A DNA stretch of 64,000 nucleotides, from positions 124,001 through 188,000 of the forward strand of contig LDYB01000020.1 of the NCBI GenBank assembly GCA_001442985.1, written 5' to 3'. Both the position numbers and the translations under genes were made by a program. Below, one piece after another: positions 1 through 64,000 of this stretch. The notes beneath the pieces were generated by a model. It had not been told where the DNA came from, ran no database searches, and was given only the letters and a program-made list of their open reading frames with translations. The number at the start of each line of letters is the position of its first letter. The stretch's first letter is position 1. This DNA is from Armatimonadetes bacterium DC. GTDB lineage: Bacteria; Armatimonadota; Fimbriimonadia; Fimbriimonadales; GBS-DC.

Positions 1-1649
1 GCCTCGGTGGAGACCATGACCTGCGTCTCGTGGCGAAACTTGTGTTCTGCCTGAATACGCGCGTCGAGGTTCATGCCGCCGTGCAGCTCGGTGACGCTAT
101 AGCCCCAGCTGCGCAGTTTCCGCACCAGATAGTCCAGCGTGTCGCGCGATTCGGTGAAAATCAGCAGTTTCTCGTCCCGACCGCGCAGTTGCAGTTCCTC
201 CAGCACCTCACGCAGCTCTTTGAGTTTGGTCTCGATGTCCTGTTCCTCGGCTTTTTTGGCGAGTTGCACCAGGTGGCGAAGGGTGTTCACCTCCTGCTGA
301 AGTTCTGCCTGGGTGGTGGCGTTGGTGAGCTTTTCGAGGAGGTCGTCTTCGATCTTGAATCGCTCTTGCTCCTCTAACTCTTCCAGCTCGTCTTCGTCGT
401 AAGGTAGCTTGCCCTGTCCCTGTTCGGTGAAGCGGACTCCGAACTGGAGATATTCTTTAAGGCGCTTGAGTCGTCTTTCGAGGGACTGGCGTGCGGCGTA
501 GATGCTGGAAGCGAAGCGGCGCTGGAGCATGAGCAGGGCGAACGCCACATTACGGTTCTCGCCCTGAAGCGCCCGCCCATACTCGCGCTCCACATATTCG
601 GTGAGCGCGTTGTAAAGCTCCTTTTCGGCGTCGCTCAGCGTAAAGGTGCGCGTGAACACATGGCGCGGCGGGAACAGCGGGCGCCCCGAAAAGTCTTTCA
701 AATCCTCTTTGAGCCGACGCAGGTAAAGGGGGTTATCACGATACTCTATCGATTGCTGGAGCGACTCCACCGTTCCGAAAAAGCCCGGGCGGAGCAGGTC
801 TAAAAACAGCCGAAAGTTTTCGGGGTCGCCCCGGTGGGGCGTGGCAGTGAGAAACAGCATCCCGTGCGTGCGCGTCGAGAGCAGCTCGCCCAGCCGATAG
901 CGGGCGGTCTTTTCGGTTTTGGAGCCGTACTGATACGCCGCCATCTTGTGCGCCTCGTCCACAATCACCAGATCCCAGTGCGCCTCCCGCAGGGTCGCTA
1001 TCACCTCCTCCTGCTTGGCGTAGTCCATCGAGGTGATAATCTGGTTCTGCTCCAGCCACACGCTGCGCCCCCAATAGGAGTCCATCACATTCCGGTCTAC
1101 CACGAGGAAATGTTCGCCGAACTTCTCGCGCATCTCGCGCTGCCACTGATATTTCAGGTGCCCTGGCACCACCAGCAGCACCCGTTGCACCACACCCCGG
1201 TATTTCAGCTCCTTCAGCAGTAGCCCCGCCATGATGGTCTTGCCCGCCCCAGGGTCATCTGCCAGCAGGAAGCGCACATCAGGCTGGCGCAGGATGTAGT
1301 GATAGACCGCCTCGATCTGATGGGGCAGCGGGTCTATCTGCGACACATTCACTGCCAGCAGGGGGTCGAACAGGTAGGCGTAGTGCAGGCGGTACGCCTC
1401 GATGCCCAGAAAAAACGCTTCAGGGTCGCCCCGAAAGTTGCGCATCAGTGGCGCTTGAACCCGCCACTGGGCAAGGTCAGCCTCTGGGAAAATGCCGTCG
1501 TAGGCTTGTTTCGTGTGAACACCCTGCGCATAGATTCGCCAGAACCCGTCCTCAAGCGGCTGCACCTGTACCACGCGCACTGGCTCGCTGAACTGGCTCG
1601 ATTCGACGATGCTCCCGATGGGCACCGGCGGCTGGCTCGCGCCCTGCAT
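1..1649 (-). CDS. SNF2-family DNA helicase/translocase, C-terminus cut by window edge
   Basis: About 549 codons are visible, reading from an ATG at 1649 to the left edge. Superfamily 2 motifs are clear: a P-loop DDPGAGKT near residues 131-138, the Walker B box IVDEAH near 229-234, and a TATPH motif III near residue 270. The helicase C-domain then begins, and the frame runs off the window inside the VSTE motif V region. The start lies 5 bases after the ATPase stop, and GGAGAAGGAG in the end of that gene can serve as its ribosome site, so the two are probably translationally coupled. Together with the DUF499 ATPase and DUF1156 methylase it forms a helicase-methylase-ATPase set. The family remodels or moves along DNA; a defence role is inferred from context. 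Confidence 0.9.
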   Translation of the reverse strand, partial: MQGASQPPVPIGSIVESSQFSEPVRVVQVQPLEDGFWRIYAQGVHTKQAYDGIFPEADLAQWRVQAPLMRNFRGDPEAFFLGIEAYRLHYAYLFDPLLAVNVSQIDPLPHQIEAVYHYILRQPDVRFLLADDPGAGKTIMAGLLLKELKYRGVVQRVLLVVPGHLKYQWQREMREKFGEHFLVVDRNVMDSYWGRSVWLEQNQIITSMDYAKQEEVIATLREAHWDLVIVDEAHKMAAYQYGSKTEKTARYRLGELLSTRTHGMLFLTATPHRGDPENFRLFLDLLRPGFFGTVESLQQSIEYRDNPLYLRRLKEDLKDFSGRPLFPPRHVFTRTFTLSDAEKELYNALTEYVEREYGRALQGENRNVAFALLMLQRRFASSIYAARQSLERRLKRLKEYLQFGVRFTEQGQGKLPYDEDELEELEEQERFKIEDDLLEKLTNATTQAELQQEVNTLRHLVQLAKKAEEQDIETKLKELREVLEELQLRGRDEKLLIFTESRDTLDYLVRKLRSWGYSVTELHGGMNLDARIQAEHKFRHETQVMVSTE

Positions 1650-1654
1650 ACGGT

Positions 1655-4297
1655 TCACTCCTTCTCCTGAATCTCAACATCAGCCTGAATTTGATTGAGC
1701 GTTTCCGGGATATTGATGTCCGCCAGGGTTTTGGGGATTTCGCCCTGCACCTCCAGTTCAACCGTGAAGCGGAAGTTGAGTCCATGACTCATCAGGGGGG
1801 TCAGCACGCCGCGCATCAGCTCATAGGTCTTCGCGCTGGGCACGGACACCCGTAGTTTGTAGCGCCGATAGCTGGGCTGCGCGGCAGGCTTTGAGGGCGG
1901 CGGGAGCGGTTCGACTGGATGCGGCTCGCCGATTACTACGGGCTGGGCAGACACGCGCTCCGACGCCCTCTCTTCGGGGGCTGGTTCGGTAGCGGGGGCT
2001 ACAGGCGGTTCTTTCAACAGCGTTGCGTCGTAGGTCAGCGCCTCGCGCGGCACGGGTTCTCTGTAGTAAGCACGCTCGCCCACGCGCACGGCGAACGCGC
2101 CCTCCTGTACCCCTCGCTGGATTGCCTGAAGCACCACCTGTTCGCTCTCCACCATCGGCAGGTGGGTGTAGCGGAAAAAGGCGTCGGTGATGTCCTGAAC
2201 CGATACTTCGTTCGCGTCGGCGGGGATTGCTTTATCCAGTATCATGCGGGGCGAGATTTGCTTCAAGAGCAGGTCATCGTCTTCTATGAACTTCCGCACG
2301 CGCTGGCTGAGCGTTTCGCGCGTGCCTGCCGTGGGCGTGCCCAGCGAGCGCCAGTCCAGCCGACCATCCCGCAGCAGCGCCACATGGCGATAGGCGTTCA
2401 GCACCAGAAACAGCTCGCCTCCTTGAAGGTCCTGAATCCGACGGTTGACGATGGCTCGGTCTTCTTCGCTGAGGGTTTTCCACAGCGCGGTATCGGCTTT
2501 GATGCGTTCGTAGGCGAGGCGTTCGCGAACGCGGTTTTGTAAAGTCGCCAGATGTTGCTCGTCCGCAACGAGGAAGACAAGCGTGTTGCGAAAGGCGCGT
2601 GGCTTCTCGCCCACTTTGTCCCACATGGCGCTCAACACGCTCTCGGTGTTGGGCTGGGAGCGCGTGTCGCGAGGGAGTAGCACACCGAGTTTCAGCTCGC
2701 GCGTGTCGGGAATATCGTCGGAGCGTTCCGGGAAGAGCAGAATTTTGGAAATCGCGCTCCCCGCGTGCTTGCGAACCGCCTGCTGAACTGCCTCCCCGAC
2801 CTGCTCGAGACTGACCTGCTCGTACTTTTCCTGCACAATCTTGTTCAGGTTCGGCTGCAGGCGAAACTCGTAGAGACCGTTCTCGTGGTGCAGGTACCAG
2901 AGCTTGCTGGTGAGGTGGTGAAGCGCGTCGCCCACCATCGCGGTCTGCAGAGCGGGGCGGAAGGCGCACAGGCGCAGCTCGGCTTCGGAGAGACCGCGTT
3001 TCTCGCCCGCGCTAAACCCGCCGAAGAAGATGGCGGTCGCCAGCCCGCGCGCCACCTGATGCGCCTCGTATTCCGTGCCCAGCTGCTTCTCCACCATCCG
3101 CGCCTGCGCCGAATCGCCCGTGATGTCGCGCTGAATCACGGAAGCAAACCTGTTGCCGATATGGCGCAACAGCTCCTGCTGAATCGCGCCGTTCGCCAGA
3201 TTGATATGAACGGGCAAAATCAGCGGTTCGGCGACGCGGCGCCGATAGAGGTCGCTCAGCACCTCGCCCAGCAGTTTCAGCACGCCACGCGTGCGCTGAA
3301 AAGTGGAAAACGACGCCCACTTCTCATACAGCAGGTCAATCACCTCCGGGTGGAAGGGGTAGGCAAGGCGCATCCGCTCCCGATAGGAATCCGAACGCGC
3401 CTTCTCGGGCAACTGCTCCGCGTGCCTCTGATAGAGCTCGTAGAACACATCCACCGTGCGACGCACTTCCGTCGGGTCGGCAATCTCTTTGAACAGGCGC
3501 TGGCGAATCACATGGAAAAACTCATCCTGCTCTACAGGGGTGTAGATGGCTTGCACGCGCCCGAAAATCATCTCCAGCTGGCGTAGCATGCGCTCGCTCT
3601 CTTCGCCGTAGGGCGTGCTGCTGGGAAGCGTCACCACCAGCACACTGTTTGGGAGGGATTTCACGACTTCGGTCAGCTGCTGGCAGAAGACCATCACCTG
3701 GGCTGCGAAGTCGCAGGCGTTCACCGCATAGGCAGCCAGCTCATCCATCAGGATGAGCGTGGGGGCGTCTTCCAGCAGGGCGCGCAGGTTCTCTGCGCCA
3801 GGCGCTCGACGCTTACGGTCATGCTCCTCCAGCAGGGCGTAGCGCCCCAGCTGCTCGGCAAACTGCCCCCAGGGCGTTTTGCCCTGGAGCGCATCGGCTT
3901 CCGTCCCGACGAAGGTCAGAATGCGCACTTCGGGCAGGGTCTCTATCTGGGCGCGTGCCAGCGTGTGCTTGACAAGCGGCGCCTCGCGGTGCGCATTCCC
4001 ATGCCGAAACAGATGATACAGGCTTATCAGCGCGTGCGTCTTCCCCCCGCCAAACGGAGTCTGCAACTGAATTACGGCGTCGCCATGCCCGGTGGTCAGG
4101 CGTCGCACCACCTGTGCCAGCAAATTTACCAGCCCCTCTGTGGGATAGGTCTGCTGGAAAAACTTTTCGGGGATTCGATACTCCAGCGCGCCCCGCTCCA
4201 GCAACACATCGCGCAGGTCGGCAGCGAACATCGAATCATCCAGCTCGCCATGAAGGATGTCCTCTCGCGGAATCGCGACCTCGTACCAGGCTTTCAT
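1655..4297 (-). CDS. DUF499-type AAA+ ATPase of a helicase-methylase-ATPase cluster
   Basis: This 880-residue protein carries a P-loop FGGGKT at residues 82-87 and a Walker B LILMDE at 181-186, the pattern of the DUF499 (COG1483) ATPases. A Pro/Glu-rich linker near residues 775-820 precedes a small C-terminal domain. The ATG at 4297 follows a GAGGGTG ribosome site. DUF499 proteins are usually encoded next to a DUF1156 adenine-methylase and a large helicase, as here, and are thought to act in phage defence; their biochemical role is not settled. The gene is intact, unlike the methylase upstream. Confidence 0.9.
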   Translation of the reverse strand: MKAWYEVAIPREDILHGELDDSMFAADLRDVLLERGALEYRIPEKFFQQTYPTEGLVNLLAQVVRRLTTGHGDAVIQLQTPFGGGKTHALISLYHLFRHGNAHREAPLVKHTLARAQIETLPEVRILTFVGTEADALQGKTPWGQFAEQLGRYALLEEHDRKRRAPGAENLRALLEDAPTLILMDELAAYAVNACDFAAQVMVFCQQLTEVVKSLPNSVLVVTLPSSTPYGEESERMLRQLEMIFGRVQAIYTPVEQDEFFHVIRQRLFKEIADPTEVRRTVDVFYELYQRHAEQLPEKARSDSYRERMRLAYPFHPEVIDLLYEKWASFSTFQRTRGVLKLLGEVLSDLYRRRVAEPLILPVHINLANGAIQQELLRHIGNRFASVIQRDITGDSAQARMVEKQLGTEYEAHQVARGLATAIFFGGFSAGEKRGLSEAELRLCAFRPALQTAMVGDALHHLTSKLWYLHHENGLYEFRLQPNLNKIVQEKYEQVSLEQVGEAVQQAVRKHAGSAISKILLFPERSDDIPDTRELKLGVLLPRDTRSQPNTESVLSAMWDKVGEKPRAFRNTLVFLVADEQHLATLQNRVRERLAYERIKADTALWKTLSEEDRAIVNRRIQDLQGGELFLVLNAYRHVALLRDGRLDWRSLGTPTAGTRETLSQRVRKFIEDDDLLLKQISPRMILDKAIPADANEVSVQDITDAFFRYTHLPMVESEQVVLQAIQRGVQEGAFAVRVGERAYYREPVPREALTYDATLLKEPPVAPATEPAPEERASERVSAQPVVIGEPHPVEPLPPPSKPAAQPSYRRYKLRVSVPSAKTYELMRGVLTPLMSHGLNFRFTVELEVQGEIPKTLADINIPETLNQIQADVEIQEKE

Positions 4298-4317
4298 GGG
4301 TTCACCCTCAGGGAAAG

Positions 4318-4458
4318 TTATACCACATTGTGTGCAAGAGATTCTCCCTCGCCTTCATCCAGCTGGAGCTTCAGCAGGGACACCAGCCGCTCATCGGACG
4401 CCAATCGCACCTGAAGCCAGCCCTCCTGGAAGGCCTGAACAAATGAAACGCTCCTCAC
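4318..4458 (-). CDS. Possible 46-residue micro-ORF between methylase and ATPase
   Basis: A GTG codon at 4458 overlaps the methylase stop as GTGTGA and is preceded by GGGAGG. The frame runs 46 residues and stops 20 bases before the ATPase start. The product would be amphipathic, with motifs such as FVQAFQEGWLQVRL and LVSLLKLQLDEGEGES. I do not recognise it. It fills an otherwise empty 157-base gap in the operon and its composition looks protein-like, but it could be a chance frame or the remnant of a longer methylase C-terminus. Confidence 0.35.
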   Translation of the reverse strand: MRSVSFVQAFQEGWLQVRLASDERLVSLLKLQLDEGEGESLAHNVV

Positions 4459-6110
4459 ACCTCCCATCGCCGACTGAAGCCCAGCACCCCCTGCATCAGG
4501 CGACGCTCCGCATCCCCCTCGGGCAACGCCTCCGCCACCGCCTGCGCCAGCAACCACAACAACCGATCCCGATGCCGCCCTTCCGACTCCATCCACTCCA
4601 GCAACCGCGCCGTCTGACCCGACTCCCACAACCACGCCACCAGGTGCAACGCCTCTATCTTGCTTCCCTGCGCCCGCGCCCGCAACGCATCCCAGAGTGC
4701 CTGCGAGGCTTCATTCAGCTTTTCTTCGCCCGACCCCATCAGCCCCATCGTCAACTGCTCGGGGTTCGTCCGACGGCGCCCCTGCGCTGGCGCAACTCCA
4801 TCCCCCATTCCCCATCGGCGCTCCAGCGGCGCCAGCACCTTCACCCGCTTGCTCTCCCCGCTCTTGCCCTGCGCGGGCGCAATCAGGCGCCCCACGCCCC
4901 ACACCTCCGTCAACTCCAGCCCCACGCTCGCCGCCAACTTGCGCGCCTCGTCAAACGGCACCTCCGCGTGCCCATACGACCACCGATACAACAGATAAAA
5001 CTGCGACAGCGCGTCCAACTCCACCACCACCTCCCGCTCCCGCAAAATCCGCTCCAGCGCATAACGGCTCACCTGCTCCCGCACCAGCGTGAGCAACACC
5101 GACGCCCCCACCGCCTCCCCCGACGCCCGCTCCACACGCGCATACTGCCCGAACACCGCCAGCGCCGGACCAATCGCGCTGATGAACAGATCCGCCCCCC
5201 GAACCCCCGCGTCCCAGAACTGGTGCAGGCGCCGCTCTATCGCGTCCACAATCTGTGGCTTGAGGTCGCCCCAGAAGCCGACGCGCGCCCCCACCCGCTT
5301 GCGACACACCAGATAGATAGACGACGCCAGCGCGGCGTTGCCCTGAGCCAGCAGGCGCGCCTGCATTTCAGTGTGTATCGGCAGGGCGGCAGTGGGGTAG
5401 AGACCTGCCCGCAACAGCGCGTTCAGCACCGTTTCCCACGCTTCGGTGGTTTTGTGGGCGAAGACGATAATCGCAATCCCGTCGGGTTTCAGCACGCGGT
5501 GGATTTCGCGGAACGCCTGCTCCAGCATCGCCTCAAAGCGTTGTTTGGCGGCGTCCATTCCACCTGCTTTGGAGGCGTCGGCGACCATTTCCTGGGACTT
5601 GGGAGTGAGGGGTGTGGCGAACAGGTCGGGGTGCAGGTCGCCGATGGTGCGCTTGAGCCAGACATAGAAGAAGTCGGAAAGGTCGGCGTAGGGCACATTA
5701 TCGTAGTAGGGCGGGTCGGTGAGAACGGCGTCAAAGTGGTTATCGGGGTAGGGCAGGTCGGTGGCTGTGCCGTGAACGGCTTGCGGTAGGACTTCAGCGG
5801 GCGGGATGGCGCAGAGGTGGGCGACAATCTCAACGGAGTCTGTAAGCATACTTTGCCAACCGCTGGGATTACCCAAAGGATTCATTTCGTAGTAATCCCA
5901 AAGCATTGGCAGGGCTTGTCGGGTAAAGGTGAAGCCGATGGCTTCTGTTTGGGAAATCAAGCGACACAGCACTGAGTTGCGATCGCTCAAGCGACTCACT
6001 ATCAGCGCCAGATAGGTCGCCACCGCTTTTGCAAACTCGGCGTCCGCGCCCTGCTCCATCATTAGCCGATACGCCTGCCGCACCCCCTCCGCAAACATTA
6101 GCAACGCCAA
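4455..6110 (-). CDS. DUF1156 adenine-specific DNA methylase, C-terminal half (downstream of in-frame stop)
   Basis: This frame holds the catalytic half of a COG1743/DUF1156 methylase. Motif IV is TDPPYYDNVPYADL, followed by FFYVW and a second Rossmann-like stretch (IHRVLKPDGIAIIVFAHK). It is in exactly the same frame as the N-terminal half at 6141-7397 and separated from it by one TGA codon. The codons between the TGA and the first possible start read WGDVFNARQR, which continues the family consensus. The first possible starts are TTG 6110 and ATG 6098, and neither has a Shine-Dalgarno sequence, so independent translation is doubtful. It is either a dead 3' fragment or is reached by read-through. 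Confidence 0.85.
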   Translation of the reverse strand: MALLMFAEGVRQAYRLMMEQGADAEFAKAVATYLALIVSRLSDRNSVLCRLISQTEAIGFTFTRQALPMLWDYYEMNPLGNPSGWQSMLTDSVEIVAHLCAIPPAEVLPQAVHGTATDLPYPDNHFDAVLTDPPYYDNVPYADLSDFFYVWLKRTIGDLHPDLFATPLTPKSQEMVADASKAGGMDAAKQRFEAMLEQAFREIHRVLKPDGIAIIVFAHKTTEAWETVLNALLRAGLYPTAALPIHTEMQARLLAQGNAALASSIYLVCRKRVGARVGFWGDLKPQIVDAIERRLHQFWDAGVRGADLFISAIGPALAVFGQYARVERASGEAVGASVLLTLVREQVSRYALERILREREVVVELDALSQFYLLYRWSYGHAEVPFDEARKLAASVGLELTEVWGVGRLIAPAQGKSGESKRVKVLAPLERRWGMGDGVAPAQGRRRTNPEQLTMGLMGSGEEKLNEASQALWDALRARAQGSKIEALHLVAWLWESGQTARLLEWMESEGRHRDRLLWLLAQAVAEALPEGDAERRLMQGVLGFSRRWEV

Positions 6111-6140
6111 ACGCTGACGCGCGTTAAATACATCTCCCCA

Positions 6141-6143
6141 TCA
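6141..6143 (-). other. In-frame TGA interrupting the DUF1156 methylase
   Basis: The minus strand reads ATG ACG TGA TGG GGA GAT. Upstream codons give RYGMT and downstream codons give WGDVFNARQRLALL, with no frame change. It separates the AdoMet-binding motif (first half) from the DPPY catalytic motif (second half). Confidence 0.9.
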
Positions 6144-7397
6144 CGTCATGCCATATCGCTGAACACGAAAGCCCAGTGTCTCCTTCGCTGGCAGCGGCTC
6201 ATCCGGCACAGGCTCTATTCCCCACTCCGCTCGCAAACGCGCCTCCCACTCCCCCAGCGCCCCCCGCGCCCGCTCAAACACCGCCCTATCCGCCGCCGTC
6301 GCCAAACGATACCTCTTGCCCGCACGATCCGAATAGTGCAACACCACCGCCACCAACCGCTCCCCCGCACGACCCGACTGAAACAACGCCCGAACCCGCT
6401 TGTCGTCCGTCGTCTCCCCACACACTGGACACCGCGCGTGCGCCCGCACCACCGTGCCCTGCTCCGGGTCAAACTCAATCGCCTCGCCATTCTGACCCAC
6501 TATCTCAAACTCCACCCGCTTCGCCGCCCTGTCGGGCACCAGCCGCAACGCCACCTGCTTATTCTCTTTTTTCGCCAGCCAGAGATTCGCTGTGAGCGGT
6601 ATCTCCGCCCCGCAAATCGGGTTCTGGCACGGGATGGTACGCATCCAGTAGTAGCCCACAGGAATCGCGCCGTCGGGGTCAGGGGGGTAGAAGGCTTGCA
6701 GGTGCGCCCGCGCCCATTCCAGCACCCACGCGCCCCACGCCGCCACCGCCTGCACCAGCGGCGACTGCGCCTCTTCGGCTTCCAGCAGGCGCGGCGCCCC
6801 TTCGCTGTTCGGAGGCAAAACAAGACGGGGTGCTGTTGCCCCCCTGTTGTCCCCCCGCAGGCGGGGGGACGCTTCCGTCTCTCCCTCCCCGCCTGCGGGG
6901 AGGGTCGGGGTGGGGCTTGCTCCAAACCGCTGTGGATACTCCAGCACGCAACGGTTCAGCAACACCGCAATCGGGTTGTAGTCCAGCGCGTGCGTCTCGC
7001 AGCCCAGTCGCAACGCCTCCAGCGGGATGCTTCCCCCACCTGCAAAGGGGTCCAGCACGCGCGGCGCCCGCCCGCCGAACGCCTCGCGAATGAGCGCCCG
7101 TGCCTTCTGCAGGTTCGGGTTCTTCTCATCCTGCACCGCCTCAAAGGGGGTGAGCGCTTCAATCAGTTTGAGCCATTCGTTACGCTTGCTGGGAATATCG
7201 GGCAGCAGCGCGGCGAGCGCGGTGGCGCGAGATGCCGCCAGCGGCTTGCGCGACCACCAGATATGGAGCGTGCTGATGTGCCCGTGTCGGAGGTTTTTTT
7301 CACGGGTGGACTCCCGTGAGACGAGTTCCAGCGGAAAGACGCTCTCAATCAGGCGACGCGCAGGTGCTGGCTCAGCGTTTGGGTTCTGGGCGTACAT
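6141..7397 (-). CDS. DUF1156 adenine-specific DNA methylase, N-terminal half ending at premature TGA
   Basis: The 418-residue product begins with the DUF1156 signature (LIESVFPLELVSRES, HISTLHIWWSRKPLAASRA). It contains the AdoMet-binding motif DPFAGGGSIPLEALRLG and two Zn-ribbon Cys pairs (CQNPICG, CPVCG). It ends in RYGMT followed by TGA at 6143-6141. The same frame continues for 560 more codons through the catalytic DPPY motif, so a full-length protein would be about 980 residues, normal for the family. The codon could have been CGA (Arg) before one transition; that is inference. A GC-rich palindrome pair is inserted in frame at 6849-6904. No ribosome site is obvious, and the gene starts 54 bases after topA. 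Confidence 0.88.
   Translation of the reverse strand: MYAQNPNAEPAPARRLIESVFPLELVSRESTREKNLRHGHISTLHIWWSRKPLAASRATALAALLPDIPSKRNEWLKLIEALTPFEAVQDEKNPNLQKARALIREAFGGRAPRVLDPFAGGGSIPLEALRLGCETHALDYNPIAVLLNRCVLEYPQRFGASPTPTLPAGGEGETEASPRLRGDNRGATAPRLVLPPNSEGAPRLLEAEEAQSPLVQAVAAWGAWVLEWARAHLQAFYPPDPDGAIPVGYYWMRTIPCQNPICGAEIPLTANLWLAKKENKQVALRLVPDRAAKRVEFEIVGQNGEAIEFDPEQGTVVRAHARCPVCGETTDDKRVRALFQSGRAGERLVAVVLHYSDRAGKRYRLATAADRAVFERARGALGEWEARLRAEWGIEPVPDEPLPAKETLGFRVQRYGMT
6849..6904. repeat. Paired GC-rich palindromes inside the methylase coding frame
   Basis: Two perfect 22-base palindromes lie 12 bases apart: 6849-6870 (8-base arms around GCAGGC) and 6883-6904 (8-base arms around GCCTGC). They are encoded in frame as a low-complexity insert (around PTLPAGGEG and SPRLRGDNRG) after the LEYPQRFG segment. 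This looks like a repeat insertion tolerated in a coding region. Confidence 0.75.
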
Positions 7398-7451
7398 AGT
7401 GTTTTTAAGTTTCGGCAGGGGCGGCGGATTCCTTCACTCCTGGGGGCAGGT

Positions 7452-9671
7452 TCACTCCACCCCCACCGCCTCCGCAGGCACATCCGTTTCCGCTTCCAGC
7501 TCCTCTTCCACCTGATAGCGGCACTCGGGGTTGCTACAGAAGATAATCCGCTTGTTTTGCCGTTTCTGCACGCGCTCCACAAGGGGGCTATTGCATTCGG
7601 GACAAAGCGCGCCCGTCGGCTTATCCCACAACAGCAGGTTGCACTCTTTCTGGCTGCAGGTGTAGTAGAGGCGTGCTTTCTTACCTTTAGACTTCCGCTC
7701 CACGACCTCGCCGACCTTGCAGAGGGGGCAGCGGATTCCCGTCGCGCCAATCGGGAGCGTGGTTTTGCAGTCGGGGTAGCGCGAGCATGCGAGAAACGCA
7801 CCGTAGCGCCCTTCGCGACGCACCATCGGCGCGCCGCAGTTGGGGCAGGCGCGCGCCACCTGCACCACCGGCACGCGAATCACATCGTCCCCGTTCAGCG
7901 CGGTGTTTAGTTTCTGCTGGAACGGCTCGTAAAACTCGCGCACCACGCCCACCCAGTCCGCTTTGCCCTCCTCAATAGTATCCAGCTGCTCTTCCATATG
8001 GGCGGTGAAGGGCACATCGAACAGGTCGGGGAAATATTTCACGAGGTAGTCGTTGACCGCCTCGCCGAGCGGGGTAGGCTTGAAGGCGCGGTTTTCCAGT
8101 TCCACATAGCCGCGCTCCTGAATGGTGGAGAGAATCGTGGCGTAGGTGCTGGGGCGTCCGATGCCGTGCTGTTCCAGCGCCTTGACAAGCGTCGCTTCGG
8201 TGTAGCGGGGCGGCGGCTGCGTGAAATGTTGCGAGGGTTTGAGCGCGATCAGGCGCAGCTCCTCGTTTTCCTGCAGTTCAGGCAGGGGCGGGAGTTCCTC
8301 TTCCTCTTTCTCGGCGGTATCCTTGCCCTCCGAGTAGAGCGCGAGGAAGCCGTCGAACAGAATCACGGTGCCCGACGCGCGGAAGCGATAGTCTTTCGCC
8401 CGAATGGTGACGCTGGTGACCTCCAGCTGGGCGTCTGCCATTTGACTGGCTAAGAAGCGTTTCCAGATGAGCTCATACAGTCGGTACTGTTCGGCGGTGA
8501 GGTAGGGTCGCACGCTCTGGGGGGTGCGGTTCACATCGGTGGGGCGGATGGCTTCGTGGGCGTCCTGAGCGCCTGCGCGGGTTTTATACTGGCGCGGTTT
8601 TTCGGGCAGGTAGGCGGGGTCAAAATGCTGCTGCAGGTAGTCGCGTGCCATCTGAAGCGCCTCGTTGGAGAGGCGAACCGAGTCGGTGCGCATATAGGTA
8701 ATCAGCGCGACGGAGCCTTCGTCACCGAGGTCTACGCCCTCATAGAGTTGCTGGGCAATCTGCATCGTGCGTTTGGCGCTGTAGCCGAGTTTACGCGAGG
8801 CTTCCTGCTGGAGCGTGCTGGTGATAAAGGGCGGGGGCGGCGTGCGGCGGCGCTGGCGCTTCTCCACCGACTCCACAACATAAGTCGCGCCCTCAAGGTC
8901 TTGCAATACCGCTTTCGCATCGGCTTCGGTTTTGAGCTCAATTTTGGCGTCGCCTTTCTGGCGCAGCTCGGCGTCGAAGGGGAACTCTTCGTCCAGCGGG
9001 GTGAGCGTGGCGGTGATTTTCCAGTATTCTTCGGGCACGAAGGCGCGGATTTCGCGCTCGCGCTCCACAATCAGCCGCACGGCGACCGACTGCACCCGCC
9101 CCGCGCTGAGCGCCTTGCGCCCCCCACGCATCTTGCGCCACAGCAGCGGGCTGACCTGATAGCCCACCAGGCGGTCTAAAATCCGTCGCGCCTGCTGGGC
9201 GTTCACGCGGTGGAGGTCAATCGGGCGGGGCTGGGTCAGGGCGCGCTGCACCGCGCTGGCGGTAATCTCGTTGAACTCAATTCGCTGAGCGTTTTGCAGG
9301 TTCAGCGCCTGCTGAATGTGCCATGCAATCGCCTCGCCCTCGCGGTCGGGGTCGGTGGCGAGGTAGACTATCGGCGCATTTTGGGTTACTTTTTGCAGGC
9401 GCTGGAGAACTTCTTTGCGTTCGGGCAGGGTTTGATAGGTGGGCTGGAAGTCATGCTCGATGTCCACGCCCAGTTTGGTTTTGGGCAGATCGCGCACATG
9501 CCCCATCGACGCCTCGACGAGGTAGGCGTTGCCGAGGATTTTCTGGAGCGTGCGCGTTTTGGCGGGCGACTCCACAATAATTACGGGTTTGCCCGCCGTG
9601 TTTTTAGGGGCAGGCGACGCCTTGCTGGTGCGCGTCTTGCTCGTCTGGGACGCTTTGCGTGCCTTCGCCAT
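7452..9671 (-). CDS. topA: DNA topoisomerase I (type IA)
   Basis: The 739-residue enzyme relaxes negative supercoils through a transient 5'-phosphotyrosine. The Toprim domain starts at PVIIVESPAKT, with the acidic DPDREGE near residues 107-113. The active-site Tyr is in ITYMRTDSVRLS (about Y326). The C-terminus has three Cys4 zinc modules (CPNCG, CPLCKVG, CPEC with CSNPEC). The start at 9671 (MAKARKA) is chosen over an upstream in-frame codon because the extended frame overlaps the lacI-type gene and because a TATACT hexamer at 9686-9681 ends 9 bases before the ATG. The N-terminus is Lys/Ser/Thr-rich. Confidence 0.96.
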   Translation of the reverse strand: MAKARKASQTSKTRTSKASPAPKNTAGKPVIIVESPAKTRTLQKILGNAYLVEASMGHVRDLPKTKLGVDIEHDFQPTYQTLPERKEVLQRLQKVTQNAPIVYLATDPDREGEAIAWHIQQALNLQNAQRIEFNEITASAVQRALTQPRPIDLHRVNAQQARRILDRLVGYQVSPLLWRKMRGGRKALSAGRVQSVAVRLIVEREREIRAFVPEEYWKITATLTPLDEEFPFDAELRQKGDAKIELKTEADAKAVLQDLEGATYVVESVEKRQRRRTPPPPFITSTLQQEASRKLGYSAKRTMQIAQQLYEGVDLGDEGSVALITYMRTDSVRLSNEALQMARDYLQQHFDPAYLPEKPRQYKTRAGAQDAHEAIRPTDVNRTPQSVRPYLTAEQYRLYELIWKRFLASQMADAQLEVTSVTIRAKDYRFRASGTVILFDGFLALYSEGKDTAEKEEEELPPLPELQENEELRLIALKPSQHFTQPPPRYTEATLVKALEQHGIGRPSTYATILSTIQERGYVELENRAFKPTPLGEAVNDYLVKYFPDLFDVPFTAHMEEQLDTIEEGKADWVGVVREFYEPFQQKLNTALNGDDVIRVPVVQVARACPNCGAPMVRREGRYGAFLACSRYPDCKTTLPIGATGIRCPLCKVGEVVERKSKGKKARLYYTCSQKECNLLLWDKPTGALCPECNSPLVERVQKRQNKRIIFCSNPECRYQVEEELEAETDVPAEAVGVE

Positions 9672-9680
9672 AGCGGAGAG

Positions 9681-9686
9681 AGTATA
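9681..9686 (-). promoter_or_regulatory. -10 box for topA, near-leaderless
   Basis: TATACT on the minus strand, preceded by GG, ends 9 bases before the topA ATG and abuts the upstream regulator stop codon. Transcription would start at or within a few bases of the start codon. Confidence 0.5.
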
Positions 9687-9687
9687 C

Positions 9688-10701
9688 CTAACCCGTCGAT
9701 TCGCGCTCGCGGAGTTGTGCGGGCACAATCAGGCGCCTGGGTTCCACTGGGCGTCCCTCAATCAGCGCAATCAGGCGTTCGGTGGCAACCCGCGCGAGGG
9801 TGGGGATGTCGATCGCAACAGAGGTGAGCGTCGGCTCCACCATCTCGCAGAGAGGGGTGTCGTTGAAGCCGATGAACGCCATCTCGTCGGGGATGCGGAT
9901 GCCGTGCCCCTGAGCGGTGCGCATCGCGCCGACGGCGATCAGGTCGTCCATCGCCACGACGGCAGTGGGCGGCTGGGGCAGCTGGAGCAAATCTTCCATC
10001 GCCCGTTGCCCGCCCAACAGGCTCGATTCGGTGAACACGACATAGTGGGGGTCATAGGCGATGCCGTGCTGTTCCAGCGCGTGGCGGTAGCCCTGCAGGC
10101 GGTCGCGCGTTACGGTCAGCCCGCTTGCGCCGCCGATATAGGCAATCCGTCGGTGCCCCTTACGAATCAGAAACTCGGTTGCCATGAAGCCCGCGCCCAC
10201 ATTATCGTTGTCGACCGAGCAGATGGCGTCGGGCGGATCGTAGCGCCCCAGCAGCACGAAGGGGAACCCCTGCTCGGTCAGGCGCACGATGCGCTGGTCG
10301 CGCGTTTCGGATTCCACCAGGATCAAGCCGTCCACGCGGCGGGTGCGCAAGAGCTCTTCATAAATCGCCCGCTGAGAGCGTGGGGTACGCGCCGCGTCCA
10401 CGCACAGGTGATAGCCGTGTCGTCCTGCTTCTTCGATGATAGACGCCATCAGCGCCGAGAAGAAGGGGTCATACGCCAGCGCGTGTGGGGCGCGGTGGAT
10501 TACCAGTCCCAGCAGGCGCGTGCGCTGGGCACGCAACGACTGGGCGCGCGCGTCGGGCACATAGCCCAGCATCTCCACCACTGCCAGTACCCGACGGCGC
10601 ATCTCCTCGTTCACCTGCGGGTCGTTGTTCAGCACCCGCGAAACAGTTGCCTGCGAAACCCCAGCCAGCCGTGCAATCTCGCTCTGTTTGATGTCTGCCA
10701 T
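9688..10701 (-). CDS. LacI-family transcriptional regulator
   Basis: The 337-residue protein starts with a LacI helix-turn-helix (EIARLAGVSQATVSRVLNND), a hinge (PDARAQSLRAQRT) and a periplasmic-binding-protein-like sensor domain ending in PVEPRRLIVPAQLRERES. Such regulators bind palindromic operators and respond to sugars or purines. No sugar gene is adjacent, so the effector is unknown; topA follows 16 bases downstream. The ATG at 10701 has GGAGAGG six bases upstream. A TATAAT at 10739-10734 is a likely -10. Confidence 0.93.
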   Translation of the reverse strand: MADIKQSEIARLAGVSQATVSRVLNNDPQVNEEMRRRVLAVVEMLGYVPDARAQSLRAQRTRLLGLVIHRAPHALAYDPFFSALMASIIEEAGRHGYHLCVDAARTPRSQRAIYEELLRTRRVDGLILVESETRDQRIVRLTEQGFPFVLLGRYDPPDAICSVDNDNVGAGFMATEFLIRKGHRRIAYIGGASGLTVTRDRLQGYRHALEQHGIAYDPHYVVFTESSLLGGQRAMEDLLQLPQPPTAVVAMDDLIAVGAMRTAQGHGIRIPDEMAFIGFNDTPLCEMVEPTLTSVAIDIPTLARVATERLIALIEGRPVEPRRLIVPAQLRERESTG

Positions 10702-10733
10702 CGCCTCTCCGCAGTGAATACGATTTCTCAGGA

Positions 10734-10739
10734 ATTATA
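10734..10739 (-). promoter_or_regulatory. -10 box for the LacI-type regulator
   Basis: TATAAT on the minus strand lies 32 bases before the ATG. No convincing -35 was seen at the usual spacing. Confidence 0.45.
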
Positions 10740-10766
10740 GCACATTCTGGACGGCAAGTGGGGTAG

Positions 10767-10940
10767 AGGGTGTTGGAAAAGTCGCTTCTGGGCAGGACAG
10801 GGAAACAAGACGGATAAAGCCGTTCCCAGTAAACAAAGCCAGCCTTCGCTGGCTCAGATAGCCGACGCAGGTCGGCTTCGTTTCATAGGAACGGCTTCAG
10901 CCGTCTGGCATGCAACAGGTTTTTTTTTTTCGAACGCCTT
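10767..10940. repeat. MITE-like nested palindrome, copy a
   Basis: The core at 10809-10905 has outer arms GACGGATAAAGCCGTTCC / GGAACGGCTTCAGCCGTC and two internal hairpins, AGCCAGCCTTCGCTGGCT and AGCCGACGCAGGTCGGCT. The ends carry imperfect terminal inverted repeats (AGGGTGTTGGAAAAGTCGC on the left; an A/T run then CGAACGCCTT on the right). It fills most of the 275-base gap between the LacI-type gene and the next gene; no gene is seen there. Confidence 0.8.
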
Positions 10941-10948
10941 CAGTGGGG

Positions 10949-10954
10949 TATACT
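10949..10954 (+). promoter_or_regulatory. -10 box for the MNT-like gene
   Basis: TATACT preceded by GGGG lies 22 bases before the ATG at 10977, with AGGAG between. It starts just outside repeat copy a. Confidence 0.5.
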
Positions 10955-10976
10955 CTGGCGCAGGAGATGGAACATC

Positions 10977-11423
10977 ATGACCGAAGAGCGACATTTTCTG
11001 GATGACCCGCGTCCTGAAGGGCGCGAGCCGATACCCGCCGAGATGGTTCCCCTGCTTCTGAGCGCGTTCGAGGAAGTGGAGGATGTGGCGCTGGTGCTGG
11101 CGTTCACCGTTCGGGCGGAGGGCGTGATGCAGAGCGACGCCACCTTTGGCGTGTGGCTCAATGAAGACCTCAGCCACGAAGACAAGGTGGAAACGCTCCG
11201 CCAGATTGCGAACCGCCTGCACGCGGTGGTGACGCCGAACTACTATCTGGACCTGATGTTGTTGACTCCGCGCGACGAGCTGCTGTGGGAGATGGCGACC
11301 GAGAACGGCGATCCGATTTTCGTGCGTGACGAGGCGTCGCTCCGGGCGCAGCTGGAGCGCGTGGCGCAGCTGGGTCCCATCGGCGAAGACGAGCGCGATA
11401 TCGATGTGTTGCGCGTGCTTTAG
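10977..11423 (+). CDS. Degenerate minimal nucleotidyltransferase-like protein
   Basis: The 148-residue product resembles the MNT/MntA nucleotidyltransferase fold in order of elements. It has a strand VALVLAF, then [13 protein letters not shown] where active members have SDxDLAVLL, then [18 protein letters not shown] and [17 protein letters not shown], like the conserved C-terminal part. The GS motif is missing (FT instead) and only one of the paired acidic residues is kept, so catalysis is unlikely. No HEPN/HepT partner is adjacent; its 3' end overlaps the convergent ilvC by 4 bases. AGGAGATGG precedes the start. The family call is tentative. Confidence 0.5.
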
Positions 11424-12400
11424 CGCACCAGTCGCGCTCGCACCTGGCGCCCCACTGGCTCTATCGGGTGGGCTTCGCTTTGACGGGTGAGGGTCTGATA
11501 CACCGGGCGCCCGACGGCGTTCTCTAAGAGCCACTCGCGGGCGAACTGTCCTGTGCGGATTTCGTGCAGGATAGCGCGCATCGTTTCGCGGACATGCGCA
11601 TCAATCAGGCGCGGTCCGCGTGTGAGCGCGCCGTAGTGCGCCGTGTCGGAAATCACCGACTCCATGCCGCTGATCCCGCTCTCGTAGATAAGGTCGGTGA
11701 TCAGCTTCAGCTCGTGGAGGCACTCGAAGTAAGCGACTTCGGGGGTGTAGCCCGCCTCCACAAGGGTTTCAAACGCGGCGCGAATGAGGGCAGGCACGCC
11801 CCCACACAGCACGACCTGCTCCCCAAACAGGTCTGCCTCGCACTCTTCGGCGAAGGTGGTCTCATAGACGCCCGCGCGTGTGCCGCCCAGCGCCTTTGCA
11901 TAGGCGAGCGCGGTCGCCTTCGCTGTGCCCGTGTAATCCTGATGCACCGCAATCAGGCACGGCGCACCCTGCCCCGCCACAAACAGGCGCCGCAACTGGG
12001 GTCCCACCGCTTTGGGCGAGACCATTATCACATCCACCCATTCGGGGGGCACAATCTGCCCGAAATGGATGTTGAACCCATGCGCGAAGCCGAGCGTGTG
12101 TCCCTCACGCAGGGCGGGCGCAATCTGTTCGGCGAACACCGCGGGCTGTGCCTCATCGTTAATCAGCAGCATCAGCACTTCGGCGTTCTGCACCGCGTCT
12201 GGAATCGACATCACGGGGAAGCCATCGGATGCGGCGCGTTCCCACGAGAAGCCCGGGCGCACGCCGATAATCACCTCCACACCACTATCGCGGAGGTTCA
12301 GCGCCTGGGCGTGCCCCTGCGAGCCGTAGCCCAGAATCGCGACGGTCTTGCCTTTCAACGCTTCCAGAGACGCATCGGCATCGGTATAGACGGTTGCCAT
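11420..12400 (-). CDS. ilvC: Ketol-acid reductoisomerase (class I)
   Basis: The 326-residue enzyme catalyses the isomerisation/reduction step of valine, leucine and isoleucine synthesis. The Rossmann motif [20 protein letters not shown] is followed by the cofactor loop RPGFSWERA. The all-helical C-domain carries [12 protein letters not shown] and the metal-binding Glu region SISGME-type segment ([18 protein letters not shown]). The ATG shares its A with the stop of the YbbR-domain gene (TGATG), so the gene is translationally coupled to the cdaA-cdaR pair. ilvE lies about 2.4 kb away on the same strand. Confidence 0.96.
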
Positions 12401-13374
12401 CAGGGTTCTGCCTCCTTGTTGGCGGGTGTACCCGATTCACTCTGCGTGGCTTCACGCTGGATTCGCACCTGCACCGTAACTTCCTTCTCGCCGACGACTT
12501 CCACGCCCATGGGCACGCGGAGAGGCACGCGCAGGCGTGTGTCCTGCGTGGCGTTTCGGAGCGAGATGGGCTGGGTCTCTATCACATTAATCTCGGCGAG
12601 CCGTGCGGGGCTACCACGCAGCTGTACCGAGACAGGCTCCACCGAAAACCACACGACACGATAAGGAAACGGCGGCAGGTCGCCCAGGCGAGGGCTGACG
12701 GGCACGGTTTTGGAAGTCGGCTGAGGAATCAGGCGCACACGCAGGCGCACTGTGGAAGGATTCACCTGCACATTCAGAATCGGTGTCCCTTTCTCGTCTA
12801 AAACCACGGGGGTGGTCTCCACTTCCAGGTCGCCCTGTAGCCCGGTGAGGTCAAAATTAATCTGCACGGCGCGCACGCGGCGCACCACCGACGCCACGCC
12901 TGTGATGCGCACGCTGGACGGCTCTGGAATCGCCTCCGCCAGCACCTCCTTGAGCTCTGGCTCGCCCGAAAGCACCACCTTGATGGGAATCTGGCGTGCG
13001 AGGCGCTGCTCGATACGCACGCGCACCCGCTGGCGTTCGGGAATCAGCGTCAGCTGGGTGTCCCACTCTGGAGGATATTGCAGGCGTATGGGGAGCTGGG
13101 TTTCGCCCAGCTGGGCGCCTTGCAGGTCTATGGTGGCGCGGATGCGGTCTGCCGAGGTGGTTTCCACGCGCTCCTTGACACCGCGCACGGTGATTCGCAA
13201 GCGGTTGCCCGTGAGCAGGCTGACCTCGTAGTTGCTGGGCACATTCACCAGCTCAATCGGCACCTCGTACACGCGCTCGATGACCGGGTGTAGCTGGGAC
13301 TGCACATACAGCACCAGCAGGATGGCAGTGACCAGCGAGCCGATTTTCTCCACCAGATTTTCGCGCCAAGCCAT
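12400..13374 (-). CDS. cdaR: YbbR-domain protein, putative CdaA regulator
   Basis: The 324-residue protein has one N-terminal membrane helix ([18 protein letters not shown]) followed by tandem YbbR-type beta domains (for example [16 protein letters not shown] and [16 protein letters not shown]), ending in an Ala/Glu-rich tail. YbbR/CdaR proteins sit outside the membrane and modulate the membrane diadenylate cyclase CdaA, encoded here 2 bases upstream. The order cdaA-cdaR is the conserved one; instead of the usual glmM, ilvC follows. Confidence 0.9.
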
Positions 13375-13376
13375 TG

Positions 13377-14261
13377 TCAGTTCTCCCGTGTGGGGGCGGT
13401 TTCGCGTGCAGAGCGTTCCCGGCGGGGTCGGCGCACGGTGGTAACCGCCGCGCCCACGCGCTCAATCCAGCGGGCACGGGTCTCACCCAGCAGCAGGTCT
13501 GAAAGCAGGCGCTCCAGATGTTCGGCGTCGATGCCGATTGTCCACGCTCCGTCGATGGCGACCGTTACCGTGCCTGTCTCTTCTGAGACGATAATCGCAA
13601 TACAGTCCGAGGTTTCGCTGATGCCGATGCCCGCGCGGTGGCGCGTGTGCATCGTGGGTGGGATGGCAGGGTTCTGGCTGATTTCAGGGAAATAGACCGC
13701 GGCTTCCACAATCTGGTCGCCGCGCAGAATCACGGCGCCATCGTGCAGGGGCGACCCCGGATAGAAGATGGCACGCAACAGGGGCGCGGAGACTTCTGCC
13801 TGCAGGGCTATCCCCAACCCCTCGGCGACGGTATCCTGACGTTCCCACACAATCAGCGCGCCGATGCGCTCCCGCGCCATCTGATAGACAGCCGTGACGA
13901 CCTCTTTGATGGCGCGACGCATGGGTTCTTCTGAGCTGCCGCCCAGACTGGCACGCCAGAACTCCACGCGCCCAATGGTCTCCAGCATGCGACGCAACTC
14001 GGGGAAAAACAGAATCACCAGCGCCACAGGACCCAGCGCCGTGGCGCGATCCAGCAGCCAGTGAACCGTTTCCAGGCGGAGCGCATCGCTGATATAGAGC
14101 GCCAGCGAGAAGACCAGTAGCCCGATTAACACCTGATAGGCGCGGGTTCCTTTCGCAAGGAGCAGGAGTCGGTAAATCAGAAACGCCACCAGCAGCGTAT
14201 CGATGGCGATCCAGAGTCCGCGTGCCCAGAGATGCTCCGCAAATCGTGTCCAGTCGCTCAA
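13377..14261 (-). CDS. cdaA: Diadenylate cyclase CdaA (c-di-AMP synthase)
   Basis: This 294-residue membrane enzyme makes c-di-AMP from two ATP. Three N-terminal hydrophobic segments (to about residue 85) precede the DAC domain, whose signature residues are PLHDGA (DGA at 174-176) and RHR (207-209) in TRHRAGIGISE. The start is TTG at 14261, supported by GAGGTGG upstream and the absence of a nearby ATG. c-di-AMP commonly controls potassium and osmotic balance. A GGGTACAAT box at 14294-14286 is a likely promoter, back-to-back with that of tRNA-Leu. Confidence 0.94.
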   Translation of the reverse strand: MSDWTRFAEHLWARGLWIAIDTLLVAFLIYRLLLLAKGTRAYQVLIGLLVFSLALYISDALRLETVHWLLDRATALGPVALVILFFPELRRMLETIGRVEFWRASLGGSSEEPMRRAIKEVVTAVYQMARERIGALIVWERQDTVAEGLGIALQAEVSAPLLRAIFYPGSPLHDGAVILRGDQIVEAAVYFPEISQNPAIPPTMHTRHRAGIGISETSDCIAIIVSEETGTVTVAIDGAWTIGIDAEHLERLLSDLLLGETRARWIERVGAAVTTVRRPRRERSARETAPTREN

Positions 14262-14285
14262 CCCACCACCTCGGGTCTACCCCCG

Positions 14286-14314
14286 ATATTGTACCCGCTT
14301 TGCACGGGTATAAT
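14286..14314. promoter_or_regulatory. Back-to-back promoters for cdaA (minus) and tRNA-Leu (plus)
   Basis: The sequence is symmetric: ATTGTACCC on the left (GGGTACAAT on the minus strand) and GGGTATAAT on the right. TACCCG and CGGGTA pair around a 7-base centre. The right -10 (14309-14314) ends 10 bases before the tRNA. Confidence 0.55.
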
Positions 14315-14324
14315 TAGTTTCCCA

Positions 14325-14405
14325 GCCCGGGTGGCGGAACGGTAGACGCGGGGGACTTAAAATCCTCTGGGGCAACCCGTGTGGGTTCGAGTCCCACCCC
14401 GGGCA
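14325..14405 (+). tRNA. tRNA-Leu (anticodon UAA)
   Basis: The acceptor arms GCCCGGG and CCCGGGC pair perfectly. The anticodon stem GGGGA/TCCTC (one G-U) holds the loop CTTAAAA, so the anticodon is TAA. A long variable arm (GGGGCAACCCG) marks it as class II, and the T arm has GTTCGAG. CCA is not encoded. Confidence 0.95.
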
Positions 14406-14497
14406 CAACCCCTTGCGTTTCCCCTGCCTCACTGCCCCTGTATGTTGCGATTCTGCAGGCGCAAGTCAGGAGGCAGAAAATGACGAAGACCTGAGGA

Positions 14498-14758
14498 CTA
14501 CTCGCTTCCCCTCAAAAACACATAGCAGAAACAGCAGCCGTAGAGTCCCGTCTGGCGAATCTGGTCGGGTGTGGCGCCACAAGAGGGGCACGCGGTGTAG
14601 GCGCGTGCGGGCGGCTTTATTTCGCGAATCCATTTCTGCAAGGGAGCGCCGCCCCGGCGACGCTCCCACACCCCGAAACAGGCTTCACACAACCCCAGCA
14701 CCCCAATCCCCGTCCGAACGCTTGCCCAGACGGGGCTGGTGCAGTAGGCGCATCCCAT
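14498..14758 (-). CDS. McsA-like zinc-ribbon mini-protein
   Basis: The 86-residue protein carries two Cys pairs in each half: CAYC and CEAC near the N-terminus, then CPSCG and CCFC (TGLYGCCFCYVFL). The second half resembles the CPxCGxT...GxxGCxxCY pattern of McsA, the activator of the McsB protein-arginine kinase, but the UVR-type C-terminus is missing. It starts 3 bases after the ilvE stop, suggesting co-transcription. Metal binding is likely; a function with a kinase is not shown, since no mcsB or clpC is nearby. Confidence 0.65.
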   Translation of the reverse strand: MGCAYCTSPVWASVRTGIGVLGLCEACFGVWERRRGGAPLQKWIREIKPPARAYTACPSCGATPDQIRQTGLYGCCFCYVFLRGSE

Positions 14759-14761
14759 CGG

Positions 14762-15643
14762 CTATCGCCCCACGAGAACGCCCACCTCACGCGTGCGCTG
14801 GTGGAACTCCCGAATGATTCGGCGCGTGAGCGCACCGGGCGTGCCGTCGCCTATCGGACGGTGATCGAGCATAATCATCGGGATAATCTCCGCCGCGGTG
14901 CCCGTCAAAAACGCCTCATCGGCGGTATAGACATCATGCAGGGTCAGCCATGTCTCTTCAACAGGAATGCCCAGATCGTGGGCAATCTCAATCACCGTAT
15001 CGCGCGTAATTCCTTTCAAAATACCACACGAGGGATGAGGAGTCCGGAGCACACCATCGTGCACCACAAAAATGTTATCCCCCGTGGCTTCCGCAACATA
15101 GCCCTGTGCATTTAACATGATGCCTTCGCCTGCCCCCTGACGGTTCGCCTCGATCTTGGCTTGAATGTTGCTCACATACCGCCCGATGGACTTGATGCGG
15201 GGATCCAGCGAGTCGGGCGTCATCACGCGCGTGGACACCGTCACGGCACGCAGTCCCGACTCGTACAGCTCAGGCGGATAGAGCGAAAGGCGCGTAACGG
15301 CGATCATCACATTCGGCGTCTGATTGATGTTCTCAGGGTTCAGCCCAATCCCCGTGCCGCGCGAGACCGAGACACGGATGTAGCCGTTCTCTGCTTTGGA
15401 CGCCTCTACCGTCTGGATGATGCGCGCCTTCAGCTCCTCGTAGGGGATCATGCCCTGAATGTCCAGATGGCGGCATCCCCCGTAGAGGCGCTTCAGATGC
15501 TCATCCAGCTTGAAGATACGACGATTGTAAATGCGAATCCCCTCAAAAAGCCCATCACCGTAAAGGTAAGCATGGTCAAACACGGGGATGCGAGCTTCTT
15601 CCAGGGGCATAAGCGTGCCGTTCCAGTTGACCATCATCTGCAT
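14762..15643 (-). CDS. ilvE: Branched-chain amino acid aminotransferase (fold-type IV)
   Basis: The 293-residue PLP enzyme has the class IV landmarks: VFDHAYLYGDGLFEGIRIY near the start, SIGRYVSNIQAK carrying the PLP Lys (IKSIGRY / NIQAK region), and EATGDNIFVVHDGVL. It interconverts branched-chain amino and 2-oxo acids; D-amino-acid or aminodeoxychorismate-lyase relatives are possible but less likely. The start at 15643 (MQMMVNW) follows GAGGAGG and is preferred to the 29-residue longer frame. A GGTATAAT box lies at 15676-15669 on the minus strand. Confidence 0.9.
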   Translation of the reverse strand: MQMMVNWNGTLMPLEEARIPVFDHAYLYGDGLFEGIRIYNRRIFKLDEHLKRLYGGCRHLDIQGMIPYEELKARIIQTVEASKAENGYIRVSVSRGTGIGLNPENINQTPNVMIAVTRLSLYPPELYESGLRAVTVSTRVMTPDSLDPRIKSIGRYVSNIQAKIEANRQGAGEGIMLNAQGYVAEATGDNIFVVHDGVLRTPHPSCGILKGITRDTVIEIAHDLGIPVEETWLTLHDVYTADEAFLTGTAAEIIPMIMLDHRPIGDGTPGALTRRIIREFHQRTREVGVLVGR

Positions 15644-15668
15644 CGTCGCATAGTCCTCCTCAAAGAGG

Positions 15669-15674
15669 ATTATA
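15669..15674 (-). promoter_or_regulatory. -10 box for ilvE
   Basis: TATAAT on the minus strand, preceded by GG, 25 bases before the ATG with GAGGAGG between. Confidence 0.5.
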
Positions 15675-15819
15675 CCGTATACGCCCCCAGAATCGGATGC
15701 GAGGTTTTGGGAACTTGCGCGCTGGCTCACTCGTATATAGAGGTAGCAAGCAACTATCTTCTTGGGGGCGGCAGGTTTTGCTCTCCTTTGCCTGTCGTCC
15801 TCCTTTTTCTTTTAAGGCG

Positions 15820-17259
15820 ATGGCAACGACGGTTGTGTGGTTCTGGGACGATTTGCGCGTGCATGATAACCCTGCGATCTGGAAAGCCGCCCGGCGCGGG
15901 CGTGTGGCGCCCGTTTTCATTTACGCCCCTGAAGAGCTGGGCGAACGCGCATGGGGCGGCGCCCGTAAATGGTGGCTCCACTATAGCCTGCAGAGCCTGC
16001 AGGAATCGCTCCGTCAACGGGGCAGCGACCTTTATCTTTACCGCGCCCCAGAGAGCCTGCCCGTGCTGGAAGCGGTTTTGACCGCCACCCGCGCCGATGC
16101 GCTTTACTGGAACACGCGCTACGACCCCATCGGGCGCACCCTTCAGGAGCGCGTAGCCCATACCTTCAAGGCGCGGGGCATTGAGGTCCGCGCCTTCCCC
16201 AGCCGCCTGATGCACGACCCCGACTCTGTGCGTACCGATAGCGGTCAGCCCTACACGGTGTTCACGCCGTTCTGGAAGCGGTTTCTGCAAACGGCGCAGG
16301 TTCCCAGTCCGCTCCCTGCCCCGGAGCGCCTGCTGCCCCCCGAATCGGCTCCGCCGGAAGGTGTGTCGCTGGAATCGCTCAGGCTGTTGCCCATACCCGA
16401 CTGGGCAGGCGGCATTCGCGCCACATGGCAGCCTGGCGAAGCCGCTGCGCATCAGCGACTGCAGGCGTTTCTCCAGCAGGCAGTGCATGCCTATGCCGAC
16501 ATGCGCGATCGCCCTGATGTGGACGGCACTTCTCGCCTCTCACCCTACCTCGCGAATGGCGAAATCAGCCCGCGTCAGATATGGCACGCCACCCTTAACG
16601 CCTCAGGCGGTCAATGGAGCAAGGGGGTGGAGTCGTTCCTGCGCGAGCTGGGCTGGCGCGAGTTCGCCTACCATGTGCTGTATCACCACCCCCACACGCT
16701 CACAGAACCGCTGCGCCCTGAGTTTCGCAACTTCCCCTGGCAGGACACAACTACCCCCGAAGTGCGCGCGTGGCACAAAGGGCGCACGGGCATCCCGATG
16801 GTGGACGCGGGCATGCGCCAGCTGTGGCACACGGGCTGGATGCATAACCGTGTGCGCATGATTGTCGCCTCGTGGCTGACCAAAAACCTGCTCTACCACT
16901 GGCGGCTGGGCGAGGCGTGGTTCTGGGATACGCTGGTGGACGCCGACCCCGCAAACAATGTGCTGGGCTGGCAGTGGAGCGCAGGCTGCGGCGCCGATGC
17001 GGCGCCCTACTACCGCATCTTCAATCCCGTGCTGCAGGGGCGCAGGTTTGACCCCAACGGCGCCTATGTGCGCCAGTGGGTTCCCGAACTGCGAAACCTG
17101 CCCACCGAATATCTCCATGCCCCATGGGAAGCGCCCCCTTCGGTGCTGGAGGCGGCGGGCGTCGCGCTGGGGAAAACCTATCCCTTCCCTCAAGTGGAAC
17201 TGGACAAAAGCCGCCAGCGCGCGCTGGAGCTATTTGAAAACTGGCACGCCAGAGGCTGA
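15820..17259 (+). CDS. phr: Deoxyribodipyrimidine photolyase (cryptochrome/photolyase family)
   Basis: The 479-residue flavoenzyme repairs UV-induced pyrimidine dimers with light. The N-terminal antenna domain begins VVWFWDDLRVHDNPAI. The FAD domain has SRLSPYLANGEISPRQIW, WREFAYHVLYHHP, GRTGIPMVDAGMRQL, HNRVRMIVASWLTK and DADPANNVLGWQW, then NPVLQGRRFDPNGAYVRQW. These are class I CPD photolyase-like motifs. The start at 15820 (MATTVVW) is where family similarity begins; the upstream frame extension is rejected. It starts about 175 bases from the divergent ilvE. Confidence 0.95.
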   Translation: MATTVVWFWDDLRVHDNPAIWKAARRGRVAPVFIYAPEELGERAWGGARKWWLHYSLQSLQESLRQRGSDLYLYRAPESLPVLEAVLTATRADALYWNTRYDPIGRTLQERVAHTFKARGIEVRAFPSRLMHDPDSVRTDSGQPYTVFTPFWKRFLQTAQVPSPLPAPERLLPPESAPPEGVSLESLRLLPIPDWAGGIRATWQPGEAAAHQRLQAFLQQAVHAYADMRDRPDVDGTSRLSPYLANGEISPRQIWHATLNASGGQWSKGVESFLRELGWREFAYHVLYHHPHTLTEPLRPEFRNFPWQDTTTPEVRAWHKGRTGIPMVDAGMRQLWHTGWMHNRVRMIVASWLTKNLLYHWRLGEAWFWDTLVDADPANNVLGWQWSAGCGADAAPYYRIFNPVLQGRRFDPNGAYVRQWVPELRNLPTEYLHAPWEAPPSVLEAAGVALGKTYPFPQVELDKSRQRALELFENWHARG

Positions 17260-17284
17260 TTCGCATTTTCGCGACAACATGGGG

Positions 17285-17290
17285 TATACT
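17285..17290 (+). promoter_or_regulatory. -10 box for the dockerin-tagged secreted protein
   Basis: TATACT preceded by GGGG, 38 bases before the ATG at 17328, with AAAGGAGA as ribosome site. Confidence 0.5.
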
Positions 17291-17327
17291 ATCTTTGCTG
17301 CTGATGTTTCGCAGCAAAGGAGACTCT

Positions 17328-19940
17328 ATGTTCCACCTATCCTGCCGTACCTTGACGATGGCTATCCTGTTGAGTTCAGGATGGCTCATGCTGTACGCTG
17401 ACCAGAAGGGTGAGGTGCTTTCTGCAAACGGCGAGCGTTACATGATTGATTTGCCGCTCTCTGCATTTGAAGGCATCCCCCACGACCCTGCGTATCAAGG
17501 TGGCTCCAGCGGGTTCGTTATGCCGACGGTGGTCTCCACCGAGCGGTTCCCCGCGAAGCCCCTGCCCAAAGCGCCGTTCCGCCAGAAGGAAGCGCCCAAG
17601 CATGAAATAGAGCGCGATCTGACGCCAGGCGATTCGACCGCCGCGCAGATTTTCCAGCTCTCCGTCTCCGACTTCTATCCTCAGGCGCTGGACGCTTTCC
17701 GCTGGTTCGACGCGATTGGTCCCAACGACCTCACACCGCCCGACACCAATATTGCGGTTGGACCAAACCATGTAATTGTCGCCACCAACGACGACTGGGC
17801 AATCTACGACCGACACGGCAACGAACAGTACCGCGTCGATATTCAGACCTATCTGGGCACGACCGACTTTATGTTCGACCCGCGCTGTGTGTATGACCCC
17901 TGGAATGGGCGATACCTGATTCTCTACCTGCGCATGCGCGGCTCAGGCGGTTCGCAAGGCTCATGGTGGACGCTGATGATTTCGGACGATTCCAATCCCC
18001 ACGGCAGTTGGAGTATCTACAACTTCAACGCCCGCTTTGACGGGGGCATCGAGCGAAACCAGTGGGTGGACTTCCCCCATCTCGGCTACGACAACGAGGC
18101 GGTCTATCTCGCTGGCAATATGTACGATGTGGGCGGTGGCTTCCGCTATGCGAAGGTGCGAATCCTCTGGAAGAACCAGATTTACAACGCGCAGGCAGCG
18201 GGCTGGTATGACTTCTGGAGCCTGCCCGGCACAATTGCCCCTGCGCAGGGCTATCGGGTTCTTGTAAGTCCCCGTCAACACTATTGGGCGCATATCCCGT
18301 TTGGGGGTGGCAACTTCGTGCGGGTGTACCGCATCGAGAACCCCACCGCGTGGCACCAGGGCACGGGCACGCCGAACCTTGTGCATCAATCCGACATTGG
18401 CGTAGGCGCCTACTCACCGCCCCCTAACGCTCGCGAGCCAGGCAGAGGGCGCGTGCTGTGGACCGTGGACTGCCGCATCACCGATAAGTCGCGCCTGAAC
18501 TACCCCTACCTCTACACCAGCCACCATGTGGGCGTCAATTCGGGGCAGTCGGTGGGTTGCAAATACTACCGTCTGGATGTGTCCAACAACACGGCGCCGC
18601 GCGATGGGCTGCTTCTCTTCAACGCCGCGTATGATGCCTTCTTCCCCACCCTTGAAGCCACCCGCGATGAGGATATGGCGCTGGGGCTGAATGCTTCCAA
18701 CGGCGACGCAAGCGCTCCCTACTATGTGAGCTTCCTCGTCTACCCGTGGATGGAAGGCGACCCCAACATCGGGGCGGGTATTGGGCTGCGCTTCGGTTCA
18801 GGCGTCGCAGGCGGCTCCACAGCGGATCGCTGGGGCGACTACTCCGCCTCCCAGTTGGACCCGTGCGACTTCCGCACTGTGTGGCTGGCAGGCGAGCATG
18901 CCCGTTCTGGTACATGGCACACCTCCGCCCACGAGATTACCCTGCGCAAGGTGCGGAGCAACCTCGTCTGCGCCGACGCCGTCGAACGCCGTGGTTTTAC
19001 CACAACCCTTTCCGCCACACTCACCCGCGCCGACAATAATAACCCGATTGCCAACGCGGTGATTGACTTCTATGTGGACGGCAACTTCGTCGGAGGTGCT
19101 GTCACCAACGCTTCGGGCGTCGCGCAGCTCAACTACACCATTCCGAACAGCTTCACGGTGGGCAACCACACCATCAACGCGGAGTTCAACTACTGCCCCA
19201 CCAACGCCGATTTCAGCTGGAGCCGCTCGCAATGCACCCTGCGCGTGCTGCTGGAACAGAGCGATGCAGGCGACCTGCCAGAGACCTCCCAGTCGACACC
19301 AGGCGGCGCGCTGGCGCGGGTGGATGGCGTGCTGGATGCTGATGATGTGGATATGTACGCTATTTACCTGGCGAACCCCGCCAACTTCGTCGCGACCACA
19401 GTCGGCGGCGCGGGCTTCGACACCCAGCTCTGGCTGTTCGACTCGAACGGCAAGGGCGTGGTCTTCAATGATGACTCAGGCGGCACCCAGTCACGCATCG
19501 ACAACACCACGGGCTGCCTGACAGGGCGCCCCGCTGGGGTCTACTATCTGGCAATCAGCCGCTACAATCGGGACGCCCTGGGCTGCGGTGGGAATCTCAT
19601 CTGGAACAACTCGCCCTTCGGCACGGTGCGCTGTCCCGACGGACCCGAAGCGACCTCGCGTGTGAACAGCTGGAGCGGCACTACCTCCGCAGGTGGCGTC
19701 TACACGGTCTTCCTCACGGACGCCCAGGGCGCCACGCGCGGCAACCCCGCTGATTGCTGCGTCGCCCATAACGGCGATATAGATCGCAACGGCTGCGTGG
19801 ACGACGCCGACCTGTTAGCAGTGCTGTTCGCCTTCGGGCAGACAGGTAGCAATCTCGGTCGTGTCGACACCAACTGCGACGGCGTGGTCGATGACGCCGA
19901 CCTGCTCGTGGTGCTGTTCAACTTCGGCAGTGGGTGTTAG
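17328..19940 (+). CDS. Large secreted protein with Ig-like, PPC-like and dockerin-like domains
   Basis: The 870-residue protein has an N-terminal hydrophobic segment (TMAILLSSGWLMLYA) consistent with export. A large N-terminal region holds DTNIAVGPNHVIVATNDD and many aromatic beta-strand segments, possibly a propeller. An Ig-like segment (ANAVIDFYVDGNFVGG) and a PPC-like segment (DVDMYAIYLANPANF) follow. The last 55 residues carry two dockerin-like calcium loops (DRNGCVDDADLLAVLFAFG and DTNCDGVVDDADLLVVLFNFG) before GSGC. AAAGGAGA precedes the ATG. The function is unknown; the tag recurs in two other secreted proteins in this window. Confidence 0.85.
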   Translation: MFHLSCRTLTMAILLSSGWLMLYADQKGEVLSANGERYMIDLPLSAFEGIPHDPAYQGGSSGFVMPTVVSTERFPAKPLPKAPFRQKEAPKHEIERDLTPGDSTAAQIFQLSVSDFYPQALDAFRWFDAIGPNDLTPPDTNIAVGPNHVIVATNDDWAIYDRHGNEQYRVDIQTYLGTTDFMFDPRCVYDPWNGRYLILYLRMRGSGGSQGSWWTLMISDDSNPHGSWSIYNFNARFDGGIERNQWVDFPHLGYDNEAVYLAGNMYDVGGGFRYAKVRILWKNQIYNAQAAGWYDFWSLPGTIAPAQGYRVLVSPRQHYWAHIPFGGGNFVRVYRIENPTAWHQGTGTPNLVHQSDIGVGAYSPPPNAREPGRGRVLWTVDCRITDKSRLNYPYLYTSHHVGVNSGQSVGCKYYRLDVSNNTAPRDGLLLFNAAYDAFFPTLEATRDEDMALGLNASNGDASAPYYVSFLVYPWMEGDPNIGAGIGLRFGSGVAGGSTADRWGDYSASQLDPCDFRTVWLAGEHARSGTWHTSAHEITLRKVRSNLVCADAVERRGFTTTLSATLTRADNNNPIANAVIDFYVDGNFVGGAVTNASGVAQLNYTIPNSFTVGNHTINAEFNYCPTNADFSWSRSQCTLRVLLEQSDAGDLPETSQSTPGGALARVDGVLDADDVDMYAIYLANPANFVATTVGGAGFDTQLWLFDSNGKGVVFNDDSGGTQSRIDNTTGCLTGRPAGVYYLAISRYNRDALGCGGNLIWNNSPFGTVRCPDGPEATSRVNSWSGTTSAGGVYTVFLTDAQGATRGNPADCCVAHNGDIDRNGCVDDADLLAVLFAFGQTGSNLGRVDTNCDGVVDDADLLVVLFNFGSGC

Positions 19941-19992
19941 TTAAAGCTAAGGAGCAGGCGCTCATGCCTGCTCCTCAACTCAAACCCAGCCG

Positions 19993-20392
19993 AGGGTGTT
20001 CGAAAAATCCGCTTTTGTATCTGACGGCTGAAGCCGTTCCTATGAGACGAAGCCGACCTGCGTCGGCTCAGCCCCCCAACCCCCCGTAAACAGGGGGCTA
20101 TAGCCAGCGGAGGCTGGCTTTGTTTATTAGGAACGGCTTTAGCTGCTCTGTTGCAAAGAACACGAGTTTTGGGAAACAGGACGCGGGAACCGCGTCCCTA
20201 CCGACATGCGTAGGGGCGCGGTCGCCGCGCCCTGCGTGGCGAAACCCCCAGCCCAAGAAAGCGACATGAGCATCCTTGCAACAGAGCAGCTTTAGCCGTC
20301 GCTCTTTCGGGGGCATCGTGGGTTCCATCGGGCATCTTTGCGACAGAGCAGTTTCACCCGTCCTGTCCGGCAGTGATTTTTTGAACACCCTT
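19993..20392. repeat. MITE-like nested palindrome, copy b, with terminal inverted repeats
   Basis: The left end AGGGTGTTCGAAAAATCCGC matches, in inverse, the right end GTGATTTTTTGAACACCCTT. The core at 20023-20156 has GACGGCTGAAGCCGTTCCTA, hairpin AGCCGACCTGCGTCGGCT, a C-run/G-run segment and hairpin AGCCAGCGGAGGCTGGCT, in the orientation opposite to copy a. Two more hairpins (20179-20197 and 20214-20232) lie in the right half. This element fills most of the 549-base gene-free stretch 19941-20489; no coding frame there looks real. Confidence 0.8.
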
Positions 20393-20401
20393 ACTGAAGG
20401 G

Positions 20402-20431
20402 TTGAAATCCCTCCCCTCGATGGGGTATACT
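20402..20431 (+). promoter_or_regulatory. Promoter of the LysM/NlpC gene
   Basis: TTGAAA (20402-20407) and TATACT (20426-20431) are separated by 18 bases, with GGGG directly before the -10. The start codon is 58 bases further, after AAGGAGGG. Confidence 0.6.
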
Positions 20432-20489
20432 GGGGGCGCTTTGCGACCGAGGTCGCAGGGCACGAGAAACCACACCAAGGAGGGACGCT

Positions 20490-21434
20490 ATGGGTAACAC
20501 AGTGCGTATAGGGCTGAGCGCCCTACTCGTGAGCCTGATTGTCGCAGCCTCGGCGCAGCAGACAATAAACTATACCGTCAAAAAGGGCGATAGCCTCTAT
20601 ACTATTGCCCACCGACACGGATTGCGACTTCCAGACCTGCTGAAGGTCAACAATCTGCGCAATCCGCACGCCCTTCAGCCCGGACAGGTCATCAAAATCC
20701 CTGTCAAGGGCAGTGCGAACTCGGCTTCTGGCAAAACGCGCACCGCTTCTGCCCCCACTTCAGGCTGGGCAGAAATCAACAAAGACCGCATCAACATCCG
20801 CCAGAAGCCCAGCGTGAACTCGCCCCGCATCACGATTGTAGATCGCTGGACGAAAGTCAAGGTTCTGGCACGACAGGGCGAATGGAGCCGTGTGCAGCTA
20901 ACGAACGGACGCACTGGCTGGGTGAAATCGGTCTATCTTTCGCCGACCCAGCCGCCTCGAACAGCTGCCGCCCGCACCGCGTCAACCAGCACCCCCCGCA
21001 AAACCGCATCGACCAACCGTCGCTTCCCCCAGCGGCAAGCGCCCGCTGTGCAGGCAAACAACGAGCGCACACGCCAACTCCTTCAGAAAGCGATGGCATA
21101 TCTGGGATCGCCTTACCGACGAGGCGGTAGCTCCTCTCGCGGGTTCGATTGCTCTGGCTTCACCAGCTACATCTTTCGCCACGCGGGGGTTCACCTGCCT
21201 CACCACTCCGCCGCACAGGCACGAGTGGGTAAACCTGTACCCCGCAACCAGCTCCAACCGGGCGATCTGGTCTTTTTCCGCACACGGGGCAGACGCATCT
21301 CCCATGTGGGGATTTATATTGGCAACGGTAAGTTCATTCACGCTTCCAGCGCACGCGGGCGCGTGCGTATCGACTCGCTGAATAGCGGGTATTATAGTAA
21401 ACGATACGCGGGCGCACGGCGCGTGCCCCACTAA
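20490..21434 (+). CDS. Secreted LysM-SH3-NlpC/P60 cell-wall endopeptidase
   Basis: The 314-residue protein has a signal peptide (to about A22). A LysM peptidoglycan-binding domain (YTVKKGDSLYTIAHRHG, near 28-72) and a bacterial SH3 domain (residues 93-151) follow, then a basic Ser/Thr-rich linker. The NlpC/P60 catalytic domain (195-314) has Cys221 in FDCSGF, His272 in SHVGIY and His284 in FIHAS, the usual catalytic set. It should cleave peptide stems of peptidoglycan in the periplasm or at the surface. AAGGAGGG precedes the ATG. Confidence 0.95.
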   Translation: MGNTVRIGLSALLVSLIVAASAQQTINYTVKKGDSLYTIAHRHGLRLPDLLKVNNLRNPHALQPGQVIKIPVKGSANSASGKTRTASAPTSGWAEINKDRINIRQKPSVNSPRITIVDRWTKVKVLARQGEWSRVQLTNGRTGWVKSVYLSPTQPPRTAAARTASTSTPRKTASTNRRFPQRQAPAVQANNERTRQLLQKAMAYLGSPYRRGGSSSRGFDCSGFTSYIFRHAGVHLPHHSAAQARVGKPVPRNQLQPGDLVFFRTRGRRISHVGIYIGNGKFIHASSARGRVRIDSLNSGYYSKRYAGARRVPH

Positions 21435-21463
21435 GCACGGACGCCAGAAGGCTGCGACAACAA

Positions 21464-21490
21464 AGCCCCCGCGCGCTCGCGTCGGGGGCT
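21464..21490 (+). terminator. Hairpin after the LysM/NlpC gene
   Basis: AGCCCCCG and CGGGGGCT pair around an 11-base GC-rich loop, 30 bases after the stop codon. There is no T-tract, so intrinsic termination is possible but not certain. Confidence 0.5.
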
Positions 21491-21512
21491 GTTCGCCAAA
21501 ATGGGGGTTTCT

Positions 21513-22229
21513 ATGATCCGGCTCTTCGACGCAACTGGTTGGCAAGGCGACCCGGAGTCGCTCTACGAGGAGGTGCAATTTCCTGCGCCGCCTCCCCATC
21601 GCCCCTACATCTTCACCAACACCGTCACCACGCTGGACGGCAAACTCATTCTGGGCGATCTGGGGTCCTCGGCGAAGGGGCTGGGCAGCCCCGTAGACCA
21701 GAAACTGATGCACCGTCTGGAGCGCCACGCTGACGCCATCCTGATCGGCAGTGGCACCCTGCGAGCCGACTCGCACCTGAACTACCCTGAACGCGCCCTG
21801 CGGGCGGTGGTCACCACCAGCGGCGATCTGCCTACCGAGCATTCCTTTTTCAAGTCGGGGCGCGCCCTGATTTTCGCCCCCACCCACCTGCCCCCCGACC
21901 GCCAGCTGGCGCTCGAAAAGGTGGCGACGCTCCACCTTGTGGGCGAAACGCGCGTGGACATCACTCAGGTGGTTCAGATTCTGCACACGCACTACGAGGT
22001 GCGCTATCTGCTGGTGGAAGGAGGCGGCACACTGAACTTCTATTTCTTCGATGCCGACATGGTAGACGAAATCTTTCTCACGCTCGCCCCGAAAGTCAAA
22101 GGGGGCGCCCACCTGCCCACGATGGTAGACGGCGCAGGATTGCCACGCGAGCGTGTGCCCCAGTATACGCTCCTCTCCGCCTATCTGGAAGGGAGCGAAC
22201 TGTTTTTGCGCTACAGGAGGCAACCATGA
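21513..22229 (+). CDS. RibD C-terminal/dihydrofolate-reductase-like reductase
   Basis: The product of about 238 residues has the RibD_C fold pattern: NTVTTLDGKLILG, then HADAILIGSGTLRAD, the hinge VVTTSGDLP, and VRYLLVEGGGTLNFYFF with DEIFLTLAPKVKGG near the end. Family members reduce the ribosylamino-pyrimidine intermediate of riboflavin synthesis with NAD(P)H. No deaminase domain or other rib gene is adjacent, so the substrate is unproven. I choose the ATG at 21513 because GGGGG precedes it at a usable distance; an in-frame ATG at 21501 is the alternative. The 3' end overlaps the next gene by 4 bases. Confidence 0.82.
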   Translation: MIRLFDATGWQGDPESLYEEVQFPAPPPHRPYIFTNTVTTLDGKLILGDLGSSAKGLGSPVDQKLMHRLERHADAILIGSGTLRADSHLNYPERALRAVVTTSGDLPTEHSFFKSGRALIFAPTHLPPDRQLALEKVATLHLVGETRVDITQVVQILHTHYEVRYLLVEGGGTLNFYFFDADMVDEIFLTLAPKVKGGAHLPTMVDGAGLPRERVPQYTLLSAYLEGSELFLRYRRQP

Positions 22230-22645
22230 CTCTGCGTGAGTTTGTGCGAAGCCAGATGCAGGCAGTCTTCGAGGCGCTCCAGCAGCGCCAGCCCCCGCCT
22301 GTGGGGGACTATGACGAGCAAACCCTCAAAGAATGCTTCCGCCGCGCAACCGTTCAAACAGGCACGACCCATTACCGCCCCGATAGCATCATTCTGGAGT
22401 TCATCTTTCTGGAGCCGAGCCTCGGTCCCGCGATTCTCTGCGTGCGCATTCCCGCCCCTGAGCCGATTGTGTATATGCCCGTGCCCGACTGGGTGATTCA
22501 GGATGTCTGGCAGGGCGAAGTTACAGGCTCGTTCCGATTCGCTTCCGAAGCCGAAGCCCTGCTGAAAAAGTTCCATAACCAGGTCTTCAGCGAAACGAAT
22601 GCGCTCCATTTCGACGAGCGTCCGCAACTCAAACACCGTGAATAA
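22226..22645 (+). CDS. Hypothetical protein, coupled to RibD-like gene
   Basis: The 139-residue protein starts with ATGA overlapping the previous stop and is preceded by AGGAGG, so it is translated with its neighbour. It is soluble and acidic, with RPDSIILEFIFLEPSLGPAILCVRIPAPEP as its most regular beta-rich segment. I do not recognise a family. It ends 11 bases before an M16 peptidase gene, placing it inside the same plus-strand unit. Confidence 0.75.
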   Translation: MTLREFVRSQMQAVFEALQQRQPPPVGDYDEQTLKECFRRATVQTGTTHYRPDSIILEFIFLEPSLGPAILCVRIPAPEPIVYMPVPDWVIQDVWQGEVTGSFRFASEAEALLKKFHNQVFSETNALHFDERPQLKHRE

Positions 22646-22656
22646 GGAGGTTCCCA

Positions 22657-23955
22657 ATGAAAATCCATGATGCCACGATTCCCTACCAGCAACACACCCT
22701 GAGCAACGGGTTACGAGTCATCCTGTCGCCCCACAAAGTGGCGCCTGTGGTCGCCGTGCTGGTGATGTATAAGGTCGGTTCGTGCAACGAGCGCCCTGGC
22801 AAAACGGGGTTCGCCCACCTGTTTGAACACATGATGTTTCAGGGTTCCGAAAATGTGCCGCGCGAGATGCACTTCAAATATGTGGAATCGAACGGCGGCG
22901 TGCTGAACGGCTTTACCTCTTATGACCTGACCACCTACTTTGAGCTGCTGCCCGCCTCGAAGCTCCCGCTGGGGCTATGGCTGGAGGCAGACCGCATGCG
23001 CTCTTTGGCAGTTTCTCAGGAAAACTTAGACAATCAGCGTGCGGTGGTCAAAGAGGAGCGCCGCCTTTCGGTGGATAACCAACCCTACGCGCGGGCGATG
23101 GAACGGTTCCGCGAAATCGCCTACGACAACTTCGCCAACCAGCACTCGATCATTGGCTCGATGGAGGACCTTGATAACGCCACGCTGGCGGATGTGCAGG
23201 AATTTTTCAAAATCTACTACGCACCGAATAACGCCGTGCTGGTGATTGCAGGCGATTACGACGGGCGGCGCGTGATGCGCGAGGTCAGAACCTATTTTGA
23301 GGACATCCCGCCACAGCCTGCGCCGCCGCCCGTGGACTGCTCCGAACCTGACCGCGAGGAGCGACGCGAAGTTTTCCATGACCCCTTAGCCAGCGTGCCC
23401 GCGCTCGCGATTGCGTGGAAAATCCCCCGCCGCAACACTCTGGAAAACGACGCCCTGCAGATTGCAGGCGAAATTCTGGTGGGGGGACGCGCCTCGCGCC
23501 TCTATCAGCGGCTCGTCAAAGAGGAGGCAGTGGCGGTGAGCGTCTCGGGCGGCGCCGAGGCGCGCCCCGCGCCCAGTCTGTTCCGAATCTTCACGCTCCA
23601 CCATCCCACCGTAGCGCCCGAACGGGTGGAGGCGCTCATCTATGAAGAGATAGAACGCATGGCGCAGGAAGGGATCTCTGAGGCGGAGCTGGAGCGAGTG
23701 CGCTCGCAGATTCTGGCGCAACGCTGGAGCGATAACCTCTATTACGGGATGCAAAGCCCGCTGGGGCGGGCGCTCAGCCTCGCCTACTGCGCCCTGTTCG
23801 AAGGCGACCCCGGCGAGGTGAACACGATGCTTCAGCGCCTGATGCGCATCACACCCGAACAGGTGCGTGAGGCGGTTGGGCGCTACCTCGCCACTTCGCG
23901 CAATCGCACGGTGATGACGATTCTGCCAGGCGCATCGCAAGGAGGTGCCGCATGA
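22657..23955 (+). CDS. M16 zinc metallopeptidase, catalytic subunit
   Basis: The 432-residue protein has the inverted zinc motif HLFEH (His54, Glu57, His58) in GFAHLFEHMMFQGSENV and the distal Glu region NQRAVVKEERR. The C-terminal M16 half follows (ERVRSQILAQRWSDNLYYGM). Such proteins form clamshell dimers with an inactive partner, encoded here immediately downstream with a 4-base ATGA overlap. TAAGGAGG precedes the ATG. Substrates are unknown; peptide degradation or processing is the general role. Confidence 0.94.
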   Translation: MKIHDATIPYQQHTLSNGLRVILSPHKVAPVVAVLVMYKVGSCNERPGKTGFAHLFEHMMFQGSENVPREMHFKYVESNGGVLNGFTSYDLTTYFELLPASKLPLGLWLEADRMRSLAVSQENLDNQRAVVKEERRLSVDNQPYARAMERFREIAYDNFANQHSIIGSMEDLDNATLADVQEFFKIYYAPNNAVLVIAGDYDGRRVMREVRTYFEDIPPQPAPPPVDCSEPDREERREVFHDPLASVPALAIAWKIPRRNTLENDALQIAGEILVGGRASRLYQRLVKEEAVAVSVSGGAEARPAPSLFRIFTLHHPTVAPERVEALIYEEIERMAQEGISEAELERVRSQILAQRWSDNLYYGMQSPLGRALSLAYCALFEGDPGEVNTMLQRLMRITPEQVREAVGRYLATSRNRTVMTILPGASQGGAA

Positions 23956-25295
23956 GCCGACGCACACCCCCACCGGACCATCCGATGGGCGCTTTGCACC
24001 TGCCCCTGCCTGAAACGGCGACGCTCTCCAACGGCGTCAGCGTGTGGCTCCTGCCTGACAAGCGCGCCCCCGTGGTGGAGTTTCGGCTTGTGTTGCCGAC
24101 GGGCGGACGCGCCTTTGACGACCCCGAATGGCTGGGCGTTGCGGGGGCAACCGCACGCCTGATGACGGCAGGCACACCCCGTCGCACCAGCCTCCAGATT
24201 GCCGACGAGGCAGAACGCTATGGCGGCAGCCTCGGTTTCGCCGCGAACACCGAAACCGCCACGATGTATGCCCACTGCCTCGCGGCGTTTACTGAGCCGA
24301 TGCTGGAGTTAATCGCCGATGTGCTGCTCAACCCCGCCTTCCCCGACAACGAGATTGAAATAGACCGTGCCAACACGCTCCAGCGGCTGGCGCTGCAGCG
24401 AACCCAGCCCGATTTCCTCGCAGAAGAGCGATTCCGTCAGGTGCTGTTCGGCGCACACCCCTATCACTACTATGCACCCGATGAGGAGGCTGTCAAACGC
24501 TGGAACGCCGAACACCTGCATCGCTTCTATCGGGAGCATTACTGCCCGCAGGGCGCTACCCTGATTGTGGTCGGCGACTTTTCGCCAAAACGCCTGCTCA
24601 AACACCTTGAGGAACAGCTGGGCGCATGGCAGGGCGCTTTGAAACAAGACAAACTCCCCGCGCCGAACACGGAGCCTGTAGAGACAGGTTTCCACCTCGT
24701 GCCGCGCCCGAACTCGGTTCAGAGCGTGATTCACATGGGCACGCTCTGCCCCTCGCGCCACAGCCCCGATTACTGGGGGCTGCTGGTGGGCGTCAGCGTG
24801 CTGGGAGCAGGCGCCAGCTCGCGCCTGTTTCTCACCGTGCGCGAGCAGTACGGCTACGCCTACAGTGTAGGGGCGCATCTGGACTACTATCGTCGCATCA
24901 GCGCGTTTGTCGCCTCCGCGCAAACCGCCACCGAAAACACTTTTGACGCCATTCGGCAAATCCGGGCGGAGATAGACCGACTCCTGAATGAACCTGTACC
25001 CCCCGAGGAGCTGCAAGCGGTGCGCAACTATCTGATAGGACGCCACATGCTCAGCTGGGTCACGCTGGGGTCTATCGCCAACCTGTTTATGCAGATTGCA
25101 ATCCACGGCTTGCCGATGGACTACTGGCACCAGTATCCTGAACAGGTGCGCACGGTCTCGCGCGAATCCGTTCAGGATGCGTGCGCCCGCTACCTCCGCG
25201 CGGAACGGATGAGTATCGTGGTGGTCGGTGAAGAGAGTCTGCGGCGCAATTTGGAGGCAACCGAGGATTCTGGTGCCTCCGAGCAAGAGGGATGA
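23952..25295 (+). CDS. M16 peptidase-like protein, non-catalytic partner
   Basis: This 447-residue M16 protein has the fold (LSNGVSVWLLPDKRAPVVEFRLV; RLFLTVREQYGYAYSVGAHLD). At the place of the HxxEH motif it reads GVAGATARLM, so zinc binding is lost. It keeps the Arg/Tyr pair (REQYGYAYSVG) used by partner subunits in substrate binding. The overlapping ATGA start and GCAAGGAGGTG ribosome site indicate stoichiometric production with the active subunit. Repeat copy c follows directly after the stop codon. Confidence 0.92.
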   Translation: MSRRTPPPDHPMGALHLPLPETATLSNGVSVWLLPDKRAPVVEFRLVLPTGGRAFDDPEWLGVAGATARLMTAGTPRRTSLQIADEAERYGGSLGFAANTETATMYAHCLAAFTEPMLELIADVLLNPAFPDNEIEIDRANTLQRLALQRTQPDFLAEERFRQVLFGAHPYHYYAPDEEAVKRWNAEHLHRFYREHYCPQGATLIVVGDFSPKRLLKHLEEQLGAWQGALKQDKLPAPNTEPVETGFHLVPRPNSVQSVIHMGTLCPSRHSPDYWGLLVGVSVLGAGASSRLFLTVREQYGYAYSVGAHLDYYRRISAFVASAQTATENTFDAIRQIRAEIDRLLNEPVPPEELQAVRNYLIGRHMLSWVTLGSIANLFMQIAIHGLPMDYWHQYPEQVRTVSRESVQDACARYLRAERMSIVVVGEESLRRNLEATEDSGASEQEG

Positions 25296-25412
25296 ACCCG
25301 CTCTTAGTAGACGAAGCCAGCCTGCGCGTGCTACTTTAGCCGACGCAGGTCGGCTTCGTTTTATAAGAACGGCTTCAACCGTCAGGCGAGAGACGAGATT
25401 TTCCAGACATCC
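25284..25412. repeat. MITE-like nested palindrome, copy c (degenerate left arm)
   Basis: The left arm is eroded (GATGAACCCG), while the right hairpin AGCCGACGCAGGTCGGCT and arm GAACGGCTTCAACCGTCAGG match copies a and d. It begins at the end of the upstream M16 gene and lies upstream of the DUF4838 gene. Confidence 0.65.
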
Positions 25413-25461
25413 TCAGGGTTGGCAACAGGAACCCTCTCACCTGAACCGAAGAAAATTCTTT

Positions 25462-27204
25462 ATGAGCCTCGTAATTGCAGATCGGGGTCGGGCGCGGATG
25501 CCCATCTTGACTCAGGAGGGCGCAATCCCTGCGGAGGTATATGCCAGCGAAGAACTGGCGCACTGGCTCCAGCAGATGACAGGCGCCCCGTTTGAACGGG
25601 TCGCCGCTTCGCCTGAATCGATTCCCCCTGCGGGGATTGTGGTGGGTCAGGGCAGCGTTGCTCGCAAGCTGTTCCCAGAGGTGCCCTTTGACCGACTGGG
25701 CGCTGAGGAGATTGTCATCCTCTCAAAGGGGCGCTATCTGCTGCTGGCAGGGGGTCGCCCGCGCGGCACGCTCTACGCCGTCTATCAGTTCCTGCAACGC
25801 TACGGAGGGATTCGCTGGTTTGCCCCGTGGGCGACACAGGTGCCGAGACGGCGCACTTTTCGCCTGAACCCTGTGCGCGTGCAGGAGTCGCCTGCTTTTG
25901 AGTATCGCGAGCCGTTCTGGTATCCTGCTTTTGACGGCGACTGGGCGGCACGCAACTGCGTGAACGGACACCGCCCCAGCCTTACCGAAAAACACGGGGG
26001 CAAAGTGGAATATGTGGGCTTCGTGCATACCTTCTACTGGCTTGTGCCCCCAGAGCAATACTTCGAGAAGCATCCCGAATGGTACAGCCTGATTGACGGC
26101 AAGCGCCAGTGGGAGAAGGCACAGTTGTGTTGCACCAACCCTCAGCTGCGCAAGTTTCTGGTGGAGCGCGTGCGCCAGATTTTGCGTGAAAACCCGCAGG
26201 CGCAGATTATCTCCATCTCCCAGAACGATTGGAAGGGCGCCTGCCAGTGCGATGCGTGCCGTGCGATCGACGAGCGCGAGGGCACGCCCTGCGGCTCGGT
26301 GCTGGATATGGTCAACTACATCGCCGAGCGCCTCGAGAAAGAGTTCCCGCATGTGGCGTTTGATACACTGGCGTACTGGTACACGCGCAAGCCGACACGC
26401 ACCCTGCGCCCGCGCCCGAATGTGATTATCCGTCTCTGTAGCATCGAGTGCAGTTTTGCCCAGCCGCTGGAGCATCCGATGAACAAAGACTTCGCCGACG
26501 ACATTCGCGGCTGGAGCGAGCGCAGTCAGCGCCTCTATGTGTGGGACTACACCACCAATTTCAATCACTACATCCTGCCGCACCCCAACTATTTTGTGCT
26601 GGGCGCGAATGTGCGCTTCTTCCACAGGCACGGCGTGCGGGGGCTGTTTGAACAGGGCGCATACCAATCGCATGGGGCGGAGATGGCGGAACTGCGGGCA
26701 TGGGTGCTGGCACAGCTGATGTGGAACCCCTATCAGGACGATGGCAAACTGATTGACGAGTTTCTGAAAGGCTACTACGGCGCGGCGGCGCCTTACATCA
26801 AGCAGGCGATGGGGCGCTTCGCCGAACGCGCCAAAGATTCCAGAATGGGCTGCTTTATCCAGCCCAAAGACGCGCCCTATTTAGACCTGGAGACCCTGAC
26901 CTATGCCGAACAGAACTGGGAGCGCGCCGAGCAGGCAGTCCGCCACGACCCCGAACGGCTCTGGCGAGTGCAAATCGGCAGGTTGCCCATCTGGTACGCA
27001 TGGCTGGTGAAATGGGAGTCGCTTCAGGAGGAAGCACGCCAGAAAGGCAAAAGTTGGGCGCCCGCGCCTTCTCGCAAAGCGCTCGCCCAGCGCTGGCTGG
27101 AGCGCGCCCTCGCCCCCGGACCCCATGGCTGGACCCCCATCACCCATGTCAACGAATGGGGCACAACACCCCAGAAGTTTGTGGAATCCCTCGAGGCGCC
27201 GTAG
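25462..27204 (+). CDS. DUF4838 protein, probable glycoside-hydrolase-type enzyme
   Basis: The 580-residue protein opens like the N-terminal domain that precedes many glycosidases (VYASEELAHWLQQMTGAPF, then GIVVGQGSVARKLFP and GRYLLLAGGRPRGTLYAVYQFL). A DUF4838-type barrel segment follows (ISISQNDWKGACQCDACRAIDEREG, FDTLAYWYTRKPTRTLRPRPNVIIRLC, YVWDYTTNFNHYILPHPN). There is no clear signal peptide. The likely role is cleavage of a complex glycan; the exact activity is not known. The start at 25462 is chosen because the upstream frame runs through repeat copy c. The ThuA-like gene follows. Confidence 0.82.
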   Translation: MSLVIADRGRARMPILTQEGAIPAEVYASEELAHWLQQMTGAPFERVAASPESIPPAGIVVGQGSVARKLFPEVPFDRLGAEEIVILSKGRYLLLAGGRPRGTLYAVYQFLQRYGGIRWFAPWATQVPRRRTFRLNPVRVQESPAFEYREPFWYPAFDGDWAARNCVNGHRPSLTEKHGGKVEYVGFVHTFYWLVPPEQYFEKHPEWYSLIDGKRQWEKAQLCCTNPQLRKFLVERVRQILRENPQAQIISISQNDWKGACQCDACRAIDEREGTPCGSVLDMVNYIAERLEKEFPHVAFDTLAYWYTRKPTRTLRPRPNVIIRLCSIECSFAQPLEHPMNKDFADDIRGWSERSQRLYVWDYTTNFNHYILPHPNYFVLGANVRFFHRHGVRGLFEQGAYQSHGAEMAELRAWVLAQLMWNPYQDDGKLIDEFLKGYYGAAAPYIKQAMGRFAERAKDSRMGCFIQPKDAPYLDLETLTYAEQNWERAEQAVRHDPERLWRVQIGRLPIWYAWLVKWESLQEEARQKGKSWAPAPSRKALAQRWLERALAPGPHGWTPITHVNEWGTTPQKFVESLEAP

Positions 27205-27228
27205 CCGCTGAGGTATCCTTGTGATACT

Positions 27229-28023
27229 ATGAGATGGCTCGGTCTGGTACTGGCGCTCACAGGCGTCGTTCTGGCGACTGCAACGCAGAAGGAGGCAACG
27301 CGCATGGAGACAGGCAAAAAGCGACTTCTCGTGGTAACCCATACCGCAGGCTTCCGTCATAGCGACTCTATCGAAGCGGGCGAAAAGGTTCTGCAGCAGC
27401 TGGCAGAGCGCTCCGGAGACTTTACGGTGGACTATTGCCGCGACGCCAGCGAGGTGCAGAAGATGCTCACGCCCGAATACCTGCGTGAAAACCGCTACGA
27501 TGGCGTGGTCTTTCTCAACACCACGGGCGACATCGGCATCCCCGACCTGAACGCTTTCCTGAACTGGCTCAAAGAGGGCAAGGCGTTTATCGGCATTCAC
27601 GCGGCGACGGACACCTACCACAACCGCCCCGAATATCTGGAGATGATTCAGGGCGAGTTCGCCTATCACGGCAAACAGACGAAGGTCACGGCAAGGGTGG
27701 AGCAGCCCGAACATCCTGCGGTGGCGCATTTCGGCAAAGAGTGGAGCGTGTTTGATGAGATTTACATCTTCAAGCAGAACAATCGGCAGAATGTTACGGT
27801 ATTGCTCTCGTTAGACCATCATCCCGACGACGGCACGCCGAACGCGGGCAAGCCGGGCGATTACCTGCTGGCGTGGTGTCGCGAATACGGCAAGGGGCGC
27901 GTGTTTTACACGGCACTGGGGCACCGTGTGGATGTGTGGATGAGCGAAGAGTATCAGCGTCACCTGCTGGGCGGCATCAGGTGGGCGTTGCGCCTGCAGG
28001 AGCGCGGCGCGGTCAAGTGGTGA
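27229..28023 (+). CDS. ThuA-domain protein (trehalose-utilisation-like), secreted
   Basis: The 264-residue protein has an N-terminal hydrophobic stretch (LGLVLALTGVVLATA) and a ThuA/glutamine-amidotransferase-like fold: LLVVTHTAGFRHSDSIEAG, YDGVVFLNTTGDI, GKAFIGIHAATDTYHN and GRVFYTALGHRVDVW. ThuA-like proteins accompany oxidoreductases in sugar modification. It follows the DUF4838 gene by 24 bases and converges with a Gfo/Idh/MocA gene, overlapping it by 11 bases, which suggests a shared sugar substrate. Confidence 0.9.
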   Translation: MRWLGLVLALTGVVLATATQKEATRMETGKKRLLVVTHTAGFRHSDSIEAGEKVLQQLAERSGDFTVDYCRDASEVQKMLTPEYLRENRYDGVVFLNTTGDIGIPDLNAFLNWLKEGKAFIGIHAATDTYHNRPEYLEMIQGEFAYHGKQTKVTARVEQPEHPAVAHFGKEWSVFDEIYIFKQNNRQNVTVLLSLDHHPDDGTPNAGKPGDYLLAWCREYGKGRVFYTALGHRVDVWMSEEYQRHLLGGIRWALRLQERGAVKW

Positions 28024-28984
28024 GCTTCGCCCGCTCCAGCACCGCCTGCGCCTGAAGCGAAACCTCCGGGCTCAGCACGCCTTCAGGCGCACGGTTCTCC
28101 CGAATACAGCGCAGGAAATATTCGGCGGGGTTGCGCTCTCCCACCGGGAGCGGCTCAGGCTCTTCCATCACAGGCGATTCGCCGCGCCGATGGATGCGCA
28201 GCTTGCCATCCAAGACGCCTGCGGTGGCTTCTGTGCCATAGATAATCGGGTTCGGCGCGCCGTCCGTGCCCATCTGCGCCCAGGTCGCCTCCAGCACCGC
28301 CACGGCTCTGGGGTAGCGTAGCACCAGCACGGCGTGGTCGTCGCTGATGGCATAGGGCTTGGTGAAGTTGCCGCGCGTCGCCAGCACCGATTCGGGCATG
28401 CCCAGCAGGTCGATCGCCATCACGGCGCCATAGCCGCCGAAGTCAATCAGCGCACCACCCCCGTTGAGATGCTCGTCATAAAGCCATTCCACAAAATAGG
28501 GGTCGCACCCGATCTCGCGTGGACCCGCGTGTCCAATCCGAAAACGGAACTCGAAAATCTGTCCGAACTCACCGGCTCTGGCGCGGCGAAACAGCGCCTG
28601 ATAGGCAGGGTTCCAGCGTGTGGGCCAGTTAATCATCAGCAGGCGCCCCGTGCGCTGGGCGGTCTCCCACATCGCCTGCGCATCGGTCAGGTCTGCCGCC
28701 ATCGGCTTCTCCACCATCACATGGGCGCCTGCTTCCAGCCCCGCAATCGCTATCTGGGCGCTGGTGCGGTTATCGGCGCACGCCAGCACAATATCAGGCT
28801 GTTCCGTCTGAAGCATCATGCGCCAGTCGTCGTAGGCACGCTGGAAGCGGGCGCGCGCCTTCTCTAACAGGGGGGTGCTGTCGGCGACGGCAGTGAGCTC
28901 CACTTCAGGCTGATCTGCCCATGTGTCTATCAATCCCCACACATGCCCGTGGGTTAAGCCCGCAACACAGAGTTTGACGCTCAT
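28013..28984 (-). CDS. Gfo/Idh/MocA-family oxidoreductase
   Basis: The 323-residue NAD(P)-dependent protein begins with a Rossmann segment (KLCVAGLTHGHVWGLIDTW), has the family Glu-Lys-Pro motif in HVMVEKPMAADLTDAQ, and a C-terminal alpha/beta domain (GGGALIDFGGYGAVMAIDLLGMP). Members oxidise or reduce sugars and inositols. The start at 28984 follows GGAGAGAAACG and overlaps the upstream stop (ATGA), so the longer frame to 29191 is rejected. Confidence 0.9.
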   Translation of the reverse strand: MSVKLCVAGLTHGHVWGLIDTWADQPEVELTAVADSTPLLEKARARFQRAYDDWRMMLQTEQPDIVLACADNRTSAQIAIAGLEAGAHVMVEKPMAADLTDAQAMWETAQRTGRLLMINWPTRWNPAYQALFRRARAGEFGQIFEFRFRIGHAGPREIGCDPYFVEWLYDEHLNGGGALIDFGGYGAVMAIDLLGMPESVLATRGNFTKPYAISDDHAVLVLRYPRAVAVLEATWAQMGTDGAPNPIIYGTEATAGVLDGKLRIHRRGESPVMEEPEPLPVGERNPAEYFLRCIRENRAPEGVLSPEVSLQAQAVLERAKLTT

Positions 28985-29616
28985 CGTTTCTCTCCATAAC
29001 CGATTCGGGTACGCCAGGCAAGTTTCACGGCATCCCACTGCAGACGCATCAGCTGGCGAACCAGTCGAATACCCTCTTCGCATTCCTGCTGGGAGAGGGC
29101 GCGCACCGCCGCCCCACAGAAGTAGGCGAGGCACTGCATTGGGCGCAGCTCGTTCGGGATGCGGCAGCCCCTGCAGGTCAATTCGTTGCATGCGTTGGGC
29201 GCGGGAGGCGCTTCGGTGTGAAGCAGCCGTTTTTCAGCGCGTGCCTGCACCAGCGCGATCATCTCCCCCTCCCGGCGCCGCGCGTGAATGTGGGGCGTGC
29301 TGGGGTCTTGCAGAATGCGGTCTAAAAACGCATCGCGTTCGCGTGTGCCCTGGCAGCAATGCCCGCACTGGGCGCACACATGGGCGTGGCTGCGGCTGAT
29401 ACGCCCCAGCTCACGCTGAATCTCCATGCGCCTGAGGTTCAGTCGCGCCCATTCTTTCTGGAACTGCGGTAGGGCGCGCCGCTCTTTATGAATCAGCAGG
29501 CGCGCCGTGTGATTGCAAAAAATCTCCCACGCGCGGAACACGGGGCGTGCATAAAACAGGAAACACAGGCGTGTGCCGAGCCGTGCAGGCGCCCCTGATG
29601 AGACTTGCGCTGGCAT
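28981..29616 (-). CDS. Cysteine-rich protein, possible YkgJ-type metal-binding cluster
   Basis: About 211 residues with a basic, aromatic N-terminus (CFLFYARPVFRAWEIF) and several Cys groups: CAQCGHCCQG near residue 80, CNELTCRGC, and MQCLAYFCG. The first resembles the CxxCGxCC signature of YkgJ-like putative zinc/iron-chelating proteins, but the match is partial. Translation is coupled to the oxidoreductase gene through ATGA. The start at 29616 is favoured over 29619 by spacing to AGGA. The function is unknown. Confidence 0.6.
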   Translation of the reverse strand: MPAQVSSGAPARLGTRLCFLFYARPVFRAWEIFCNHTARLLIHKERRALPQFQKEWARLNLRRMEIQRELGRISRSHAHVCAQCGHCCQGTRERDAFLDRILQDPSTPHIHARRREGEMIALVQARAEKRLLHTEAPPAPNACNELTCRGCRIPNELRPMQCLAYFCGAAVRALSQQECEEGIRLVRQLMRLQWDAVKLAWRTRIGYGEKR

Positions 29617-29654
29617 CATGTCCTGCCAGTTCGCGCCATGTGAAAATCTTCCTG

Positions 29655-31208
29655 CTACTCGCCCGTCGCGCCGAAATTGAACAGCACAATCAGCAGTTCG
29701 GCGTCGTCCACATAGCCGTCGCCTGTGAGGTCGTAGTCGAGGTTGTATTCGCCATAGAGCATCAGGACCATCAACAGGTCGGCATCATCCACCACATTAT
29801 CGCTGTTGAGGTCGCCGTTGCCAAGGATAACCCGGATTTCTGGGGTATGGTCTTCTTCCAGATGCACCTCAGGCACCGTTTTGGTCAGCGAGCGATGGAC
29901 GCGCACCTTGATGTCGTGGACGCCGACGGGGGTATTTCCCAGCGTGAACCGCCCTTCCTCATCCAGGGTGGTCTGCATCTCGTATTTCAGTTCGCCTTCC
30001 TGATAGAACTGTACCGTAACGGGCAGCCCTTCATAATCGCCTTCCCAGCCTTCAACATCTGCGCCTCCCATCAGAAACCCACTCAGGGGACCGAAGGCGT
30101 AGAGGCGTGCAGAACCTTCCACAAGATAGACGGTACCATCACTCCCTATGGCAGCGCCTGAGATGGGCGTGATATATCTCAACGAGACGGACCAGCGTAC
30201 CAATCCACTGTTTGGGGCGATCGCATAAAACTGGTTGGCGCTTCCCCCCACCACATAAATTGTTCCGTCCGCACCTATAGCAGGAAGCGTATACTTCGCC
30301 CCTAAAGAGGCACGCCACTGAAGTACGCCAGTGGTAGTATACTTACGGAGTTCACCAGAGTTAGCCGTGACATAGACAAAGTTGCCATCGGAGGCGCTCC
30401 CTGCTTCCATAATCGCCCCCACAAGATTTTGCCACACAAGCTGCCCACTCGTGGAGACCGCGCGAAACAGCGAATCCCATGCGCCAAAGAAGAGTCGGTT
30501 GTCAACACGCACAATCGTGCCTCGAACAGGATAGTAAACTGGATAGCGCCACAGCAGTGTCCCATTAGGGGAAACAGCATTCAGATAATTGGCAGACCCC
30601 ACATAGATGGTCCCGTCGGCACCGAAGCAGGGCGTGCTGTTCACCTCCGTATCCAGAAACAGGCGCCACCTTACCGTGCCGTTTGGGTCAATACAATACA
30701 GATACCCACCCGGAATCGCGCCGTTTGTAACATAAATAAACCCGTCGGGGCCAATCACCGGCGAGGAATAGACATCTCTACCTCCAAGATAGAGACTCCA
30801 TCGGAGCGTCCCGTTGGGATTGACAGCAATCAATATGGCATCTTGAGGGTTCGCGATGGTGTAGATTGTGCCATCCACACCAATAACAGGAGTGGAATAC
30901 GCCATTGAAAGCCCGTTTGAATAAATCCAGCGACGCCTTCCATCGGGGCGGACGGCGTGCAGTCCCCGGGTGGAGCCAAAGTAAATCGTCCCGTCGGCAG
31001 CAATCACTGGAGAGCATCGGCTGTGAGCGTTTCCCTCAGCATAATTCCAGCGTATGCTTCCGTTCGTGGGCGCCCCTTGCGTGCTGTGGCGGGTATTTTG
31101 ATAGTCTCTTCCCAGCGAGGGCCAGGGCGAGCCCGGCTGGAGCTGCCCCCAGCTCCACAAAGCGCACAGAAAACCGACACTCACTCCAAAAAACCGTGTG
31201 TATCGCAT
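29655..31208 (-). CDS. Secreted PQQ-like beta-propeller protein with dockerin-like tag
   Basis: The 517-residue protein has a signal peptide (RYTRFFGVSVGFLCALWSWG). Eight or so repeats of the form SPVIGxDGTIY...AVNPNGTLRW build a PQQ/quinoprotein-type propeller to about residue 395. A carboxypeptidase-regulatory-like beta domain follows (TLDEEGRFTLGNTPVGVHDIKVRV), and two dockerin-like loops end the protein (DLNSDNVVDDADLLMVLMLYG and DLTGDGYVDDAELLIVLFNFG). AAAGGAG precedes the ATG at 31208. The ligand is unknown. Confidence 0.88.
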   Translation of the reverse strand: MRYTRFFGVSVGFLCALWSWGQLQPGSPWPSLGRDYQNTRHSTQGAPTNGSIRWNYAEGNAHSRCSPVIAADGTIYFGSTRGLHAVRPDGRRRWIYSNGLSMAYSTPVIGVDGTIYTIANPQDAILIAVNPNGTLRWSLYLGGRDVYSSPVIGPDGFIYVTNGAIPGGYLYCIDPNGTVRWRLFLDTEVNSTPCFGADGTIYVGSANYLNAVSPNGTLLWRYPVYYPVRGTIVRVDNRLFFGAWDSLFRAVSTSGQLVWQNLVGAIMEAGSASDGNFVYVTANSGELRKYTTTGVLQWRASLGAKYTLPAIGADGTIYVVGGSANQFYAIAPNSGLVRWSVSLRYITPISGAAIGSDGTVYLVEGSARLYAFGPLSGFLMGGADVEGWEGDYEGLPVTVQFYQEGELKYEMQTTLDEEGRFTLGNTPVGVHDIKVRVHRSLTKTVPEVHLEEDHTPEIRVILGNGDLNSDNVVDDADLLMVLMLYGEYNLDYDLTGDGYVDDAELLIVLFNFGATGE

Positions 31209-31231
31209 AAGAGGCTCCTTTCCGTTCCTCA

Positions 31232-31237
31232 ATTATA
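31232..31237 (-). promoter_or_regulatory. -10 box for the propeller protein
   Basis: TATAAT on the minus strand, 23 bases before the ATG at 31208, with GGAAAGGAG between. Confidence 0.45.
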
Positions 31238-31289
31238 CATCAAGTCCGCCTCGAAACGGTACAGTGGAATTCGGGGTTTTGCCGTCGGG

Positions 31290-31295
31290 TACAAT
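31290..31295 (+). promoter_or_regulatory. -10 box for ispH, leaderless
   Basis: TACAAT preceded by GGG ends 6 bases before the GTG start at 31302, so the predicted transcript starts at the start codon. Confidence 0.5.
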
Positions 31296-31301
31296 AGGGG
31301 C

Positions 31302-32255
31302 GTGGAAAAAGTGTTGTTAGCGGCGCCGCGGGGGTTCTGTGCAGGGGTTGCCTATGCCATCGAAGTGGTGGAGCTGGCATTAGAAGCGTTCGGCACGCCC
31401 CTTTATGTGCGCCACGCGATTGTGCATAACGAGCATGTAGTGCGCTCGTTTGAACAGCGCGGGGTTATCTTTGTAGAAGACCTGGAAGAGGTGCCCGAAG
31501 GCGCGACGGTGGTGTTCAGTGCGCACGGCGTCTCCCCTGCTGTACGCGAGCAGGCACAAAAGCGCAATCTGCGCGTGGTGGACGCCACATGCCCGCTGGT
31601 TACCAAAGTCCATCGCGAAATCACGCGCTATGCGAAGCAGGGGTATCACATTTTATATATCGGGCACCGCGGGCATGTGGAAGCGCAGGGGAGCATGGGG
31701 CACGCGCCCGGACAGGTTTCGCTCATTGATACCATCGAAGACGCTGAAACCGTCGAGCCACCCCCCGACCGCCCGCTTGCGGTCGCCACCCAAACCACAC
31801 TCAGCGTGGATGAAGTGAACCGTATCCTGCAGGTGTTGCGACGCCGCTTCCCACACCTGGAACTGCCCCGAAAAGAGGATGTCTGCTACGCCACCACCAA
31901 CCGCCAGACCGCGGTCAAGGCGCTTGCCCAACAGAGCGACATGGTGCTGGTAGTCGGCAGTCGCACCAGTAGCAATTCCAACCGCCTGCGCGAAGTGGCA
32001 GAAGCGCAGGGCGTGCCTGCCTACCTGCTGCTGGAACCCGACGAGGTGCGCCCCGAATGGGTGGAGCAATATCGCGTAATTGGCGTCACCAGCGGCGCTT
32101 CAACCCCCGAAGCCTCTACCGAAGCGATTATTGGCGCGCTGCTGCGGCTGGCGCCCCACGCCACGGTTGAAGTGCTGAAAGTGCTGGAAGAATCCGTGGA
32201 ATTTATCCCGCCCCGCACGCTGATTGCGCAGGCGCGTCAACAAAATAGGCTATAA
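31302..32255 (+). CDS. ispH: 4-hydroxy-3-methylbut-2-enyl diphosphate reductase
   Basis: The 317-residue iron-sulfur enzyme performs the last step of the MEP isoprenoid pathway, making IPP and DMAPP. It shows the three cluster Cys regions (RGFCAGV, DATCPLV, DVCYATTNRQ) and the substrate motifs RHAIVHNEHVV, FSAHGVSP and TSGASTPE. The start is GTG at 31302, where similarity begins (VEKVLLAAPRGFC). The -10 is so close that the mRNA is probably leaderless. Its stop codon overlaps the -10 of the next gene. Confidence 0.96.
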   Translation: MEKVLLAAPRGFCAGVAYAIEVVELALEAFGTPLYVRHAIVHNEHVVRSFEQRGVIFVEDLEEVPEGATVVFSAHGVSPAVREQAQKRNLRVVDATCPLVTKVHREITRYAKQGYHILYIGHRGHVEAQGSMGHAPGQVSLIDTIEDAETVEPPPDRPLAVATQTTLSVDEVNRILQVLRRRFPHLELPRKEDVCYATTNRQTAVKALAQQSDMVLVVGSRTSSNSNRLREVAEAQGVPAYLLLEPDEVRPEWVEQYRVIGVTSGASTPEASTEAIIGALLRLAPHATVEVLKVLEESVEFIPPRTLIAQARQQNRL

Positions 32256-32256
32256 T
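32251..32256 (+). promoter_or_regulatory. -10 box for the BamA-like gene, leaderless
   Basis: TATAAT overlaps the ispH stop codon and ends 6 bases before the ATG at 32263; no ribosome site lies between. Confidence 0.45.
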
Positions 32257-32262
32257 AATCCT

Positions 32263-33726
32263 ATGCGAGCGCTCTGGATTTTGGGGTGTGTTGTCGGAAT
32301 TGTTCCATGCGCTTTTAGTCAGCAGGTCCGCGCTCTCCAGATTGAGGGCGCAACGGCAGTCCCGCGTGCCGAACTGGAGGCGCTGCTGAAACCGCTGGTG
32401 GGCACCACGCCGACCGAAGCGCAGATTCAGCAGGCGCTGGCGTCTATTGAGGCGCTCTATCGCGAGCGAGGCTACACGCTGGCGCGAGTCAGTGAGTACA
32501 CGCTCACCGACGACGGGACGCTCGTCGTCACCGTTGCGGAAGGGCGCATCGAAAAAGTTGTGATCTCAGGTAATCGGCGCACACGCACCAGCGTGTTGAA
32601 CCGACTGGTGGGGGTGAAGCCGGGGGAGGTGTATAACGAGGAGCGCATGCAACGGATTCGCCAGCGTCTGGGGCGGTTCCAGTTCCTGCGGAATGTGAAA
32701 CTCAGTTCGGAACCGGGGGAGGCGCTGGGCGAGGCGGTTCTGCATCTGCAGGTGGAAGAGGAGCGCTCGTTTGATTTCGCCGTTGCCGCAGGCTACACCA
32801 GCGAAGAGGGGTTCGTGGGCTATGTGGACTTCGTGGAGCATAATGTGGCGGGGCTGGGGCATCGGCTTCAAGGTCAGTTCCAGCGGGAGCTGCGACGCGA
32901 CCCTGTCACGGGCGAGCAGACCGCGATGCGCCCCTCGTTCGCCGTGCGCTACGAAATGCCCCGATCCCTGCCCGGGAGCCTCAACTTCGGCGTGGAACTC
33001 TACGACAAAAACCCCTTCTACCCCCTGTTCTATCTGGATGTGAACCACCTGCGTCGATACGAACGGCGTCAGGGGGTTTCCGCCTATCTTGGACTGGACT
33101 GGCGCGACCTGTTTGAAATTCGGCTCCGCTATCGCAACGATAAGGTCTCTTACGACGATGCGCCTGCAGGGCTGATTAGCCCGATTGACCGCCTCAACAA
33201 TCGTGGACGGTTTCAGACGCTCGGCTTTCAGGTGCTTTACGACACCCGTCAGGGAGGCGCTTTCATCGAATCGGGCTTTTTCGGAATGCTCTGGGCGGAG
33301 CGCACACTTTCCGGAGGCGATTTTCAGTTCTCGCGTGTGGTGGGAGAAGCCCAGTATTACATCCCGTTAGCCAATCAGCACCAGCTTGTCCTGCGAGGGA
33401 TGGCGGGTGTGGCAAGTAGCAACACGCCCCTGAGTGAGCAGTTCTGGATTGGCGGCTACGACCTGCTGCGTGGCTACAATCAGGACGCCTATCGCGGCAC
33501 ACGCGCCATAGTGGGCAGCGCCGAGTACCGCTTTCCTGTGCTGGAAGGGGTTCAGGCAGGGGTGTTCGTGGACGCAGGCACGGTGTGGAGCGACTCCCAG
33601 CAAAACGCCCAGCTCCGGTGGGGCGTGGGGGCAGGTCTGCGTTTCGCGACGCCCATCGGCATGATTAAACTGGACGCCGCCTACGGCGAGCGGGGATTCG
33701 TCTACCTGAGCCTTGTCAGTCCCTGA
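32263..33726 (+). CDS. BamA/TamA-like outer-membrane beta-barrel protein with POTRA domains
   Basis: The 487-residue protein has a signal peptide (LWILGCVVGIVPCAFS) and two POTRA domains (QVRALQIEGATAVPRAEL, IEKVVISGNRRTRTSVLNR). A C-terminal 16-strand-type barrel follows, with the conserved LRGY motif in GGYDLLRGYNQDAYRG and a final YLSLVSP. Such Omp85 proteins insert or secrete proteins at the outer membrane, so the host is a diderm. It is shorter than BamA (five POTRAs) and may be a TamA/TpsB-like variant. Confidence 0.9.
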   Translation: MRALWILGCVVGIVPCAFSQQVRALQIEGATAVPRAELEALLKPLVGTTPTEAQIQQALASIEALYRERGYTLARVSEYTLTDDGTLVVTVAEGRIEKVVISGNRRTRTSVLNRLVGVKPGEVYNEERMQRIRQRLGRFQFLRNVKLSSEPGEALGEAVLHLQVEEERSFDFAVAAGYTSEEGFVGYVDFVEHNVAGLGHRLQGQFQRELRRDPVTGEQTAMRPSFAVRYEMPRSLPGSLNFGVELYDKNPFYPLFYLDVNHLRRYERRQGVSAYLGLDWRDLFEIRLRYRNDKVSYDDAPAGLISPIDRLNNRGRFQTLGFQVLYDTRQGGAFIESGFFGMLWAERTLSGGDFQFSRVVGEAQYYIPLANQHQLVLRGMAGVASSNTPLSEQFWIGGYDLLRGYNQDAYRGTRAIVGSAEYRFPVLEGVQAGVFVDAGTVWSDSQQNAQLRWGVGAGLRFATPIGMIKLDAAYGERGFVYLSLVSP

Positions 33727-33757
33727 ACAGCAGGAGTCTGAGACCTTCTGTCGAACC

Positions 33758-33776
33758 AGTTCCCAAATCGGGAACT
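33758..33776 (+). promoter_or_regulatory. Palindrome upstream of lon, possible operator
   Basis: AGTTCCC and GGGAACT pair around AAATC, 40 bases before the lon ATG. It does not match CIRCE or HAIR heat-shock operators. A regulator is not identified. Confidence 0.35.
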
Positions 33777-33816
33777 TCCCGAAAATGTTCGAGCGTATCT
33801 GATAGAGGGAAACGCT

Positions 33817-36836
<3,020 letters not shown>

Positions 36837-36838
36837 CG

Positions 36839-37735
36839 ATGCCCCACCTGTTGAGCGCACACGACCTGCCCCTCGCCCCGATGCTGGAGCGAATACGCCA
36901 GTATCGGGAAGGCACCACTCCTCGTCAGGGGCGTGGCACGATTGCGCTGCTGTTTTATGAACCCAGCACTCGAACACGGGGCGCGTTCGAGCAGGCATGC
37001 GTGATGCTGGGCTATCATCCTCTCGTGCTGACGCCTTCCATCAGCAGCATCGTGAAGGGGGAAAGCCTTGCCGACACAGTACGCACTCTCTGTGCGCAGG
37101 GCGTGCGGGCAATCGTGATTCGTCATCCGCACGCGGGCGCGGCGCACACCGCAAGCCGCTTTTCCACCGTGCCTATCCTGAACGCGGGCGATGGGGCGCA
37201 TGAACACCCCACACAGGCGCTGCTGGATATTTACACCCTCTGGAGCCATCGGGGCTACCCGAATCCGCACACGCGCTGGCTGGAAGGGGTGAAGGTCGCG
37301 ATTGTGGGCGATGTGAAACACAGCCGTGTGGCGCGTTCAAACGCAATCCTGCTGACACAGGCGGGCGCGGAGGTCTGGCTCTGTGCGCCCCCCACCCTGC
37401 TGCCCGACGCACCCCTGCCAGGGGTTCAGCAAACACACTCCATAGAGCAGGCTCTTCAAAACGCCCATGTGGTGATGGCGCTCCGCCTGCAAACCGAGCG
37501 CATGGAAAGCGGCTTCCTGCCCAGTCTGAACGCCTATCGGCGCGACTATCAGATTACCGAAGCGCGGCTGCAGGTGGCGCATCCCGATTGCGTCGTGATG
37601 CACCCCGGTCCCATCCAGCGCGGTGTGGAGATCGAGGACGCCGTTGCGGATGGCAGCCGTTCGTTGATCCTCACCCAGGTGCAGGTGGGGCTGACCGTGC
37701 GGGCTGTGTGCCTGGAGTACGCGCTGGAAAACTAA
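36839..37735 (+). CDS. pyrB: Aspartate carbamoyltransferase catalytic subunit
   Basis: The 298-residue enzyme condenses aspartate and carbamoyl phosphate in pyrimidine synthesis. Carbamoyl-phosphate residues lie in FYEPSTRTRGAFEQA, followed by the SIVKGESLADT loop, EHPTQALLDIYTL and, near the C-terminus, MHPGPIQRGVEI. No pyrI or pyrC is adjacent; the gene ends against a convergent protease gene with 4 bases of overlap. It is co-transcribed with lon-pyrR by spacing. Confidence 0.96.
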   Translation: MPHLLSAHDLPLAPMLERIRQYREGTTPRQGRGTIALLFYEPSTRTRGAFEQACVMLGYHPLVLTPSISSIVKGESLADTVRTLCAQGVRAIVIRHPHAGAAHTASRFSTVPILNAGDGAHEHPTQALLDIYTLWSHRGYPNPHTRWLEGVKVAIVGDVKHSRVARSNAILLTQAGAEVWLCAPPTLLPDAPLPGVQQTHSIEQALQNAHVVMALRLQTERMESGFLPSLNAYRRDYQITEARLQVAHPDCVVMHPGPIQRGVEIEDAVADGSRSLILTQVQVGLTVRAVCLEYALEN

Positions 37736-38409
37736 GGGCGCCCGCACTCACAGCGAATCGTGCCTCTCACAGGCGTTTCGGAGGGGACGCCGCGGCTCAC
37801 GCCCCGGTTTGTGAACAGATGACAATACGCGGTCTTCAGCGTATTGATGTCGCGCTGGGTCAGCTGCAGAGGCACATTGCTCACATAGGTGGGGTACATC
37901 ATGTCGGCAGGGTCCGTGCTATGCCCGGAGATGCCCAGTGCGTGCCCAAACTCGTGCGCGGCAACGCTCCGAATATCGGTCGTGTTATTCCCACGCACGC
38001 CAATCGTCATCTCTGCCTTGACAAGCACGCCGCTGCTGGGGTAATACTCGAAATCCACGCGCCCGTCGGCATTCGCTGGGTTAAAGCGCACCGTAATCTG
38101 CGCCTGCGCAGGGTCGTCCACCACCTCATAGCGAATATGGGGGTTGAAGACCTCAATCCACTGGTCAAACCCCTGAAGCGCAATCGTTTGCCATACGGGC
38201 GAGTAGTGGGCGTCGCGTTCAAAGTAGACTCGCACGGGGAACTGCTCCCAGCGCAGGAGCTTCTGCACCTCACGGGCATAGTTGGGCACAAAGGCATCCA
38301 GCGAGCAAACGATCTGCTGGCTGCCTGTACTGGTTCCTCCTCCGGGCACACAGCGAACCAGCCCCAGCACGATCACAACACTCCACCCGAAAACGAGCCA
38401 GCGCTTCAT
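37732..38409 (-). CDS. Secreted matrixin-like zinc metalloprotease
   Basis: The product of about 225 residues has an N-terminal export segment ending in a possible lipobox-like LVRC (VVIVLGLVRCVPGGG). The zinc site HEFGHALGISGHS gives the HExxHxxGxxH signature, and the Met-turn candidate is DMMYPTY. This is a compact matrixin/astacin-type protease without extra domains. The start at 38409 uses AAAGGAT at a good distance; MPM at 38415 is the alternative. Its promoter appears to overlap that of rpmE. Confidence 0.88.
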   Translation of the reverse strand: MKRWLVFGWSVVIVLGLVRCVPGGGTSTGSQQIVCSLDAFVPNYAREVQKLLRWEQFPVRVYFERDAHYSPVWQTIALQGFDQWIEVFNPHIRYEVVDDPAQAQITVRFNPANADGRVDFEYYPSSGVLVKAEMTIGVRGNNTTDIRSVAAHEFGHALGISGHSTDPADMMYPTYVSNVPLQLTQRDINTLKTAYCHLFTNRGVSRGVPSETPVRGTIRCECGRP

Positions 38410-38440
38410 GGGCATATCCTTTATTTTCGGTCTCTGCTTG

Positions 38441-38455
38441 GGTATAATATACCCC
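38441..38455. promoter_or_regulatory. Symmetric overlapping promoters of rpmE and the matrixin gene
   Basis: GGGTATAATATACCC is a perfect palindrome around a central A. Reading right it gives GGGTATAAT for rpmE (ATG at 38471); reading left it gives GGGTATATT for the matrixin gene. Confidence 0.5.
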
Positions 38456-38470
38456 GCTGGAGGATAGAGC

Positions 38471-38689
38471 ATGAAACCCGGAATCCATCCCAAGTATGTG
38501 GTTTCGCGCGTGGTGTGCGCCTGTGGCAACACCTTTGAGACGCTCTCCACGAAAGAGGAGATACGTGTGGAGGTGTGCGCGGCGTGCCACCCGGCGTTTA
38601 CCGGCGAAGGCACGCGCCGCGTGGTGGACACCGAAGGGCGCGTGGAACGATTCCTGCGCAAGTATAAAAACTACGGTCAGCAATCATGA
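38471..38689 (+). CDS. rpmE: 50S ribosomal protein L31, zinc-binding form
   Basis: The 72-residue protein begins MKPGIHPKY and has the Cys set CACGN and CAACHPAF expected of the zinc-containing L31 type, with HPxFTGxGTRRVVDTEGRVERF typical of the family. GGAGG precedes the ATG. The last bases overlap the DUF1385 gene, a common neighbour. Confidence 0.96.
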   Translation: MKPGIHPKYVVSRVVCACGNTFETLSTKEEIRVEVCAACHPAFTGEGTRRVVDTEGRVERFLRKYKNYGQQS

Positions 38690-39639
38690 CCCCAAACGAG
38701 CCACAGAAGCGCTACTGGCGCTACGGGGGACAGGCGGTCATCGAAGGCGTGATGATGCGCAGTCCCCGCTATTTTGCCGTGGCGTGCCGCGCCCCCGATG
38801 GCTCTATCGTGGTGCAGGCAGAACCCATCAAGAACACGCTGGTCGGCAAGCTCCAGTTTCTGAACCGCCCGTTTCTGCGGGGTTTCCTGATGCTGGTGGA
38901 CGCGCTGGCGCTGGGCATGCGCGCCCTGATGTTTTCCAGTCAGGTGCAGATTCAAAACGACCCCAACTATAAGCCCCCTGCCAAACCGATTCAGGATATC
39001 GCAATTGGCGGCTCTGCGGCGGTGGGGCTGGCAATCGGCATCGGGCTGTTTTTTGTGATTCCCACACTCCTGACCGACTGGCTCAAGCGCGAAGGCTGGG
39101 GCAGTTTTGAGCAGAACCTGCTGGACGGCGTCCTGCGCATTACGATTTTCCTGCTCTATGTAGGGCTGATTGGCTTGATGCCCGACATCCGGCGCGTGTT
39201 CCAGTATCACGGCGCGGAACATAAAGCCATCAATGCGCTCGAAGAGGGGCTGCCCGTCACGGTAGAGACCGCCCGCCAGCAGACGCGCCTGCATCCGCGC
39301 TGCGGCACGAGCTTCGTGCTGCTGGTGCTGGTGGTGAGCATTTTCGTGTTCGCCCTGCTGGGACGCCCTGCGTGGTACATCCGCATCCCCATGCATCTGG
39401 CGCTGCTGCCGGTGGTGGCAAGTCTGGTGTATGAGGTGATTCGGCTCGCTGGCATGTATAAGACGGGCTTCTTCACGCGCGTGCTGCTGGCGCCCGGACT
39501 GTGGACGCAATACCTCACCACCCGCGAACCGACCGACGACCAGATCGAAGTCGCCGTGACGGCGTTGCGTCATGTGCAGGCGCTGGAAGAGGAGGCGCCC
39601 GCTGAAACGCCCGCCCCAGCCGAAGCCGCCACCCCTTGA
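38686..39639 (+). CDS. DUF1385 integral membrane protein
   Basis: The 317-residue protein opens with the DUF1385 hallmark YGGQAVIEGVMMRSPRYFAVA. Several membrane segments follow (AVGLAIGIGLFFVIPTLL, ITIFLLYVGLIGLMP, GTSFVLLVLVVSIFVFALL, MHLALLPVVASLVYEVI) and the conserved FQYHGAEHKAINALE. A Pro/Ala/Glu-rich tail ends it. The family is usually linked to rpmE and prfA, but its function is not established. The ATG overlaps the rpmE stop. Confidence 0.92.
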   Translation: MTPNEPQKRYWRYGGQAVIEGVMMRSPRYFAVACRAPDGSIVVQAEPIKNTLVGKLQFLNRPFLRGFLMLVDALALGMRALMFSSQVQIQNDPNYKPPAKPIQDIAIGGSAAVGLAIGIGLFFVIPTLLTDWLKREGWGSFEQNLLDGVLRITIFLLYVGLIGLMPDIRRVFQYHGAEHKAINALEEGLPVTVETARQQTRLHPRCGTSFVLLVLVVSIFVFALLGRPAWYIRIPMHLALLPVVASLVYEVIRLAGMYKTGFFTRVLLAPGLWTQYLTTREPTDDQIEVAVTALRHVQALEEEAPAETPAPAEAATP

Positions 39640-39667
39640 CAACACCCCAAAACGCTTGGGGTATAAT
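39636..39667 (+). promoter_or_regulatory. Promoter upstream of rpoZ-dnaJ
   Basis: TTGACA (39636-39641) and TATAAT (39662-39667) are 20 bases apart, a long spacer. Between them CCCCAA/TTGGGG forms a hairpin abutting the -10. The start codon of rpoZ is 140 bases on; the intervening leader holds no gene that I recognise. Confidence 0.5.
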
Positions 39668-39806
39668 CTATAATGCCGTCATGTATGTTTGGCAGATACC
39701 AAGGGCAGTGGTGCCGAGAGCAGAGGACACCCGTGCCTCTGCAGTTGTTGTCGGCTGAACGGTTTAAGCACGCTATCAAAAGCCACAAAAAGAGGAGGCT
39801 GATTGA

Positions 39807-40187
39807 ATGATCTTTCCTGAAAACGATGAACTGATTCAATACCCGCGCTATATTCTGGCTCTGCTGGCGGCGGAGCGCGCACGCCTATTGAAGGCGGGCG
39901 CAAAGCCGCTGGTGCCCGTCAACGGTGTAGAATTCAACCCGCTTTCCGTTGCGCTGGAGGAAATCGCTCAGGGCAAAATCAAACCGCTGATTATCGACGA
40001 GAACCGTGTCGAAGTGCTGATTCAGGGTCCCGAACACACCTGGCAACTGAGTACCCTGCAAGACCTGGACCGTCGTATTCAGGAAGAAACGGAAGACGAT
40101 ACCGAACTGCGCGAGTTTTACGAGTCGGAACTGGCGCAGCTGTTAGGCACAGAAGGCTCCGAACGCGGTGATGCCGAACAAGCCTGA
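39807..40187 (+). CDS. rpoZ: RNA polymerase omega subunit (divergent)
   Basis: The 126-residue protein matches omega in its core: [20 protein letters not shown] corresponds to the RxxLxxxAAxRARxL helix, and [18 protein letters not shown] to the ALEEIxxGKI motif. An acidic C-terminal tail ([17 protein letters not shown]) is longer than usual. Omega helps RNA polymerase assembly. GAGGAGG precedes the ATG. The gene overlaps dnaJ by about 17 bases. Confidence 0.75.
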
Positions 40188-41295
40188 CTACTATGCGATT
40201 CTTGGAGTGTCGCGCGACGCCTCCCAGGACGAGATTAAAGCCGCCTACCGGAGGCTCGCGCGGCAACTCCATCCCGATGTGAACAAAGACGACCCCGACG
40301 CCGAAGAGAAGTTCAAACAACTGAACGAAGCTTATCAGGTTCTCTCGGACCCTGAAGCACGCGCCCTCTACGACCGCTTTGGACACGCAGGCGCCTCCTA
40401 CACCCCCACCACCGACCCCTTCGATATGGCGGAAAACCTCTTCCAGATGTTTTTTGGGGGCACCCTCGGCGCAACGCCGCGCGGCGCGGTGGATGGCGAC
40501 GACCGCCGCGTAGACCTTACCATCACGCTGGAAGAGGTGCTTCACGGCGCCGAGAAAACCGTTACAGTAGAGCGCCTGCGACTCTGCGAGCGATGCCGCG
40601 GCACGGGCGCCGAACCGGGCACAACCCCGGAACGCTGTCCCGACTGCCACGGCTCTGGGCGCGTGCGCTATACTCAGACTACTATACTGGGCACGGTGTC
40701 GCGCGTGGTGCCCTGCCAGCGCTGTCGGGGTGAGGGCGAGATTGTGCGCTCCCCATGCCGTGAGTGCAAAGGCAACAAACGGGTGCTACGGCATGATTCC
40801 ATCCCCATCTCCATCCCCCCTGGCATCGAGTCGGATACCGCCCTGCTGATACGCGGCGCGGGCGATTCGGGATTGCGCGGCGGGCGGGATGGCGACCTCT
40901 ATGTGGTGGTTTCCGTGGCGCCCCATCCCCGATTCAAGCGCCGCGGACGCGATTTAGCCACGCAGATTAACCTCACCTACCCCCAGCTGGCGCTCGGCGA
41001 CGAAATCGAGATTGAAACGCTGGACGGCAAGGTGACTCTGGAAATCCCCGAACTCACCGAACCCTACAGCGAGATTACCCTGCACGGCTACGGCTTGCCC
41101 GACCCGCGCACGGGCAAACGCGGCGACCTGCATGTGCGCATCGGGCTAAAAATGCCCAAAAAACTCACCGACGCCCAGCGCAACCTGTTGCGCCAGCTGG
41201 CGGAAGCCTCAGGCGTGCGCCTCAAAAAGTATGCCAGCGCCGAACCGAGCAGCTTTTTTGAAAAGCTCAAACGCTCCGTCAAAGGCGAGGAGTAG
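40171..41295 (+). CDS. dnaJ: Chaperone DnaJ (Hsp40, type I)
   Basis: The 374-residue co-chaperone of DnaK has a J domain with HPD ([12 protein letters not shown]), a short, Gly-poor G/F region, and four zinc repeats: [24 protein letters not shown] and CRECKGN (the last lacks the final Gly-x-Gly). A C-terminal substrate-binding domain follows. It starts inside rpoZ; GTG at 40168 is an alternative start. No grpE or dnaK is in the window. Confidence 0.95.
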
Positions 41296-41299
41296 AAAT

Positions 41300-41450
41300 G
41301 GTATTCGAAAAATCGCTTGTGAGCAGGACGGGTGAACCCGTTCCTATGAAACAAAGCCAGCCTTCGCTGGCTCAGATAGCCGACGCAGGTCGGCTTCGTC
41401 TTACAGGAACGGCTTCAGCCGTCAGGCATGAGACGGCATTTTTCAAACAT
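41300..41450. repeat. MITE-like nested palindrome, copy d
   Basis: Terminal repeats GGTATTCGAAAAATCGC and GGCATTTTTCAAACAT are inverted and similar. The core at 41327-41423 has outer arms GACGGGTGAACCCGTTCCTA / AGGAACGGCTTCAGCCGTC and hairpins AGCCAGCCTTCGCTGGCT and AGCCGACGCAGGTCGGCT. This is the cleanest copy and nearly fills the gap between dnaJ and the PfkB gene. Confidence 0.8.
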
Positions 41451-41465
41451 GCAAAGGAGTAACGC

Positions 41466-42395
41466 ATGCGCAAAATCGCTTCGGTAGGTATTCTGGTCGC
41501 GGATGTGGTCGCCAAACCCGTCAGTCGCTACCCCGACAGAGGCGTGTGCGTGCATGTGGACACGATGGAACTGCATGTGGGCGGTTGCGCCTCCAACACG
41601 GGGCTGGCGCTGGCAAAACTGGGGTTGCCAGTGGCAGTCATCGGCAAGGTGGGGCAAGACCCCTTTGGCGATTTTCTGATACAAACGCTCCAGCAACACG
41701 GAGTGGACACGCGCGGCATCCAGCGCGCGCAGAAAGGCACCTCCAGCACGATGGTGATGGTGCATCCCGATGGCGAGCGCTCGTTTATTCACCATGTAGG
41801 CGCGAACGAGGAATTTGCCCCCGAAGATATTGACTGGGATGTGGTGCGCGAATGTGCCCTGTTCCATCTGGCGGGCGCGTTCCTGATGCCCAAAATGGAC
41901 GGCGAACCCGCCAGCCGCGTGCTACAACATGCCAGAGCGCTGGGACTGACCACCAGTCTGGACACCACATGGGACGCCTCAGGGCGCTGGATAGAGCTGC
42001 TGCGTCCCTGCCTGCCTCATCTGGACTATATCCTGCCCAACTACGGCGAAGCGTGCGGGCTGACGGGCGAGACGGAGCCAGAACGAATCGCCGACAGGCT
42101 GCTGGAGGCGGGCGTCGGCACGGTGGTGATCAAGATGGACGCGCAGGGGTGTTTCGTCAAAAATCGCGAGGTCGCTTTTTCCGTGCCTGCCTACCCCGTG
42201 GAGGTGGTGGACATGCTGGGCGCGGGCGATTGCTTCTGCGCGGGGTTTCTGGCGGGGCTGGCGCTGGGCTGGGATCTCGAGAAGACGGCGCGACTGGCAA
42301 ACGCGGTGGGCGCCCTCTGCGTAACCCAGCTGGGCGCGACCACGGGCGTGCGCCCGCTGGAAGAGACGCTCCGCTGGGCGGGTATCACGGCGTAG
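41466..42395 (+). CDS. PfkB-family carbohydrate kinase
   Basis: The 309-residue ribokinase-like enzyme has the N-terminal glycine motif HVGGCASNTGLALAKLG, a substrate lid with DGERSFIHHVGANEEF, and the C-terminal anion hole/catalytic base GAGDCFCAGFLAGLALG (normally DTxGAGD, here DMLGAGD). It phosphorylates a sugar or nucleoside; the substrate cannot be read from the sequence. AAAGGAG precedes the ATG. Its end overlaps the convergent ABC gene by 11 bases. Confidence 0.93.
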   Translation: MRKIASVGILVADVVAKPVSRYPDRGVCVHVDTMELHVGGCASNTGLALAKLGLPVAVIGKVGQDPFGDFLIQTLQQHGVDTRGIQRAQKGTSSTMVMVHPDGERSFIHHVGANEEFAPEDIDWDVVRECALFHLAGAFLMPKMDGEPASRVLQHARALGLTTSLDTTWDASGRWIELLRPCLPHLDYILPNYGEACGLTGETEPERIADRLLEAGVGTVVIKMDAQGCFVKNREVAFSVPAYPVEVVDMLGAGDCFCAGFLAGLALGWDLEKTARLANAVGALCVTQLGATTGVRPLEETLRWAGITA

Positions 42396-43146
42396 CCGCC
42401 GCCTCTTGCAGATAGGCTTCAATCACCGTGTTGACCTCGCCATCCGCACGCAGGACGCCCTTATCCAGCCAGAGCGCACGCTGTGCCACCTGACGCACCG
42501 CCTCCATGTCGTGCGAAACGAACAGAATCGTGCGCCCCTGCTCCTGAAACTCGTGAATCTTGCGGTAGCACTTCTGCTGGAAACGCGCATCGCCCACCGC
42601 CAGCACTTCGTCCACCAGCAAAATATCGGCGTCCACATGCGCGGCAATCGCGAAGCCCAGCCGCATCAGCATGCCCGATGAATAGGTGCGGATGGGGGCG
42701 TCAATATAATCTTCCAGCTCGGCGAAGGCGATAATCTCTGGCAGGCGTTCGGCAACCTGTCGGCGCGTGAGACCCAGAATGACCCCGTTGAAATAGATGT
42801 TCTCCAGCCCTGTGAGGTCGGGGTGGAAGCCCGCGCCCAGTTCCAGCAGGGGCGCGACGCGCCCGTTTACGGTAATGGAGCCTGAAGTGGGGCGGTAGAC
42901 CCGTGCAATAATCCCCAGCAGGGTGCTTTTGCCCGACCCGTTGCGCCCGATGACGCCCACCGTCTCGCCCTGATGGATGGTGAAACTCACCTCTTTGAGG
43001 GCGACGATATGCTCCATGCGCTTTGGCAGGAACGCCAGCAACAACCCTTTGAGGGACGAATAGGGCTGGTGACTCAGCAGGAATTCTTTGGTGAGGTTCT
43101 GGGCGCGGATGGCGATCTCCGCGCCCTTTTGAGAAAGCGTGCCCAT
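42385..43146 (-). CDS. ABC transporter ATPase, Wzt/TagH (polysaccharide export) type
   Basis: The 253-residue ATPase has Walker A GRNGSGKST, signature YSSGMLMRLGFAIA, Walker B ILLVDEVLAVGD and switch FVSHDM. The VNGRVAPLLELGAGFHPDLTGLENIYFNG segment is characteristic of exporters of O-antigen, teichoic acid or capsule. No permease gene is adjacent, which is unusual for the type. It starts 2 bases after the stop of a secreted propeller gene. The substrate is unknown. Confidence 0.93.
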   Translation of the reverse strand: MGTLSQKGAEIAIRAQNLTKEFLLSHQPYSSLKGLLLAFLPKRMEHIVALKEVSFTIHQGETVGVIGRNGSGKSTLLGIIARVYRPTSGSITVNGRVAPLLELGAGFHPDLTGLENIYFNGVILGLTRRQVAERLPEIIAFAELEDYIDAPIRTYSSGMLMRLGFAIAAHVDADILLVDEVLAVGDARFQQKCYRKIHEFQEQGRTILFVSHDMEAVRQVAQRALWLDKGVLRADGEVNTVIEAYLQEAAATP

Positions 43147-43148
43147 CG

Positions 43149-44660
43149 TCAGATGTCGCCACCGCCGCGTCCGCCGCGCCCACCTGTGCCAGGACCTGTG
43201 GGCTGCTGTTGCTGCTGCGGGCGCGTGGGCGCACGGCGCAGGCTGTTATCCACATGAATCGCCCATGTGTAGCGCACGGTGTTGCCTGCCCAGTCGGAGG
43301 CGATGACGGTGAGCGTGTGGCGTCCATCCGCCAGCGGCTGTACCGTGCCTCCCGAACGCAGGCGCACGGTAACCTCGCCCAGCGAGGGATCGTACTCCGC
43401 TTCCAGCGGCTCGTCGTCCAGCAGGAACTGCACCGAGCCGGGGTTGACCCCGCTCCCGTCGTCCCGAATGCGGGCGAAAAAGTCCAGCGGCAGCTGCCCC
43501 GACATCATTTCGCCTACATTCGGGAGGGTACGCACGACCTGGGGCGGCGTGCGATCCACCCAGTTATAGAGGAAAGCGGTCAGATTGCCTTCCGCCGTCG
43601 CCACAACCAGCCCGTTGGGGATAAACAGCAGTCGGCTTGTGATAGCAAGGTACGCAATCCGCCGATTGTTGGCATCCAGCGTGCCTTCGGGCGGGCGCAG
43701 GGTGTAGAGCCATTTCAATTGCCCTTCGGGCAGGGAGTAGCGCAGGAGAGTGCCACGCCGCGTTACCACCCACAGGTCGCCCTCGTGAATCACGGGCGGG
43801 AACAACGGCTCATAGCGCAGGGTGATGGGCGCTCTATCACTGCCCGCAATTAACCTGCCGTTATGGTCGTAAACCAACACGCGGTTCTCGCGAGTGGTGA
43901 CCACCACATAGTCCTCGTTTGCAGCAGGCGCAAGGCGAATTTCGGTAGTAAACTGGCGTCGCCAGCGGAGCGCTCCGCTGTTAGGGTTCAGCGCCAGCAG
44001 CTGGTCGCTGGAGGTGGCATAGATACTATTGTTCGCATAGACAGGCTGGGGGTCGTAGTTCGGTGCGGGCAGGCGATAGACCCAGCGCCGTCGCCCACCG
44101 CTCGCCGTAATTGCATGGATGAACCCGCCGTTCGTGCCGAAATAGAGCGTATCTTCTACCTTGACGAGGCTCCCCGTGATGTAGTCGTCGGTGCGATAGG
44201 GCGCGCTCCATACCGGTTCGCCGTTGCGGGCGTTGATGGCATAGACCTCGCCGCCGCCCGTACCGAGGTAGAGAATATCCTCGTCCAGCACGAAGCGAGC
44301 CGTGGGGGCGCTCCGTGCCCGGAAAATCCAGCGTACCGCGCCCGTTTCGATATCCAGCGCGTACACATTGCCATTGCTCGCCCCGAAGTAGACGAGGTTC
44401 TCGCCCTCCACAGGCTGTCCCAGAATCGTGGCGTCCAGCGGGGCGTCGGCAGGGTACTGCCACTTGAGCGTGCCATCCTCTACATTCACGGCGTAGAGCC
44501 GCGTCAGGCAGGGATAATAAATCGTCTTTTTACCCAGTCCCGGTGTGGCGGGGTTGTTCGGCGCGGCGTTGCCGAAGAACTGCCATGCCGCTATTGGCGT
44601 CTGCGCCAGTGCGCCGAGCCAGAGCAACCCGAACGCCAGTAGTGTCGTGAATCGCCTCAT
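43149..44660 (-). CDS. Secreted PQQ-like beta-propeller protein with Ig-like C-terminal domain
   Basis: The 503-residue protein has a signal peptide (FTTLLAFGLLWLGALAQ) and about seven PQQ-type repeats (LVYFGASNGNVYALDIETG, ILYLGTGGGEVYAINARNG). A C-terminal Ig-like domain follows (DDGSGVNPGSVQFLLDD), then a Gln/Pro/Gly-rich tail. It may scaffold envelope proteins or bind a ligand; no catalytic residues are seen. CAGGAGG precedes the ATG. It shares a strand with the ABC ATPase. Confidence 0.88.
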   Translation of the reverse strand: MRRFTTLLAFGLLWLGALAQTPIAAWQFFGNAAPNNPATPGLGKKTIYYPCLTRLYAVNVEDGTLKWQYPADAPLDATILGQPVEGENLVYFGASNGNVYALDIETGAVRWIFRARSAPTARFVLDEDILYLGTGGGEVYAINARNGEPVWSAPYRTDDYITGSLVKVEDTLYFGTNGGFIHAITASGGRRRWVYRLPAPNYDPQPVYANNSIYATSSDQLLALNPNSGALRWRRQFTTEIRLAPAANEDYVVVTTRENRVLVYDHNGRLIAGSDRAPITLRYEPLFPPVIHEGDLWVVTRRGTLLRYSLPEGQLKWLYTLRPPEGTLDANNRRIAYLAITSRLLFIPNGLVVATAEGNLTAFLYNWVDRTPPQVVRTLPNVGEMMSGQLPLDFFARIRDDGSGVNPGSVQFLLDDEPLEAEYDPSLGEVTVRLRSGGTVQPLADGRHTLTVIASDWAGNTVRYTWAIHVDNSLRRAPTRPQQQQQPTGPGTGGRGGRGGGDI

Positions 44661-44717
44661 ATTTGCCTCCTGTATGCGGTTCGCACTCTATTCGACGACC
44701 ATGCACAACTTCCTGCT

Positions 44718-45554
44718 TCACGATTTCTGAGGCGGGTGGAGCGTGATGCGTCGCGCATATTCGCTCCCGTCGGTGCTGCGCCTGCGATGAACTGTGATTG
44801 TCGCGCCCACTTTGACCTGCTGGGGCTTGATGGGCTTGCCCTCGGAGACAAACTCGGTGTTCTGGTCATAGACGAATTCGCGCGTGTCGCCCGCGCGGGT
44901 GCGAATGGAAATACGCCGATTGAGCAAATCATGCGTTTGCACCACGCCCTGCACCGTGGGGAGCGTGCGCTCGCGTGCCTGCTGGGTGTCCTGTTCGCGG
45001 TCGCTTACTGCCTGCGCCAGCGTGTCCAGATTCGACAGCAGGCGCGGGGCAATAAAGACCACCTCCCCCTGCTTGAAGTCTTCAGGCGAAGCGGGCTGTC
45101 CGCCCTTCTCCCACTGCGTGCGGGCGTTATGGCGATAGGTGAACTCGCTTTTGTCGGGGAACTCCAGCGTGAGAGTCTCTTCATCGAGCGCCTTGAGAAC
45201 GCCCTTCACCACGCCGCGACGCACGGTATCGAGCCACTTCCATGTGTCGGGGTCTGCCAGCTCGCGCACGATGGGTTTGCGCCCTGTGTCTACGCTCATG
45301 CGTACCATGACGCGCTTGCCCGTGTGTTCGGCAAGTTTTTCCAGGGCAAGAGGCTTTTTCTCCCACCAGAGGCGCGGGTTTTTGTGCAAATCGGCAACAA
45401 ACTCGGCTTGACCTGTTCGCTGCAGGGTCAGCGTGCGCTGCTGGAGGTCTACTTTGACGAGTTTGACCTGTGCAATCTCCGTTTCCGCAAGCGCAACGGC
45501 AATACACCCGATTGCCCAGCACAGCCCCAGCAGGGCGAATCGTGTCGCTCTCAT
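44718..45554 (-). CDS. Exported protein with DUF5666-like beta repeats
   Basis: The 278-residue protein has a signal peptide (ALLGLCWAIGCIAVALA) and repeated beta modules resembling DUF5666-type OB-like units: VKLVKVDLQQRTLTLQRTG, GVLKALDEETLTLEFPDK and GVVQTHDLLNRRISIRTRAG. Each ends in a xTxWxKGGQP- or NTEFVSEGKP-like turn. The function is unknown. GGGAGGAC precedes the ATG. It lies 57 bases upstream of the propeller gene on the same strand. Confidence 0.75.
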   Translation of the reverse strand: MRATRFALLGLCWAIGCIAVALAETEIAQVKLVKVDLQQRTLTLQRTGQAEFVADLHKNPRLWWEKKPLALEKLAEHTGKRVMVRMSVDTGRKPIVRELADPDTWKWLDTVRRGVVKGVLKALDEETLTLEFPDKSEFTYRHNARTQWEKGGQPASPEDFKQGEVVFIAPRLLSNLDTLAQAVSDREQDTQQARERTLPTVQGVVQTHDLLNRRISIRTRAGDTREFVYDQNTEFVSEGKPIKPQQVKVGATITVHRRRSTDGSEYARRITLHPPQKS

Positions 45555-45620
45555 ACCTGTCCTCCCCGTGAAACCCTCGTTCGGAATGATGGCCGTTTTT
45601 CCTGCGAGCGAACCGTGTTT

Positions 45621-46508
45621 TTACGGTTTTACCTGAAACATCTCGCCATCGCGGCAGAAGTGCGCTTCGAACTTTTCGGGCTGGGTTGCGCCCACACCGA
45701 AGTCGCCATCGGAGCGGATAGCGATCACGGCTGCTTGAATCTGCGCGGTTTCGGGCTTACGCTGGAGCATATACTGAATCACGCGCTGGCAGGCTGTTTG
45801 CGCCGCGACGCCCTCGCGCATCAGTTCCACCACGCGGCTGGCGAGCGCGAAGCGCCAGATTTCCTCGCCTGTGCCTGTGCAGACCGCCGCGCCCGCCTCG
45901 TTATCGGCATACAGCCCCGCGCCGAAGATGGGCGAGTCGCCCACGCGCCCGGGCATCTTCCATGCCAGCCCGCTGGTGGAACACGCAACTACCAGATGCC
46001 CCTCGTGCCAGCCCAGCACGCCGACGGTATCGTGGGATTCGCCAGCGCGCGCCCTCGAAACCTCCTGCGGCGCATGGCGCTCCTGATACCACGCATGCCA
46101 GCGGCGGATGCTTTCTTCAGTGAGCAAGCTGCGCGGTTGAAAACCCTGCTGAATCGCGAACCGTTCTGCGCCCTCCCCCACCAGCATCAGGTGGGGGGTC
46201 TTCTCCATCACGCGCTGGGCAATCCGAATGGCGGGTACGAAACGGCGCACGCTCGCCACGGCGCCCGCTCGCAGCTGCGCGCCCTCCATCACCGCCGCGT
46301 CCAGCTCCACCTCACCAATCTGGTTCGGCAAGCCACCGTAGCCCACCGAAAGCACCTCTGGGTCCAGCTCCACCGCTGCCGTAGCCGCCACCACCGCCTC
46401 CAGCAGGCGTTTTGCGGGGTCTTTCAGCGGAGATCCCTGCCAGGTTTGCCATGCGTGTTCTACGGCGCGACGCCCGAACCACCATGTGGCTGCAAAAAGC
46501 GTGTGCAT
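45621..46508 (-). CDS. Ntn-hydrolase: isoaspartyl peptidase / glycosylasparaginase-type
   Basis: The 295-residue precursor has the family pattern LEAVVAATAAVELDPEVLSVGYGG at the start. The nucleophile Thr161 is in SHDTVGVLGW, after which the chain would self-cleave, and GRVGDSPIFGAGLYADNEAGA binds the substrate. It may hydrolyse beta-aspartyl peptides or Asn-linked sugars. AGGAGGAT precedes the ATG. No signal peptide is evident. Confidence 0.92.
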   Translation of the reverse strand: MHTLFAATWWFGRRAVEHAWQTWQGSPLKDPAKRLLEAVVAATAAVELDPEVLSVGYGGLPNQIGEVELDAAVMEGAQLRAGAVASVRRFVPAIRIAQRVMEKTPHLMLVGEGAERFAIQQGFQPRSLLTEESIRRWHAWYQERHAPQEVSRARAGESHDTVGVLGWHEGHLVVACSTSGLAWKMPGRVGDSPIFGAGLYADNEAGAAVCTGTGEEIWRFALASRVVELMREGVAAQTACQRVIQYMLQRKPETAQIQAAVIAIRSDGDFGVGATQPEKFEAHFCRDGEMFQVKP

Positions 46509-46680
46509 ATCCTCCTGCTTCGTGATGGGGAGCGAGTTTCCTGCTCTTCCTCGCCTGCACTGCGTCCTCAGATGCTGCTAACGGGGGGTAGAGACTCGCA
46601 GAAGCATCATGACGCGCCATGCAAAAAATCACTTCATCTGCAGATTCTTGCCCCCAGAATCGCTCCAAGGAGGGACAAAT

Positions 46681-46696
46681 TAGGACAAAAGTCCTA
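46681..46696 (+). promoter_or_regulatory. Perfect palindrome upstream of the HAF-repeat gene
   Basis: TAGGAC and GTCCTA pair around AAAA within the 276-base gap 46509-46784, about 90 bases before the next start codon. It could be an operator. Apart from it and the ribosome site I see nothing else in the gap. Confidence 0.35.
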
Positions 46697-46784
46697 CCCG
46701 TTCCGCGCCAAAGCGATGTATATTATCGACAACAGGGGCGCTATGCTCTCTTCACACGACACTTTCTGGAAGGAGGTTCTGAAG

Positions 46785-48053
46785 ATGCGGAAGGTCAGAG
46801 TGAACAGAGCGAGCGTCGCGCTGTGGGCGCGACTGAGTGGTGTGTTGCTGACGGGACTGATGACACTGGCAGTGTTGCCTGCGCAGCGGCTCTACTGGCT
46901 GGGGACGCTGACCGAGACAGGCGGCGTCAGTTATGCGTATGGCGTTTCCAACGACGGGCTGACGGTTGTGGGGCACGCGAACGGCAGCGCCGTGGTGTGG
47001 AATCGCGCCGCGAACACGATTATCGTTGTCCTGCAAGGGTCGGATTCTCGCCTGTGGGCGGTCTCGGCAGATGGCTCTGTGGCTGTGGGGAACACCTACC
47101 CCGATCCGGTAGGGGGTCCTGAGCGTGCGTTTATGTGGACGCGGCAGAACGGCTTCCAGTGGCTGCCCCCTGCGCCAGGAACCTTCTGTTGGACAGCTGA
47201 CATCACGCCCTCAGGGAGATATGCGGTCGGGAAGTCCAGGGCTGGCGACAATTTGCCCACCCTGTGGGATTTGAGTCAGAACCCACCTGTGCGGCGCGCC
47301 TATGCGCCACAAGGGATGTGGCTTGGCGATGCCTATGGCATTTCCGACGATGGGCGTATTATCGCCGGGTTTGGGCACGGCAGTGGCTGGGGCTTTCGGG
47401 GCATAGTCATCGGCTTGCGCGACGACTTCAGCGTCGCGTGGTCGCGGATTCTCGCGCCCGCTTCGGGACATTCCAGCTGTGTAGCGCGCGGGCTGTCTGC
47501 TGATGGCGCAGTGGTAGTAGGCACCTCTGTGGCTTCGTGGTTCAGTGTTTACTACCCCGCGATGTGGCGTGCGGCGAACAACTGGAACCCCGAACTGCTG
47601 GCGCATCTGGGTGGCAGTGCAGGGGTAGCGTATGACATCCGCGGCGATGTGATTGTGGGCTTCTGTCGGAATGCGTCAGGGCAAAACCGCGCTGTGCGCT
47701 GGCGACTGGCAACGGCGACCACGCAGGTGGAAGACCTGAACCAGACCTACGCCAGCCTGCTGACCGACGGCTCACGGCTGGAGGTTGCTTGGAGGCTTAG
47801 CGCGAACGGGCGCTACATCGTGGGCTGGGGCTATCACGCGCCCAAAAACCGCACGGAGGCGTTTCTGCTGGATACAGAGGCGTCCAGCACGCGCGGGGAT
47901 GTGAACGGCGATGGCTGCGTGGACGACGCCGACCTGCTGGAGGTGCTGTTTGCCGTCGGTGGTGGGAGCGGGATAGAAGACCTCAACGGCGACGGGGTTG
48001 TGGACGACGCCGACCTGCTGGAGGTGCTCTTCAACTTCGGCAGTGGGTGTTAG
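46785..48053 (+). CDS. Secreted HAF-repeat protein with dockerin-like tag
   Basis: The 422-residue protein has a membrane-export segment (LSGVLLTGLMTLAVLPAQ) and beta repeats of the extracellular HAF type (YAYGVSNDGLTVVGHANGSAVVW, WAVSADGSVAVGNTYPDP, AYGISDDGRIIAGFGHG). It ends with two dockerin-like loops (DVNGDGCVDDADLLEVLFAVG and DLNGDGVVDDADLLEVLFNFG) before GSGC. AAGGAGG precedes the ATG. The open frame extends far upstream, antisense to two genes, but that extension is not coding. Confidence 0.88.
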   Translation: MRKVRVNRASVALWARLSGVLLTGLMTLAVLPAQRLYWLGTLTETGGVSYAYGVSNDGLTVVGHANGSAVVWNRAANTIIVVLQGSDSRLWAVSADGSVAVGNTYPDPVGGPERAFMWTRQNGFQWLPPAPGTFCWTADITPSGRYAVGKSRAGDNLPTLWDLSQNPPVRRAYAPQGMWLGDAYGISDDGRIIAGFGHGSGWGFRGIVIGLRDDFSVAWSRILAPASGHSSCVARGLSADGAVVVGTSVASWFSVYYPAMWRAANNWNPELLAHLGGSAGVAYDIRGDVIVGFCRNASGQNRAVRWRLATATTQVEDLNQTYASLLTDGSRLEVAWRLSANGRYIVGWGYHAPKNRTEAFLLDTEASSTRGDVNGDGCVDDADLLEVLFAVGGGSGIEDLNGDGVVDDADLLEVLFNFGSGC

Positions 48054-48118
48054 GGCGTCCAAGAGCCCCCAGCCTGTAGGAGGGCGTCTCTGGTCTTATA
48101 GGGGTAGGTTTTTTCATG

Positions 48119-48289
48119 CCTCCCCGAAAGAGCGACGGCTGAAGCCGTTCCTAATAAACAAAGCCAGCCTTCGCTGGCTGTAGTCCCCTGTTTACGGGGG
48201 GTTGGGGGGCTGAGCCGACGAAGGTCGGTTTCGTCTTATCGGAACGGCTTCAGCCGTCAGGCTGGAGAGAAGTTTCGCGAGACTGTTCG
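48119..48289. repeat. MITE-like nested palindrome, copy e
   Basis: The core at 48133-48259 has arms GACGGCTGAAGCCGTTCCTA / CGGAACGGCTTCAGCCGTC and hairpins AGCCAGCCTTCGCTGGCT and AGCCGACGAAGGTCGGTT. They are separated by a G-rich segment that is the complement of the C-rich one in copy b. It occupies most of the 277-base gap between the HAF-repeat gene and the first uma2. Confidence 0.78.
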
Positions 48290-48305
48290 CCGCTATGGAG
48301 CGGGG

Positions 48306-48311
48306 TATACT
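48306..48311 (+). promoter_or_regulatory. -10 box of uma2 copy 1
   Basis: TATACT preceded by GGGG, 19 bases before the ATG. From this box onward the leader is identical to that of uma2 copy 2. Confidence 0.5.
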
Positions 48312-48330
48312 TAGGTCAGGGTGAGATGCT

Positions 48331-48957
48331 ATGGAGCAGGTTGTCTCCACAGAGGCGCGCACCGCGCCGCAGCAACCCCGCACCTTCGCGGAGTTCCTGC
48401 AGCAGTACGACGGCACGCACGCCGAATGGGTCAACGGGGAGGTAATGCCGCTTATGCCTGTGTCGGTAGAGCATCAAGATATAAGTATGTTTTTGCTGAG
48501 CTTGGTGGTGAACTGGGTTGCGTATCACGAATTGGGGAAGGTCTACCACCCGCCGCTGCTGGTGAAGTTGCCGTTGCCCGAAGGCAGAGAGGTCGCCCGC
48601 GAGCCGGATATTGTGGTCATCCTCAACAACAACGCAGGACGCTTTGAGGCGCAATACTTCGACGGCGCGCCCGACCTGATTGTGGAAATCGTCAGCCCCG
48701 CCAGTCGGCACACGGATCGCTTTGTGAAGTTCGAGGAGTACGAGACGGCGGGTGTGCCTGAATACTGGGTGATTGACCCTGACCGTCGGTATGCGGAGTT
48801 TTTCCAGCGCGATGCGGCAGGGTTCTATCGGGTGGCGTTTGGCGGTTCGGAGGGGGTCTATCGCAGTCGCGTGCTGGAGGGCTTCTGGCTGGAGGTGGGG
48901 TGGTTGTGGGCGCGTCCGCCGTTGTGGGGAGTTATGAAGCAGTGGGGGCTTGGTTGA
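48331..48957 (+). CDS. Uma2-family (DUF820) putative endonuclease, copy 1
   Basis: The 208-residue protein has a PD-(D/E)xK-like core: REPDIVVI (Asp), then DLIVEIVSPASRHTDRFVKFEEYETAGVPEYWVID, the Uma2 signature with the Glu-x-Val strand and the Tyr/Glu helix. The family is highly multicopy and its function is poorly known. It is nearly identical to copy 2 (52229-52855) except for residues about 37-72. The divergent patch here reads MPVSVEHQDISMFLLSLVVN. Confidence 0.88.
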   Translation: MEQVVSTEARTAPQQPRTFAEFLQQYDGTHAEWVNGEVMPLMPVSVEHQDISMFLLSLVVNWVAYHELGKVYHPPLLVKLPLPEGREVAREPDIVVILNNNAGRFEAQYFDGAPDLIVEIVSPASRHTDRFVKFEEYETAGVPEYWVIDPDRRYAEFFQRDAAGFYRVAFGGSEGVYRSRVLEGFWLEVGWLWARPPLWGVMKQWGLG

Positions 48958-49021
48958 GCGTTGTGGCGTGCGGCTCCGATGGGTTCATCGCCCCTGTCGC
49001 AGGCGGCGAACGGCGTAGGCA

Positions 49022-49057
49022 GCGTCGGCTTGGAGCCGAATCGCTCCAAGCCGACGC
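49022..49057. terminator. Strong bidirectional hairpin between convergent genes
   Basis: Two perfect 15-base arms (GCGTCGGCTTGGAGC and its complement) flank a 6-base loop. It lies 64 bases after uma2 copy 1 and 7 bases after the stop of the convergent vWA gene. No T-tract is present on either side. Confidence 0.6.
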
Positions 49058-49063
49058 ATAGAG

Positions 49064-51472
49064 TTACCACCACCGCTCGCGACGAGAGGGCTTACTCAGC
49101 ACGAGTGAAAGCACTTCGTCGCAGAGCGCCAGCAGTTGCCGCACACGCTCTGTCTCCCAGCGCTCCTGGAAATGTTCGAGGATGGCGTCCACCAGCTCGA
49201 TAACCCGCTCAGAATGCGGCGACTCTTCGGAATGCTCCGCAAGCCAGGCGTCCAGCTCGAGCAACAGTTCCAGCAGGTACTGGTCAACGAGCGTGGGCGA
49301 CTCAGGCTTTATTGAGCGCAGGTCGTGATAGAGACGCTGCAGTGGAGCGAACGACCTGCTTTCCGGAGCGGGCGCACTGAAGACAGGGGATGACTCTGCA
49401 GGCGCGCTCTGTGGGGCATCGCTCGAAACATCCCAAGCGAATTCTAAACGCGATTCATCGTCTGCTGGCGGCGACGGCATGGATAGTTGCCTTGATATCA
49501 GGAACGAAGGCGGTTCATCGGAAATGGAGCGCATGAACAGCGCGCGCGCAGGCGAGGCAAGTCTGAGCGATCGCCAGCCGCGGGGGATTTCGACAGGCTG
49601 CACGATACGGTGCTGAACGCCTCCCGGATTGACCTGCTCGCTTCGGTCGATGGCGATGAAGGCGGTGAAGCGCGACAGCACACCATACTGGAGCGAGGTT
49701 TGCACAATTCGCTGCTCCAGTCGCTTGATTCGCGCGATGTAGTAGAGGTCTTCGAGCATGCGCACCATGTGTCGCGCCCAGCTAAAGCGCAGTATGGGGG
49801 TACGCACGCGGCGGACGCGCACGGTTTGCCGCCACACGCTCCCGTCGGGTTGTCGCGCCTCAATAGCGACCACGGCGTTCCTGGGGACATGCCCCTGCCA
49901 GCGCTGCAGCACATAGGCGACGCCGCGCGTATAGAGGTTTATCGGCGACTTCGGCACGGCTGTGCTGGGCATCAGTGGCACATCGCTACTACTGACCTGA
50001 ATGTCGCGAAGTACGGGCGTGCTGAGCCGCTGGCGCAGCAGATCGAGCGTCTCATCGAGGCGGTCTTCGCTCTCGATGGGCATAAACAGCCCGCCCGTCT
50101 GCTCTGCCAGGCGGCGCAGGAAGGCGTCGTTGAGCGCTTCATCAATACCCACGATGTAGAGGGTAACGCCCGCGTTCGCCACATAGCGCAGAATCTGCTC
50201 CTCGTTGCCCACCTGACCATCGGTAATCAGCACGACAATCGGACATGCTTCTCGCGGTGTTTCTTCCGATTGCCCCTGTGCGGGATGCGTACACTGCTGA
50301 ATTGCCGCCTGTAGCGCTCTGAGCATCTCCGTACCGCCACGGGCATGAATTCGCGCCAGCCACTGCGTCGCCTGGAAGCGCGCCCTATCGGACGCAGGCT
50401 GGAACGCGCCGTTGTCAAACGCCTCCACAGTATCGTCGAACACCAGCACGCCGAATCGGGCGGTAGGGTTCAGCGAGTCGATCAGGCGCACGGTGGCGCG
50501 TTTCGCCGCCTCCATCTTCCAACCGTCCATACTGCCCGAACGGTCCACAACGAAAAGCACATCGCTCAGCATGGCGGGCGACTCGGCGTTGTCGGCGAAT
50601 ACAAGGGTTAGTAGCGTGCCCTCGTTGGGATTGTTCGGGTCGGGCGCCAGCAGGGCGCGCGTGGTCCGCTCCTTCTGCAGGAGACGGAAGCGCAAGATGA
50701 AATCACGGTCGATGCGCTCACCGGGCTGCAGGCGCACGGTGTAGACACCCTGAGCGTTGATGGTCATCACATTATGCAGCGAGGCGCGCAGGTCTGTAAG
50801 GGGCGTTGTGCGCCCATCGATGCGCACCTCGATGGCAAGTTGCACGGGGTTCGGGAAACCTGGCAGCAGCACAGGCGGGGTAATTCGCGAGGCGTCGGGC
50901 ACGGCGTCGGTGTCGGGTGCGGTGCCGTAGCCCACCGAGTCGTCGAGAGGCATTCCGGGAATGTAGCGCGGCGCGACCACCAGCGGCACGCGATAGGTTG
51001 CCTCGCCGCTGTCCAGCTCCAGCAGGCTGTAGAGGGTCAGCGTGATATGCGCCTCTTCGCCAGGCATCAGGTTCCCCACGCTGAGGGTGAACACATTCGG
51101 GCGTTCCTCTTCCTGCATCGCGGCGCGGTATCCCTGCTGAATGGCGGCTTCGTACTCCTGTCGCGCCTGCAACCGCTCTTTCAGCACGCCTTCCACCACG
51201 CGCCCGTTCACGGTCATCTGGAACCCCCCCACACCGGCGCGGTCGGGCAGAGGAAAGATATAGATCGCCTCCAGCGCCCGGTCGGTTGGGTTCTGAAAGG
51301 TCTGGCGAATGACGGTCTGGGCGAAAATGCCTACGATGTCCGCCTCGACTTCAAGGCGTTTCAGGGGCAAGTTACCCTGTGGCGTCGTCAAGGCGCCAAT
51401 CCCGTTCTGTGACGGCTGCGCGGGCAACATCTCCACGACGGGAACGCTCTGCACTTTAGTCTGCTTCGCCAT
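49064..51472 (-). CDS. VIT and von Willebrand A domain protein
   Basis: The protein of about 802 residues has an N-terminal VIT domain (residues about 25-150: LEVEADIVGIFAQTVIRQTFQN, AIYIFPLPDRAGVGGFQMTV) and a vWA domain with an intact metal site DRSGSMDGW near 309 and FGVLVFDD. A long C-terminal region includes a coiled, Glu/Leu-rich end (QYLLELLLELDAWLAEH). No signal peptide is visible, so it may be cytosolic or surface-exposed by another route. The start at 51472 (MAKQTK) follows GGAGG inside the merR end; the two genes overlap by 17 bases. Confidence 0.9.
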   Translation of the reverse strand: MAKQTKVQSVPVVEMLPAQPSQNGIGALTTPQGNLPLKRLEVEADIVGIFAQTVIRQTFQNPTDRALEAIYIFPLPDRAGVGGFQMTVNGRVVEGVLKERLQARQEYEAAIQQGYRAAMQEEERPNVFTLSVGNLMPGEEAHITLTLYSLLELDSGEATYRVPLVVAPRYIPGMPLDDSVGYGTAPDTDAVPDASRITPPVLLPGFPNPVQLAIEVRIDGRTTPLTDLRASLHNVMTINAQGVYTVRLQPGERIDRDFILRFRLLQKERTTRALLAPDPNNPNEGTLLTLVFADNAESPAMLSDVLFVVDRSGSMDGWKMEAAKRATVRLIDSLNPTARFGVLVFDDTVEAFDNGAFQPASDRARFQATQWLARIHARGGTEMLRALQAAIQQCTHPAQGQSEETPREACPIVVLITDGQVGNEEQILRYVANAGVTLYIVGIDEALNDAFLRRLAEQTGGLFMPIESEDRLDETLDLLRQRLSTPVLRDIQVSSSDVPLMPSTAVPKSPINLYTRGVAYVLQRWQGHVPRNAVVAIEARQPDGSVWRQTVRVRRVRTPILRFSWARHMVRMLEDLYYIARIKRLEQRIVQTSLQYGVLSRFTAFIAIDRSEQVNPGGVQHRIVQPVEIPRGWRSLRLASPARALFMRSISDEPPSFLISRQLSMPSPPADDESRLEFAWDVSSDAPQSAPAESSPVFSAPAPESRSFAPLQRLYHDLRSIKPESPTLVDQYLLELLLELDAWLAEHSEESPHSERVIELVDAILEHFQERWETERVRQLLALCDEVLSLVLSKPSRRERWW

Positions 51473-52073
51473 TTCGTTCAACCTCCATCGGTAGGTTCTC
51501 ACCGGAAACAACGCCCAGTTCGTTCAGGAGGCGCATTAGGGGCATCGCCGCACGCTGGATTTGTGCAATCGCCTGCGGGTCGAGCGGCTGATCCAACTGC
51601 AGACTCAGCTCGACGCCGGGCGCAAGCGACACCACCTGCCAGGTTTGCACTGCAAGCGCTTGGGTTGCTTCAGGTGGCGCGGGCAGCGTCTTCCAGAATC
51701 GACGGCGACGGCGCACCGACACCGTAGGCGCTTCGGCTGGCGCGTCCAGCGATTCGGGCAGGCGGGCAATCCGCTCCAACGCCTCGTCGGTCAGCCCGTA
51801 CAAACGCTGTTGAATCTCCACCAGCGATAGCCCCTCGGCTTGCAGTCGTTTGATGGCGACCAGCTGCGCCAGATGGCGGCGGGTGTAGTAGGCAATACGC
51901 CCGCGCATTATCGGGCGATCCAGCAGTCCCAGCGTGGTGTAGTAGCGCACCGTGCGCAGGTTCGGCAGCTCCGCTACCTGACGGCTCGGCGGACCCCAGT
52001 AGTCCTGCCGTAATACCTGTGCAGCGACCTGCGTCAGCGCCTCTATAGTCCACAACGGCTGCGTCGTTTCCAT
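51456..52073 (-). CDS. MerR-like transcriptional regulator coupled to VIT-vWA gene
   Basis: The 205-residue protein has a MerR helix-turn-helix (LRTVRYYTTLGLLDRPIMRG, then YYTRRHLAQLVAIKRLQAEGLSLVEIQQRLYG). About 20 extra residues lie between the first helix and the RTVRYY segment. The C-terminal part (WQVVSLAPGVELSLQLDQPLD) may sense a ligand or a partner. The start at 52073 is 9 bases from a TATAAT box and has no ribosome site, so the mRNA is likely near-leaderless. Overlap with the vWA gene implies joint expression. Confidence 0.82.
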   Translation of the reverse strand: METTQPLWTIEALTQVAAQVLRQDYWGPPSRQVAELPNLRTVRYYTTLGLLDRPIMRGRIAYYTRRHLAQLVAIKRLQAEGLSLVEIQQRLYGLTDEALERIARLPESLDAPAEAPTVSVRRRRRFWKTLPAPPEATQALAVQTWQVVSLAPGVELSLQLDQPLDPQAIAQIQRAAMPLMRLLNELGVVSGENLPMEVERNGEAD

Positions 52074-52082
52074 CCACACCCT

Positions 52083-52088
52083 ATTATA
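52083..52088 (-). promoter_or_regulatory. -10 box of the merR-vWA operon, near-leaderless
   Basis: TATAAT on the minus strand, preceded by GG, ends 9 bases before the ATG at 52073. Confidence 0.5.
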
Positions 52089-52203
52089 CCACACTGCAAT
52101 ATATCACTGTCAAGTCTTGCGGAAGGCGTTCGGAGGTCTTTTGCGAGCTTGTTTCCAGAGGTGTTTGGGCGTGAGGCGCGCTGTTCGCTGCTACGATATG
52201 AGG

Positions 52204-52209
52204 TATACT
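52204..52209 (+). promoter_or_regulatory. -10 box of uma2 copy 2
   Basis: TATACT with the same downstream leader (TAGGTCAGGGTGAGATGCT) as copy 1, but without the GGGG before it (GAGG instead). Confidence 0.45.
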
Positions 52210-52228
52210 TAGGTCAGGGTGAGATGCT

Positions 52229-52855
52229 ATGGAGCAGGTTGTCTCCACAGAGGCGCGCACCGCGCCGCAGCAACCCCGCACCTTCGCGGAGTTCCTGCAG
52301 CAGTACGACGGCGCGCACGCCGAATGGGTTAATGGAGAGGTTGTACCTGCTATGCCCGTATCAATTGAGCATCAACGGTCAAGCAGGTTCCTCTACACGC
52401 CGCTGAGCAGTTGGGTAGATTATCACAATCTTGGAGAGGTCTACCACCCGCCGCTGCTGGTGAAGTTGCCGTTGCCCGAGGGCAGAGAGGTCGCCCGCGA
52501 GCCGGATATTGTGGTCATCCTCAACAGCAACGCAGGACGCTTTGAGGCGCAATACTTTGACGGCGCGCCCGACCTGATTGTGGAAATCGTCAGCCCTGCC
52601 AGTCGGCATACTGACCGCTTTGTGAAGTTTGAGGAGTATGAGACGGCGGGCGTGCCCGAATACTGGGTGATTGACCCTGACCGTCGGTACGCGGAGTTTT
52701 TCCAGCGCGATGCGGCAGGGTTCTATCGGGTGGCGTTTGGCGGTTCGGAGGGGGTCTATCGCAGTCGCGTGCTGGAAGGCTTCTGGCTGGAGGTGGGGTG
52801 GTTGTGGGCGCGTCCGCCGTTGTGGGGGGTGTTGAAGCAGTTGGGTCTTGGGTGA
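52229..52855 (+). CDS. Uma2-family (DUF820) putative endonuclease, copy 2
   Basis: The 208-residue protein has the same length and nearly the same sequence as copy 1, including the leader and -10 box, and keeps REPDIVVI and LIVEIVSPASRHTDRF. Residues about 37-72 differ sharply (MPVSIEHQRSSRFLYTPLSS here) while both flanks are almost identical. The two copies are direct repeats surrounding the merR/VIT-vWA operon. Local conversion of the flanks, or diversifying change in the patch, would explain the pattern. Confidence 0.88.
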   Translation: MEQVVSTEARTAPQQPRTFAEFLQQYDGAHAEWVNGEVVPAMPVSIEHQRSSRFLYTPLSSWVDYHNLGEVYHPPLLVKLPLPEGREVAREPDIVVILNSNAGRFEAQYFDGAPDLIVEIVSPASRHTDRFVKFEEYETAGVPEYWVIDPDRRYAEFFQRDAAGFYRVAFGGSEGVYRSRVLEGFWLEVGWLWARPPLWGVLKQLGLG

Positions 52856-52949
52856 GCGTCGCCGCTTGCTACTCAGATTGGTTCCTTCGCCTGTGCTTCA
52901 ATCCGGGCAATCCCACCCCCCCATAACCCCTTCTTAACACATCGTCGGG

Positions 52950-52955
52950 TATGCT
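52950..52955 (+). promoter_or_regulatory. -10 box of the alkaline phosphatase gene
   Basis: TATGCT preceded by GGG, 18 bases before the ATG, with GGGAGGAAGC between. Confidence 0.4.
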
Positions 52956-52973
52956 TATGGCTGGGAGGAAGCT

Positions 52974-54461
52974 ATGCAGGACAAATGGACTCGTCGGGAA
53001 ATCTTGCGGCTCGGTTTCGCAGGCGCAACAGGCTTGGCGCTTTCCAGACTGGCGCTCGCCTCGCCCTCACAGAGACGCTCTGACGGTAAAGTCAAAAACA
53101 TTATCTTTATGGTCTCGGACGGCATGAGCGCGGGTGTGCCGTCGCTAACAGACGAATTTGGCAAGCTGGTGCGGGGGAAAGGCTCGTTCTGGTATCAACT
53201 GCTCCAGTCGCCCGAGGCAACGCTCGGCTTTTTCGATATGGCGTCGCTCAACTCGCTGGTAACCGACTCGTCGTCGGCGTCGTCTTCTTGGGGAAGCGGC
53301 TCGCGCATCTTCAACGGCGCGGTGAATGTGCTTCCCGATGGCACGCGCCTGACCCCGATTGCCCACATCGTCAAAAACGCAGGAAAGAAGGTGGGGCTGG
53401 TGACCACCACGCGCATCACGCACGCAACGCCTGCAGGCTTCGCCGCCGTGCAACCGAACCGCGACGACGAAGACGAGATTGCCCCCCAGTATAAGGGGAT
53501 TGTGGATGTGCTGATGGGCGGCGGTTTGCGTCATTACGCCCCCGAACAGCGCAAAGACAAACGCAACCTGATTGAGGAGTACCAACAGGCGGGCTACACT
53601 TACTGGAATCGGCGGGAGCAGGTACTTTCCAGCGAGCGCCCCGAAAAGGTGCTGGGGCTGTTCTATGGGAGCCATCTGCCCTTCACGATTGACCATATCC
53701 ACTCCGATACGCTCAAGCAGAGCGTGCCGACGCTCGCCGAGATGACCCGCAAAGCGCTGGAGATTCTGAGCCAGTCGCGCGAGGGCTTCCTCCTGCAAGT
53801 CGAGGGCGGGCGCGTCGACCATGCGGCGCACGCCAACGACGCCGCCGCGATTTTCTGGGACCAGCTCGCCTTTGACGATGCGATTGAGGTCGTCTACGAG
53901 TTCGCTTCCAAACGGGACGATACGCTTGTGATTATCACCAGCGACCACGGCAATTCCAATCCGGGCTTGAACGGCATGGGTGTGGAATACGGTGATTCTA
54001 ACAAGGCATTTGCACGGCTGGCGCAGGCACGCTGCTCGTTTGAGTTGCTCCCCAGCCACCTGCGCGGCGCCGATGCCGACAAAGTGCGCGCTGTGATTCG
54101 CGAGCAAATCGGGCTTGAAATTAATGGCGAGGAAGCCAGCGCGCTGGCGAATGCGCTCGCCAACCGAATGCCCCCCATCTGGAACGCCCAGCATCGGAAC
54201 CTGCAGGGGCTGCTGGGAGAAATTCTCAGCAACTACAACGGCATCGGCTGGACAGGCACTTCTCACACCGCCGACTATGTATGGGTTACCGCGCTGGGTA
54301 CTGGACGCGAGGAGTTCCACGGGCTGGTGCGCAACACGGACGCTTTCTATAAAATGCTGAAGCTGTTCGGGTTGTCGTTCAAAAACCCCAGCATGTCGCC
54401 CGAAGAGGCACGCAAGTATCTCTCTCGCGCCCCGCGCGTGGAGACGCCGCACTGGGTGTGA
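52974..54461 (+). CDS. Alkaline phosphatase, Tat-exported
   Basis: The 495-residue metalloenzyme has a twin-arginine leader (TRREILRLGFAGATGLAL). The catalytic fold shows IIFMVSDGMS (metal Asp), VTDSSSASSSWGSG with the phospho-Ser near residue 99, and GGRVDHAAHAND and ITSDHGN for the zinc ligands, with a further His in GTSHTADYVW. It releases phosphate from esters outside the cytoplasm. GGGAGG precedes the ATG. It lies downstream of uma2 copy 2 with its own promoter. Confidence 0.93.
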   Translation: MQDKWTRREILRLGFAGATGLALSRLALASPSQRRSDGKVKNIIFMVSDGMSAGVPSLTDEFGKLVRGKGSFWYQLLQSPEATLGFFDMASLNSLVTDSSSASSSWGSGSRIFNGAVNVLPDGTRLTPIAHIVKNAGKKVGLVTTTRITHATPAGFAAVQPNRDDEDEIAPQYKGIVDVLMGGGLRHYAPEQRKDKRNLIEEYQQAGYTYWNRREQVLSSERPEKVLGLFYGSHLPFTIDHIHSDTLKQSVPTLAEMTRKALEILSQSREGFLLQVEGGRVDHAAHANDAAAIFWDQLAFDDAIEVVYEFASKRDDTLVIITSDHGNSNPGLNGMGVEYGDSNKAFARLAQARCSFELLPSHLRGADADKVRAVIREQIGLEINGEEASALANALANRMPPIWNAQHRNLQGLLGEILSNYNGIGWTGTSHTADYVWVTALGTGREEFHGLVRNTDAFYKMLKLFGLSFKNPSMSPEEARKYLSRAPRVETPHWV

Positions 54462-54469
54462 GAGGCAAC

Positions 54470-54645
54470 TTCGCTGGTGCCTGAGCAAGACGGGTGAACC
54501 CGTTCCTCATAAACGAAGCCCGCCTGCGCTGGCTCTTCGTAGCCTGGGCATCCTGCCCAAACTCAAGCGCAGGGATGCGCTTGCTACTTCAGCCGACGAA
54601 GGTCGGCTTCGTCTCATAGGAACGGCTTCAGCCGTCGGGCACAAA
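54470..54645. repeat. MITE-like nested palindrome, copy f
   Basis: The core at 54489-54638 has arms GACGGGTGAACCCGTTCCT / AGGAACGGCTTCAGCCGTC and a hairpin AGCCGACGAAGGTCGGCT. The other hairpin is altered and an insert (GGGCATCCTGCCCA, AGCGCAGGGATGCGCTT, both hairpins) is present. It takes up half of the 316-base gap 54462-54777; the rest holds the promoter of the GntR/LacI gene. Confidence 0.75.
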
Positions 54646-54727
54646 CGCGCTACAATTCCTCAGCTTGCTCATTTTCCGAAACAGCCCCTGAACCGTTTCG
54701 AATGCAAAACCCCAAAAAACTATCGGG

Positions 54728-54733
54728 TATGCT
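54728..54733 (+). promoter_or_regulatory. -10 box of the GntR/LacI-type regulator
   Basis: TATGCT preceded by GGG, 44 bases before the ATG at 54778, with AGGAG before the start. Confidence 0.4.
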
Positions 54734-54777
54734 TAATAGCAACCTCACTCGTGTAAGGTTAAACAGGAGAACAGGCG

Positions 54778-55872
54778 ATGCGGATACGGTTTAATCCAGA
54801 GATGCCGCGCTATGTGCAGGTGCGGCAGTGGGTGGAGCGGCAGATTGCGCTGGGCTACTGGCGTTCGGGCGATGTGTTGCCGCCCGAACGCGAGCTGGCG
54901 AATCAGTTGGGTGTCAGTCCCCTCACCATCAGCCGTGCGCTTCAGGCACTGGCGCGAGAAGGCGTGCTGATGCGCAAGCGCCGTGTGGGCACGGTGGTCG
55001 CCAGCGAACTGCCCCCTACGCTCCTTCAGCGCACTTTCACCCTGATGGTGCTGGGAATCCGCGCGGGCACACGGCAGACAACGGACTTTTATTATGGTGC
55101 AGTTCAGCGCAGTATTCTCAGTAAGCTTTCCGACCACGCCATCCGCACGCTGTGGCTGGACTATCAGTTTGATCAGGTGGAGCGCGAGCTGCAATCAGGC
55201 GAGGTTATCGGCATTCTTGCAATTGCTCCTGCGGCGGAGCATATTCCCCTGTTGAACGGTCTTTTTGAGCGGGGTGTGCCGATTCTGGTGGTGGGCGCCA
55301 GCGCGGAGGAGTGGGTGTTGCCTTCGGTGGATACCGACAACTATCGCGCGGCGCGAGAGGGCGTGCAACACCTGCTGGAGCTGGGGCATCGGCGCTTCGT
55401 GGGGCTGTTTGGCGCGTTGGAAACCTTCAACTCGCGCGACCGCTGGCGCGGCTTCCGCGACGCCCTGCGCGAGGCGGGCGTCCCCTCTGAGTCGGTATGG
55501 ACTTTCACCGTGCCCTACGCCGATGAGATAGGCGACGCCTTTCGTGAGGGGCTGGCGACCGTGCTACGCCTGCCCAATCGCCCCACAGCGGTGTTCGCAG
55601 GGGGATTTTACCTTGCACTCTCGGCGTTGCAGACGATTCACCAGTTGGGTTTGCGTGTGCCTCAGGATGTCTCTGTGCTGGGGTTTGACGACCCGCCCTC
55701 GGCGAGCCTCGCGATGCCGCCGCTGACCACCTTCCGCCAGCCGCTGGAACAACTGGGCGCGCTCGCTGTGCAACGCCTGCTGGAACTGGCGAAAGGACAC
55801 AAACCCACCCCTCTGCACGAATACCTGCCGCTGGAGCTGATTGTGCGCGAGTCGACGGGGAGGGCGCCCTAA
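54778..55872 (+). CDS. GntR-HTH / LacI-sensor transcriptional regulator (AraR-like)
   Basis: The 364-residue protein combines an N-terminal GntR winged helix (VERQIALGYWRSGDVLPPERELANQLGVSPLTISRAL) with a C-terminal LacI-type sensor (VPILVVGASAEEWVLPSVDTDNYRAA, VLGFDDPPSASLAMPPLTTFRQP). This architecture is that of AraR-like sugar repressors. The effector is unknown and no sugar operon is adjacent. AGGAGAACAGGCG precedes the ATG. It converges with trpE, overlapping by 4 bases. Confidence 0.92.
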   Translation: MRIRFNPEMPRYVQVRQWVERQIALGYWRSGDVLPPERELANQLGVSPLTISRALQALAREGVLMRKRRVGTVVASELPPTLLQRTFTLMVLGIRAGTRQTTDFYYGAVQRSILSKLSDHAIRTLWLDYQFDQVERELQSGEVIGILAIAPAAEHIPLLNGLFERGVPILVVGASAEEWVLPSVDTDNYRAAREGVQHLLELGHRRFVGLFGALETFNSRDRWRGFRDALREAGVPSESVWTFTVPYADEIGDAFREGLATVLRLPNRPTAVFAGGFYLALSALQTIHQLGLRVPQDVSVLGFDDPPSASLAMPPLTTFRQPLEQLGALAVQRLLELAKGHKPTPLHEYLPLELIVRESTGRAP

Positions 55873-57344
55873 TCCAACCCCCTGTGCGCTAATTCAATCG
55901 CATACAGTGCCGCGCGTGCCTTGTTGAGGCACTCCTGATATTCGCGCTCAGGCTGGGAATCCGCCACAATCCCTGCGCCCGCCTGCACATGCGCCATGCC
56001 GTCCTTGAGCAGAATCGTGCGGATGGTGATGCAGGTGTCCATGTCGCCCGTGTAGCTGAAGTAGCCGACCGCGCCCGCGTAAGCGCCGCGCTGGGTCGGT
56101 TCCAGCTCATCAATAATCTCCATCGCCCGCACCTTCGGTGCGCCCGACACCGTGCCTGCAGGAAAACACGCCCGCAACACATCAAACGCATCCACATCCT
56201 GACGCAGCTGCCCCACCACCTCCGATACGATATGCATCACATGCGAGTAGCGCTCAATCACCATCAGTTCGGGAACCTGCACTGTGCCATATTGGCAGAC
56301 GCGCCCCAGATCGTTACGCCCCAGGTCCACCAGCATAATATGCTCGGCGCGCTCTTTGGGGTCTGCGAGCAATTCTTGCTCCAGCGCCCTGTCCTCTTCG
56401 GGGGTGGCACCGCGCGGACGCGTGCCCGCAATGGGGCGCGTACGGGCACGGTTCCCCTCCACCGTCACCAGCACTTCGGGCGAAGCGCCAATCAGCGTGG
56501 TCTCGCCCATCCGCAGGAAGAACATATAGGGCGACGGGTTCACCGAGCGCAACGCCCGATAGAGATTCAGCGCAGGCGCCCGCACAGGCACGCTGAAACG
56601 CTGGGACAGCACCACCTGAATGCAATCCCCCGCATGGATGTAGTCCACTGCCCTGCGCACGGCATCTTCAAACGCCTCACGCGTGATGTTCGCCTGCGGC
56701 TCCAGCCGGAAGGTGGGGTCTTCAAAGCGCGGCGGGGGCGGCGTGGGCGCCCGCAGGCGCGAGAGTGCCCACTCGATTCGCGAGCGCGCCCGCTGAAGGG
56801 AATCCGCCCCTGTCGGCTCCACCAGCGCCACAATCCGAATCTGGTGCAACACATGGTCAAACACCAGCACCAGCTCAGGAAACATCCAGCAACAATCGTC
56901 CACCTCAAGGTCATCAGGGGGCGGCTGGGGCAAGCGTTCAAAAAAGCGCACCATATCGTATGCCATATAGCCCACCGCGCCACCCCCAAAGCGCGGCAAC
57001 CCCGCCACAGGCTGATAGGGATACCGATGCAGGAGGGCGCGCACCAGGTGCAGAGGGTCCTGGTCTTCGGGAATGGTCTGGGTTTGCCAGCCGCCGTCGC
57101 GTGTCCACAGGCGTGCCGTGCGCCCTTTCGTGCGTACAATCGTGTGGGGTTCCAGCCCAATCAGTGAGTAGCGCGCGACCTGCTCGCCCCCCGTAACGCT
57201 CTCCAGAAGGAATGCGTACTCCGAGTCGCCCGCGACTTTGTAAAACGCCGAGACAGGGGTCTCCCAGTCCGCCAGAACCGTATGCACCACAGGTTGAATT
57301 GCGCCGACGCTGGCGCCAGAATAGGGCAGCTCCGACTTCTCCAT
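55869..57344 (-). CDS. trpE: Anthranilate synthase component I
   Basis: The 491-residue enzyme makes anthranilate from chorismate for tryptophan synthesis. The chorismate-binding core has SPEVLVTVEGNRARTRPIAGTRPRG, IMLVDLGRNDLGRV and FPAGTVSGAPKVRAMEIIDELEP. The N-terminal domain carries LLESVTGGEQVARYSLIG, the Trp feedback-site region. The start at 57344 (MEKSELP) is 10 bases from a TATAAC box; the longer frame upstream is rejected. No trpG is adjacent, so the glutaminase subunit must be elsewhere. Confidence 0.94.
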   Translation of the reverse strand: MEKSELPYSGASVGAIQPVVHTVLADWETPVSAFYKVAGDSEYAFLLESVTGGEQVARYSLIGLEPHTIVRTKGRTARLWTRDGGWQTQTIPEDQDPLHLVRALLHRYPYQPVAGLPRFGGGAVGYMAYDMVRFFERLPQPPPDDLEVDDCCWMFPELVLVFDHVLHQIRIVALVEPTGADSLQRARSRIEWALSRLRAPTPPPPRFEDPTFRLEPQANITREAFEDAVRRAVDYIHAGDCIQVVLSQRFSVPVRAPALNLYRALRSVNPSPYMFFLRMGETTLIGASPEVLVTVEGNRARTRPIAGTRPRGATPEEDRALEQELLADPKERAEHIMLVDLGRNDLGRVCQYGTVQVPELMVIERYSHVMHIVSEVVGQLRQDVDAFDVLRACFPAGTVSGAPKVRAMEIIDELEPTQRGAYAGAVGYFSYTGDMDTCITIRTILLKDGMAHVQAGAGIVADSQPEREYQECLNKARAALYAIELAHRGLD

Positions 57345-57354
57345 ACGCGCTAAA

Positions 57355-57382
57355 GTTATACCCCAACCTGCTGGGGTACAAT
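57355..57382. promoter_or_regulatory. Back-to-back promoters of trpE (minus) and xerC-like gene (plus)
   Basis: GTTATACCCC and GGGGTACAAT mirror each other around 8 bases. The plus-strand box TACAAT ends 7 bases before the recombinase ATG. The minus-strand box TATAAC ends 10 bases before the trpE ATG. Both transcripts should be leaderless or nearly so. Confidence 0.55.
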
Positions 57383-57389
57383 CAGGGCG

Positions 57390-58292
57390 ATGAGTCTGGA
57401 TATGGCGGTGGAGCGGTTTCTGACGCATCTGGGCACGGTGCGTTCGCCTCATACGGTCAAAGCCTACGGCACGGATCTGGCGCAGTTTGTGGAGTACGCG
57501 CTCAGCACAGGAATCGATTCGGTCGCAACGGTTAGCCCGCGACTGGTTCGGGCGTGGCTCGATTCGCACCGCGCGGCGTCGCGCACCACCCGTGCCCGGA
57601 AACTGTATGCGTTGCGCTCATTCTTCAAGTTTTGTCGCGCGATGGGCTGGCGCACCGACGACCCCTGCGCCGAGATTGCCATCCCCACGGAGCGGCGTAC
57701 ACTACCCAAAATGCTCACCGAGCGTCAGACGGAAGCGCTGCTGAACCAGCCTGCGGAACGCCCGCTGGATCCTTTAGCGATTCGCGACCGCGCTCTGCTG
57801 GAACTGATGTACGCCACGGGCTTGCGTGTGAGCGAAGTCGCCAGCCTCGATGTGAACGCGATAGACTTCGAACAGCAGGCGATTCGGGTGCGTGGCAAGG
57901 GCGGGCGGGAGCGAGTCGTGTTGTTCGGGCAGGCGTGCCACGAGGCGCTCGGCGACTACCTGCGCGAGGCACGCCCGAAACTGCTTAATCTGCATAAGCC
58001 CACACGCGCGCTCTTTCTGAACGCCGACGGCGGACGGCTCTCCACACGGAGCATTCACCGCATCATCAAACGCTACGGACGCCAGATTGGCGAGAACATC
58101 AGCCCGCACACCCTGCGCCACACCTTCGCCACTCATATGCTGGACCACGGCGCTGACCTGCGCACCGTGCAGGAACTGCTGGGACACCGCAAACTCAGCA
58201 CCACGCAGATTTACACCCATCTCACTTTAGACCGCCTGCGCCGCACCGTTAATCGCGCCCTGCCCCGCCTCACCGACCCCGATGAAGAGTAG
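57390..58292 (+). CDS. xerC: Tyrosine recombinase, XerC/XerD-like
   Basis: The 300-residue protein has the N-terminal SAM-like DNA-binding domain and all catalytic residues: Arg146 (GLRVSEV), Lys171 (GKGGRER), His241-Arg244 (HTLRHTF), His267 (GHRKLS) and nucleophile Tyr276 (QIYTHL). Size and sequence fit the chromosome-dimer-resolving Xer proteins rather than phage integrases. Whether it is XerC or XerD cannot be settled without the partner. No att site is evident nearby. Confidence 0.9.
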   Translation: MSLDMAVERFLTHLGTVRSPHTVKAYGTDLAQFVEYALSTGIDSVATVSPRLVRAWLDSHRAASRTTRARKLYALRSFFKFCRAMGWRTDDPCAEIAIPTERRTLPKMLTERQTEALLNQPAERPLDPLAIRDRALLELMYATGLRVSEVASLDVNAIDFEQQAIRVRGKGGRERVVLFGQACHEALGDYLREARPKLLNLHKPTRALFLNADGGRLSTRSIHRIIKRYGRQIGENISPHTLRHTFATHMLDHGADLRTVQELLGHRKLSTTQIYTHLTLDRLRRTVNRALPRLTDPDEE

Positions 58293-58300
58293 CCGTCGGG

Positions 58301-58306
58301 TATAAT
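58301..58306 (+). promoter_or_regulatory. -10 box of tpx
   Basis: TATAAT preceded by GGG, 30 bases before the ATG at 58337; GAGAGAGGAGG lies between. Confidence 0.5.
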
Positions 58307-58336
58307 CCGCTCTCAGAGAGGAGGTTGAAACACGCT

Positions 58337-58849
58337 ATGGAACGACCGAACGCAGTAACATTTCTGGGAAATCCGCTCACGCTCGTGGGGAAAGAACTCA
58401 AGCCGGGCGATCCAGCTCCCGACGCCACGCTCGTCAAGCAAGACCTGTCCACCGTGAACCTCCGCGACTATTTCGGCAAAGTTTTGCTGATTAGCGTCGT
58501 GCCGTCGCTCGATACGGGGGTCTGCAGCGCCCAGACCAAACGCTTCAACGAAGAGGCAAGCCAGCTGCCCGATGCCGTGCAGGTGTTGACGGTCAGCATG
58601 GATTTGCCCTTCGCCCAGAAGCGATTCTGCGGCGCGGAAAACATCGACAAGATAGAAGTGCTTTCCGACCATCGTGAGGCGTCGTTCGGGCAAGCCTATG
58701 GCACGCTGGTCAAGGAACTGCGCATCGAGTCGCGCGCCGTGTTCGTGATTGACCCGCAGGGCATCGTGCGCTATGTGGAGTATGTGCCCGAAATCACGAA
58801 TCATCCCAACTACGACGCCGCGCTTCAGGCAGTGCGCGCGTTGCTCTAA
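58337..58849 (+). CDS. tpx: Thiol peroxidase (atypical 2-Cys peroxiredoxin)
   Basis: The 170-residue peroxidase reduces hydrogen and alkyl peroxides with thioredoxin. The peroxidatic Cys63 is in SLDTGVCSAQT and the resolving Cys98 in QKRFCGAEN, the spacing typical of Tpx. The start at 58337 (MERPNAVTF) is preferred over the TTG 12 bases upstream, as GGAGG lies upstream. Confidence 0.95.
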   Translation: MERPNAVTFLGNPLTLVGKELKPGDPAPDATLVKQDLSTVNLRDYFGKVLLISVVPSLDTGVCSAQTKRFNEEASQLPDAVQVLTVSMDLPFAQKRFCGAENIDKIEVLSDHREASFGQAYGTLVKELRIESRAVFVIDPQGIVRYVEYVPEITNHPNYDAALQAVRALL

Positions 58850-58862
58850 CTGAGGCACCACC

Positions 58863-60467
58863 ATGCACTGGCTTCCACTTCCCCGGGAACTGACTGTCTC
58901 GGAAGAGCGTCTTCCGTTCGCAGGCTGTCATGCGATTAAGCACCCTGCAGGCTGGGAGGGGGCGGTGCGCCCGCTCAGCGCGTTGGGCGAGGCGTTTGGC
59001 GGCTGGACCGCCTTTTTTGAGCATGACGCCTCGCTTGCGCCCGAAGCCTACCGTTTGCAGATAGAAAACGGGCGCATTCGGGTGCAGGCAGGTTCGCCAC
59101 GCGCCGCATTCTACGCCTGCCACACCCTCCTGCAGGCGTGGGACGGCAAGTCGCTGCCGATTCTGAGCGTCGCCGACGCGCCTACCCTCGCATGGCGGGG
59201 CGTGGTGGAAGGTTTCTATGGCGTGCCATGGAAACACGCGGCGCGGCTAAGAATGCTTGACTTTATGGGCGCGCACAAAATGAACATCTACCTCTACGCG
59301 CCCAAAGATGACCCCTATCACCGCGACCGCTGGCGCGACCCCTATCCGCCTGAAGAGGCTGAACGGCTTCACGAGCTGGTGCAACGCGCTCAACAGAACT
59401 TCATCGAATTCGTCTTCTGTATCAGCCCCGGGCTGTCGATGGTCTACTCCGACCCGGAAGAGTTCCAGCGCCTTGTGGCGAAAATCGAGGCGGTTCAGGC
59501 GATGGGCGTGCGCGCCTTCGGCTTGCTGGTGGACGACATCCCTGAAGAGCTGCAACACGAGGCGGACAGGGCGGTCTATAGCTCGCTGGCGCATGCGCAT
59601 GCCGACCTTGCGAACCGTCTTCACCACTGGCTGAAGGAGCGCGACAGCACCAGCTGGCTGATTGTGTGTCCCACCTTCTATCACAATCGGGGCGAGCCGC
59701 CGTATGTGAAGGAACTCGGCGAGCGCACCGAGCGCGGTATCTCCATTATGTGGACAGGTCCGAAGGTGGTCTCCCGCGAAATCACGCACGAAGACGCCGA
59801 GCTGTTTACGCTGGCAATCCGGCGCAAGCCCTTTGTGTGGGACAACTACCCTGTGAACGACTACGAGCCGAGCCGCCTGCTGATGGGTCCCATCACGGGG
59901 CGCGATGTGGAGACACTGGTGCGATTGGAAGCGCTGGTATCTAACCCCATGAATCAGGCAGAAGCCTCCAAAATTGCGCTGGGCACTTACGCCGACCTGC
60001 TCTGGAATGCCGAGGCGTATGACCCCCAGCGTAGTTGGGACGCCGCGATTGTGCATCTGGTCGGCGAGGAAGCGTTGCCCGCGATGCGCGAGTTCTGCCA
60101 GCAGAACCTCTGGAGCCGCCACTGGAAAGAGGCGCCCCCCGAAATCGCCAGCGCAATTGAAGAGTGGCAAAAGAGCGGCGACACAGAGCCCCTGCGCTCT
60201 GCGCTCACCAGACTGGCAACGCTTCCGCGACGCCTGCGCCAGCATATCACCCAGACGGAACTGCTGGAGGAGCTGGAACCCTGGCTCTGGCGGATGGAGC
60301 AAATCAGCAAACTGGGGCTGGAGCTGTTAGATCAGCTGGAAGAAGAGGCTCTGCGCCCCGCGCGCATCCTGACCGAACTGGAAGCCATCCGCAACGCCAG
60401 CGAAGCCATCGTCTGCGACGGCTGGATTGAACGCTGGATTCGGGAAACCCTGGAAGAGTTCGCCTGA
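58863..60467 (+). CDS. GH84-family beta-N-acetylglucosaminidase (hyaluronidase/OGA-like)
   Basis: The 534-residue protein has an N-terminal GH20/84-type beta domain (YRLQIENGRIRVQAGSPRAAFYA). The GH84 barrel begins RGVVEGFYGVPWKH and contains the catalytic Asp pair D224-D225 in GLLVDDIPEEL. MSIMWTGPKV-like ISIMWTGPKVVSREI and VWDNYPVND are also family motifs. It cleaves terminal N-acetylglucosamine by substrate assistance. No signal peptide is seen, so it may act on imported sugars. It begins 13 bases after tpx. Confidence 0.92.
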   Translation: MHWLPLPRELTVSEERLPFAGCHAIKHPAGWEGAVRPLSALGEAFGGWTAFFEHDASLAPEAYRLQIENGRIRVQAGSPRAAFYACHTLLQAWDGKSLPILSVADAPTLAWRGVVEGFYGVPWKHAARLRMLDFMGAHKMNIYLYAPKDDPYHRDRWRDPYPPEEAERLHELVQRAQQNFIEFVFCISPGLSMVYSDPEEFQRLVAKIEAVQAMGVRAFGLLVDDIPEELQHEADRAVYSSLAHAHADLANRLHHWLKERDSTSWLIVCPTFYHNRGEPPYVKELGERTERGISIMWTGPKVVSREITHEDAELFTLAIRRKPFVWDNYPVNDYEPSRLLMGPITGRDVETLVRLEALVSNPMNQAEASKIALGTYADLLWNAEAYDPQRSWDAAIVHLVGEEALPAMREFCQQNLWSRHWKEAPPEIASAIEEWQKSGDTEPLRSALTRLATLPRRLRQHITQTELLEELEPWLWRMEQISKLGLELLDQLEEEALRPARILTELEAIRNASEAIVCDGWIERWIRETLEEFA

Positions 60468-60497
60468 AACCCCTTGAATTCAGGCAACGGCGCATGG

Positions 60498-60503
60498 TAT
60501 AAT
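60498..60503 (+). promoter_or_regulatory. -10 box of the tRNA-Glu/tRNA-Val pair
   Basis: TATAAT preceded by GG, 13 bases before tRNA-Glu. Confidence 0.5.
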
Positions 60504-60516
60504 CATGACGCCTCGT

Positions 60517-60593
60517 GGGGCCATGGTCTAGGGGACTAGGACGCCTGGTTTTCAGCCAGGAGGACGGGGGTTCGAATCCCCCTGGCCCTACCA
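60517..60593 (+). tRNA. tRNA-Glu (anticodon UUC)
   Basis: The anticodon stem CCTGG/CCAGG holds the loop TTTTCAG, giving TTC. The T arm has GGGGGTTCGAATCCCCC. CCA is encoded. The first acceptor pair appears to be G-U, which is unusual. Confidence 0.93.
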
Positions 60594-60598
60594 GAATC

Positions 60599-60673
60599 GC
60601 GCGGTTAGCTCAGTGGTAGAGCACTTCCTTGACGTGGAAGGGGTCGGAGGTTCAAGTCCTCCACCGCGCACCA
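60599..60673 (+). tRNA. tRNA-Val (anticodon GAC)
   Basis: The acceptor arms GCGCGGT/ACCGCGC pair fully. The anticodon stem CTTCC/GGAAG encloses TTGACGT, giving GAC. CCA is encoded. It follows tRNA-Glu by 5 bases, so the two are co-transcribed. Confidence 0.95.
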
Positions 60674-60683
60674 TTTTTTATTT

Positions 60684-60709
60684 AAGGGGGCAGGTTGCCC
60701 CGCCCCCTT
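60684..60709. terminator. Hairpin terminator between tRNA-Val and CHRD gene
   Basis: AAGGGGGC and GCCCCCTT pair around a 10-base loop, followed by a T; it lies between convergent units and could serve both. Confidence 0.55.
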
Positions 60710-60721
60710 TGTGTCAGCGCT

Positions 60722-61225
60722 TCATTTCCTGCGACGCCACAGTAACCCCGCAACACCTGCACCCAGAAACACCAGCGAAGCAGGTTCCGGTATAGGGTTC
60801 AGCTGCCCACGGATTTCGCCTCCGGAGAGGACCTGCGTGTGCAGGTTCACATACCATAGCCCCGCCAGAAAGTCCGCCTCCTGAGCAGAGGTCAAGGTGA
60901 AGGTGTCATCCGAGGTCCAGACTCGTGGGTCAGAGCTGGTGTTGTTGAGGAAAAACACAACCGGACCGTTCACTCCGACAGCGCCGCGATGGATATGCCC
61001 AAAAAGGAGATTGCTCTGAAACCCTGAGGCGTTAACCATGATTCGCAGGGTTCGAGTCGCCTGGTCGTAGGTTCCCATCGCTATGCCCGTTGCGGGGCTG
61101 CTGTTCGGTGGCACTTCCTGGGAACCACTGAGCGGGTCGTGAAAATGCCACATCTGCGCACCTGCAGACAAGACACTGAGCGCGCACGCCAGCATGACGC
61201 CTGTAAAGAGCCTCTTGTTGAACAT
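60722..61225 (-). CDS. CHRD-domain protein with PEP-CTERM sorting signal
   Basis: The 167-residue protein has a signal peptide (TGVMLACALSVLSAGAQ) and a CHRD domain (LSGSQEVPPNSSPATGIAMG, FGHIHRGAVGVNGPVVFFL, YVNLHTQVLSGGEIRGQL). It ends in a PEP-CTERM tail, PEPASLVFLGAGVAGLLW followed by basic residues, recognised by an exosortase. GGGAGGAG precedes the ATG. The exosortase gene is not in this window. Confidence 0.92.
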   Translation of the reverse strand: MFNKRLFTGVMLACALSVLSAGAQMWHFHDPLSGSQEVPPNSSPATGIAMGTYDQATRTLRIMVNASGFQSNLLFGHIHRGAVGVNGPVVFFLNNTSSDPRVWTSDDTFTLTSAQEADFLAGLWYVNLHTQVLSGGEIRGQLNPIPEPASLVFLGAGVAGLLWRRRK

Positions 61226-61340
61226 TGTAACTCCTCCCTTCTAAGATTGGTGATTTTTTAACGAACATCTCCATCTCAGGTTCCCTCAAAAGCGACTCAG
61301 GAAAGTGAACAAATGATGAACCAACGCAGACTTCTTCCCA

Positions 61341-61637
61341 CGGCAGCTAAAGCCGCTCTGTTGCAAGGATAGGGGCGTGAGCGTTCCGAGACCCCCTCCT
61401 TCAGGTCTTAGGGAGAGGCTTTTTGACAGGCGTGCCGTCTTGGAACTTGTGCCCTGACGGCTAAAGCCGTTCCTATAAGACGAAGCCGACCTGCGTCGGC
61501 TAAAACAGCCAGCGGAGGCTGGCTTTGTTTATCAGGAACGGCTTTAGCCGTCGCTCTTTCGGGGGCATCGTGGGTTCCAGAAGGTATCTTTGCAACAGAG
61601 CAGCTAAAGCCGTTCCTATAAGACGAAGCCGACCTGA
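61341..61637. repeat. MITE-like nested palindrome, copy g (composite)
   Basis: One full core (61456-61552) has arms GACGGCTAAAGCCGTTCCTA / AGGAACGGCTTTAGCCGTC and hairpins AGCCGACCTGCGTCGGCT and AGCCAGCGGAGGCTGGCT, in the same orientation as copy b. Partial copies lie on both sides: 61341-61369, and 61601-61637, which stops 14 bases before the uvrC -10 box. It fills most of the 439-base gap 61226-61664; no gene is seen there. Confidence 0.78.
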
Positions 61638-61650
61638 AAGTCTCGCGGGG

Positions 61651-61656
61651 TACAAT
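61651..61656 (+). promoter_or_regulatory. -10 box of uvrC, near-leaderless
   Basis: TACAAT preceded by GGGG ends 8 bases before the ATG at 61665, and no ribosome site lies between. Confidence 0.5.
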
Positions 61657-61664
61657 AAAAACTG

Positions 61665-63488
61665 ATGTCCGCAGACCTGCAGGCGAAACTCAAAACCCTT
61701 CCGAAGCAGCCGGGGTGCTACATTTTCAAAGATGCGCAGGGCGCCGTGCTGTATGTGGGCAAGGCGGTCAACCTGCGCCAGCGGGTGCGTTCCTATTTCC
61801 AGAAGTCGGCACAGCAAACCCCCAAAATCGCCCGCATGGTGCGCCGAATCGCCGATCTGGAGTGGATTGTTACCGACAGCGAGCTGGAAGCCCTGATTCT
61901 GGAATGCAATCTCATCAAACAGCACCGCCCGCCTTACAATGTGCTGATGCGGGACGACAAGTCCTACCCCTATCTTTGTCTCACGCTGGGCGAGAAGTTC
62001 CCGCGCCTGCTGGTCACGCGGCGCGTGCGCAAAGATGGCAGCCGCTACTTCGGTCCGTTCGCGAACTCCGGCGCGGTCTGGAGTACCCATCAGTTGCTTC
62101 ATCGCACCTTTCCGCTGATTCCCTGCGGCAAAGTCTGGTCAGGGGAACCCGTTCAGCGCCCGTGTCTCTACTATCACATGGGGCGGTGTCTGGCGCCGTG
62201 TGCAGGATTGGCAGACCCTGAAGAGTACCGCAAAATTGTGCAAAATGTGGTGCTGTTTCTGGAGGGCAAAGGCGACGACTTAATCAAGCAACTGGAAGCC
62301 CAGATGGAACAGGCGGCAGAAGCGCTGGAGTTTGAGCGCGCCGCCAAAATTCGGGACCAGATTCGCGCCCTGCAGGAAGTGCTGCAAAAGCAGAAGGTTG
62401 TGCATCCCGATGGGATTAACGAAGATGTGATTGCGCTGGTCAAGGACGAGCGGGGCGCGTGCGTGCAGATGTTTTTCATTCGCGGCGGCAAGCTGCTGGG
62501 GCAACGCCACTTTTTCCTGAGCGAGGGCGCGGAAGACCAGCCGGGCGCCCTGATGCAGGAGTTCCTCAAACAATACTATCAGGACGCGCCTGAAGTGCCT
62601 GAGCGGATTCTGTTGCCCTATGAGGTGGAAGAGGCGCGGATTATCGCCCAGTGGCTCAAACAGCGTCGGGGCAGTGCGGTGGAAATTCGCGTGCCGCATC
62701 GGGGCGAGGATGCCCGCCTGCTGGAGATGGCAGCCCAGAACGCGGAGCTGGCGCTCCAGAGCCTGCGCCAGGAGCTGGAGCAGAAAGCCGAGTGGCTCGA
62801 ATCGGCATTGCTGGAACTGCAGGAAACGCTCCGCCTGCCCACGCTCCCGAACCGAATTGAGGCTTACGACATCTCCAACATTCAGGGGATTGCCCCCGTG
62901 GGCAGTATGGTGGTGTTTGAAGGCGGGCAACCCAAAAAGTCGGACTATCGGCGGTTTCGCATTCGCTGGCATCCCGAATCGCCCGATGACTTCGCGATGA
63001 TGCGCGAGGTGCTGACCCGCCGCCTTCGCGAGGCGCTGGAAGGCGACGAAAAATGGCGCGTACTGCCCGACTTGATTCTGATTGACGGCGGTCGCGGTCA
63101 ACTGAACGCCGCGCTGGAAGCGATTCGGGCGCTCGGCTTTCAGATTCCTGCCGTGGGGCTGGCGAAACGGCACGAGCTGGTCATTCTGCCCGATGAGCCA
63201 GACCCCATAGAGCTGCCCCGCCATTCGCGGGCGTTGCACCTGCTCCAGCGGATTCGTGACGAGGCGCACCGCTTCGCCCTCACCTACCACCGCAAACTGC
63301 GCGAGGAGCGCGCGCACCGCTCCCCGCTGGACGAAATCCCAGGGATTGGACCGCGCCGCAAGAAAATGCTGCTGCGCCTGTTCGGCTCCATCGAGCGCAT
63401 CCGTCAGGCGAGCGTGGAGGAACTGGCTTCCGTGCCCACCATGACCCGCCGCCTCGCCGAGCAGGTGCTGGAATATCTGCGCGAATAG
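61665..63488 (+). CDS. uvrC: UvrABC excinuclease subunit C
   Basis: The 607-residue nuclease makes both incisions in nucleotide excision repair. It has the GIY-YIG domain (GCYIFKDAQGAVLYVGKAVNLRQRVRSYF region, residues 14-45) and a Cys-rich stretch (RPCLYYHMGRCLAPC). A UVR motif that binds UvrB follows (AEALEFERAAKIRDQIRAL), then the RNase H-like second nuclease domain (EAYDISNIQG, DLILIDGGRGQL) and a C-terminal HhH pair (EIPGIGPRRKKML). A photolyase is encoded elsewhere in the window. Confidence 0.96.
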   Translation: MSADLQAKLKTLPKQPGCYIFKDAQGAVLYVGKAVNLRQRVRSYFQKSAQQTPKIARMVRRIADLEWIVTDSELEALILECNLIKQHRPPYNVLMRDDKSYPYLCLTLGEKFPRLLVTRRVRKDGSRYFGPFANSGAVWSTHQLLHRTFPLIPCGKVWSGEPVQRPCLYYHMGRCLAPCAGLADPEEYRKIVQNVVLFLEGKGDDLIKQLEAQMEQAAEALEFERAAKIRDQIRALQEVLQKQKVVHPDGINEDVIALVKDERGACVQMFFIRGGKLLGQRHFFLSEGAEDQPGALMQEFLKQYYQDAPEVPERILLPYEVEEARIIAQWLKQRRGSAVEIRVPHRGEDARLLEMAAQNAELALQSLRQELEQKAEWLESALLELQETLRLPTLPNRIEAYDISNIQGIAPVGSMVVFEGGQPKKSDYRRFRIRWHPESPDDFAMMREVLTRRLREALEGDEKWRVLPDLILIDGGRGQLNAALEAIRALGFQIPAVGLAKRHELVILPDEPDPIELPRHSRALHLLQRIRDEAHRFALTYHRKLREERAHRSPLDEIPGIGPRRKKMLLRLFGSIERIRQASVEELASVPTMTRRLAEQVLEYLRE

Positions 63489-63547
63489 CGCGATGACCCT
63501 GTGAAAAGGCGACCCCGCTGTGGAATAACCCCCACGAGGTGGAGCCT

Positions 63548-64000
63548 ATGCGATGGATGATAGCACTTGTGGCGGGGCTTTGGTGGCTCTCAGCCTGTGC
63601 GATTCCGGAAACGGTGGTGCTAACACCAACGGCAAACCGAAACCAGCCCCGATCGCTCTATCTGGCTACAGAGCAGTACGCCGTTCCACGCTACTACGAC
63701 CAGACCCGCACCCGATGCTTCTACACCCAGGCGCTGTTGACGGACCGCTTCGACTTCGGCGTCGACTTCGTGGGGTTTGACCAGCCCCAGGCGCGCCAGA
63801 CGCTCCTGAACGCACGACTGGTGCTGACCCCCGAAAGCGAGCGCACCCCCGGGGTGGCGTTGGGTGTGATGAATATCTCCGACCAGACCCGACCGACCTA
63901 CTATGTGGTCAGCACGCGCACCACTTCGTTTGGGCGCTTCCATGTGGGAGGCTACACCGCAGAGGGACGCACCGGTTGGAGTGGTGCATATCAGTTTTCG
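63548..64000 (+). CDS. Putative lipoprotein, C-terminus cut by window edge
   Basis: The first 151 codons are visible. The signal peptide MRWMIALVAGLWWLSAC has a lipobox (LSAC), so the protein should be lipid-anchored. The mature part is rich in Tyr, Arg and Thr with short beta segments (RSLYLATEQYAVPRYYDQ, DRFDFGVDFVGFD, TYYVVSTRTTSFGRFHVGG). No family is recognised. GGTGGAG precedes the ATG, 60 bases after uvrC. The frame is open to the end of the window. Confidence 0.7.
   Translation, partial: MRWMIALVAGLWWLSACAIPETVVLTPTANRNQPRSLYLATEQYAVPRYYDQTRTRCFYTQALLTDRFDFGVDFVGFDQPQARQTLLNARLVLTPESERTPGVALGVMNISDQTRPTYYVVSTRTTSFGRFHVGGYTAEGRTGWSGAYQFS

Follow-up and report, generated by a model that had tools for sequence, protein, structure and literature searches.

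The Hma system was described in PADLOC as the association of a helicase (HmaA), a methylase (HmaB), and an ATPase (HmaC) (PMC8565338). It has since been reclassified as a Type-1 BREX-related (BR) system centred on the DUF499 ATPase, with BR methylases described as near the Type-3 BREX methylases (PMC12839542). In the BREX system of Escherichia coli, deletion of brxX abolishes methylation and defence alike (PMC6326788). The window studied here (the whole stretch of 64,000 nucleotides that was analysed) carries the same three components as Hma in one operon-like, three-gene anti-phage array in which hmaC and hmaA are open; unlike in the described system, a stop codon breaks up hmaB. The features are given below by their positions in the window.

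3 to 1658, minus strand: hmaA, SNF2 helicase with a NO VEIN (PD-(D/E)XK-like) C-terminus, extending past the window edge
1655 to 4297, minus strand: hmaC, DUF499 AAA+ ATPase of 880 amino acids, intact
4455 to 7397, minus strand: hmaB, DUF1156 N6-adenine DNA methyltransferase of 980 codons with one TGA inside
6144 to 7397, minus strand: N-terminal part of hmaB, with the DUF1156 helical domain, Rossmann strands 1 and 2 with motif I, and the start of the target-recognition insert
7032 to 7058, minus strand: motif I VLDPFAGGG, residues 114 to 122, AdoMet binding
6141 to 6143, minus strand: the TGA inside the frame, codon 419, where the nearest homologue (G180) and G224 encode Arg
4455 to 6140, minus strand: C-terminal part of hmaB, 561 codons and a stop, with the remaining target-recognition insert, strands 3 to 7 with DPPY, and the C-terminal helical domains
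5706 to 5717, minus strand: motif IV DPPY, residues 561 to 564, catalytic

All three proteins match the PADLOC models of HmaA, HmaB, and HmaC. HmaA (PDLC00659, 3.3e-128; domains SNF2, Helicase_C, and NOV_C) is complete and uninterrupted when the contig is followed past the window edge (1,108 amino acids, L019:10336-13659), and HmaC matches both PDLC00662 (3.9e-152) and PF04465 (1.1e-49). A preliminary description of this DNA had called the helicase and ATPase partners open; both are, and both retain their conserved residues, including the GxD...EVK of the HmaA nuclease-like end. Since HmaC and HmaA are open, this is, by sequence, a complete Hma, i.e., Type-1 BR, locus whose sole defect lies in the methylase. 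Upstream of hmaB, the neighbour is a topoisomerase I gene, and no second HmaB was found in this genome.

Translation of the minus-strand frame 7397-4455 gives 980 residues with a single stop, the TGA at 6143-6141, which stands as residue 419 between ...GFRVQRYGMT and WGDVFNARQRLAL..., so that HmaB is not encoded in one open reading frame. The best stretches of the HmaB profile PDLC00661 follow one another in order (137-382 in the N-terminal half, 422-858 in the C-terminal half), and the N-terminal half also matches Pfam DUF1156. Because the same profile continues past the stop without the loss of a residue, this is the split of one gene, beyond chance; a purely mechanical open-frame test would be weak, since 18 further stops of the window also have at least 150 open codons on either side, owing to GC-rich shadow frames. 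The continuous frame of about 980 codons proposed earlier was thus confirmed by translation and profile matches, and so were the AdoMet-binding motif in its first half, the DPPY in its second, and the family consensus on both sides of the TGA, the segment YGxxxWGDLFxxRQ being unbroken in the aligned relatives. As for the second half, previously delimited as 6110-4455, its homology does begin directly after the stop, at 6140, and position 6110 is merely the first TTG past it. Apart from the stop, this HmaB contains an extra low-confidence segment (approximately residues 160 to 205, window 6840-6925) that is organised around a pair of short palindromes rich in GC (CCCCGCAGGCGGGG and its inverse) and has no counterpart in most relatives; a mobile repeat was considered for this insert and rejected, the genome containing one such site only.

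In an AlphaFold2 model of HmaB built from 11 homologues (mean pLDDT 79.7, pTM 0.77), and by our own reading of its strand numbering, Rossmann strand 1 spans residues 113-116 and strand 2 residues 134-139, followed by the long target-recognition insert; strand 3 (539-542) and strand 4 (555-560) come next, with DPPY (561-564) right after. The insert after strand 2 agrees with the arrangement described for BR methylases (PMC12839542). A structure search with the model reached only generic Rossmann methyltransferases, weakly and never at E <= 0.001, and a sequence search against solved structures gave nothing informative. Residue 419 is modelled inside the insert, between strands 2 and 3, so that neither half would hold a whole active site: the first fragment is predicted to contain the AdoMet-binding strands only and the second the remainder of the catalytic core. 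The model therefore agrees with the earlier expectation that neither half alone should methylate DNA.

We compared the site with relatives from a phylum search of 291 genomes, 45 of which have HmaB-like genes; used alone as a query of the genome contigs, the HmaB protein of the window recovered no relatives. A split at residue 419 is absent from every aligned relative, all of which read through. The closest homologue (G180, 60% identity) has LTRWGDLFNARQ at the site, with Arg encoded by CGT, and the Arg codon of G224 is CGG, which makes a CGA-to-TGA change plausible. The preliminary description had proposed such a recent nonsense change: the nonsense codon is there and Arg in both homologues is compatible with the proposal, but the ancestral CGA is itself inferred, TGG and others being further possible single-step ancestors. 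A comparison with related strains had been recommended at the same time; among the aligned relatives, there was neither a split at 419 nor a two-gene split with a conserved start at the junction. At columns at least 95% conserved in 35 other HmaB, this protein departs at 1 of 52 before the stop and 0 of 38 after it, a rate no worse than in intact genes; identity to G180 is 68% before the stop and 64% after it, like other pairs. As all strongly conserved residues of the downstream 561 codons are kept, the break is recent or polymorphic, and the second half has not been drifting for long.

RF2 scores over the cut-off in the genome, TGA is a normal stop, and 23 of the 37 large nonoverlapping open reading frames of the window end in TGA (a crude set, in which some frames may be spurious). 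The best eight matches to the tRNA-Sec model are ordinary tRNAs according to ARAGORN. The first in-frame starts past the stop are TTG 6110, TTG 6104, and ATG 6098, with negligible pairing to a generic anti-Shine-Dalgarno sequence for the first two and weak pairing for the third; GTG 6083 and ATG 6062/6059 have moderate Shine-Dalgarno-like pairing (-5.4 to -5.7 kcal/mol). By the same measure, hmaC reaches -6.9 and hmaA -7.4, and hmaB at its own ATG 7397 scores 0.1, which makes this pairing a weak guide. On in-frame starts and Shine-Dalgarno pairing, no credible start for the second half was found at the junction, in line with the earlier remark that it has no ribosome site, the moderate matches lying further down. 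Neither a tandem repeat nor a slippage tract nor a relevant inverted repeat was found at the stop site.

In two other lineages, HmaB is split around inserted gene modules. In G122 (L154:6865-10220, contig C32), a nucleotidyltransferase (MNT) and HepT-like pair splits HmaB immediately ahead of Rossmann strand 3, at residue 535/539. Start and stop codons of the four reading frames overlap in the manner of a coupled operon, an arrangement suggestive of a functional split enzyme and not of decay. In an Aquificaceae metagenome-assembled genome (JALSHV010000028.1, L191:2024-9575), about 4.8 kb containing a DarT-macrodomain fusion gene, an AAA ATPase-like gene, and others splits HmaB at the same profile position as in G122 (474/475); a separate ATG is present for the C-terminal half. 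These splits flanking modules, at the same structural junction in two distant lineages, are more unusual than the stop of the window.

Altogether, a recent nonsense mutation in hmaB of a complete three-gene Hma (Type-1 BR) system is the probable explanation of these data, and we weighed it against four others. An error of the consensus or a strain mixture, in which one base would be wrong or the TGA would be carried by part of the population with full-length HmaB elsewhere, would take a single base change in a draft genome (26 contigs, completeness 95.45) and would fit the perfect conservation of the downstream half. Nevertheless, random errors, if common, should be as frequent in hmaA and hmaC, whose lengths are comparable, whereas in the phylum set hmaC is broken in 0 of 41 cases and hmaA in 2 of ~52, both in the contaminated G067; error and true mutation are inseparable at this one site, and we consider this explanation rather unlikely. 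A functional split, with the second half made by reinitiation and the two polypeptides assembling into an active methylase, could draw on the moderate Shine-Dalgarno-like matches at GTG 6083 and ATG 6062/6059 and on the natural splits that HmaB may tolerate (the MNT/HepT module of G122, the 4.8-kb insert of Aquificaceae). Those splits, however, lie just before strand 3 and not at 419, where no relative is split; moreover, the junction lacks a good start, and a start at 6083 or later would drop the conserved WGDVFNARQ segment, making this option very improbable.

The preliminary description had also considered read-through and a switchable ON/OFF state, and neither was supported. Programmed read-through or recoding of the TGA would yield some full-length HmaB and explain why the frame after the stop is intact with its residues conserved, but the TGA codon is not conserved, relatives having sense codons there and broken relatives having TAG or TAA at other positions; with RF2 present, TGA a normal stop, and only ordinary tRNAs among the best eight tRNA-Sec matches, we give it hardly any credence. 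Reversible phase variation of the methylase could draw on BREX, for whose methylase PglX frequent disruption of the coding sequence and phase variation are reported (PMC9122589). At the present site, the change resembles a simple substitution, with neither a tandem repeat nor an invertible repeat, and a switch is thus the remotest of the explanations considered.

Other broken HmaB genes were found among the relatives. The closest homologue, G180, has a TAG at a conserved Trp, residue 500 (L048:7062), with HmaC and HmaA open; G101 has a TAA at Tyr 570, and the second HmaB of G183 is degraded by stops and frameshifts. In an ANME-2 archaeon (L188:9625), HmaB contains one in-frame TAG and its partners are open. 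The 80-locus set of the wide scan also includes HmaB frameshifts in L168 and L193, an insertion in L191, broken HmaC in L168, L176, L196, and L215, broken HmaA in L157, L176, L185, and L233, and a shortened HmaA in L193. A broken methylase beside open partners is, hence, a fact of the deposited sequences in three loci (this genome, G180, and L188), and we infer that this state is tolerated or selected. In the 45 same-phylum genomes, 5 of ~50 HmaB are broken versus 2 of ~93 HmaA and HmaC (one-sided Fisher p ~0.05), an enrichment that is suggestive only; in the wide scan, the counts are 4 of 80 for HmaB, 4 of ~62 for HmaC, and 5 of ~70 for HmaA (p ~0.8), and nonsense changes only, over both sets, give p ~0.2, all denominators being approximate by a few loci. 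A TGA of G117 about 10 bases from a contig end was left out of the count. We therefore rejected HmaB as a hot spot of disruption, as it is not significantly more broken than HmaA or HmaC when all loci are pooled; the loci were chosen by similarity, so that these break rates are not unbiased, and the compared draft genomes may carry errors of their own.

On the Ignavibacteria chromosome CP054675.1 (L168:9510-9535), HmaB is frameshifted where an A8 tract precedes T and G6. The hmaC gene of this locus is frameshifted as well, so that sequencing indel errors and slippage are both possible. Contig breaks fall within HmaB in G185, G186, G223, G007, and G117. G185 has two near-identical HmaB 3' ends (L047:3-2600 on contig C139 and L155:1-125 on contig C93), one followed by unrelated genes as an orphan methylase and the other by HmaC and HmaA. 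Contig breaks were rejected as a sign of HmaB variation, since the G185 break (127-base contig overlap) accompanies the second near-identical end and paralogues or repeats may explain it.

Under the nonsense reading, translation would end after residue 418, leaving a product that includes the AdoMet-binding strands and some of the target-recognition insert and lacks the catalytic DPPY half. The second half would probably not be produced in a useful amount, so that the cell is predicted to lack N6-adenine methylation by HmaB. As BREX can neither modify nor restrict without its methylase, truncated HmaB would, by analogy, leave a silent system, probably off as a whole and not attacking its host, with loss of methylation and of defence. 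The earlier suggestion that a defence system may have lost its modification arm, at least conditionally, accords with the stop and the intact partners that we observed, the loss of methylation being its predicted consequence. Against the nonsense reading stand the draft state of the genome, with a possible consensus error or strain allele, the moderate ribosome-binding matches near GTG 6083 and ATG 6062/6059, and the lack of decay downstream, which is equally expected if some product is still made.

Taken singly, the hmaB stop is most likely the ordinary decay of one gene, similar single breaks occurring in relatives. If real, it would provide a naturally occurring null allele of the methylase in a Type-1 BR/Hma system, the mechanism of which has, to our knowledge, barely been tested. 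Under classical restriction-modification, a cell that loses only the methylase would be expected to die. As the nuclease-like residues of HmaA are kept, an HmaA acting without HmaB should harm the host; under that condition, keeping an intact HmaA nuclease with an inactive methylase would put the cell at risk, a point against the nonsense reading. Survival of the host fits BREX-like logic or a mixed population. Hosts surviving with an intact helicase-nuclease and no methylase would favour BREX-like logic, in which the methylase is needed for restriction, over classical restriction-modification. A bolder and doubtful, though conceivable, hypothesis starts from the recurrence of HmaB loss with intact HmaA and HmaC in this genome, G180, and ANME-2, each with its own stop: the helicase-nuclease arm of BR systems could be harmless to an unmethylated host, the methylase being part of target recognition, and knockout of hmaB could be a way of turning the system OFF that is safe, takes little to reach, and has been used repeatedly.

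The locus shares with Type-1 BR systems (PMC12839542) the tripartite association of a DUF499 ATPase, a DUF1156-type N6-methylase, and an SNF2 helicase with a PD-(D/E)XK-like C-terminus, as well as the position of the methylase insert. It differs from them by its broken methylase and by an ATPase with no HEPN fusion in a Pfam scan. Compared with the disrupted pglX/brxX of BREX, as cited in PMC9122589, the methylase belongs to another family and carries a simple nonsense codon instead of a phase-variable tract, but in both cases it is the methylase of a related defence system that is interrupted.
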